A stretch of 29,421 bases of DNA, from IMG/VR virus record IMGVR_UViG_3300034061_000860, positions 1 to 29,421 of that record. The stretch is one strand, 5' to 3'. Below are positions 1-29,421 of the stretch, one piece after another. How positions within the stretch are numbered: the first letter of the stretch is position 1; the number at the start of each line of letters is the position of its first letter. The DNA comes from a virus. Made by a program: the position numbers and the translations under genes. The notes under the pieces are model-generated. The model saw only the letters and a list, made by a program, of their open reading frames with translations, was not told the origin of the DNA and did not search any database.

Positions 1-1
1 A

Positions 2-88
2 GGTATTGTGGTCTTACACGAAGTTCATGATGGTTGCTTCGATGAGATGTTTGTTTCCTTAGACTTTTTAAAGAAGAGGTATTTATGA
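2..88 (+). CDS. C-terminal end of an upstream phage protein (partial)
   Basis: Frame 2 is open from the window edge to a TGA at 86-88 and gives 28 residues with no recognisable motif, ending FLKKRYL. The TGA overlaps the ATG of the next gene (ATGA at 85-88), the same coupling used repeatedly downstream, which argues that this is the real end of a gene starting outside the window. Function cannot be told from this piece. Confidence 0.6.
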   Translation, partial: GIVVLHEVHDGCFDEMFVSLDFLKKRYL

Positions 89-396
89 ATCCAATAGCAA
101 TGCCTAAGCCTTACGGCTATTCAGATAATTGTCCAGGTGAAATAACCTTAGAAGAATACTTTCGTAGACTTCAAGTGGAAGAGCCTGAGTTAACTCCTAG
201 GGATACACAGGTAGGAGGTCAACACTATCACAAAGGAGATGGTATACAGCCTTGGGATATTATAGAAGCTTGGGAGCTTGACTTCTGGGAGGGAAATGTG
301 GTAAAATATATACTACGTTGGAAACATAAAGACGGACTGCAGGACTTACAGAAAGCGAAACACTACCTTGACTACATCATTAGTAAAAATTCTTAA
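85..396 (+). CDS. DUF3310 family protein (T7 gp1.7 C-terminal-like)
   Basis: 103 aa. The C-terminal two thirds (about residues 40-100) carry the DUF3310 signature: GGQHY near 44-48, IQPWDIIEAW at 54-63, a GNVVKYILRW stretch at 70-79 and a DLQKAKHYL helix near 87-95. The family is common in phages and is named after T7 gp1.7, a nucleotide-kinase-related protein. A role in nucleotide metabolism would suit the ribonucleotide reductase downstream, but enzyme activity is not shown by the sequence. The N-terminal 35 residues are an acidic extension of unknown role. An AGAGG box lies just upstream, and the start overlaps the previous stop codon. Confidence 0.85.
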   Translation: MNPIAMPKPYGYSDNCPGEITLEEYFRRLQVEEPELTPRDTQVGGQHYHKGDGIQPWDIIEAWELDFWEGNVVKYILRWKHKDGLQDLQKAKHYLDYIISKNS

Positions 397-430
397 CGAA
401 TCACATAAATTTTTAGAGGAGCAGAAACCA

Positions 431-721
431 ATGAAGACAGTAAATTTTAATAAGTTTTTTCCAAAGGACAATGCATTTGTAACAGTCGATGGTAGCTTTA
501 CAGATAAAGAAGACTGGCAAATTAACTTAACTGTTCAATCAGATACAAAGAACGCAGTGAGCTGGTGGTGCTGTGACTGGAATTACAAAGAAAGTGTAGA
601 ACAGTTAAAAGCTTTTCAAGACGGTGCTCAGAAAGCTATAGACTTTATAACAGCTTGTGCTACTCAACCAGCCAAGGCAGCTAAAGCTAACGCTACTAAA
701 CGTGCTGCTAAGAAAAAGTAA
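431..721 (+). CDS. Hypothetical phage protein with Ala/Lys-rich tail
   Basis: 96 aa from the ATG at 431. The frame is open further upstream to an ATG at 368, but 431 is preferred because AGGAG lies at 417-421 with 9-nt spacing, whereas 368 sits inside DUF3310 with no good ribosome site. Residues 1-75 look like a small folded domain rich in aromatic residues (VSWWCCDW at about 43-50) with predicted strands and a helix. The last 20 residues are a low-complexity AKAAKAN/KRAAKKK tail, a form typical of nucleic-acid-contacting extensions. No family recognised. Confidence 0.75.
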   Translation: MKTVNFNKFFPKDNAFVTVDGSFTDKEDWQINLTVQSDTKNAVSWWCCDWNYKESVEQLKAFQDGAQKAIDFITACATQPAKAAKANATKRAAKKK

Positions 722-898
722 ATGAACCGTACTCTTACGCTGCCAGAGTTAAAAGAACGGTTGAAGAGTTTAGACGAAGTAATGCTTCTGGAACTACTCG
801 ACATAGCTTCAGAAGATTTAGTAGAAACTTTTAGCGATACGATAGAGAACAATTATAACCGACTTCTAAAAGAAGTAGATTGGGAAGAAACTGAATGA
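722..898 (+). CDS. Small acidic hypothetical protein
   Basis: 58 aa, directly after the previous stop (TAAATG) and ending in an ATGA overlap with the next gene, so it is packed as a coupled operon member. It starts MNRTLTLPELKERLKSL and is leucine- and glutamate-rich, predicted helical, with an internal EVMLLELLDIASEDLVE stretch. This N-terminus resembles small phage proteins placed near nucleotide-metabolism genes, but no function can be assigned. Confidence 0.7.
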   Translation: MNRTLTLPELKERLKSLDEVMLLELLDIASEDLVETFSDTIENNYNRLLKEVDWEETE

Positions 899-1881
899 TA
901 CCTAAAGATAAACAAATTAACTTCTATGCGATACGAGATCAAACAACTGCTAATCCTGCTTATCATTATGGTATGGATTTGATAAAGCAAGGTGACTGGG
1001 AGTATGGTTTTTATCTGCATGAGTTACGTTCGTTACCTGATCTTAGGTATCCTCAAGGAGTCAAGACTGATTTTGTTAAAACACCTGTCTGGATTCCTGG
1101 GATGAACTGCAAAGGAAAGAATGCTATTGTTTGGTCTGAAGCAGGATGGGGGGACATGCTGCAGTTTAGTCGCTTTATTCCTCTGCTAAAAGATGCAGGG
1201 ATTAAAACTGTAAAGTTATTATTTCCAGATTCAATGACTAGAATACTTAAAAGGTTGCCTAATCACGATGGTCTTTTTCTACCTCAGGAGTCTTTTCCTG
1301 GAGCAGTAAAAATTAAAGCGATGTCGCTGCTTTATTTCTTAATAGAGAATAGAGTTATTCCTGCTAAGCCTGTTGAAAAAATGTACGGCAGTGAAGGTAT
1401 CTTTCGTAATCCAGAGATTGTAAAACCTAAGAGAGAGAAACCACTGCTAGGTTACTGCTACACTACATTTAACAATAGCTGGAACATGAAGATGAAGCAG
1501 ATGCCTAAGGAACTGATGGATAATTTTATTAAGCAGCATCCTGAAGTTGACTGGGTATCGTTGCAGCAAAACGATGGCTTTATTACTTCAGATAAATGGA
1601 GCGATACTGCTGATCAGATTCAAACACTAGATGGAGTAATCTCTGTGGACTCAGCGGTAGCTCACTGTGCAGGATCTGTTGGAGTACCTGTAGCAAATCT
1701 TATTGGTCAAGAAAGACTAGCATGCTGGAGATGGTATCCTAAAGGTGAGAAAACCCACTGGTACGATAGTATGAAGACTGTTTGGTTTGACACATGGACA
1801 GAAGGGTTGGAAGAAGCATTAAAGCATTTTACAGTTACTAAGAAAAAGAAACAAAGTAAAACAAAGAAAGAGGTAGCATGA
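895..1881 (+). CDS. GT-B-type glycosyltransferase-like protein (heptosyltransferase / TPR-glycosyltransferase relative)
   Basis: 328 aa. Two motifs of the GT-B family that joins heptosyltransferases (GT9) and TPR-linked glycosyltransferases are visible: SEAGWGDMLQFSRF at residues 81-94 (family form EQGlGDtlQF-R) and VDSAVAHCAGSVGVPV at 251-266 (family form DTavaHLAGalG-PV), followed by a W-RWYP...HWY segment at 278-290. The N-terminal 65 residues may be a short TPR-like remnant. The C-terminus is a lysine tail (about 315-326). In phages such enzymes may modify phage DNA bases, virion protein or host surface glycans; the sequence does not say which. Its place between DUF3310 and ribonucleotide reductase makes a DNA-modification role worth considering. 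ATGA overlaps on both sides suggest translational coupling. Confidence 0.75.
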   Translation: MIPKDKQINFYAIRDQTTANPAYHYGMDLIKQGDWEYGFYLHELRSLPDLRYPQGVKTDFVKTPVWIPGMNCKGKNAIVWSEAGWGDMLQFSRFIPLLKDAGIKTVKLLFPDSMTRILKRLPNHDGLFLPQESFPGAVKIKAMSLLYFLIENRVIPAKPVEKMYGSEGIFRNPEIVKPKREKPLLGYCYTTFNNSWNMKMKQMPKELMDNFIKQHPEVDWVSLQQNDGFITSDKWSDTADQIQTLDGVISVDSAVAHCAGSVGVPVANLIGQERLACWRWYPKGEKTHWYDSMKTVWFDTWTEGLEEALKHFTVTKKKKQSKTKKEVA

Positions 1882-3785
1882 CAGAATTTAATACACCGTT
1901 TAGTACCGTAGGATATATCACATACAAAAGGACATACGCTCGTCGATTGAACGAAACAGATCCTGCTAGTCCTACAGAAGAGTTTGAAGACACAGTTAAT
2001 CGTGTCGTAGCAGCGTCTAATACCCAGCTTAACTGTGGGTTTACAGAAGCTGAGCAGAAACGCTTACAGAAATACTTGATGGAACTGAAGGGTACTGTAG
2101 CAGGTCGCTTCTTATGGCAGCTCGGCACTGACACAGTAGGTCGTCTAGGTCTAGCCAGTCTACAGAACTGTGCATTCACTGTGGTAGATCAGCCAGTACG
2201 TCCTTTCACCTGGGCTATGGATCTATTGATGCTTGGATCAGGAGTGGGCTACAACATTCAGCGTGAGCATGTTGCTAAGCTTCCTCCAGTTAATGTTAAC
2301 TTCTCTGCTCCTACTCGTGTAGATAGCAGTGATGCTGATTTTATCGTACCTGATTCTCGTGAAGGATGGGTTAAGCTCCTAGGTAAAACACTGAAGGCAG
2401 CCTTCTTATCTAATACTGCTACGACCTTTACTTATTCAACGAAACTAGTACGTGGTAAGGGTTCTCCTATCAAAGGCTTTGGAGGCACTGCTTCAGGTGC
2501 TGAGGATTTATGTTGGGGTATTGCTAAGATTAGTGAGATCTTAGAGAAGAGAGTAGGTAGACCAGTACGTTCTATCGACTGCCTCGACATCATGAATATT
2601 ATCGGTGCAGTAGTAGTCGCTGGTAATGTAAGACGTTCTGCTCAGATTGCTATTGGTGATCCTGATGACGTTGAATACTTGCTGGCTAAACGGTGGGACA
2701 TGGGTAACATTCCTTCGTGGAGAGCTATGTCTAATAATAGCGTAGTATGTAACGACTTCAAAGATCTACATGAGTATTTCTGGGATGGGTACGAAGGCAA
2801 GGGCGAGCCTTATGGTTTAATTAACCTAAAGCTCAGTAGAAAGATTGGAAGACTGGGAGAGACTCAGTATCCTGACCCTAAGGTTATGGGTTACAATCCT
2901 TGTGCTGAGCAGTCCCTAGCTCCGTATGAGACTTGCTGTTTAGCTGAGGTCTATCTATCTAACGTGTCATCTAAGGAAGAGTTTGTTGACATCTGTAAGC
3001 TACTATACCGCATCAATAAGCATAGTCTTGCACTGCCCTGCCATCTCGAAGAGACTGCAGATATTGTGCATAGTAATATGAGGATGGGTATTGGTGTGAC
3101 AGGTGTGCTACAGGCAACAGAAGAGCAGCGTAGTTGGTTGTCTGATGCTTATGAAGAGCTACGAGCTTTCGATAAGGAGTACAGTGCTAAGCATGGCTTT
3201 CCTGAGTCAGTAAAACTTACCACTGTTAAACCTTCAGGTACTCTGTCGTTACTACCAGGTGTAACTTCTGGTTGTCATCCTGCATATTCTAAGTACATGA
3301 TTCGTAGGATTCGTATCTCAGCAGACCACTCACTAGTACAAGTCTGTCGTGATCATGGTTATCCTGTGGAGTATCAGCGTAACTTCGATGGCTCAGCGGA
3401 TCATAGCACCATGGTAGTTAGCTTCCCATTCTGTTATCCAGAGGGAACAAAGCTGGCTGCTGAGATGACTGCTATTGATCAGTTAGAAGTTGTGAAATGG
3501 TTGCAAACTACTTGGTCAGACAATAGTGTTTCCTGTACAGTGTATTATCGTAAGGAAGAACTACCTGAGATTAAGAAGTACCTTGCTAAGAACTACAAGC
3601 ACAATCATAAGTCCTTGTCTTTCTTGCTACACAATGAACATGGTTTCCATCAAGCACCATTGGAGGAGATTACTAAAGAGCAGTATGATGAGCTAGTCGC
3701 TAAGACTCGTTTGATTACTAAGATTGATGAAGCAACCTTTGACGGAGGGGACGAGTGTGCCAGTGGTGCATGTCCAGTTAAATGA
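1878..3785 (+). CDS. nrdJ: Adenosylcobalamin-dependent (class II) ribonucleoside-triphosphate reductase, monomeric type
   Basis: 635 aa. It reduces ribonucleotides to deoxyribonucleotides for phage DNA synthesis using a cobalamin-derived radical. It aligns by eye with the monomeric Lactobacillus leichmannii enzyme: YITYKRTYARRL near the start, SLQNC at 94-98, FGGTASG at 201-207, AGNVRRSA at 248-255, NPCAEQSLAPYETC at 340-353, TVKPSGT at 449-455 and the C-terminal CASGACPVK. Expected residues are all present: first redox Cys C98, radical Cys C342, general base E344, second redox Cys C353 (11 residues after C342, as in the bacterial enzyme) and the shuttle pair C627/C632 (spacing 5, as in the bacterial enzyme). 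It is about 100 residues shorter than the bacterial protein, part of this between C98 and C342, where the regulatory insertion lies, so allosteric control may be reduced. No separate reductase partner gene is visible. Confidence 0.95.
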   Translation: MTEFNTPFSTVGYITYKRTYARRLNETDPASPTEEFEDTVNRVVAASNTQLNCGFTEAEQKRLQKYLMELKGTVAGRFLWQLGTDTVGRLGLASLQNCAFTVVDQPVRPFTWAMDLLMLGSGVGYNIQREHVAKLPPVNVNFSAPTRVDSSDADFIVPDSREGWVKLLGKTLKAAFLSNTATTFTYSTKLVRGKGSPIKGFGGTASGAEDLCWGIAKISEILEKRVGRPVRSIDCLDIMNIIGAVVVAGNVRRSAQIAIGDPDDVEYLLAKRWDMGNIPSWRAMSNNSVVCNDFKDLHEYFWDGYEGKGEPYGLINLKLSRKIGRLGETQYPDPKVMGYNPCAEQSLAPYETCCLAEVYLSNVSSKEEFVDICKLLYRINKHSLALPCHLEETADIVHSNMRMGIGVTGVLQATEEQRSWLSDAYEELRAFDKEYSAKHGFPESVKLTTVKPSGTLSLLPGVTSGCHPAYSKYMIRRIRISADHSLVQVCRDHGYPVEYQRNFDGSADHSTMVVSFPFCYPEGTKLAAEMTAIDQLEVVKWLQTTWSDNSVSCTVYYRKEELPEIKKYLAKNYKHNHKSLSFLLHNEHGFHQAPLEEITKEQYDELVAKTRLITKIDEATFDGGDECASGACPVK

Positions 3786-3943
3786 AGATTGAACTGCTAT
3801 GCTTAACTGAAAATGAGGATGGGTCTGCTGATATGGAAGTAGAGTTAGACGAAGAAGCTAAGATTCTTCTCATTCAGGCGGGCTTAGAAACCCTGATCAC
3901 CAGAGCAATTGATAAATACAAGGAAGAATTAAATGAGTCTTGA
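3782..3943 (+). CDS. Small acidic hypothetical phage protein
   Basis: 53 aa, starting by ATGA overlap with the nrdJ stop. It begins MKIELLCLTENEDGSADMEV, a strand-like opening, then continues as an acidic helix (VELDEEAKILLIQAGLETL) and ends in a Lys/Glu helix. Short acidic proteins of this shape are frequent beside nucleotide-metabolism genes of aquatic podoviruses; the function is unknown. Its end overlaps the next gene by 11 nt. Confidence 0.7.
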   Translation: MKIELLCLTENEDGSADMEVELDEEAKILLIQAGLETLITRAIDKYKEELNES

Positions 3944-4061
3944 ACTATATTTTCTCACTGGATTTATGGTAGGTTTTGAATATGTCGCTGAGTATGATGA
4001 TTGTCGACATCTAATTGTAGACTTAGGAATATTCAGACTACTGTTTTCTTTTGAGCTGTAA
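3933..4061 (+). CDS. Very small hypothetical phage protein
   Basis: 42 aa, overlapping the previous gene by 11 nt. It starts MSLELYFLTGFMVGFEY and ends with a hydrophobic helix IVDLGIFRLLFSFEL. Proteins with this opening occur widely in phages and have no known role. It may be peripherally membrane-associated. It is the last gene of the plus-strand metabolic operon: the intrinsic terminator begins within about 6 nt of its stop. Confidence 0.65.
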   Translation: MSLELYFLTGFMVGFEYVAEYDDCRHLIVDLGIFRLLFSFEL

Positions 4062-4065
4062 CTTA

Positions 4066-4088
4066 AGAGCCCCTTCGGGGGCTTTTTT
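4066..4088 (+). terminator. Rho-independent terminator of the plus-strand operon
   Basis: Stem AGCCCC (4068-4073), tetraloop TTCG (4074-4077), stem GGGGCT (4078-4083), with T-run 4083-4088. The A residues at 4065-4066 can extend the stem with the T-run. On the minus strand the hairpin is followed by CTTAAG and no T-run, so it serves mainly rightward transcripts. The T-run ends in the stop codon of the convergent endolysin gene. Confidence 0.93.
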
Positions 4089-4522
4089 CATTGGAACGGA
4101 CGAGTACCAGCTTTATCAATAATCAAGGCTTGTCTTCGGGGTTTATCAGCAGTACCATTAGGAACGCTTAGATGAGTCCAGGAGCTGAATTCTTCTATGA
4201 TCTGATCAAAGGGTATATCCGCTGCAATGCAAGCCTCTACGACCTGTTTAGGGGTCATTCCAGGGACTCTGATATCAGCAGCACAACCTAGCCTATGCTG
4301 GCTAGTGTCCTTGCTACCGACAGAGTCGTTAACTGGTTTAGATCTAAAGCCAGAGTTAATCATTATAGGCTTACCTAATAGGGCTCTAACCTGCTCAAGC
4401 AAAGCTGCTAGTCTAGTTAAGTTAGCAACCTCACTAGCGTTAGGGGTATTGTCTAAGTTCTTACGCTCAGCTACTTCAGAGTGAGTTAACTCTTCTAAGG
4501 TAAAGTTATTGCTTAGGTTCAT
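4088..4522 (-). CDS. Endolysin, peptidase M15 family (VanY/L-Ala-D-Glu-type zinc peptidase)
   Basis: 144 aa, single domain. It cleaves peptidoglycan peptide bonds at lysis. Visible features of the M15_3 fold: SGFRSKPVN at 57-65, SQHRLGCAADIRV at 74-86 giving zinc ligands H76 and D83, and WTHLSV at 115-120 giving H117. E110 or E111 is the likely catalytic acid. The N-terminus (NFTLEELTHSEVA) is the usual opening helix of phage M15 endolysins. There is no signal peptide or wall-binding domain, so access to the wall needs the holin next to it. It overlaps the holin gene by 17 nt. Confidence 0.93.
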   Translation of the reverse strand: MNLSNNFTLEELTHSEVAERKNLDNTPNASEVANLTRLAALLEQVRALLGKPIMINSGFRSKPVNDSVGSKDTSQHRLGCAADIRVPGMTPKQVVEACIAADIPFDQIIEEFSSWTHLSVPNGTADKPRRQALIIDKAGTRPFQ

Positions 4523-4919
4523 CTTTCTTCGCTTTCATATCCATAATCTTCTCTAGAGTACGACCACCAAAGTATGCACTCATAATAAGCATACCCCACT
4601 GACCTAGTAGATTGACGTACGATTCCTTAGCATCGTAACCAAATGCTGACATCATGGCAAACAAGAAGTATCCTACAAAGATAGCTACTAAAGACATAGG
4701 TCGTATATTCTTAGACAACCAAGAATCGCTAGCAAGATCAGCTTTCCAACGATCAGAGATATTGTTCTGCTCATTCATATCAGCGTTTAACTCAGCAAGC
4801 TTTCCTTCTTGCTGCATTTGTAGTAGTTCTTTCTGAGCCTTTGCCTTAGCTTCTGGATCAGGAATAAACTTATCTAAGACTTTCATCCCAACATCGAATA
4901 GTGCCATTAATGGTAACAT
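4506..4919 (-). CDS. Holin, GTA_holin_3TM-like
   Basis: 137 aa. An N-terminal amphipathic segment (about 3-18) is followed by a charged helix rich in Gln/Glu/Lys (22-55). The hallmark DRWKADLASDSWLSKNIRP (56-74) of the GTA_holin_3TM family leads into transmembrane helices at about 75-92 and 103-118, ending in a charged cytoplasmic tail. It should permeabilise the inner membrane to release the endolysin encoded directly downstream. The start codon overlaps the stop of the preceding gene as TAATG. M5 could serve as an alternative start. Confidence 0.85.
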   Translation of the reverse strand: MLPLMALFDVGMKVLDKFIPDPEAKAKAQKELLQMQQEGKLAELNADMNEQNNISDRWKADLASDSWLSKNIRPMSLVAIFVGYFLFAMMSAFGYDAKESYVNLLGQWGMLIMSAYFGGRTLEKIMDMKAKKDEPKQ

Positions 4920-5362
4920 TATTTTTTAATCCCCCAAGTTAAATACCAAGCAATCCACGCAGCCACAATATAGCAGATAACCATAACTCTTTTAACTTTA
5001 TTAACTTCTTCGCTAAAAAACTTCTTATCATTTTCTTTCTCTTTCAATTGTCGTTGTTTTATCTGTTGAATCTCCGTCCACGCAGTTTTACCGTGTTGAC
5101 GAATAATGTCTCGTTGTAGTTGTTCTTCAGTTTGTTTTGCTCGTAGTAAGCGTTCCCACTCGTTAACAGCAGATACAATCGTACTGTCTGCATGAACATA
5201 CTGTTCTCTACGTCGTTCGTTAAGACGCTGTTGAGCAACATCTACAGCATCTTTTTGTACATCGGTAATGCTCTTGGTAATGGACTTACTAGCCTGACGA
5301 CTAGCATCCATACTACCTGTTACAGATTTTACTCCTTCTAGAAACCCAAATTGATCTGACAT
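4919..5362 (-). CDS. Tail-anchored coiled-coil membrane protein of the lysis cassette (possible spanin-like role)
   Basis: 147 aa. Residues 15-125 are highly charged and predicted as a long helix/coiled coil (SITKSITDVQKDAVDVAQQR, then many Gln/Glu/Lys/Arg). One hydrophobic segment at about 126-144 (VMVICYIVAAWIAWYLTWGI) lies at the very C-terminus, followed only by KK. This is a tail-anchor topology, the reverse of a classical i-spanin, which is anchored at its N-terminus. No lipobox outer-membrane spanin partner was found nearby. The position immediately before holin and endolysin suggests lysis or envelope work; alternatively it belongs to the ejection proteins before it. No family recognised. 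Confidence 0.65.
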   Translation of the reverse strand: MSDQFGFLEGVKSVTGSMDASRQASKSITKSITDVQKDAVDVAQQRLNERRREQYVHADSTIVSAVNEWERLLRAKQTEEQLQRDIIRQHGKTAWTEIQQIKQRQLKEKENDKKFFSEEVNKVKRVMVICYIVAAWIAWYLTWGIKK

Positions 5363-5365
5363 ATA

Positions 5366-8300
5366 TCATTCTTCTAGTTCTATTCCTTTTTTAGCAAGTC
5401 TTGCTCTGATGAACTGTGTCCTAAATTCAGGGTCTTGTAGTTTTTCTCCTAGCAGTGTTTTAGTAGCAGCACTACGAGCTCTCTTTAATCCTCTTTCTAA
5501 GATTACTTTCTTAATAGAATCAGGAGCATTCTGATACCCCGAAGATTCAATGATACCAGGTAAAATAGTATCAGCAAACTGACTAGATAAAGCTTGATAC
5601 TTAGCCTGGTCAGCACCTTCTAAGTCTACACCACGAAGAGTCTTACTAGGTAAATTATAGTCTACCTTAGTACGAGCTACTTCTTCTTGTACTGCGTTAC
5701 GTGTAGCAGGAGCTGTTTGTAAACCAGTATAAGCTGCAAAGCCATACGATGGATTCTCTCTTGCTCCTCCGAATAACTTAGACTGTACTGGTAGTTCTGA
5801 ACGAGAAGGAATAGGAAGACCTAATCCAAAGTCAGGGATACGATTCTGTACTGCTTCGCCAAAGCCAGTGACAACACGAGCATAAGGATCAGCAGAACGT
5901 GCAGGAGCTGCTACAATAGAAGGAACTAATAAGCCAGCAAATCCATTTATAAAGCTACCACCGTAACGCTCTGGATCATGTACTGCCTGTAGTAAACCAG
6001 AGATACCTTCTAAGTATGTCTTAGACACAATGTTCTTAGTTACACCTGCTACGACATCAACTACTAAATCTTTTTCTTTCTTAGAATCGTAGGAGGGTTT
6101 ATCTACATATGTACGCACTGCGTTAATACCGTCTACTGCAGAGCCCATGATAGTTGCTAAAGGTTCTACACGAGCGTAGGAATAATATGTATCACCAATA
6201 CGAAGACTGTACTCAGGAATACCAGCAGCAATCATAGCGTTACGCTTAGCAGCATCCTTAGGATACGAACCAGTAACAGTATCATCAGCTACCTGTTGAG
6301 CCAGTGCAGCAGTTATTCCCACGCCTATAGCTGTTCTTGCTATCTTAACATCCGTAGGAGTATTCTTAGCAAACACACCTAGTGGAGTATAAGACAGAGC
6401 ATCCTTCATGATGTTAATAGGAGTCTTAACGAATGGAATTACTGGGGCTACCCAAGGGTGAGCTGCTCTGAGAGCTAGTAACTTATTACCAAAGCTTCCT
6501 AAATCAGCCTGGAAGGTAGCTTGTTTAGCAAAGTTACGCACATCGTCTACAAGTTTAACACGAGCACTGTCAGGTAGTGTAGCTAACTCAGGAGCTTTAA
6601 GAACATTATCTTTCCAGTCTGTTGTCTTAGTGTTAATAGTACGCAAAGCGTTGTACACTGTCTCAGGATCTCCGTATTTACCAGTAGAAGCTAAGCGATA
6701 GGCTTGAGCATTGTATTCCATACGACGGAAGATAGACTTGAAGAACTCGTCAACACCTACGCTAAGACGACTAGGAGTACGAACTACTTCTCCTAAGATC
6801 TTCTCAGCTTTAGTAGCACCTTCTTGAGCACCAATAGCACCACGAATCTCAGGCATTGTTGCATCTAATGGAGAACCACGTAGGAATCCTTCCTTAGCAA
6901 AGAATGCAGATTCTAAAACACCGTCCATCAATCCTCTGAATGCAGGAAGAACTTCTCCGATCTTAACTTTAGACGCAGGATTAACTGCTTGAAGGATACG
7001 CTCAGTACCTAGTAGTCCTACCTTAGCAACACCTGAGAATGCGTTAACTGCTGTTGTAGCTAGACCAGAGATGTAAGAGTTAACTACGAACTCACCAAAC
7101 TTATCAGCCCATCCTGGTTGCTTGATAGATTCTTTAGTAAGCTCAGCGATAGACTTAGTCTTATCAAAGCTAGTTCCAGAGGAAGCCTTTATAGAGGACA
7201 CAGCATCACGTAGTGCAAAGATATCTTTTAATTCTTTACCACCACTCTTAGATAATCCTTTGAGGATCTCCTCAGTAGAACCAATTACTTTCTTCTGAGC
7301 TTTAGCTGCTGCTAAGGCACGACCAATATTAGATACGTTACCAATAGCGGAGAAGAGAATAGGTTTAACTTCATCGAAGTCTTTCTTAAATACTGCAGCA
7401 ATCTCAGCGTCAGACATACCAGAAGCACGACCATTTAAGAATAACTCATCGATAGAGTTAATCATATCTACACCACGTTGTAACGCAGGGAGATAGGCAT
7501 TGATTAAATCACGACCACCTAGTTCTTGTACCTTACGATTAAGTAAGAAGTTCACTGCGGAGTCAGCAGGAATATTAAGAGGTGTTGTGTCTAGTTCAGT
7601 AGCAATAGCTCCTTTGTTAGCTGCTACGATACGAGTAAGTAACTGTTCTGGATCTTCGGCTTTGTATCCTGTTTTGAGATATGCTGCTAAGTTCTGTTCA
7701 CGTAATGGATTATCTGCACTGAATGCAGCAGTAAGCCTAGACGTAGGTATATTAGTTAGTCTAAATGGAGCGTCTGTAAAGAAAGCACGATAGTCTCCAC
7801 CAGCAATCTCATTGGTCAGCTTAGTAGCTAACTCAGAATCTTCTAACTGCTGGAGTAAAGGAACAATACTGTCTTGTAGTTCAATGTTCTTAGTAGCAGT
7901 TACATCAGCAATCTCTTGAGCGATAGGACTTAGTGGCACATTGTCCTGAGTAATACGACCTGATCCTCCTAAGAGTACAGCACGATTATCTTTTAATTCT
8001 TTACCAGCAGTAGTAACAGCTTCTTTGCCATACTTCTGAATCAATGCTCCGATTGTACCACCAAGAACACCTCCTACGACAGCACCACCAGCAATGTTTA
8101 ATAGACGACTATCGTCACCATAGACAGGCTCTAACGCACCCATCACAGCACCAGCTCCTGCAATGTTACGAGCACCTTGAGCAGCAGTACGAGCAGCTCC
8201 TAAAGGAACTAAGTTAATAGGATCTAAAATGTTTCCAGCAATCTGTGAGCCATACGCTGCAACAGGACGCTGCTGAGCCATTGCTCTGAATTCAGCTTCA

Positions 8301-8620
8301 CGTTGTAGATCTGTTTGTTGGATTTGATCAGGAGCTGCTAGGCTAGAGATTTGATCAGCCGTTGGAGTTCCCTGCATCTGAGTAACTAAATCTTGCTCCT
8401 CAGTGGGAACTGTAGCAGAAGGAGCTCCTAAGAGTTGAGCTGCTCCACGAATGGTAGAAGTAAGACCACGCTCTAAACCACGAGCAAGAGTCTCTCCTAC
8501 TCCATACTTAGGTTGATATAACTCTGTAGCAGCAGCTAAGATATCTTCTTGACTAGCTCCATCAGGAACTTCCATAGTTAATACCTTGCCGTCTGGGGCT
8601 TGGATTTTAACTATTGGCAT
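5366..8620 (-). CDS. Large internal virion / DNA-ejection-type protein
   Basis: 1084 aa, the largest protein here. The N-terminal 30 residues (MPIVKIQAPDGKVLTMEVPD...) form a short beta-rich segment seen at the start of many phage internal virion proteins. Residues about 120-190 hold Ala/Gly-rich hydrophobic stretches (IAGGAVVGGVLGGTIGALI). The middle is a long helical region, and the C-terminus is basic and helical. There is no visible lysozyme or transglycosylase motif. Size, Ala-rich helical composition and position after the tail genes and before lysis match T7 gp16-like or P22 gp16/gp20-like ejection proteins; this is inference by context. TAATG overlap with the upstream gene. Confidence 0.7.
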   Translation of the reverse strand: MPIVKIQAPDGKVLTMEVPDGASQEDILAAATELYQPKYGVGETLARGLERGLTSTIRGAAQLLGAPSATVPTEEQDLVTQMQGTPTADQISSLAAPDQIQQTDLQREAEFRAMAQQRPVAAYGSQIAGNILDPINLVPLGAARTAAQGARNIAGAGAVMGALEPVYGDDSRLLNIAGGAVVGGVLGGTIGALIQKYGKEAVTTAGKELKDNRAVLLGGSGRITQDNVPLSPIAQEIADVTATKNIELQDSIVPLLQQLEDSELATKLTNEIAGGDYRAFFTDAPFRLTNIPTSRLTAAFSADNPLREQNLAAYLKTGYKAEDPEQLLTRIVAANKGAIATELDTTPLNIPADSAVNFLLNRKVQELGGRDLINAYLPALQRGVDMINSIDELFLNGRASGMSDAEIAAVFKKDFDEVKPILFSAIGNVSNIGRALAAAKAQKKVIGSTEEILKGLSKSGGKELKDIFALRDAVSSIKASSGTSFDKTKSIAELTKESIKQPGWADKFGEFVVNSYISGLATTAVNAFSGVAKVGLLGTERILQAVNPASKVKIGEVLPAFRGLMDGVLESAFFAKEGFLRGSPLDATMPEIRGAIGAQEGATKAEKILGEVVRTPSRLSVGVDEFFKSIFRRMEYNAQAYRLASTGKYGDPETVYNALRTINTKTTDWKDNVLKAPELATLPDSARVKLVDDVRNFAKQATFQADLGSFGNKLLALRAAHPWVAPVIPFVKTPINIMKDALSYTPLGVFAKNTPTDVKIARTAIGVGITAALAQQVADDTVTGSYPKDAAKRNAMIAAGIPEYSLRIGDTYYSYARVEPLATIMGSAVDGINAVRTYVDKPSYDSKKEKDLVVDVVAGVTKNIVSKTYLEGISGLLQAVHDPERYGGSFINGFAGLLVPSIVAAPARSADPYARVVTGFGEAVQNRIPDFGLGLPIPSRSELPVQSKLFGGARENPSYGFAAYTGLQTAPATRNAVQEEVARTKVDYNLPSKTLRGVDLEGADQAKYQALSSQFADTILPGIIESSGYQNAPDSIKKVILERGLKRARSAATKTLLGEKLQDPEFRTQFIRARLAKKGIELEE

Positions 8621-9486
8621 TATTCTTGACTCAGAATTTTAAATGAAGAAAACTTACTTGGTGGTTTCTTTTCATCTTTCTTAACAGCAGGTGCTGCAGG
8701 AACTGCTCCAGGGCGAGTTATTGCACTATCAGGAATTGCTTCGTATTCTGTCTTACCAGTCCTCTTATCAATCTTAGCCATAGATACTGGAGCTCCTGTA
8801 ATGTCGTTAATAACTTTCCAGTCATACTTACCAGATTCAATATCTTCTCTGAGCTTAGTTGCTTGAGCTTTTTGAGCATCTGTTTGAGCATTACGCAGAG
8901 CAATCTCAGCCAAGTCCTTAGCTTGTTGAGTGTCTTGTCTAAGGGTAATCTTACTAAGTAAACCAGATAATTCATTAGCTTTGGTATCATTGCCTTGACT
9001 ACGGAACATAGCAATATCAGACGTAAGCTTATCAGGATTCTTGCTGTATAGTTCAATCTGAGCAGTCTCAAGTTTAAGTCCTTCGCTTTTAGCTTTGTCC
9101 ACCTCTGTTTGTACTCTACGTAGTTCTTGAGTAGCCATTAAAGATTGTTGACCTAAGCCAGCATCAGCGAATCCTGTTTGTAGATTTCTATAGAAAGACA
9201 GAGGATCGTTAGGATCAGAGCCCTGCATAGCAGTATTGTATACATTTTGTATCTTGGTTAAGTTCTGTAGTACAGGATTAGTAACTTCAAAGAAGCCACG
9301 ATCTTGTGCTACGTTAGTTAAGCCTCTACCAAGCAGTGAACCTAGAGTAGCTCCTAGTTGACTCTGTGCAGGTAAAGCACCTATACGAGCTTGTTCTTGT
9401 TGAATTAACTGTTGACGATATAACTCAGGATCTGCACCAAGCAGTGCTTGTTGATTACCTAATAGTGGATTTACTGGCTGTCCCAT
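8620..9486 (-). CDS. Putative internal virion protein
   Basis: 288 aa. The N-terminal third is Gln/Leu/Gly-rich (NPLLGNQQALLGADPELYRQ), the middle (about 110-215) is a long Ala/Gln/Lys helix with coiled-coil character, and the C-terminus is Pro/Lys-rich and probably disordered. It sits between two other internal/ejection-type proteins, and its start follows a clear AAGGA site. The set of three Ala/Gln-rich proteins (this one and its two neighbours) fits the usual podovirus group of three ejection proteins. No enzymatic motif; assignment rests on context. Confidence 0.6.
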   Translation of the reverse strand: MGQPVNPLLGNQQALLGADPELYRQQLIQQEQARIGALPAQSQLGATLGSLLGRGLTNVAQDRGFFEVTNPVLQNLTKIQNVYNTAMQGSDPNDPLSFYRNLQTGFADAGLGQQSLMATQELRRVQTEVDKAKSEGLKLETAQIELYSKNPDKLTSDIAMFRSQGNDTKANELSGLLSKITLRQDTQQAKDLAEIALRNAQTDAQKAQATKLREDIESGKYDWKVINDITGAPVSMAKIDKRTGKTEYEAIPDSAITRPGAVPAAPAVKKDEKKPPSKFSSFKILSQE

Positions 9487-9495
9487 AATTATTCC

Positions 9496-10476
9496 TTAAA
9501 ATTGAAAATCTCTAGGAGATGCTTGATATTGTGGTTTAGGAGAACCACCAGAACCAGCAGCAGCCTGAATCAAACTAGAGAGGAACTGATTGTTCATCTG
9601 CTGAGCCATCATGTTAGAAGACAATTGTGTCTGAGCACCTTGCAGCTGACCTCCGAAGTATTGCTGAGATCCTGTGTTTTGACCAGGTTGCTGAGCAGTG
9701 CCTAGTTGTAAACCTAGTTGATAAGGCATCTGAGACATTTGTTCTACTTGACCAGATAAACCTAACTGAGCAAGTAATGGAGAGTATGCACCAGCTTGTC
9801 CTTGTACTTGTGTGCCTAATAATCCAGCACCAGTGCCAAACAACCCAGCACCAAACTGTGCTCTCTGTTGTCCTGCTTGTTGTCCTTGAGCAGCTAACTG
9901 AAGATCTTGCTGACCTAAAGCATTGTAGTATGCTTGTAGCTCAGGAGACGTAGGAGCACCACCTGTACCAGTCTGAACTCCTAAGCCACCACGACCACGA
10001 GCAAACAAACCACCTCTAACATTAGATAGCTGAGCTTGTCTACTAGGAGCTAGTAAAGCTTGTTGACTAGTGATGTAATCCTGAGCAGCTTGCTCTGGAG
10101 ATGTGGCTAAGTATTGTTGACCTAAGTTAAACAAGCTTTGAGAAGCACCAGTCAGTGGAGCATACTGACCCTGCATTTGTTCTGCTTGTGCTAGTGTAGG
10201 AGCAAATCTACCAAAGAGTTGATTCTGCAAAGCAGATAACTCAGGGGCTGCTGTGTATCCTGCACCTGAGATATAAGGAACACCAGTCCTCGGATCTATC
10301 TCACGAGTAAACTGAGACGTACCAAATCTGGAAGTCATTCCCACAGGACGGAATGCAGAGATATTAGCAGCAGTTATACCAGCTTGTCGCTGTTGCTCTG
10401 CAGCTTGTTCTCCTGCTCTTCGTACCCCACTAGCTCCTGTAAAAGGATCTAAGATACCACTAACTATATCACCCAC
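9496..10476 (-). CDS. Gln/Gly/Ala-rich putative internal virion (ejection) protein
   Basis: 326 aa starting at GTG (10476), supported by AGGAG six bases upstream. The opening MGDIVSGILDPFTGASGVRRAGEQAAEQQ is typical of small podoviral ejection proteins whose first helix contacts the portal or membrane. The rest is strikingly rich in Gln, Gly, Ala and Leu (for example GAGLFGTGAGLLGTQVQGQAG region 207-227), of low complexity and with few charges. No catalytic motif is present. It overlaps the preceding small gene by 13 nt. Function is inferred from composition and gene order. Confidence 0.6.
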   Translation of the reverse strand: MGDIVSGILDPFTGASGVRRAGEQAAEQQRQAGITAANISAFRPVGMTSRFGTSQFTREIDPRTGVPYISGAGYTAAPELSALQNQLFGRFAPTLAQAEQMQGQYAPLTGASQSLFNLGQQYLATSPEQAAQDYITSQQALLAPSRQAQLSNVRGGLFARGRGGLGVQTGTGGAPTSPELQAYYNALGQQDLQLAAQGQQAGQQRAQFGAGLFGTGAGLLGTQVQGQAGAYSPLLAQLGLSGQVEQMSQMPYQLGLQLGTAQQPGQNTGSQQYFGGQLQGAQTQLSSNMMAQQMNNQFLSSLIQAAAGSGGSPKPQYQASPRDFQF

Positions 10477-10760
10477 GGTTTGCTCCTAATAAAAATATAG
10501 TATTTCTTGTTGTTAACTTCTATGGATTTTAATACTTCCCATCCTGTTAGCTTACCAAACTTAGCAAGCTTAGTGTTTTCTTCTTCTACTAATGCTAACA
10601 GAGGAACATTAGTTAGATACTGTAATAAGTTTAAATCTTCTAAGTACTTCTTCTTTACTTCCTGCGACCACTTATGTACATCTGTATGAAACCACAATGC
10701 TGCGTCGTGTAACTCTAAGTACATTATGTAGTCGTCTCTAAGGACTACAGGTACTTTCAT
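10464..10760 (-). CDS. Small protein, possibly related to podoviral internal protein A (acetyltransferase-like fold)
   Basis: 98 aa. Aromatic-rich mixed alpha/beta pattern: ALWFHTDVHKWSQEVKKKYLEDL at 21-43, PLLALVEEENTKLAKFGKLTGWE at 53-75 and KKYYIFIRSKP near the end. The spacing (acidic helix, hydrophobic strand, FGKLTGWE, final strand) resembles a truncated GNAT-like fold such as that of T7 gp13-type proteins found at the same place, but no acetyl-CoA motif can be confirmed. Treat the family link as tentative. Confidence 0.55.
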   Translation of the reverse strand: MKVPVVLRDDYIMYLELHDAALWFHTDVHKWSQEVKKKYLEDLNLLQYLTNVPLLALVEEENTKLAKFGKLTGWEVLKSIEVNNKKYYIFIRSKPWVI

Positions 10761-10761
10761 A

Positions 10762-11454
10762 TTAGGTTTTCATAATAAACGCAAGAGCATAGTATGGAGG
10801 TAAGTTCTGGTCTGTACCACTAGAGCCTGTAGATGCGTTAGTAGTTGCTACTGAAATACCTGTAACTGCTGAGTTAGTGCTAACCGTAGTTAGTGTATTA
10901 CTAGAACCAATAATAGGGGTATCCGAAGCACCACCTGCATTTGAGTAGTTAGTAAAAGTATGTAAATGTCCTGGGTCAGTAACAGTTGAAGTTGCAGTAT
11001 GTGTATGCGACACAACAATAGCATCTTTAGTACCGCCAGTCTGTGTATTGCTTCCAGTTACTGTGGAGTACGCTACACCAGCAGAATCAGTATGAGCACC
11101 AATAACAAACTTATTACGAAGGTCAGGAGTGCCGTTAGAACCGTTACACAATACCCATCCTGTAGGAATCGTAGCGATTGTCCCAGACCACATTGAAATA
11201 AGACCACTAGGAATAGAATTTGCAAGTACAAACGCAGTAGTAGCTATTTGTGTTGTGTTAGTAGCAGCCGATGCCGTAGGAGCAGTAGGAGTTCCTGTTA
11301 GAGCAGGACTATTTAAGTCAGCCTTGGAAGAAATAGCAGACGCTATCGCAGTCAGCTCAGTATCAATCTCTGTGCCTTTAACAATCTTGCCTGAGTTACC
11401 AGTAGGTAATCCATCTTTAGCTGTAAAGTTAGTTGCTTTTGTATAGTTTGCCAT
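10762..11454 (-). CDS. Tail fibre with phage tail collar domain
   Basis: 230 aa. Residues 1-48 (MANYTKATNFTAKDGLPTG...) form an attachment-type N-terminus common to phage fibres. Residues 48-78 carry the TGTPTAPTA...NTTQIATTAFV segment that precedes collar domains, and 83-120 the collar domain itself (GLISMWSGTIATIPTGWVLC, then GTPDLRNKFVIGA). The C-terminus is Thr/Ser-rich, ends LPPYYALAFIMKT, and has SHTHTATSTV and GHLHTF His-x-His pairs, which in related collar fibres bind metal ions along the trimer axis. It is a likely receptor-binding or accessory fibre. Confidence 0.85.
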   Translation of the reverse strand: MANYTKATNFTAKDGLPTGNSGKIVKGTEIDTELTAIASAISSKADLNSPALTGTPTAPTASAATNTTQIATTAFVLANSIPSGLISMWSGTIATIPTGWVLCNGSNGTPDLRNKFVIGAHTDSAGVAYSTVTGSNTQTGGTKDAIVVSHTHTATSTVTDPGHLHTFTNYSNAGGASDTPIIGSSNTLTTVSTNSAVTGISVATTNASTGSSGTDQNLPPYYALAFIMKT

Positions 11455-11463
11455 ATTATGTCC

Positions 11464-13116
11464 TTAGACTAAAGTCTTTCCTTGCTTAATTGCTACGTCT
11501 ATTTTCTGAATTGAAACTGGATTTCCATTAATATCTGCTTCTAAGCCTAACTGCATTACAGTTCCCTGACCACCAGCATTAATGTTAAAGCGATCTAAAA
11601 CAATACCTGAGCTATACTCAGCAATATTATATTCGGATGAACCAGGAATAGTATCTACAGTAGAGTTATTATATTCGTATACTGTAGCAGCGTCTAAAGC
11701 ATATGTAGTAGCTTGATAACTCTCACTATAATCAAAGCCCCACTTAATAGCTACTGATTGATTAGTACCCCCAATCAATACCCAACCAATCTTCTTTAGT
11801 AACTTAAGATTTGTAGATGCATCAAAGTCAAAATAATTAGTATAGTAAGCAAGACGATAACTAGAAGTATTATCAGCGTAGCCGTAATATTTAGCAATAT
11901 ATCCTGGCTTACCTAAGTATAAGTCTCTAGCTTGTGTTACAAAGAATGACTTAGGTTCAATACTATCCCACACCGTAACTCTCATAGAACCATCTTGCAG
12001 TGCAGCACGAGTATCAAAACAATATACAAATTTAGTTGTAGGAAGAGTTAATAAATATATAGCATCTCTTTCATAGTAAATGCTTTTAATCTTAGTTAAG
12101 TCTGTCTCAGATGCTACGGCAGCCATTAGTTCATCACGAACATTCTTAGAGATGTCTCGCATTGGCATAGACTTCTCTTGGATGATTCGCTGTAGACTAC
12201 GAACTCCTGAGTCAGATAAAAACAATACATCTGTTGCAATGTTCTGTACTGAATCTCTAGCAATACATCCTACATTATAGATAACTTCAACAAGTGTTAA
12301 CGCTCCTGTGTCTAGAGGATTAGCATAGATTGCTATGTTCTTACGACCAAAGAATATAATATATCCGTTATGTGCTGCAGCAGCGACTACAGGATCACCG
12401 TTAGGTAATACTTCTTGTAGGTTTAAGTACCCAGCAGAGCCATTTAAAAAGTCTGTACCAGCTAGTAAGTCGCTGAAATAGACAGTCTGAGTGTCTCCTG
12501 AGATACCACCACACCAGATTCTACCGTAAGCAGACAACACCCAGCTAGGCATGAATGTTGCTGTGCTATGATTAGAAGGTAACTTAGCGTCATCTCCTAC
12601 ACGTTGGTATCCAAATGTACCGCTATTGTGAGCATCAAAAGCTCCGCCTGATGTAGGTAGCTCATGATACACCAACATAGGATGTGCAGCTTGTGCTAAA
12701 TACACATGAGGATGGAAGTCAGTGATATCTCCATAAGACATTGCAGCACCCTGCCAATTGTTTGCAGTGATGGTATAAGTAGCGTCACCGCTGTTAGTAG
12801 TGTTACGCACTGTCTTAGTAGTCATTGTAGTAGTTCCTACGAATAACTTATTATTACCAGCACTTAACACTTGATTACTACCACCATCTACTAATTCAAA
12901 TATAAACTCTACTGGATTACCTGATCCTAAGTCAGTATTAACTGCAGAGTTTACTGTAGTCCATCCACGACGAGCACCGATACGACCATACTTATCGATC
13001 ACACAGTTCTGAGCTTTTAGTGCATACCCAGAAGACAAAGTAATACTAGACTCTTGTAGATTGAGTCCATAGAATCCAGGAGCTGCTATAGACGATGTCT
13101 GTAGTTGACTAGCCAT
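11464..13116 (-). CDS. Tail nozzle / stabilisation protein (tail tubular protein B or P22 gp10-like)
   Basis: 550 aa from the ATG at 13116, which overlaps the upstream stop as TAATG. A GTG at 13131 in frame would add five residues (GVEL...), but it lies inside the previous gene. The opening (GFYGLNLQESSITLSSGYALKAQNCVID) and KYGRIGARRGW are typical of phage stabilisation/nozzle proteins, which start with a strand pair linking to the adaptor. The body is beta-rich with repeated aromatic strands compatible with a propeller-like fold (WVLSAYGRIWCGGIS, NGYIIFFGRKNIAIY, TDVLFLSDSGVRSL). It would form the distal tail tube below the adaptor encoded just before it. Confidence 0.8.
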   Translation of the reverse strand: MASQLQTSSIAAPGFYGLNLQESSITLSSGYALKAQNCVIDKYGRIGARRGWTTVNSAVNTDLGSGNPVEFIFELVDGGSNQVLSAGNNKLFVGTTTMTTKTVRNTTNSGDATYTITANNWQGAAMSYGDITDFHPHVYLAQAAHPMLVYHELPTSGGAFDAHNSGTFGYQRVGDDAKLPSNHSTATFMPSWVLSAYGRIWCGGISGDTQTVYFSDLLAGTDFLNGSAGYLNLQEVLPNGDPVVAAAAHNGYIIFFGRKNIAIYANPLDTGALTLVEVIYNVGCIARDSVQNIATDVLFLSDSGVRSLQRIIQEKSMPMRDISKNVRDELMAAVASETDLTKIKSIYYERDAIYLLTLPTTKFVYCFDTRAALQDGSMRVTVWDSIEPKSFFVTQARDLYLGKPGYIAKYYGYADNTSSYRLAYYTNYFDFDASTNLKLLKKIGWVLIGGTNQSVAIKWGFDYSESYQATTYALDAATVYEYNNSTVDTIPGSSEYNIAEYSSGIVLDRFNINAGGQGTVMQLGLEADINGNPVSIQKIDVAIKQGKTLV

Positions 13117-13763
13117 TAGTTCCACACCCACTGTTGTTCTTCTATATACCGTCCTGATTCGAGTGCTATAGCGTCTGCTAAGCTCTGCTTCATTAACTGA
13201 TATGTCTCCCCAGCTTGTACTCCTCCATCCTCACCACGCTCTGCCTGAGCCCTTGCAAGAGCACCTAAGATTACAGGCTCTTCAGGTACTAATAAATTAT
13301 CAGCGTTAACTGCTAAGGGTACTTGTGGTTTAATAATATTAAAACGAAGGTTATAAGCACCATCAGGAATAGGGTATAAGTCTACCTGAGTATTTCCACT
13401 GGAATTAACACCATTGAAGTTATAATATGCAGGAGACCCCTTCTGAGGAGTGGTCATTAAGAACTGCTGATCCATCCACCTGGTCGAGGCTAATTCTACA
13501 AAAGCATTTTGAGTATCATTAATAACATCGATAACTCTGAATCTTTGACCTGAGCCCACTAGAACATAGTTAAACACATCTGCTGTAGTGGTAGCAGAAA
13601 GGGTATCAGACAAAGCATTCCAGTTGTAGGAGTCTTCCACAACCCTCTTAGAATCATTGACAAATCTAGCAATCAATTTTACATAGGCATTATCAGATAC
13701 CGAGGAAGCCTCAGGTTCACGCAGCCTAATCAGTACGTCATTTACTAGTTGAATGTAGTTCAT
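13116..13763 (-). CDS. Tail adaptor / head-tail connector (P22 gp4 / T7 gp11-like)
   Basis: 215 aa. It opens MNYIQLVNDVLIRLREPE, the usual first helix of podoviral adaptors, then VNDSKRVVEDSYNWNAL at about 35-51. A beta-rich middle (FRVIDVINDTQN, VDLYPIPDGAYNLRFNII) and a final helical bundle (ILGALARAQAERGEDGG...SLADAIALE) follow. It would bind the portal and receive the nozzle protein. A consensus promoter ends 7 nt before its ATG, so its own mRNA would be almost leaderless; see the separate promoter entry. It is the first gene of the tail/ejection/lysis unit. Confidence 0.82.
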   Translation of the reverse strand: MNYIQLVNDVLIRLREPEASSVSDNAYVKLIARFVNDSKRVVEDSYNWNALSDTLSATTTADVFNYVLVGSGQRFRVIDVINDTQNAFVELASTRWMDQQFLMTTPQKGSPAYYNFNGVNSSGNTQVDLYPIPDGAYNLRFNIIKPQVPLAVNADNLLVPEEPVILGALARAQAERGEDGGVQAGETYQLMKQSLADAIALESGRYIEEQQWVWN

Positions 13764-13770
13764 ATCTTAT

Positions 13771-13799
13771 ATTATACCATAAAATTGATTAAAAGTCAA
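13771..13799 (-). promoter_or_regulatory. Consensus sigma70 promoter with extended -10 (tail / ejection / lysis unit)
   Basis: Read on the minus strand: -35 TTGACT (13799-13794), 17-bp spacer, TGG then -10 TATAAT (13776-13771). Two near copies lie at 20403-20431 and 27174-27202. The expected start site, about 7 nt after the -10, falls at 13764-13763, on the ATG of the adaptor gene. Confidence 0.9.
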
Positions 13800-13807
13800 T
13801 ACCCTAC

Positions 13808-14053
13808 TTAACAGTCCCACTTCTTTAGTGCTAAGGCTTTGCGGGTAGGTCTGCCCTTTTCATCCTTCATAGCTCCCTTTATCCCACTCATACGAGCACA
13901 GAAGCTCTTACGTCTTCCTGCTGCTTTAGGGGACTTTGCAGCCTCTTTAGCAGAAACTGGAGGCTTCAGGTTAGAGCCTGTCTTCTTGTTGAAGTAAGCC
14001 CTTCCTTTAGCGTTTAAACCACCTTCTGGATTCTGATATACCTTCTTAACCAT
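13808..14053 (-). CDS. DUF6321-like small basic phage protein
   Basis: 81 aa, strongly basic. Visible family features: EGGLNAKGRAYFNKKTGSNLKPPV at about 10-33, SPKAAGRRKSFCARMSGIKG at 41-60 and a closing KALALKKW-C. This arrangement matches a family common in marine and freshwater phages (DUF6321, recognised from memory). Its role is unknown; a virion-associated or nucleic-acid-binding protein is possible given its charge and neighbours. The -35 box of the tail promoter starts eight bases after its stop. Confidence 0.75.
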   Translation of the reverse strand: MVKKVYQNPEGGLNAKGRAYFNKKTGSNLKPPVSAKEAAKSPKAAGRRKSFCARMSGIKGAMKDEKGRPTRKALALKKWDC

Positions 14054-14205
14054 TATCTCTTCTTAGCTGTCTTAGCAGATTCTTTAAAAGCTTTAGCCGT
14101 AGGAGCACCTTTACTGCCTACCTTGCGCATCTTCTCTCCAGATCCCTGAGCTATCCTTTTACGTTTAGCTGCGATATTAGAATACAAGCCAGGCTTAGTA
14201 GCCAC
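14053..14205 (-). CDS. Small basic phage protein (KPGLYxNIxAKRKRI family)
   Basis: 50 aa from a GTG start at 14205, supported by GGAG six bases upstream; the frame has no earlier ATG. It opens MATKPGLYSNIAAKRKRIAQ and continues GSGEKMRKVGSKGAPTAKAF, a form I recognise from many phage genomes, always uncharacterised. It ends TAKKR, with its stop overlapping the next ATG (TAATG). About one third of residues are Lys or Arg. It is one of four consecutive tiny basic genes. Confidence 0.75.
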   Translation of the reverse strand: MATKPGLYSNIAAKRKRIAQGSGEKMRKVGSKGAPTAKAFKESAKTAKKR

Positions 14206-14329
14206 GCATTGCTCCCATCTTCTTAGCTGGCTTAGATACTACCTTAGCACCAGTCTTCTGAGCATACGACTTAGCTTGCTTCTTACCCTTAGTTGTATAG
14301 GGGAACTTCTTCTCTTTGACCATTGGCAT
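14195..14329 (-). CDS. Small Lys-rich phage protein (MPMVxxKKFPYT family)
   Basis: 44 aa. It starts MPMVKEKKFPYTTKGKKQAK after an AAGGAAATAAT ribosome site and ends KKMGAMRGY. Similar openings occur in many phages beside head-tail genes, and the function is unknown. It overlaps the next basic gene by 11 nt. A second in-frame ATG two codons in could also serve as the start. Confidence 0.7.
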   Translation of the reverse strand: MPMVKEKKFPYTTKGKKQAKSYAQKTGAKVVSKPAKKMGAMRGY

Positions 14330-14330
14330 A

Positions 14331-14462
14331 TTATTTCCTTTTCTTTTGTTTAGCGGCTGATAATGCGATTGCGACTGCTTGCTTCTGTGGTCTTCCTTCT
14401 TTGACCATCTTAGAAATGTTCTTACTGATTGTCTTCTGAGACTTACCTTTAGCGAGTGGCAT
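14331..14462 (-). CDS. DUF6496-like small basic phage protein
   Basis: 43 aa: [20 protein letters not shown], then an [17 protein letters not shown] helix and a KQKKRK tail. The pattern (K-GKS-KTISKNI, then [11 protein letters not shown]) is a widespread small phage family I link to DUF6496 from memory. Charge and size suggest nucleic-acid or virion contact, unproven. It ends one base before the next gene starts. Confidence 0.78.
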
Positions 14463-14470
14463 AATTATCC

Positions 14471-14821
14471 TTATGCAAAGTTTTGTACGGTACTGCGTTG
14501 TTCTAATTCCATGCTCACAGTAATAGACATTGAAGATCCTGTCTCAGACTGTACTCGGATCTCATCTCCTTCGTCTAATACTACATATGCACCACCATTA
14601 AACTGTACATATTTTCTAGCATCGAGATTATACCCGTCAATAACAACAATCTCAGTATTTTCGCTGGAATCGTACCACCAAAGACTAACTGATTTATTAC
14701 TACCAGTATGATTACTAATATGTGCTAAAGTCCACTTAGCAATGTTTCTAGTGGGGACAGTAAAGACAGTTGTCTTAACATTAGCAGTTAGGTTTTTACC
14801 TACGGAATGTGGTCTGCTCAT
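14471..14821 (-). CDS. Small beta-rich hypothetical structural protein
   Basis: 116 aa, predicted nearly all beta: [23 protein letters not shown], then [42 protein letters not shown] and [13 protein letters not shown]. The shape is that of a jelly-roll or Ig-like phage accessory protein such as a decoration or fibre-associated protein. It has no homologue I can name. It starts by ATGA overlap with the preceding membrane protein gene. Confidence 0.65.
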
Positions 14822-14970
14822 TTAAGTACCAGAGTTAATAAAGTAATAATAATGAACCCAGCAGTGCCTAGGAGAATCTGTTCTAGTCTCTTTAGTCTAG
14901 CGTGAATCTGTTCGTAGCGAACCTTACAGACTTCTTCGTGGCTTAGGAGTTTTAAGTCAGCTTCTGTCAT
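14818..14970 (-). CDS. Small single-pass membrane protein
   Basis: 50 aa. An N-terminal charged helix (MTEADLKLLSHEEVCKVRYEQ, with a basic RLKRLEQIL segment) leads into one transmembrane helix, about 34-49 ([16 protein letters not shown]). The layout resembles XhlA-type haemolysin/holin helpers and other tiny phage membrane proteins. It sits among fibre genes rather than beside the holin at 4.5-4.9 kb, so a second holin or antiholin role is only a possibility. ATGA overlap with the downstream gene. Confidence 0.7.
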   Translation of the reverse strand: MTEADLKLLSHEEVCKVRYEQIHARLKRLEQILLGTAGFIIITLLTLVLK

Positions 14971-14973
14971 AAT

Positions 14974-15564
14974 TTACTCGTAAAGAATGTTAATAGAGCC
15001 AGCATCGAAGGTGTCTGTGCCGTTTACTGTAGTAATACGAACTCGGTCTAATGTGGCTGAAAGGGTTTTAGAGCCAGCAGTGCTATAAAGAAAATCAGCG
15101 GCAGTACCACTTCCAGCAAAACTACCATTTGCAGTCCAAACATTACCAGTTAAATTGCACAATGTAAGCAATCCTTGTTGCACATGGGTAGAACTGCTTA
15201 CTGTTAAACCAAAACCAGTTGTATAACTTGTACCACCTGTTGATGAACCCAAATAAGTACTTACAGATATGTAGCCTGTATTTTCAATACCGCCTGAATC
15301 ACCTAATTGGATTAACCAGTTAGATGAACCATTTGTTGAAACACCGCTTAACATTACCGTTACACGCTTTACCCAGCTAGGAATACTAGTAAAGTCAATA
15401 CTTGTTCCGCTTGTGGAGGCTACGGATGTTCCGCTAGTTAAAACACCTACACCTGTAGGAGTTCCGCTAATTGTTGGGCTAGTTAAAGTAGCACTAGTTA
15501 AAGTAGGTGTTGTTAATGAAGCACTCGTTAGGTTGGGATTATCGCCTGATATAGTGATTGCCAT
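14974..15564 (-). CDS. Fibre-like protein, copy 1 of a duplicated C-terminal module
   Basis: 196 aa. An N-terminal Thr/Ser repeat region (TSASLTTPTLTSATLTSPTI) with a short strand-turn period, as in triple-stranded beta fibres, is followed by a module starting at about residue 40: VLTSGTSVASTSGTSIDFTS, IPSWVKRVTVM and ending TFDAGSINILYE. The same module occurs in the gene at 15734-16378, and nucleotide identity is obvious at the 3' ends. Likely a receptor-facing head or tail fibre tip; the virion location is not shown. Confidence 0.7.
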   Translation of the reverse strand: MAITISGDNPNLTSASLTTPTLTSATLTSPTISGTPTGVGVLTSGTSVASTSGTSIDFTSIPSWVKRVTVMLSGVSTNGSSNWLIQLGDSGGIENTGYISVSTYLGSSTGGTSYTTGFGLTVSSSTHVQQGLLTLCNLTGNVWTANGSFAGSGTAADFLYSTAGSKTLSATLDRVRITTVNGTDTFDAGSINILYE

Positions 15565-15566
15565 AA

Positions 15567-15731
15567 TTAAACCTCTTGTGTAAGTTCTACTGTAGGTTCA
15601 GCAGGGGTTTCCGCTGGTACTTCAGCTTCTTGTGCGGCTACGGCTGCATCATAAGCAGCTTGTTCTTCTGCTGTGTACTCTACTTGAGTAATTGTGTTAG
15701 TTGCTAGGTCTACTACAATTCTGTGTGTCAT
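15567..15731 (-). CDS. Small acidic protein between fibre genes (possible fibre chaperone-type)
   Basis: 54 aa. It opens MTHRIVVDLATNTITQVEYT, two short strands, then an Ala/Glu-rich helix (AEEQAAYDAAVAAQEAE) and an acidic Pro/Glu tail. Small proteins of the form strand-hairpin plus EEIAA helix are found next to many phage fibre genes and are usually unnamed. It is the only acidic member in this stretch. It lies 2 nt from both fibre genes that share the duplicated module. Confidence 0.7.
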   Translation of the reverse strand: MTHRIVVDLATNTITQVEYTAEEQAAYDAAVAAQEAEVPAETPAEPTVELTQEV

Positions 15732-15733
15732 GA

Positions 15734-16378
15734 TTAGCCTTCGTAAAGAATGTTAATAGAGCCAGCATCAAAAGTGTCTGTGCCGCCTGATGTTGTGATA
15801 CGCACTCGGTCTAATGTTCCTGATGTAGTTTTTGTACCACCACCGCTATAAACAAATGTTGAAACACCAACGGTGTGTGAAGAAACCCAAACATTACTTC
15901 CAACAGCCGTCAAAACTAAATGACCTGAAAAAGTATTAGCCGCACCTGGTGCAAAAATTAAATACCCCGCAGTTGATGTAACTCCACCAGCAGAATTTGT
16001 CGGGCCAGCGTATGCACCTGTACTTACATATCCAGTAGTTTCTACACTTCCAGCACCAATTTGAATTAGTAAATTATTTGCTCCGCTAGTAGAAACACCA
16101 TTAAACATCACAGTAATTCGCTTTACCCATGATGGAATAGAAGTAAAGTCAATACTTGTTCCACTTGTGCTTGCTACAGCAGTTCCGCTAGTAATTACAC
16201 CACCACCAAATGTGCCTGTAGCGGTTAAGTTAGCAATTGATGTGTTGCCAGTAGTTGTTACACCGCCTGACGCTACAGTTAATCGTGTAGTTCCATTAGA
16301 TTGAATCTCTACAGTTCCACTTGTATCCGCACTCTGAACCAGCCCTGTGGTTGTACTCGCATTTAGTGTGACAGCCAT
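15734..16378 (-). CDS. Fibre-like protein, copy 2 of a duplicated C-terminal module
   Basis: 214 aa. The N-terminus is a short fibre-anchor type segment (TLNASTTTGLVQSADTSGTVEIQSNGTTRLTVASGG, about 4-39) as found in fibre and spike proteins of many aquatic phages. A TTTGNTSIANLTATG repeat follows, then the module VITSGTAVASTSGTSIDFTS, IPSWVKRITVM and the closing TFDAGSINILYE shared with the gene at 14974-15564. The conserved ends enclose a divergent middle, as expected for a variable receptor-binding surface. TAATG overlap with the upstream gene. Confidence 0.72.
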   Translation of the reverse strand: MAVTLNASTTTGLVQSADTSGTVEIQSNGTTRLTVASGGVTTTGNTSIANLTATGTFGGGVITSGTAVASTSGTSIDFTSIPSWVKRITVMFNGVSTSGANNLLIQIGAGSVETTGYVSTGAYAGPTNSAGGVTSTAGYLIFAPGAANTFSGHLVLTAVGSNVWVSSHTVGVSTFVYSGGGTKTTSGTLDRVRITTSGGTDTFDAGSINILYEG

Positions 16379-16653
16379 TATGCTACTCCCTTTGGATGAC
16401 GAGCCTTGACAGCAAGACAGTCAGCAATGTATTTATCAATCTGTGCTTGGTCACCCTTTACTACACCATCAATGTAATCGGTGATGGGTGGGTATTCTTT
16501 AGCCCTTGCATACTTGTAAGCGTCAGGGTCTTGCCAAGCATTAACCAAAGTTATGTCAATCTCAACCTTGTTACCATCTTTGTCAAAAGCACCTGTGCCA
16601 TCAGCAACACTAACGACTTGTGGATATAGTTTATATATAGCTTTATGGTTCAT
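16378..16653 (-). CDS. Fibre-associated small protein (XkdW-like C-terminal motif)
   Basis: 91 aa. MNHKAIYKLYPQVVSVADG leads to AFDKDGNKVEIDITLVNAW and a helix YKYARAKEYPPITDYIDGVV at about 47-66, ending DKYIADCLAVKARHPK. The EYPP-I-DYIDG segment is the common motif of small proteins encoded after fibres in cyanophages and freshwater phages, related to XkdW. It possibly acts as a chaperone or a scaffold-bound fibre component. It overlaps both neighbours by ATGA/TAATG. Confidence 0.72.
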   Translation of the reverse strand: MNHKAIYKLYPQVVSVADGTGAFDKDGNKVEIDITLVNAWQDPDAYKYARAKEYPPITDYIDGVVKGDQAQIDKYIADCLAVKARHPKGVA

Positions 16654-17189
16654 CCTGCTATCTCCAATAAAGTTAAAAACCCATTATTTGCAGTTCCTGT
16701 TGACGATGCATTAGTTACACTATGTTGAATTTTGTAAGTTACAGCAGAAGTTGTATTAGGGGCATCTAAAATATTAAAATTCATTGTGCCTGATATTTGC
16801 AGTCCACCGCTAGCAGATTCAGCTGAAAGTTCAACTGAAGCAAGGCTTGTAGAAGTTCGCAAAATTTGCTGAATATATCCAACATTTGTAGCAGCTACAA
16901 GACTATTTGAGCCATAACTCATCCAAAGTACAAGGATTTTATTTCCAACAGCACTCGGAGTAATGGTTGCTGTTGCGTTTGTTAAATCAACAAAAGAGGT
17001 ACTTGTTGTGCTTACAACACCAACGGCAATAGAATTTTGCACCACCTGAATTACATTACCAGCTTTAGGTGATGTAGTTGTAAGAACTGTTCCCGATATG
17101 GCTGGTAAGGTTAATACAGTAGTACCAGCAACGGCTGGTTCTTGTAATGTAACGCTACCTGAAGTTGAACCCTGTAATATAAGACTCAT
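16650..17189 (-). CDS. Fibre-like protein
   Basis: 179 aa from the ATG at 17189, which overlaps the upstream TGA (ATGA). A GTG at 17201 would add four residues. The N-terminus MSLILQGSTSGSVTLQEPAV, followed by GTTVLTLPAISGTVLTTT, is a beta-fibre anchor seen in many aquatic phage fibres. The C-terminal 120 residues form a beta-rich domain (QILRTSTSLASVELSAES and similar) unlike the duplicated module of its neighbours. Likely a separate fibre tip or spike. Confidence 0.7.
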   Translation of the reverse strand: MSLILQGSTSGSVTLQEPAVAGTTVLTLPAISGTVLTTTSPKAGNVIQVVQNSIAVGVVSTTSTSFVDLTNATATITPSAVGNKILVLWMSYGSNSLVAATNVGYIQQILRTSTSLASVELSAESASGGLQISGTMNFNILDAPNTTSAVTYKIQHSVTNASSTGTANNGFLTLLEIAG

Positions 17190-17905
17190 AGAATTACCCA
17201 CCTTACTCCAGAGTTAACTGTAACTGAGAAACCAGAACCAATAGTAATAGCTCCTACGGACATACCGTTATAATTCATTGTAATATTCTCATCAATATTT
17301 GAAGCGTTATAAGCAATTGCTTTTACTGCAGCAGTACCAAAGTATTGACCACCAGCAACTGCAGAGGTTGTTACTGCAGTGATTAAACCTTTACCGTTGA
17401 CTGTGATAACTGGAATAGCACTTGATGAACCAAATGAACCAGTGTTAGAATTTACTGTAGCAAGTGTTAAAGCACTTGTACCAATAGTGCTAGTAGCATC
17501 GCCAGAGAATGCAGGAAGTCTTGCTGCACCTAGAGTACCGCTAGAGATATTTGTAGCGTTTAACGCTGTTAGGGAAGCACCAGAACCACTAGGACTTAGA
17601 ACATCCGTCCCAATAACAAGACCTAGATTAGTTCTAGCAGTAGATGAGGAAGCAAGATCGCTAAGATTGTTTGCTTTAGCTACAAATAATGCAGGATTAA
17701 ATGTAGCAGCAAGTGCAGCAGCAGCTTCAGCGTTAGTCTCTGCAGTCTCAGCGTTAGTTTCAGCAGTTTCAGCGTTAGTTTGTGCAGTTTCTGCAGCAAC
17801 CTGTGCAGCGATAGCAGCGTCTTTAGCAGCTAGGGCTAAGAGTACTTCACTTGCAGCGTCTTGAGTAGCATCGCCTGAACCACCTGCTCCACGATAAATT
17901 GCCAA
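17186..17905 (-). CDS. Tail fibre with Ala-rich coiled-coil stalk
   Basis: 239 aa starting at TTG (17905) with AAGGAG seven bases upstream; no ATG is placed better. Residues 20-68 are an Ala-rich helix with a tandem seven-residue repeat (AETAQTN, AETAETN, AETAETN, then AEAA), which would make a trimeric coiled coil. A fibre shaft follows (NNLSDLASSSTARTNLGL at 79-96, a common podoviral fibre motif) with ISSGTLGAARLPAFSG near 120-135 and a beta C-terminus. It is the first gene after the terminator that follows the capsid gene. Confidence 0.78.
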   Translation of the reverse strand: MAIYRGAGGSGDATQDAASEVLLALAAKDAAIAAQVAAETAQTNAETAETNAETAETNAEAAAALAATFNPALFVAKANNLSDLASSSTARTNLGLVIGTDVLSPSGSGASLTALNATNISSGTLGAARLPAFSGDATSTIGTSALTLATVNSNTGSFGSSSAIPVITVNGKGLITAVTTSAVAGGQYFGTAAVKAIAYNASNIDENITMNYNGMSVGAITIGSGFSVTVNSGVRWVIL

Positions 17906-17950
17906 GGTCTATCTCCTTATTTGTTTAAATACACTCAGCGAATGCACTTA

Positions 17951-17980
17951 AAGAAAACTCCCCAGCCGAAGCTGGAGAGT
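17951..17980 (-). terminator. Rho-independent terminator after the major capsid gene
   Basis: On the minus strand the stem ACTCTCCAGC (17980-17971), loop TTCG and stem GCTGGGGAGT (17966-17957, one G-T pair) are followed by TTTTCTTT (about 17958-17951). It begins 14 bases after the capsid stop codon and precedes the fibre cassette, so fibre genes would be expressed by read-through or at a lower level than capsid. Confidence 0.93.
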
Positions 17981-17994
17981 CTTAGGAACTACTA

Positions 17995-18951
17995 TTAGCC
18001 GTTGACTGCTAATACAAAGCCAGTCTCAGGACGTACTACTTTAACACCGTAGAGGGTGTCAGCAGTGTACAGAGTAGATAAATACTCTTGTTTGTACTGA
18101 GTTTGGCTACGTACAGACATCTGCTCAGCCAATACCATTGTATCACGATGAGCCAAGATAGCTGCTTTAACATCTCCACCAACGCTGTTGTTAGCATCAG
18201 TTTCAATGATTGGAGCATTACTTGTTACATAGATATCGATACCATAGAGCTGACCGATCTGACCGTTGTTTACACCACGACCATCAACGAAATCAGAGCT
18301 ATTGTAACGATCAATACCCATGATAGCTGCACGAAGTGATGGAGGAACAGCGAAGAAGCGACCATCCATTGGGGTATCAGCATCGTCCATGAGCTTGATT
18401 AAGGCACGGAAGCCAGCGTCAGTGAATACGTCAGCAGCAACTACAGTGTCTTCAGCGTAAGCTGTGAGACCAGTAGAAGTGTCGATGTAATAGCTGGTGC
18501 TGTGTGTCCAGTCAGAAGCGTCACCGTTACCAAAGGACTTGCCTAATTGGAACAGTGTGTCGTCAACCTTCTTAGCCAAAGCATAGCCAGCGTCGTCAGT
18601 GTAGAAACGACGTAGTGATGCCAAAGCCTGAACTTCGACGATGTCTTCGATGAAACGTGAGTACTCGAAATGCTGGTCAATCGAAACTAATACTTCTGTC
18701 TCGGTATCAGCTTGGATGGTAACTGTAGTGTTAGCTGCTTTAGCTGTTGCAACACCACGTGTTGGCTTAGGAATATGGAGCGTATCGCCCTTCTTACCTT
18801 TCATGGTCATTTTATTGACCAGGTTTGCCAATACTAGGTTTTTCTGATATGCAGCGATTACTTCATCAGACCAGATTTCTGGAATGAATTTATCTGCTTG
18901 TGTTTTTGCTACGATTGAACCTGACCCACCTGGGTATGCTGCTGTTGCCAT
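17995..18951 (-). CDS. Major capsid protein (HK97-fold type)
   Basis: 318 aa with an AGGAG site seven bases before the ATG. It opens with a short disordered arm, then FIPEIWSDEVIAAYQKNLVLANLVN (23-47) and GDTLHIPKPTRG (55-66), the classic N-terminal pattern of podoviral coat proteins. RFIEDIVEVQALASLRRFYTDDAGYALAKK is the spine helix region. FFAVPPSLRAAIM and IGQLYGIDIYVTSN form the axial domain strands, and the C-terminus has LYGVKVVRPETG. Length is typical for T7/P22-type aquatic podoviruses. Placement directly after scaffold and before a strong terminator supports high, bounded expression. Confidence 0.92.
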   Translation of the reverse strand: MATAAYPGGSGSIVAKTQADKFIPEIWSDEVIAAYQKNLVLANLVNKMTMKGKKGDTLHIPKPTRGVATAKAANTTVTIQADTETEVLVSIDQHFEYSRFIEDIVEVQALASLRRFYTDDAGYALAKKVDDTLFQLGKSFGNGDASDWTHSTSYYIDTSTGLTAYAEDTVVAADVFTDAGFRALIKLMDDADTPMDGRFFAVPPSLRAAIMGIDRYNSSDFVDGRGVNNGQIGQLYGIDIYVTSNAPIIETDANNSVGGDVKAAILAHRDTMVLAEQMSVRSQTQYKQEYLSTLYTADTLYGVKVVRPETGFVLAVNG

Positions 18952-18977
18952 TTTAAATCTCCTAAAATTAAATTAAA

Positions 18978-19805
18978 TTAACGTACCCGTCCGTCTGCGT
19001 AAGCTTGGAGAATTTCTTCTGCCATGCTTTCGTATCTGGAAGGATCTTGCATTCTTAAGCGAATAAGATCTGCACGACGATAAACAGGTTTTGTTGACTC
19101 TCCAGTGCCACCTTGTTGGACAGCAGCAGTCTTAAGTGCCTTGCTTCGGCTTTCTCCATCGACCTTCTTCAGCGATTCGTCAGCAGCTTTAGTAGCTTCT
19201 ACTTTTTGTTGTTTGACGTTGCGTATAGACTTATAAGTCTCTAGCAATTCTAATGCTGAATCTACATCGTAGTTGTTTGCCTTAGCAAATAATTCCATCC
19301 GTACCTTTGATCCTTGAATCCAAGAAGCAAAGTCTTCAGATTGTGCTACACTTAAATAATCAGGATGAGCTTTCTCAATCGTCTGCAATGCACCTACTTG
19401 GGCTTGTTGAGCCTGTTGTTCTTGCAATTGCTTTAAGAGTGGGTTATTCGCTACTGCCTGATTTACTGCCTTAGCAGGGTCTTCGTACCAATCAATCTCT
19501 TGTGCTTTACTTGGCTGTGTGTCGTGCTCCGTTTCGAGTTGTTGCTTTAGAAGTGAATCAGCTAACTTGCGTACTTCACCAACCTCTTGTGCCTGTCGTC
19601 CGATTAACTTCTCGGCTTCTTGGTGCATCCTGATAATCTCGTCTAGAGCTTTACCACGATACTTCTCAGGTAGTTCTGGAGCAGCCTCTTCAGGTTCTGC
19701 TGTAGTTTGTTCTACAGCGTCTGGGGTTATACTCTCTTCTTTGGTTGGATCAACGTACTTCTCGTTAGCATCTACTTCGGGCAGTTCGATAAAATTAGCA
19801 GCCAT
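18978..19805 (-). CDS. Scaffolding protein
   Basis: 275 aa from the ATG at 19805, which has AGGAG at 7-nt spacing. The open frame runs on to 19964, but those 53 upstream codons are basic, unlike the rest, and have no ribosome site. The protein is acidic and helical: VDPTKEESITPDAVEQTTAEPEE at the N-terminus, long Gln-rich coiled-coil helices in the middle (LKQLQEQQAQQAQVG) and a basic C-terminus with YRRADLIRLRMQDPSRYESM, the likely coat-binding helix. Composition, size and position just before the capsid gene are those of podoviral scaffolds. Confidence 0.85.
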   Translation of the reverse strand: MAANFIELPEVDANEKYVDPTKEESITPDAVEQTTAEPEEAAPELPEKYRGKALDEIIRMHQEAEKLIGRQAQEVGEVRKLADSLLKQQLETEHDTQPSKAQEIDWYEDPAKAVNQAVANNPLLKQLQEQQAQQAQVGALQTIEKAHPDYLSVAQSEDFASWIQGSKVRMELFAKANNYDVDSALELLETYKSIRNVKQQKVEATKAADESLKKVDGESRSKALKTAAVQQGGTGESTKPVYRRADLIRLRMQDPSRYESMAEEILQAYADGRVR

Positions 19806-19869
19806 GTATATTCTCCTGTCGCAATGCGATTTTAGGACATTTAAAATAGCTCGGTGGTCAAGAGTCCAT

Positions 19870-20115
19870 TTACGAGCCGTGATTTGCTGTTGTTTTCCTC
19901 TCCACAGCCAGCTTCTCAGCTCTCTGTCTAGCCCACTTCGATGTTGCTGAAGGGTGGTCGCCACTGATTGGATCTAAATAGATCCTCGGTGGGGTGAGGA
20001 TACGGGTAGCAGTCCCGTCACATACGCTACACCGAACTTCTTTTGTGTCTACATCGACGAAGGCTTCGGTGATATGCGAATCTTTACACTTAAAGTCGTA
20101 CATTTGTCTAGGCAT
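19870..20115 (-). CDS. FmdB-like zinc-ribbon protein, degenerate first knuckle
   Basis: 81 aa. It has the FmdB-type layout: MYDFKCKDSHITEAFVDVDT, then RCSVCDGTATRI at 32-43, and the phage-specific extension PPRIYLDPISGDHPSATSKWARQR. The second knuckle is intact (CSVC), but the first keeps only one Cys (C10), followed by a His (H14), where FmdB proteins carry CxxC; a C-x3-H site may replace it. Phage homologues with the same LDPISGD...KWAR extension sit near head genes. Role unknown. It overlaps the gene at 20108-20353 by 8 nt. Confidence 0.75.
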   Translation of the reverse strand: MPRQMYDFKCKDSHITEAFVDVDTKEVRCSVCDGTATRILTPPRIYLDPISGDHPSATSKWARQRAEKLAVERKTTANHGS

Positions 20116-20353
20116 TGTCTTCCTCTACTAGGAGCTGCTCATAAACTTCTGTACTAGACTCTCTTAAAGTTTTAATCCAGTTCATTATGGACATTTCGCC
20201 CTTCTTGAAGTGGAGTTGTTGTTCTGTTTCTATACCGCCTAAGCGGTCTGTAGCTTCAATCATGATTATGATGTCATCAACCAGGTCTTGCCAGCCCTTG
20301 GTAGCCATCATAGCAAAGCGATTTTCGTAATAATCCTGTAATTCTCTATTCAT
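20108..20353 (-). CDS. Small conserved podoviral head-region protein
   Basis: 81 aa, all helical. It opens MNRELQDYYENRFAMMATKG, then WQDLVDDIIIMIEATDRL, QQLHFKKGEMSIMNWI and an acidic tail. The pattern of two helices with an LHFKKG-x-M-W turn recurs in phage proteins encoded near portal, scaffold and terminase. It could be a small virion or assembly factor. It is the first gene after the second late promoter, with an AAGGA site upstream and a leader of about 43 nt. Confidence 0.72.
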   Translation of the reverse strand: MNRELQDYYENRFAMMATKGWQDLVDDIIIMIEATDRLGGIETEQQLHFKKGEMSIMNWIKTLRESSTEVYEQLLVEEDNA

Positions 20354-20402
20354 TTTAATCTTTTTCCTTGACTTTGGAGATTAATTGTGATATACTGTAA
20401 AT

Positions 20403-20431
20403 ATTATACCACATTTTTACTAAAAAGTCAA
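20403..20431 (-). promoter_or_regulatory. Consensus sigma70 promoter with extended -10 (head unit)
   Basis: Minus strand: -35 TTGACT (20431-20426), 17-bp spacer, TGG then -10 TATAAT (20408-20403). The architecture is the same as in the promoters at 13771-13799 and 27174-27202. The expected start is near 20396. The -35 begins 9 bases after the stop of the small tail-type gene, so the promoter follows the adhesin cassette directly. Confidence 0.92.
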
Positions 20432-20439
20432 GCTATTTT

Positions 20440-20679
20440 TTATGTTTCTGTTGAACCTTCATATTCAATCAATTCTTGGTCAATGCTTACAGACGGTTCA
20501 AGTTTCCATACTTGTTTCCAAGCACCGTCTATCATTTGTGGTTCACACTCTACGGCTACCATTCCTGATTCTTTAGGGGCTGGTGTAGGAATAACCATCA
20601 AAATATTGTTTTGTGTAAGTGCTTCAACATTGACTGTGTCAGGAATACTTCCATCGCTGTTTAATAAAAATTGTTTCAT
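20440..20679 (-). CDS. Small fibre-associated hypothetical protein
   Basis: 79 aa. It opens MKQFLLNSDGSIPDTVNVEA, with a central IPTPAPKESGMVAVECEPQ and WKQVWKLEPS near 53-62. The pattern IPTP-P-----AVE--P----G-W-Q-W is found in small aquatic phage proteins encoded beside fibre genes. It follows the adhesin gene by 9 nt, which suggests a partner or chaperone. Function unproven. Confidence 0.65.
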   Translation of the reverse strand: MKQFLLNSDGSIPDTVNVEALTQNNILMVIPTPAPKESGMVAVECEPQMIDGAWKQVWKLEPSVSIDQELIEYEGSTET

Positions 20680-20688
20680 GCGTAGTCC

Positions 20689-22170
20689 TTAGAAGAATGT
20701 GATAACCATAACGCTTCCATCACCCCCGTTACCACCAGCACCTGAGTTGTAAGCATTTTGACAAGCACCACCCCCACCACCACCAGCAGAGTTTCCACCG
20801 TTTCCACCGTTACCACCATTAGCTAATAATTGAGATGCACCACCACCACCACCATTGCCACCTATGTAGTAATTAGTTGAATTAGAGCCAGCAACTCCGT
20901 TTGGAGAACCTGTTGTGCCAGCAGCACCACCACCGCCAGTTGTTGTTGATGTAGTTGATTTAACCCCTGCACCACCCTCTCCACCTGCTGCCCCAGCTAA
21001 TGCTACTGGTGTTGCTGCAACTATGCCGCCACCTGTTGCACCGCCACCGCCTGATTTGCCGCCTTTATTTCCAGCAGAACCAGCAGACCCCCTTATAGCA
21101 GTTTCGCCACTTCCTGTTAAAACAGTTGTTCCTGTTCCAACAATAGAAACATAATTAACAGAATTGCTTGTACCACTACCACCACCAGTTGTTCCTGTAC
21201 GACCACCAATCCCACCAGTTCCCCCTCTAGCTAAGCACCAAGAACCAAAAGAAGAAGTGCCGCCAGCATTTCCGCTATTGCCATTTCCAGCTACTGTTAC
21301 AGATGTACCACCTGTGCCACCTAGACCCGTTATTACTGTTTCTGTACTTCCCAATAACACGGCAGGAATCATTAACTCAGACCAGCCACCTGTAAAGCCA
21401 CCACCACCGCCTGATATAGCAGCATTTGTTGGTGAGGCTATTTGTTTATAGCCCGAACCACCACCACCACCAGCACCTTGACAAACAATGTAAACCAACT
21501 TAGCATCTGCTGGTTTAGTCCATGTAGATGTTCCAGCAGTTGTAAATTCTTGGATGTTGGCAGTAGAGATACCACCACCTGCTATTGTTGTCCAAGTAGT
21601 ATCATAATCAGTATTACTTACTTTTGATAGTACTTGACCTGTAGTTCCTCCAGCAGCAATGCCAACACCAGCATCACCTTTGTCACCTCTAACACCATTT
21701 GAACCGTTTGAACCACGCTCTCCAACAACTGTTTTAGTTGTTTTAATTTGTGATCCATCGGATAAAGTTAATAGAAGTGTATCATCAATAGCTATTTCAG
21801 CATCAACAATCTTAGGAGCTTCTTCTCCGTCTTCCCCGTCTTTACCGTTTATACCATCTTTACCATCTCTACCATCTTTACCATCTATTCCAGGCTTGCC
21901 ATCTGTACCATCTTTACCGTTATCTCCTTTATCGCCTTTAGCCCCTTTTAAAGTAGGGTCTGTTGTAAGTGCAATAAATCTATTCTCTAATTTCTTTTCT
22001 ACTTCTTTAACAGCATCAACAATTAAATTACTATTTTCTTCTAAAGTTTTTTCCTGTATTTGTTTGTTTTCAATAAGAGTTTGCTCAATCATTGCAAGAG
22101 CAGCTTGTTGCTCCTCTAATGAAAGAGTAGTATCTTCTAGTTGGAGGATAAAATCTTTAATGTCTGTCAT
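20689..22170 (-). CDS. Collagen-like, glycine-rich receptor-binding fibre (adhesin)
   Basis: 493 aa in clear modules. Residues 1-70 are a coiled coil (LEEQQAALAMIEQTLIENKQ). Residues 76-115 hold 13 collagen-type Gly-X-Y triplets rich in K/D pairs; 116-149 is a small beta module; 150-168 is a second Gly-X-Y run. Residues about 173-200 are a fibre-knob motif (GGTTGQVLSKVSNTDYDTTW). Residues 207-493 match the glycine-rich domain type (opens TWTKPADAKLVYIVCQGAG, ends GSVMVITFF), with many GGGG and GGxGG runs. Such domains can pack as polyglycine-II helices, as in phage S16 gp38-type adhesins. A role as main host-range determinant is likely but inferred. It sits between portal and small head genes, an unusual place. 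Confidence 0.82.
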   Translation of the reverse strand: MTDIKDFILQLEDTTLSLEEQQAALAMIEQTLIENKQIQEKTLEENSNLIVDAVKEVEKKLENRFIALTTDPTLKGAKGDKGDNGKDGTDGKPGIDGKDGRDGKDGINGKDGEDGEEAPKIVDAEIAIDDTLLLTLSDGSQIKTTKTVVGERGSNGSNGVRGDKGDAGVGIAAGGTTGQVLSKVSNTDYDTTWTTIAGGGISTANIQEFTTAGTSTWTKPADAKLVYIVCQGAGGGGGSGYKQIASPTNAAISGGGGGFTGGWSELMIPAVLLGSTETVITGLGGTGGTSVTVAGNGNSGNAGGTSSFGSWCLARGGTGGIGGRTGTTGGGSGTSNSVNYVSIVGTGTTVLTGSGETAIRGSAGSAGNKGGKSGGGGATGGGIVAATPVALAGAAGGEGGAGVKSTTSTTTGGGGAAGTTGSPNGVAGSNSTNYYIGGNGGGGGASQLLANGGNGGNGGNSAGGGGGGACQNAYNSGAGGNGGDGSVMVITFF

Positions 22171-22172
22171 TA

Positions 22173-24203
22173 TTATAACTTACTCGATAAGTTTTTTAAA
22201 AATTCAGCATTAGTCTTTTGAATACGACTATTCTTTTCAGCCATCTGCATTTCTACAATTTTAGAGTTTTGTTTTAAATCTGCTTCTTTTAACATCAGTT
22301 CTGCTATTTTTACTCTACGATCAAACTCTTGCTGAACTTGATCATTAGGATTATTTCCTTTTGATAAGTCACTTACAATTTGAGCTTGAGCTTTCTGAGG
22401 TGCTAATTGAGTTTCTACAACAGCTTTCTCAGCTTCTGCAGCAGACTTAGCAGCATCTGCTTTAGTCTTCTCTACAAGAGCTTGTTTACCCATCATCTCT
22501 AACTGCATGTTAGCTTGTTGCATTTCAGCTTGCTGAGGATCAGGCTGACTCATCTTCTGTAGCGTAGCTATAATTTCTTCACGATTAGAAAGACTAGAAG
22601 CAGCAATAATACCCTGCAACAGTACTGGAGTAATTGGAGACTGAGCACCTAAAGTAGACATTAAGCCCATCATCTGCTGTTGTTCGTACTCACGAGCTAC
22701 CATTCCTAGGGTAGATACAGGCAAGAACACAAAGTCTTGTACAGGATAACGATCTGGGTCAAACTGCATGAATCTGTAGGCAGCTTTAGTAATGAAGGGG
22801 ATTAAGAAGTCTTCTTGGAAGTTAATTAAGGTACGCTTGTTCTTCTTCATCAAGCCTGAGAGAGCCATAGATAAGCCAGCACCTGAGGCTTCACCAGAAG
22901 CTACTTGTCCAGGCATAGCAGTACTATCAATTGTACCTGTAGCTTGGAGGAGCATTGCTTGGAAGTTCTGAGCAGTCTGGAAGTTCTGAGGATCAGTCGT
23001 ACCAAACTTGAATGGCATCATAATCTCGTTAGGATTACCGTTGACTAAGATATTCTTACCAGGACGTACATCAAACTTAGCACCACGTGGTAGCCTTGTA
23101 GCGTCCATAGCCATCATAGGTGATGTAGTAAGAGCTAAGGAATCTAAGTGACTACGGATCTGAGCGTCAATAGCTTTTTGCATATTGTAGCCCTTCTCAG
23201 CAGTACCACGACCCCAGAAACGACCAGGCATGGAGTCAGCTTGATAAGCGACAATAGGACGATCCTTCATCATGTAAGGATTCTCTTCAGCTTTTAAGAG
23301 CCACTGATCATCAGCGATGATGACAATAGCCTCTACCATGTCTTGGTAGTCTTCAGCCATAGAACCTTCAGGGAATAGATCTACAATCTCTTCTCCGTCT
23401 TTCTTCTGTAACTCTTCTAAGTATTCCTTAGGAACAAGACCATAGTAGCGAATGACTCGTACCTTATCGTCCTGCTTAGGAGATATCTCTTGTACAGGTT
23501 CTAAGCTCATGTCGCTGTAGCTAGGAGTGATTCCTACCTTACGATATGTACCATCGACCATGCCCTGAACAATCTTGTAATAAGGGACATACTCCTCAAT
23601 TGCAACACCTAAGGATGATTCTATATCACGAGCGTTAGGGTCAATGAGGAAGTTACGACAGTTGATTGGGTGGAGTTGAACCATGAACTTCTTCTGTTCA
23701 CTTACACCGATAGCTGCCATAGCAGTGCCAGGGATAGGCTGGGTGGAAGGAGACATCACTGTCTTCTCTTCTACGGTAATCTCTCCGATACCTGTACCGT
23801 ATAGTTCTCCTAAGAGAATAATATCATCTAATGCTTTCTTAACCTTTGAGAACTTAAAGTCCTCATGCATCTGTTGACGTACTAAAGCAATGTCATTCTT
23901 GTCTTGATCCATACGATCATCAACAATATCAAAGAACTCACCACGACCAAAGACAGCTTCAGAAATCTCAGCTTGCTTCGACTCAACAGCTTGCTGGAGG
24001 GCGGGAGTAACAAGACGAGATCTCTCGGACTCACGAGTCTTGTCAAGCCCATCCCAGATTCCTCTGAATAATCTTTCATACTCTTCCCATTTATCTAAGT
24101 AGTTCACATCTCGGTGATCTCTCCAACGATTGCAATGATCTACAATGAATGAGACTAACTCACGATCACCTTCTGTTGCTATGTCTTCTTTAAATTCAGC
24201 CAT
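22173..24203 (-). CDS. Portal protein (P22 gp1-like)
   Basis: 676 aa. It forms the dodecameric DNA channel and packaging-motor dock. The N-terminal helix FIVDHCNRWRDHRDVNYLDKWEEYERLFRG (19-48), SRLVTPALQQAVESKQAEI (62-80) and LGELYGTGIGEI are standard for this portal family. PYMMKDRPIVAYQADSMPGRFWGRGTAEKG carries the conserved GRFWGRG turn. The last 120 residues are a Gln/Ala/Lys helix (KSAAEAEKAVVETQLAPQKAQAQ), consistent with a barrel helix. Directly upstream are terL and terS, separated only by the HEXXH protein. Confidence 0.9.
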   Translation of the reverse strand: MAEFKEDIATEGDRELVSFIVDHCNRWRDHRDVNYLDKWEEYERLFRGIWDGLDKTRESERSRLVTPALQQAVESKQAEISEAVFGRGEFFDIVDDRMDQDKNDIALVRQQMHEDFKFSKVKKALDDIILLGELYGTGIGEITVEEKTVMSPSTQPIPGTAMAAIGVSEQKKFMVQLHPINCRNFLIDPNARDIESSLGVAIEEYVPYYKIVQGMVDGTYRKVGITPSYSDMSLEPVQEISPKQDDKVRVIRYYGLVPKEYLEELQKKDGEEIVDLFPEGSMAEDYQDMVEAIVIIADDQWLLKAEENPYMMKDRPIVAYQADSMPGRFWGRGTAEKGYNMQKAIDAQIRSHLDSLALTTSPMMAMDATRLPRGAKFDVRPGKNILVNGNPNEIMMPFKFGTTDPQNFQTAQNFQAMLLQATGTIDSTAMPGQVASGEASGAGLSMALSGLMKKNKRTLINFQEDFLIPFITKAAYRFMQFDPDRYPVQDFVFLPVSTLGMVAREYEQQQMMGLMSTLGAQSPITPVLLQGIIAASSLSNREEIIATLQKMSQPDPQQAEMQQANMQLEMMGKQALVEKTKADAAKSAAEAEKAVVETQLAPQKAQAQIVSDLSKGNNPNDQVQQEFDRRVKIAELMLKEADLKQNSKIVEMQMAEKNSRIQKTNAEFLKNLSSKL

Positions 24204-24205
24204 TC

Positions 24206-25381
24206 TTACATTCCTTCAGGGATTGTGGATTGTGGTACTTGCATTTGAAACGGATCTGCCATCGCTGCCTGAGGAGCAATCTCAGCACGAGGAGCAGTCA
24301 TGTTATCAATTGTTACACCTGCCATCATGTTCTGAGGATCTGTCTCGATAGCTCTCATTGCAGGATTAGCAGCTCTTTCTGTGGCACTCATACCACGACG
24401 CTGCTCAGTCTGACGAGCGAATACTTCTCCAGCTACTTTCATGTAGTCTGCTACAGCTTTATTATAACCCTGACTTGCTTGGTCTTTAGCTTGGAGTGCT
24501 GTGCTTATTGTAGGATAATTACTAGCTTTTGCTATAAACTTATCTACCATTTGTTTATCTTTAAACGATTGCTCTAAAGATTTACGAGCAGATAGTCCAT
24601 CTGGTCTAGATAACGCAGCAATTGCTTCTGCTACGTTGTCAGGATTAAATCCAAGCTTCTCTGTCTTTCCAAAGCGTAGGCTTTCAGCAGGAGATTGAGT
24701 AATAGCTTTTGTTAAGGAACTGGTTGCTTGATTGTAGGAGTCGTTCTGGTTTAGAACACCAGTAAAGCTTTCACCTCTAGTGAATAACTCTTTACCTTGG
24801 ACATAGTGTTGGATCTCGTGTAGAGCTACTTTAACTGGAGTATCTTCTTTCTTCCAGTCAGGATGTTGGCGATTAAACAGGATCATGTTCTGCTCAGGAG
24901 CGTAAGCTGCTAAACGAGGGGAGACAGGATCATCGATAAAACTAACTGTTACGTCTTCGATGTCTGGATACGCTTTCTTTAACACATCTGCTTTGAATAT
25001 TTCATCGAAGGTTAAGATTTCATTCTCAGGGATCTTATTAAGATCTACACCTTTTTGTAAGTCTACATTCTTATCGCTGATCTCTAGCATTGCCTTGTTA
25101 GCTACAGGATCAAATGCTATGGCTTCTTTAGCGTAAAGATTATCCCACTCCTGGGCAGGTAACTTAAACCAATCACGCTGTGCGTTCTCTAAGAGATTCG
25201 TAGCAGCAGGAGCGTCAATCATTCCTGCCTCACCTAAGTTACTAATACCTTCTCTACCAATAAACATCTCAGGGACGAGACTAGGTGTTGCTCTTGTAGT
25301 GCCTTTAAACAAGCCTTGTGCTTCCAGGTTATCCACTAACGCAGGAGCTACCATCCTAAACAAGCTACCAGTTATACTCAT
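24206..25381 (-). CDS. Putative virion-associated protein with HEXXH zinc-metallopeptidase motif
   Basis: 391 aa. Residues 145-195 read as a strand, NMILFNRQHPDW, then VKVALHEIQHYVQG with H188, E189 and H192 forming HEXXH. About 127 residues later GEVFARQTEQRR (318-329) gives E319 as a candidate third ligand. This arrangement (HEIQHxxQ ... GExxAR) resembles the metallopeptidase-like domains of large polyvalent proteins of phages and mobile elements (LPD23-like, from memory). The N- and C-termini are Pro/Met-rich linkers. It lies exactly between terL and portal with 2-nt and 0-nt gaps, so it is co-expressed with the packaging machinery. Possible roles are head protein processing or a packaged protease delivered to the host. 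No function is proven. Confidence 0.6.
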   Translation of the reverse strand: MSITGSLFRMVAPALVDNLEAQGLFKGTTRATPSLVPEMFIGREGISNLGEAGMIDAPAATNLLENAQRDWFKLPAQEWDNLYAKEAIAFDPVANKAMLEISDKNVDLQKGVDLNKIPENEILTFDEIFKADVLKKAYPDIEDVTVSFIDDPVSPRLAAYAPEQNMILFNRQHPDWKKEDTPVKVALHEIQHYVQGKELFTRGESFTGVLNQNDSYNQATSSLTKAITQSPAESLRFGKTEKLGFNPDNVAEAIAALSRPDGLSARKSLEQSFKDKQMVDKFIAKASNYPTISTALQAKDQASQGYNKAVADYMKVAGEVFARQTEQRRGMSATERAANPAMRAIETDPQNMMAGVTIDNMTAPRAEIAPQAAMADPFQMQVPQSTIPEGM

Positions 25382-26635
25382 TTAATATCCCGATATAAAA
25401 TCATTAGGTTCATATTCATCGTCCATCTCATCTGTAAAGTATGTTGTTACAGCTAACTGGTCGACATAAGATAAAGCATCCACTAAGTCGTCATGCACCT
25501 GCGAAGTAGGGAACATTAGAAGCTGATCCACAAACTGTGTCCAATTCTCTTCTTCATTCAGTGTTACCTTACCATGCTCGAATCGTCCTTGTAATGCCCA
25601 GACAATCCTTTCAGTCTTTTGTTTACCACCATGCGTTAAGTCTTGTATCGTTGCGTAGACGTTGTTTGATCTCATTAGATCACTGAGGTAGGGCAGTACA
25701 GCGTTACGTACTGTTCCTCTTTCAATTCCTACACCTACTGGTTGAAAGTCTCTGATGTTCTTAAGAATCCTAGCTGCAGCATCCTTAACATCCCAGCGTC
25801 CATGCTCAATCTTCTTTATAAACCATTCACCATCTTCAGTTACTTTAACCACTGCGATAGCTGATTCATCTAATTTCTTTGCTCTAGAGGAGGAGTAGTT
25901 AACATTAGTAAAACCTGCTAAGTCTATTGCTATGTAATAAACACCTTCAGCAGGTTCTTCTCCGTACTTTATCCACTGTTCCTTGAATAAGTCTGTTCCT
26001 GCGTTATCAAAGCTTGCTTCGTATTCCTGCTTAAAACTAAACGAAGATAATGTCTTCTTAGCTCCCTCAATTTCTTTAGGATCGATAAGTGGGTTATCCT
26101 TCGTCGTAAAGTGCCAGCTCTGCCACTCCTCATCTTCTTCAGACGACCCCAAGTTATACATATCGTAGAACCAGTTGCGTCCCTTCGGAGTGCCAATAAA
26201 GAGTGCTTTACCCTTTTTGTCTGATAACGAAGCACGTAAGACCTTCTCCCAGGTATCTGGTTTAATGTCAGCTACCTCGTCCAAGACCAGGAATGTTAAG
26301 CTGACCCCTCGAAGGGTATCTGGTCTATCAGCACCTCTGACGTAGATCTTAGCACCATTAATCAAAGTGATGTCCATGTTATTCACATGGGAGTTTGCTA
26401 TCACATCTCTACCCAGCTCCATCAGCAAGTCCCAGATAATCTGTCTTGCTTGCCCTTGGGTAGGAGCTACATACATCACTGCTGAGCCTTGAGGACACCT
26501 CAGTCCCTCTACCAAGAGGGCTACTGCTGAGAGTCTGCTCTTACCACAACGTCGTCCTGCTACGATAACCTTAAACCTTGTGTCATCGCTAAATACTTTC
26601 TTTTGCCAGGGCAGTAGCTCGAAGTTAAGATTCAT
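25382..26635 (-). CDS. terL: Terminase large subunit (TerL)
   Basis: 417 aa, the ATP-driven DNA packaging motor and nuclease. Walker A AGRRCGKS at 26-33, Walker B FLVLDE at 116-121, coupling motif FIGTPKGRNWFYD at 147-159. The RNase H-like nuclease has acidic residues D239 (AIDLAG), E306 (IERG) and D383/D384/D387 (HDDLVDALSY). All expected catalytic residues are present. It overlaps terS by 11 nt. The short length is normal for podoviral terminases of this type. Confidence 0.96.
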   Translation of the reverse strand: MNLNFELLPWQKKVFSDDTRFKVIVAGRRCGKSRLSAVALLVEGLRCPQGSAVMYVAPTQGQARQIIWDLLMELGRDVIANSHVNNMDITLINGAKIYVRGADRPDTLRGVSLTFLVLDEVADIKPDTWEKVLRASLSDKKGKALFIGTPKGRNWFYDMYNLGSSEEDEEWQSWHFTTKDNPLIDPKEIEGAKKTLSSFSFKQEYEASFDNAGTDLFKEQWIKYGEEPAEGVYYIAIDLAGFTNVNYSSSRAKKLDESAIAVVKVTEDGEWFIKKIEHGRWDVKDAAARILKNIRDFQPVGVGIERGTVRNAVLPYLSDLMRSNNVYATIQDLTHGGKQKTERIVWALQGRFEHGKVTLNEEENWTQFVDQLLMFPTSQVHDDLVDALSYVDQLAVTTYFTDEMDDEYEPNDFISGY

Positions 26636-27053
26636 CTTCGTCTACCATGTCGATGGTCTCTACAGCTTCCACCTTAGTCTCACCCAAGCCAGTGATGTTA
26701 ATTGTTACAGCATTCCGCTGACCCTTAGCATCCTTTTCAAAGAGTGAGACAGGTAGAAGTCTGTCCATGCACATCTTTAGACATGCTACCTGATCTTTGT
26801 CTTCATCGTCTAAGGCTTTTCTTAAGACAGTGTCTATGACCTTAGTTCCAGTAGTACTCAGGAGTCTAGCTTTAAATTCTTGTATTCTTCCTGTGTCACC
26901 CTGGGGTCTACCTACCTTACCTCTTTTACGCTTAGCTTCTACGACAGCCTTAGGAGGACGACCCCTACGTGGTATAGACACAACAACTGAATTATCTTCT
27001 TTATCTTCTAAGTTCACTTCTAAGCCTTTTCCTACGTGAGTAGAGACTAACAT
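26625..27053 (-). CDS. terS: Terminase small subunit-like DNA-packaging protein (TerS)
   Basis: 142 aa, first gene of the leftward late operon. Residues 25-55 contain AT-hook-like basic motifs (SIPRRGRPPK and KVGRPQGD) that could grip AT-rich DNA. Residues 57-105 form a helical core (IQEFKARLLSTTGTKVIDTV, then MCMDRLLPVS) of the type seen in small terminase-like proteins preceding terL. The C-terminus is acidic. The ribosome site is weak, and a 9-bp hairpin ends close upstream, so translation may be controlled. The family call rests on position and core pattern. Confidence 0.75.
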   Translation of the reverse strand: MLVSTHVGKGLEVNLEDKEDNSVVVSIPRRGRPPKAVVEAKRKRGKVGRPQGDTGRIQEFKARLLSTTGTKVIDTVLRKALDDEDKDQVACLKMCMDRLLPVSLFEKDAKGQRNAVTINITGLGETKVEAVETIDMVDEDES

Positions 27054-27067
27054 TTAAAATTACTTCT

Positions 27068-27088
27068 CTTCTAAGTTATACTTAGAAG
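27068..27088 (-). promoter_or_regulatory. Perfect 9-bp hairpin in the terS leader
   Basis: CTTCTAAGT (27068-27076), 3-nt spacer, ACTTAGAAG (27080-27088). It lies 15-35 nt upstream of the terS ATG within the predicted leader of about 110 nt, and is followed by no T-run, so it is not an intrinsic terminator. It may shield the weak ribosome site, act as an RNase III-type processing site or bind a regulator as DNA. Confidence 0.7.
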
Positions 27089-27173
27089 TTAACTAAGTAG
27101 TTTTTATATTATTTGGTTTTTATATTGTATTTACTTAGGAACTGACTTAGCGTTTTTTCTCCTTAGTACAACT

Positions 27174-27202
27174 ATTATACCATACTTATTAGAATTTGTC
27201 AA
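27174..27202 (-). promoter_or_regulatory. Consensus sigma70 promoter with extended -10 (packaging / portal unit)
   Basis: Minus strand: perfect -35 TTGACA (27202-27197), 17-bp spacer, TGG then perfect -10 TATAAT (27179-27174). Expected start near 27167 gives a 113-nt leader to terS. Same architecture as the promoters at 20403-20431 and 13771-13799. Confidence 0.93.
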
Positions 27203-27560
27203 GTAATATTTTACTATGATGTTGACTACGTAGCACATTATGTACAATACCTGTCTATTTTGTGTACTATAGCTAACACTTCTATGCGGGTCTACCCAGT
27301 AAACTAGCACGTATTCCGCAACTGTAGCTAACTAGCCTTTATTAATCACTAACGTAGCTCATCTTCTACTATCTTCTTAGATTCCTAAGCTATTGATTTA
27401 TATATAATACCTTATCTGTAGTCTTCTGTCGTTAACTTCCTTAATATGCTTAATTATTAGGCACTTCTTAGTTTAACTTTTTAGGTGTTTTAGAGGGTTA
27501 TAACGTACTAGATTGTTGCGAGAGCCCCCTCCCCCATGCATAAAAATTCTACAGTGTCAA

Positions 27561-27583
27561 TAGGGGTAAACACCTATAGACAA
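27561..27583 (+). repeat. Early control repeat, copy A
   Basis: TAGGGGTAAACACC followed by TATAGACAA, shared with the copies at 27665 and 29009. It contains the inverted pair ATAGG-N8-CCTAT. A TAGACA -35-like hexamer lies at 27577-27582, with a weak TGC-TAAGAG -10 after 17 bp, so this copy may be an operator rather than an active promoter. Confidence 0.6.
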
Positions 27584-27662
27584 ACTAGCTAGAATCTGCT
27601 AAGAGAGGGAGTCATAGTGTCACTCTATCGCTATCCAGGACTCAATAGACTAAACCTATAAT

Positions 27663-27708
27663 ACTAGGGTAAACACTTATAGACTTACCTGGTAGCTTGT
27701 GAGATACT
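27663..27708 (+). promoter_or_regulatory. Early promoter candidate, copy B (for the gene at 27740)
   Basis: ACTAGGGTAAACACTTATAG (27663-27682) overlaps the -35 TAGACT (27680-27685); 17 bp later comes TGA then -10 GATACT (27703-27708). It lies 32 bases before the ATG at 27740. Confidence 0.6.
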
Positions 27709-27739
27709 ACCACTGTAGTTAACTAATGGAGGTAATACA

Positions 27740-27985
27740 ATGAAATTTACATTCTTAAAACTAATTGATCAAAAGAAAGTAGTACCTATGGCTTTATTAC
27801 CTGAGCAAGCTAATGATAAATTTACCTGGCAGATCGATGATACCGACGTACTAGAGTATGATCCTAAGACTAAGCAATTCAGTTTAGAAGTATACGATTT
27901 TATCGATGACGATTACGAGCTAGTCAACACCTTAGGGCATGATGACGCTTACCAGGTAGCACTACAGAATAACATAGTATACTAA
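27740..27985 (+). CDS. Small acidic hypothetical early protein
   Basis: 81 aa with a strong GGAGG site at 27728-27732. It is acidic: MKFTFLKLIDQKKVVPMALL, then WQIDDTDVLEYDPKTKQFSL and a YDFIDDDYELVNTLGHDDAY segment. Predicted mixed strands and helices, net charge strongly negative, no transmembrane helix. Acidic proteins of this size are often DNA mimics or host-takeover factors in early phage regions, but no family is recognised and that role is speculation. A promoter cassette lies on each side. Confidence 0.75.
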   Translation: MKFTFLKLIDQKKVVPMALLPEQANDKFTWQIDDTDVLEYDPKTKQFSLEVYDFIDDDYELVNTLGHDDAYQVALQNNIVY

Positions 27986-28027
27986 GGGTTTATCCTAGTA
28001 GACAAATTCAGTTTACTAGGGTATTCT
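27981..28027 (+). promoter_or_regulatory. Early promoter candidate, copy C (for the gene at 28052)
   Basis: Degenerate repeat ACTAAGGGTTTATCCTAG (27981-27998), then -35 TAGACA (27999-28004), 17-bp spacer and -10 TATTCT (28022-28027). The repeat overlaps the stop codon of the preceding gene. Confidence 0.62.
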
Positions 28028-28051
28028 TAAAACACTACAGGAGGGTTTACA

Positions 28052-28177
28052 ATGGAATTAACTTTAAAAGAGCGTAACATTTTGATGGAGTTACTTTGGT
28101 TAGAATACAAGACTTCGGAAAGTATTCAACGACAGGAAGAAGCTAAACAGTTACACGATAAAATATTGGAGGGTTAA
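28052..28177 (+). CDS. Very small hypothetical early protein
   Basis: 41 aa, starting ten nt after AGGAGGG. MELTLKERNILMELLWLEYK is followed by an amphipathic charged helix (ESIQRQEEAKQLHDKILEG). It could form a short helical hairpin or dimer. No family recognised. It is bracketed by promoter cassettes, so it appears to be expressed as an independent unit. Confidence 0.65.
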   Translation: MELTLKERNILMELLWLEYKTSESIQRQEEAKQLHDKILEG

Positions 28178-28194
28178 TTAGTTTAGTAGATATA

Positions 28195-28229
28195 TCTAGG
28201 GTTTTACTTGACTGTTTCAAAACCCTAGA
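28195..28229 (+). repeat. Perfect 11-bp inverted repeat over a promoter (operator candidate)
   Basis: TCTAGGGTTTT (28195-28205), 13-nt spacer, AAAACCCTAGA (28219-28229). The spacer contains the -35 box and the right arm fills most of the promoter spacer. It is not followed by a T-run, so it is not a terminator. The arms contain the CTAGGGT element of the other early promoter copies. Confidence 0.75.
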
Positions 28230-28236
28230 GTATATT
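28208..28236 (+). promoter_or_regulatory. Early promoter candidate, copy D (for the gene at 28263)
   Basis: -35 TTGACT (28208-28213), 17-bp spacer, -10 TATATT (28231-28236), the best-matching early promoter in the window, lying inside and after the inverted repeat at 28195-28229. Confidence 0.75.
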
Positions 28237-28262
28237 TATTAATAACGATGGAGGGTTAGGGT

Positions 28263-28400
28263 ATGTACCAATTTACAATTAATGGGAAAGACTTTAAATT
28301 TAAGACATTGAAAGAAGCAAGGTATTATGCACAATTTAATGAAGGTATGACAATTATTAAAAAGGTAAACAAAAATGATCAAGCTAAGCAAAACAAGTAA
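28263..28400 (+). CDS. Very small basic hypothetical early protein
   Basis: 45 aa after a GGAGGG site. MYQFTINGKDFKFKTLKEAR looks like two short strands and a helix, followed by YYAQFNEGMTIIKKV and a Lys/Asn/Gln tail. The INGKDFKFKTLKEAR pattern (strand, turn, strand, KEA helix) is frequent in tiny phage proteins. Function unknown. It overlaps the next gene by 26 nt, which suggests coupled translation. Confidence 0.68.
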   Translation: MYQFTINGKDFKFKTLKEARYYAQFNEGMTIIKKVNKNDQAKQNK

Positions 28401-29016
28401 ACTAGATGGGATTATGTCATGGTCTCTTCAAGCTTTGGATACATGCCCAGGAAGTAAAGACTCACTGGGTGAGCTCGTACCAGCATGCCAAGGGTGTTAC
28501 GCTACTACAGGTAATTACAGATTCCCTAATGTGAAAGCACCTAGGGAGTTCAATAGGGAAGACTGGAAGCGTGACGACTGGATAGATGACATGGTAAAAG
28601 CTTTAGATTCTAGTAGATACTTTAGATGGTTTGATAGTGGAGATATGTACGACGTTAAATTAGCCTATAAAATTCTACAAGTAATGGAAGTAACGCCTCA
28701 TTGTAAGCATTGGCTACCTACTAGAATGCATAAGTTTGACAAGTTTAAACACGCTATAACACGCATGCAGTCATTGCCTAATGTAGTGGTACGCTTTAGC
28801 TCTGATAGTGTCACTGGAGAGCGTATAGAGGGTTTAAATACTAGTACAATATTCAGTGATAACTTACCAGTAGGTGCTACAGAATGCCAAGCTTATCAAC
28901 ATGATGGTAAATGTAATGGGTGTCGGGCATGTTACGACAAGAGCGTGAGCGTGATAGCATACAAAGCTCATGGAGTTAAGATGGCAAAGGTTATTAAGAT
29001 TATGGCACTAGGGTAA
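28375..29016 (+). CDS. GP88-like cysteine-rich phage protein
   Basis: 213 aa. It begins IKLSKTSKLDGIMSWSLQAL, then TCPGSKDS (23-30), ACQGCYA (37-43) and NYRFPNVKAPREFNRE, the N-terminal pattern of the Gene product 88 (GP88) family found in phages and mobile elements. RWFDSGDMYDVKLAYKI (84-100) and HWLPTRMHKF follow. The C-terminus has a Cys set C171, C180, C183, C186 (GKCNGCRACYD), which with C24, C38 and C41 suggests one or two metal or Fe-S sites. The GP88 call is from memory of the motif. Function is unknown. Its stop codon is inside early repeat copy E. Confidence 0.75.
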   Translation: MIKLSKTSKLDGIMSWSLQALDTCPGSKDSLGELVPACQGCYATTGNYRFPNVKAPREFNREDWKRDDWIDDMVKALDSSRYFRWFDSGDMYDVKLAYKILQVMEVTPHCKHWLPTRMHKFDKFKHAITRMQSLPNVVVRFSSDSVTGERIEGLNTSTIFSDNLPVGATECQAYQHDGKCNGCRACYDKSVSVIAYKAHGVKMAKVIKIMALG

Positions 29017-29051
29017 ACACCTATAGACAATGCAGTAATTTATGGTAGAAT
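29007..29051 (+). promoter_or_regulatory. Early promoter candidate, copy E (for the gene at 29077)
   Basis: ACTAGGGTAAACACCTATAG (29007-29026) overlaps the -35 TAGACA (29024-29029); a 16-bp spacer ending TGG leads to -10 TAGAAT (29046-29051). The core is identical to copy A over TAAACACCTATAGACAA. It overlaps the stop codon of the GP88-like gene. Confidence 0.7.
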
Positions 29052-29076
29052 GTATTTAACTTAGGAGGGTTTAATT

Positions 29077-29259
29077 ATGATGGATACTTATCAAGCAGTA
29101 GGATTAGCAGAGGGATTTATTGAAGCAGATACTGAGGAGCAAGTACTTGAAGCATGGCAGACCTTAGTAGATACTGGTATGGCGTGGCAGTTACAAGGGT
29201 GGTTTGGACGTACTGCTAGGCATTTAATTGAGGAGGGTTATATTCATGAGCGTATGTAA
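29077..29259 (+). CDS. Small conserved hypothetical phage protein
   Basis: 60 aa with AGGAGG eight bases upstream of 29077 (a second ATG follows at once). YQAVGLAEGFIEADTEEQVL, then EAWQTLVDTGMAWQLQGWFG and RTARHLIEEG, a pattern I recognise from many phage early regions (Q-VG-AEGF, AWQ-L-DTG, LQG-FGRTA). Predicted helical. Unknown function. Its end overlaps the next gene by 14 nt, and that gene's ribosome site (AGGAGG) lies inside it. Confidence 0.78.
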   Translation: MMDTYQAVGLAEGFIEADTEEQVLEAWQTLVDTGMAWQLQGWFGRTARHLIEEGYIHERM

Positions 29260-29421
29260 TCAGATTAAAGAGATTGTATTTGATGGTCGTAAGCCTAGTT
29301 ATGCCCAGGTAATGAGGGCAGTAGGTGAAGAGATTAGCCAAGGTAATACTGATATCACTGTACTTTGGGGTGAGAATTGGATAGACTTATACTTTGATCA
29401 TAGAGTTAATCAATGGTTTGG
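29246..29421 (+). CDS. Hypothetical early protein (partial, runs off the window)
   Basis: The ATG at 29246 is preceded by AGGAGG, and 58 codons remain open to the window end. The visible part starts MSVCNQIKEIVFDGRKPSYA and continues as VMRAVGEEISQG and VLWGENWIDLYFD, a mixed alpha/beta pattern. No family recognised. Confidence 0.65.
   Translation, partial: MSVCNQIKEIVFDGRKPSYAQVMRAVGEEISQGNTDITVLWGENWIDLYFDHRVNQWF

Follow-up and report, generated by a model that had tools for sequence, protein, structure and literature searches.

Phage promoters that depend on a protein bound next to RNA polymerase include those of phages lambda and T4. In lambda, CI at OR2 activates PRM and CII activates PRE, i.e. 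dimeric, phage-encoded regulators act in the −35 region of phage promoters with a weak −35, whereas at T4 middle promoters an upstream box for the phage-encoded MotA replaces the −35 and aids the weak promoters of many small transcription units. Some NarL/FixJ-type sites, e.g. those of NreC, have TAGGG...CCCTA halves. In Pseudomonas, activation of acetate genes by the LuxR-family response regulator CrbR (ErdR) requires the ACTU, an inverted repeat that spans −52 to −36 directly ahead of the RpoD promoter (PMC5715377), and in Bordetella the β-proteobacterial two-component regulator RisA serves many promoters with a GTTACA consensus (PMC11019879).

The window, i.e. the whole 29,421-base freshwater phage record analysed here (G+C 41%), carries leftward structural genes up to about 27,050 and rightward early genes from 27,740, with the ribonucleotide reductase end of its early side at 1–4,061. 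Five elements near its early genes (27561, 27663, 27981, 28195 and 29007) have as their basic architecture an imperfect palindrome, TAGGGTNNANNCCTA, that directly abuts a σ70 −35 hexamer (TAGACA or TTGACW). The nearest published architecture is that of CrbR and ACTU: the phage palindrome also lies immediately before an RpoD promoter, in the same position, and the acetate-type targets resemble genes beside some chromosomal copies described below. The letters, however, differ (TACTACCATCGTCGAAT in ACTU versus TAGGGTAAACACCTA in the phage), and on these grounds CrbR/ErdR itself was rejected; on the present evidence, the palindrome is not a member of the CrbR regulon, yet would seem to work like ACTU. 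With lambda CI and CII the locus shares a putative dimeric protein at the −35 region of promoters with a weak −35, but the operator letters are unrelated and no regulator gene was found. It resembles the MotA system in placing an upstream box before many small units, yet these promoters have a −35 and their site is a palindrome. RisA, although also a β-proteobacterial regulator of many promoters, was rejected because GTTACA does not agree with the palindrome. The TAGGG...CCCTA halves of NreC-type sites provide a lead only; neither the exact palindrome strings nor NreC-type consensus strings occur in the literature text searched.

An earlier, sequence-only reading had listed five rightward copies. 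All are present, three of them strong (27561, 27663 and 29007), one a good variant (27981) and one degenerate (28195), but the first is in fact bidirectional: its sequence, TGTCAATAGGGGTAAACACCTATAGACA, has a −35-like hexamer on either side (table 1), and this divergent form recurs in G002, G003, G021, G023 and other relatives. The proposed ratio of almost one promoter per gene also needs correction, since 27561 and 27663 stand in tandem ahead of the first gene and the genes at 28263 and 28375 have no promoter between them. With up to three mismatches, CTAGGGTAAACACCTA matched the window six times against 0.26 expected from shuffles; four of these matches fall into the region in question and the other two, at 15434 and 19270, are weak and lie among structural genes. 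A weight matrix built from relatives gave 36.0 bits at 29007, 29.9 at 27560, 27.6 at 27663 and 14.8 at 27982. It missed the copy at 28195, which has no compact palindrome but CTAGGGTTTT and AAAACCCTAG on either side of TTGACT; G021 has an equivalent promoter ahead of its orthologous gene. A further matrix match at 28255 (GTTAGGGTATG...) was rejected as a promoter because it represents the 45-aa gene's own ribosome-binding site and start, and Rfam had no match within 27000–29421.

Table 1. Promoter elements of the window, their parts, and the genes around them.
Feature	Position	Strand	Remarks
Structural-operon promoter	27202–27174	−	leftward; TTGACA-17-TATAAT, 12/12, no palindrome; internal comparison
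Copy 1	27555–27605	both (divergent)	motif scan and matrix; same form in relatives
Copy 1, palindrome	27561–27576		TAGGGGTAAACACCTA
Copy 1, leftward −35	27560–27555	−	TTGACA
Copy 1, rightward −35	27577–27582	+	TAGACA
Copy 1, rightward −10	27600–27605	+	TAAGAG, weak
Copy 2	27665–27708	+	palindrome TAGGGTAAACACTTA at 27665–27679
Copy 2, −35	27680–27685	+	TAGACT
Copy 2, −10-like	27703–27708	+	GATACT; TATACT at this place in relatives
First early gene	27740–27985	+	81-aa acidic protein, no family
Copy 3	27984–28027	+	AAGGGTTTATCCTA; overlaps stop codon of 81-aa gene
Copy 3, −35	27999–28004	+	TAGACA
Copy 3, −10	28022–28027	+	TATTCT; preceded by third half-site, CTAGGG
Early gene	28052–28177	+	41-aa protein, no family
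Copy 4, degenerate	28196–28236	+	half-sites CTAGGGTTTT at 28196–28205 and AAAACCCTAG at 28219–28228
Copy 4, −35	28208–28213	+	TTGACT, flanked by both half-sites
Copy 4, −10	28231–28236	+	TATATT
Early gene	28263–28400	+	45-aa protein, no family
Early gene	28375–29016	+	213-aa GP88 (PF17338) family protein
Copy 5, best	29009–29051	+	palindrome TAGGGTAAACACCTA at 29009–29023; overlaps end of GP88-like gene
Copy 5, −35	29024–29029	+	TAGACA
Copy 5, −10	29046–29051	+	TAGAAT
Early gene	29077–29259	+	60-aa DUF7417 (PF24192) protein

By the usual measure of σ70 (RpoD) promoters, i.e. TTGACA- and TATAAT-like hexamers 16–18 bp apart, the copies at 27981, 28195 and 29007 qualify, whereas copies 1 and 2 have weak −10 hexamers. 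Against the leftward structural promoter of the same phage, which is perfect, free of the palindrome and also conserved in relatives, the early promoters look like promoters that need help. A conserved G-rich tract (CATGGGGGAGGGGGCTCTCGCAAC; 27515–27539, − strand), likewise found in relatives, follows the leftward TTGACA of the divergent operator on its downstream side, in a place that shows no normal −10.

Searching with the GP88-like protein yielded 80 viral loci, in which TAGGGTAAACACCTATAGACA, at up to five mismatches, turns up dozens of times in equivalent positions, namely at the divergence and downstream of the GP88/DUF7227 gene (the placement of copy 5 in many relatives), so that the elements stand before the same small early genes as in the window. 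Matrix sites in the window and in five relatives lie mostly 44–56 bp upstream of the next gene and about 158 bp upstream in the case of the divergent copy; the background was 15 matches of at least 8 bits in five shuffles of 204 kb. Across 34 whole records, matches with up to two mismatches cluster in one region per record, against two in total for the reversed pattern. The sequence-only reading would have fallen had the element been missing from other early gaps; every motif-bearing relative has it, and only in the early region, and the label of early control cassettes is borne out. To judge by these sequences, we are very probably dealing with a real and conserved operator–promoter family.

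The register between palindrome and −35, the latter taken as a hexamer matching TTGACA in at least five of six positions, was determined for 318 palindromes, of which 127 are non-redundant. In 78 of these 127 the −35 follows at once (offset 0), in seven it follows after 10–11 bp, and in none does it occur at offsets of 1–9 or 12–13 bp. Examples of the displaced arrangement are TAGGGTAAATACCTA-gaagaaatatc-TTGACA-17-TATACT and AAGGGAAAACACCTA-gcaaatagttc-TTGACA-18-TATAAT; some of the displaced spacers are alike, so that the seven sites reflect fewer independent events, perhaps only a few. A shift of one helical turn, with no sites in between, points to an activator that touches RNA polymerase, and an operator abutting the −35 and centred at about −41 to −44, as expected of a class-II-type activator, is what the 78 sites at offset 0 display. 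Among these, a −10 at 16–18 bp is over-represented but recognisable in only about one-third, which agrees with the earlier observation that conservation is stricter upstream than at the −10.

At least 119 stretches of viral contigs match the pattern AGGGWWWAYMCCTATWGACA, whose carriers fall into three unrelated phage groups, across which the inner letters of the palindrome vary while both arms are kept amid differing flanks, genes and gene order. Group A, that of the window, consists of HMO-2011-like podophages, with a portal distantly HMO-2011-like and a primase at most 52% identical to that of Pelagibacter phage HTVC115P; within the group, several sister phages (G004, G005, G007, G009 and G014) have no element at offset 0 and plain TTGACA-17-TATAAT promoters. 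Group B (G015–G019, G022 and G031) is siphophage-like, with a primase 27–33% identical to those of 9NA-type and other phages. Group C (L188 and others) is presumably T5-like, its terminase being about 50% identical to those of 112–118 kb Vibrio phages. Searching the phage record collection by megablast found no close relatives of the window, and blastn with the bare element gave chance-like matches only.

Groups B and C also have features of their own. In group B, a 191-aa σ70-family protein (L226:3289–3861, + strand, with relatives in G015–G019, G022 and G031) matches regions 1.2, 2 and 3, with no match to region 4. Many group B palindromes lead into TTGACA without a recognisable −10, so that these phages may use a phage-specific −10. 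Palindromes here also form arrays on both strands, about 47–52 bp apart (L230:2992–4169, L232:13097–15164 and L223:13443–13699), in alternation with GTGTTG-N7-CAACAC-like repeats and a CGATCAGATCG box that is conserved. Group C encodes several small paralogues that match GcrA/HTH_23 weakly (L171:4303–4614, − strand; others in L130) and are absent from groups A and B.

Cellular genomes present a different picture for the full element and for the palindrome alone. In 257 Gb of bacterial and archaeal genomes the full element, palindrome plus TWGACA, is at chance level: AGGGWWWAYMCCTATWGACA occurs in 13 stretches against about 30 expected, by our own arithmetic, for a random 34-bit pattern, and the only genome match with two copies is L211, a phage contig inside a β-proteobacterial metagenome-assembled genome (MAG). 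The palindrome itself, however, is enriched. In 249 genomes of the family of this MAG, TAGGGTWWAYMCCTAT matched 22 times, including four matches on the L211 phage contig, against two for its reverse; in 121 genomes of one β-proteobacterial family, presumably Burkholderiales, WAGGGWWWAYMCCTW matched 227 times against 52 (totals summed from printed tables). Since a composition-matched control palindrome and its reverse gave 41 and 105 in the same 121 genomes, the enrichment is two- to fivefold and not overwhelming. A genus of small genomes had none (142 versus 123), so that the pattern as such does not account for the excess. Across the wider order, 31 of 38 palindromes (ten of them from the 249-genome sample) are intergenic versus 5 of 15 reversed-pattern control sites, in a test that is biased by the TAG/CTA stop triplets within the palindrome.

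The 2.0 Mb genome G335 has six sites and no reversed-control match; they lie upstream of genes that, as read from their sequences rather than from database matches, encode a dicarboxylate symporter, a citrate-type permease, CstA, a CoA-transferase-like protein and an aldehyde dehydrogenase. The cstA copy is in the phage register (palindrome, 23 bp, TAAAAT). Chromosomal copies keep no single register with the −10, with 13, 16 and 23 bp all seen, and by their sequence some sit where a repressor would bind. In L316, L335, L338, L339 and L341 all or nearly all 15 letters are kept while the flanks have diverged. Recurrent chromosomal promoters with the palindrome (these five and L295; L271, L276, L328 and L337) include one type in which TAGGGTTTATCCCTA stands about 13 bp ahead of a CAGAAT-like −10, in some cases before DUF4148-like genes, and a second that precedes genes for RDD-type membrane proteins and has TATAAT right where the palindrome ends. 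The nearness of some chromosomal sites to nicC-like genes brought BpsR into consideration; the BpsR paper gives no site. A CRISPR-type host link was rejected, as the best match, of 32 bp, lies in collagen-like repeats and not in an array; the low-complexity DNA of the window's gene for a tail-fibre-type, collagen-like Gly-X-Y protein (20689–22170, − strand) yields false short matches to bacterial genomes.

Which protein, then, would read the palindrome? A shared binding protein, as the sequence-only reading had proposed, appears well supported by the strong conservation of the palindrome, its fixed register with the −35 and its recurrence across lineages. We propose that each copy is a host-σ70 promoter with a putative site for a dimeric protein immediately before the −35 hexamer, its centre near −43 or, in some relatives, one helical turn further upstream, and that the bound protein would help RNA polymerase at promoters whose −35 is mostly a sub-optimal TAGACA, so that each small early unit would be under a class-II-type activator. 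Such a protein is most likely host-encoded, because three unrelated groups share the site without sharing a regulator gene and a similar palindrome is intergenic in β-proteobacterial chromosomes. From sequence, conservation, register, distribution and enrichment we thus infer binding, activation and host origin, and put the probability of a host-encoded dimeric activator at roughly 0.4, with host origin as the best single explanation. Against it count the lack of enrichment in the genus of small genomes, the chance-level occurrence of the full element in cellular genomes, the spread of the control counts and the several registers seen among chromosomal copies.

A regulator encoded by the phages themselves, i.e. 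the product of a small early gene of unrecognised fold exchanged between groups, is possible but unlikely. It would accord with the full element being essentially phage-specific, with the majority of early proteins having no known family, and with the sister phages, whose plain promoters look as if regulator and operator had been lost together. Yet neither the window's early genes nor the 33 early-side proteins of its near-complete relative G002 include a helix–turn–helix regulator or an RNA polymerase (PHROGs: best 25 of 57 families), and no protein family of the window's group occurs in every motif-bearing phage while being absent from the motif-less ones. Nor did all-against-all BLAST or phmmer reveal a single regulator common to all groups, a regulator family common to A and B or one linking C to the others, which makes a host regulator the economical explanation; enrichment of a similar palindrome in chromosomes also speaks against a phage-encoded protein. 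The T7/SP6-type starts which CCTATAGACA resembles, with CTATAGA superficially like T7-type promoters, could suggest a phage single-subunit RNA polymerase, but this reading is highly improbable and largely refuted by the absence of a polymerase gene on the early side of G002, the over-representation of a −10 at 17 bp and the many TTGACA sites, including displaced copies that keep TTGACA.

Rather unlikely, too, is a repressor of host or phage origin that would occlude the −35 and keep early units off or time them. The palindrome adjoins the −35, the copies at 27981 and 28195 have additional half-sites around the −35 or ahead of the −10, some chromosomal copies abut the −10, and the group B arrays have a spacing of about 48 bp, all of which would suit repression. 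A repressor does not need a fixed helical register, however, whereas the −35 occurs only at 0 and 10–11 bp; many −35 boxes are a sub-optimal TAGACA, as expected where help is needed, and the genome is of a virulent type with no integrase or repressor gene seen in its early region. The choice between activator and repressor, which the sequence-only reading had left open, therefore tips towards the activator as the more likely role of the putative protein, on the strength of the one-turn displacement and the weak −35 boxes. That the copies are only duplicates of one intergenic segment, with no binding protein, would fit the close likeness of copies 1, 2 and 5, but is improbable given a palindrome kept across phage groups with different flanks, genes and gene order, and two arms kept while inner letters vary.

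Overall, the initial interpretation is supported in part, and it did not foresee that the palindrome is shared with unrelated phages and with bacterial chromosomes, in which an undescribed, putatively regulatory palindrome is hereby flagged. Whether one and the same protein serves the phage and the chromosomal palindromes is the point that decides how far this interest extends. More speculatively, at least three unrelated groups of freshwater phages might independently have put their early genes under the same host regulator, one that probably reports carbon or energy state, in which case infection would read the metabolic state of the host via a captured host operator. If host control is right, one 15-bp site would reveal a shared dependence on one host regulator among phages of several lineages, which would offer a handle for host prediction and show virulent phages tying early gene expression to host physiology.
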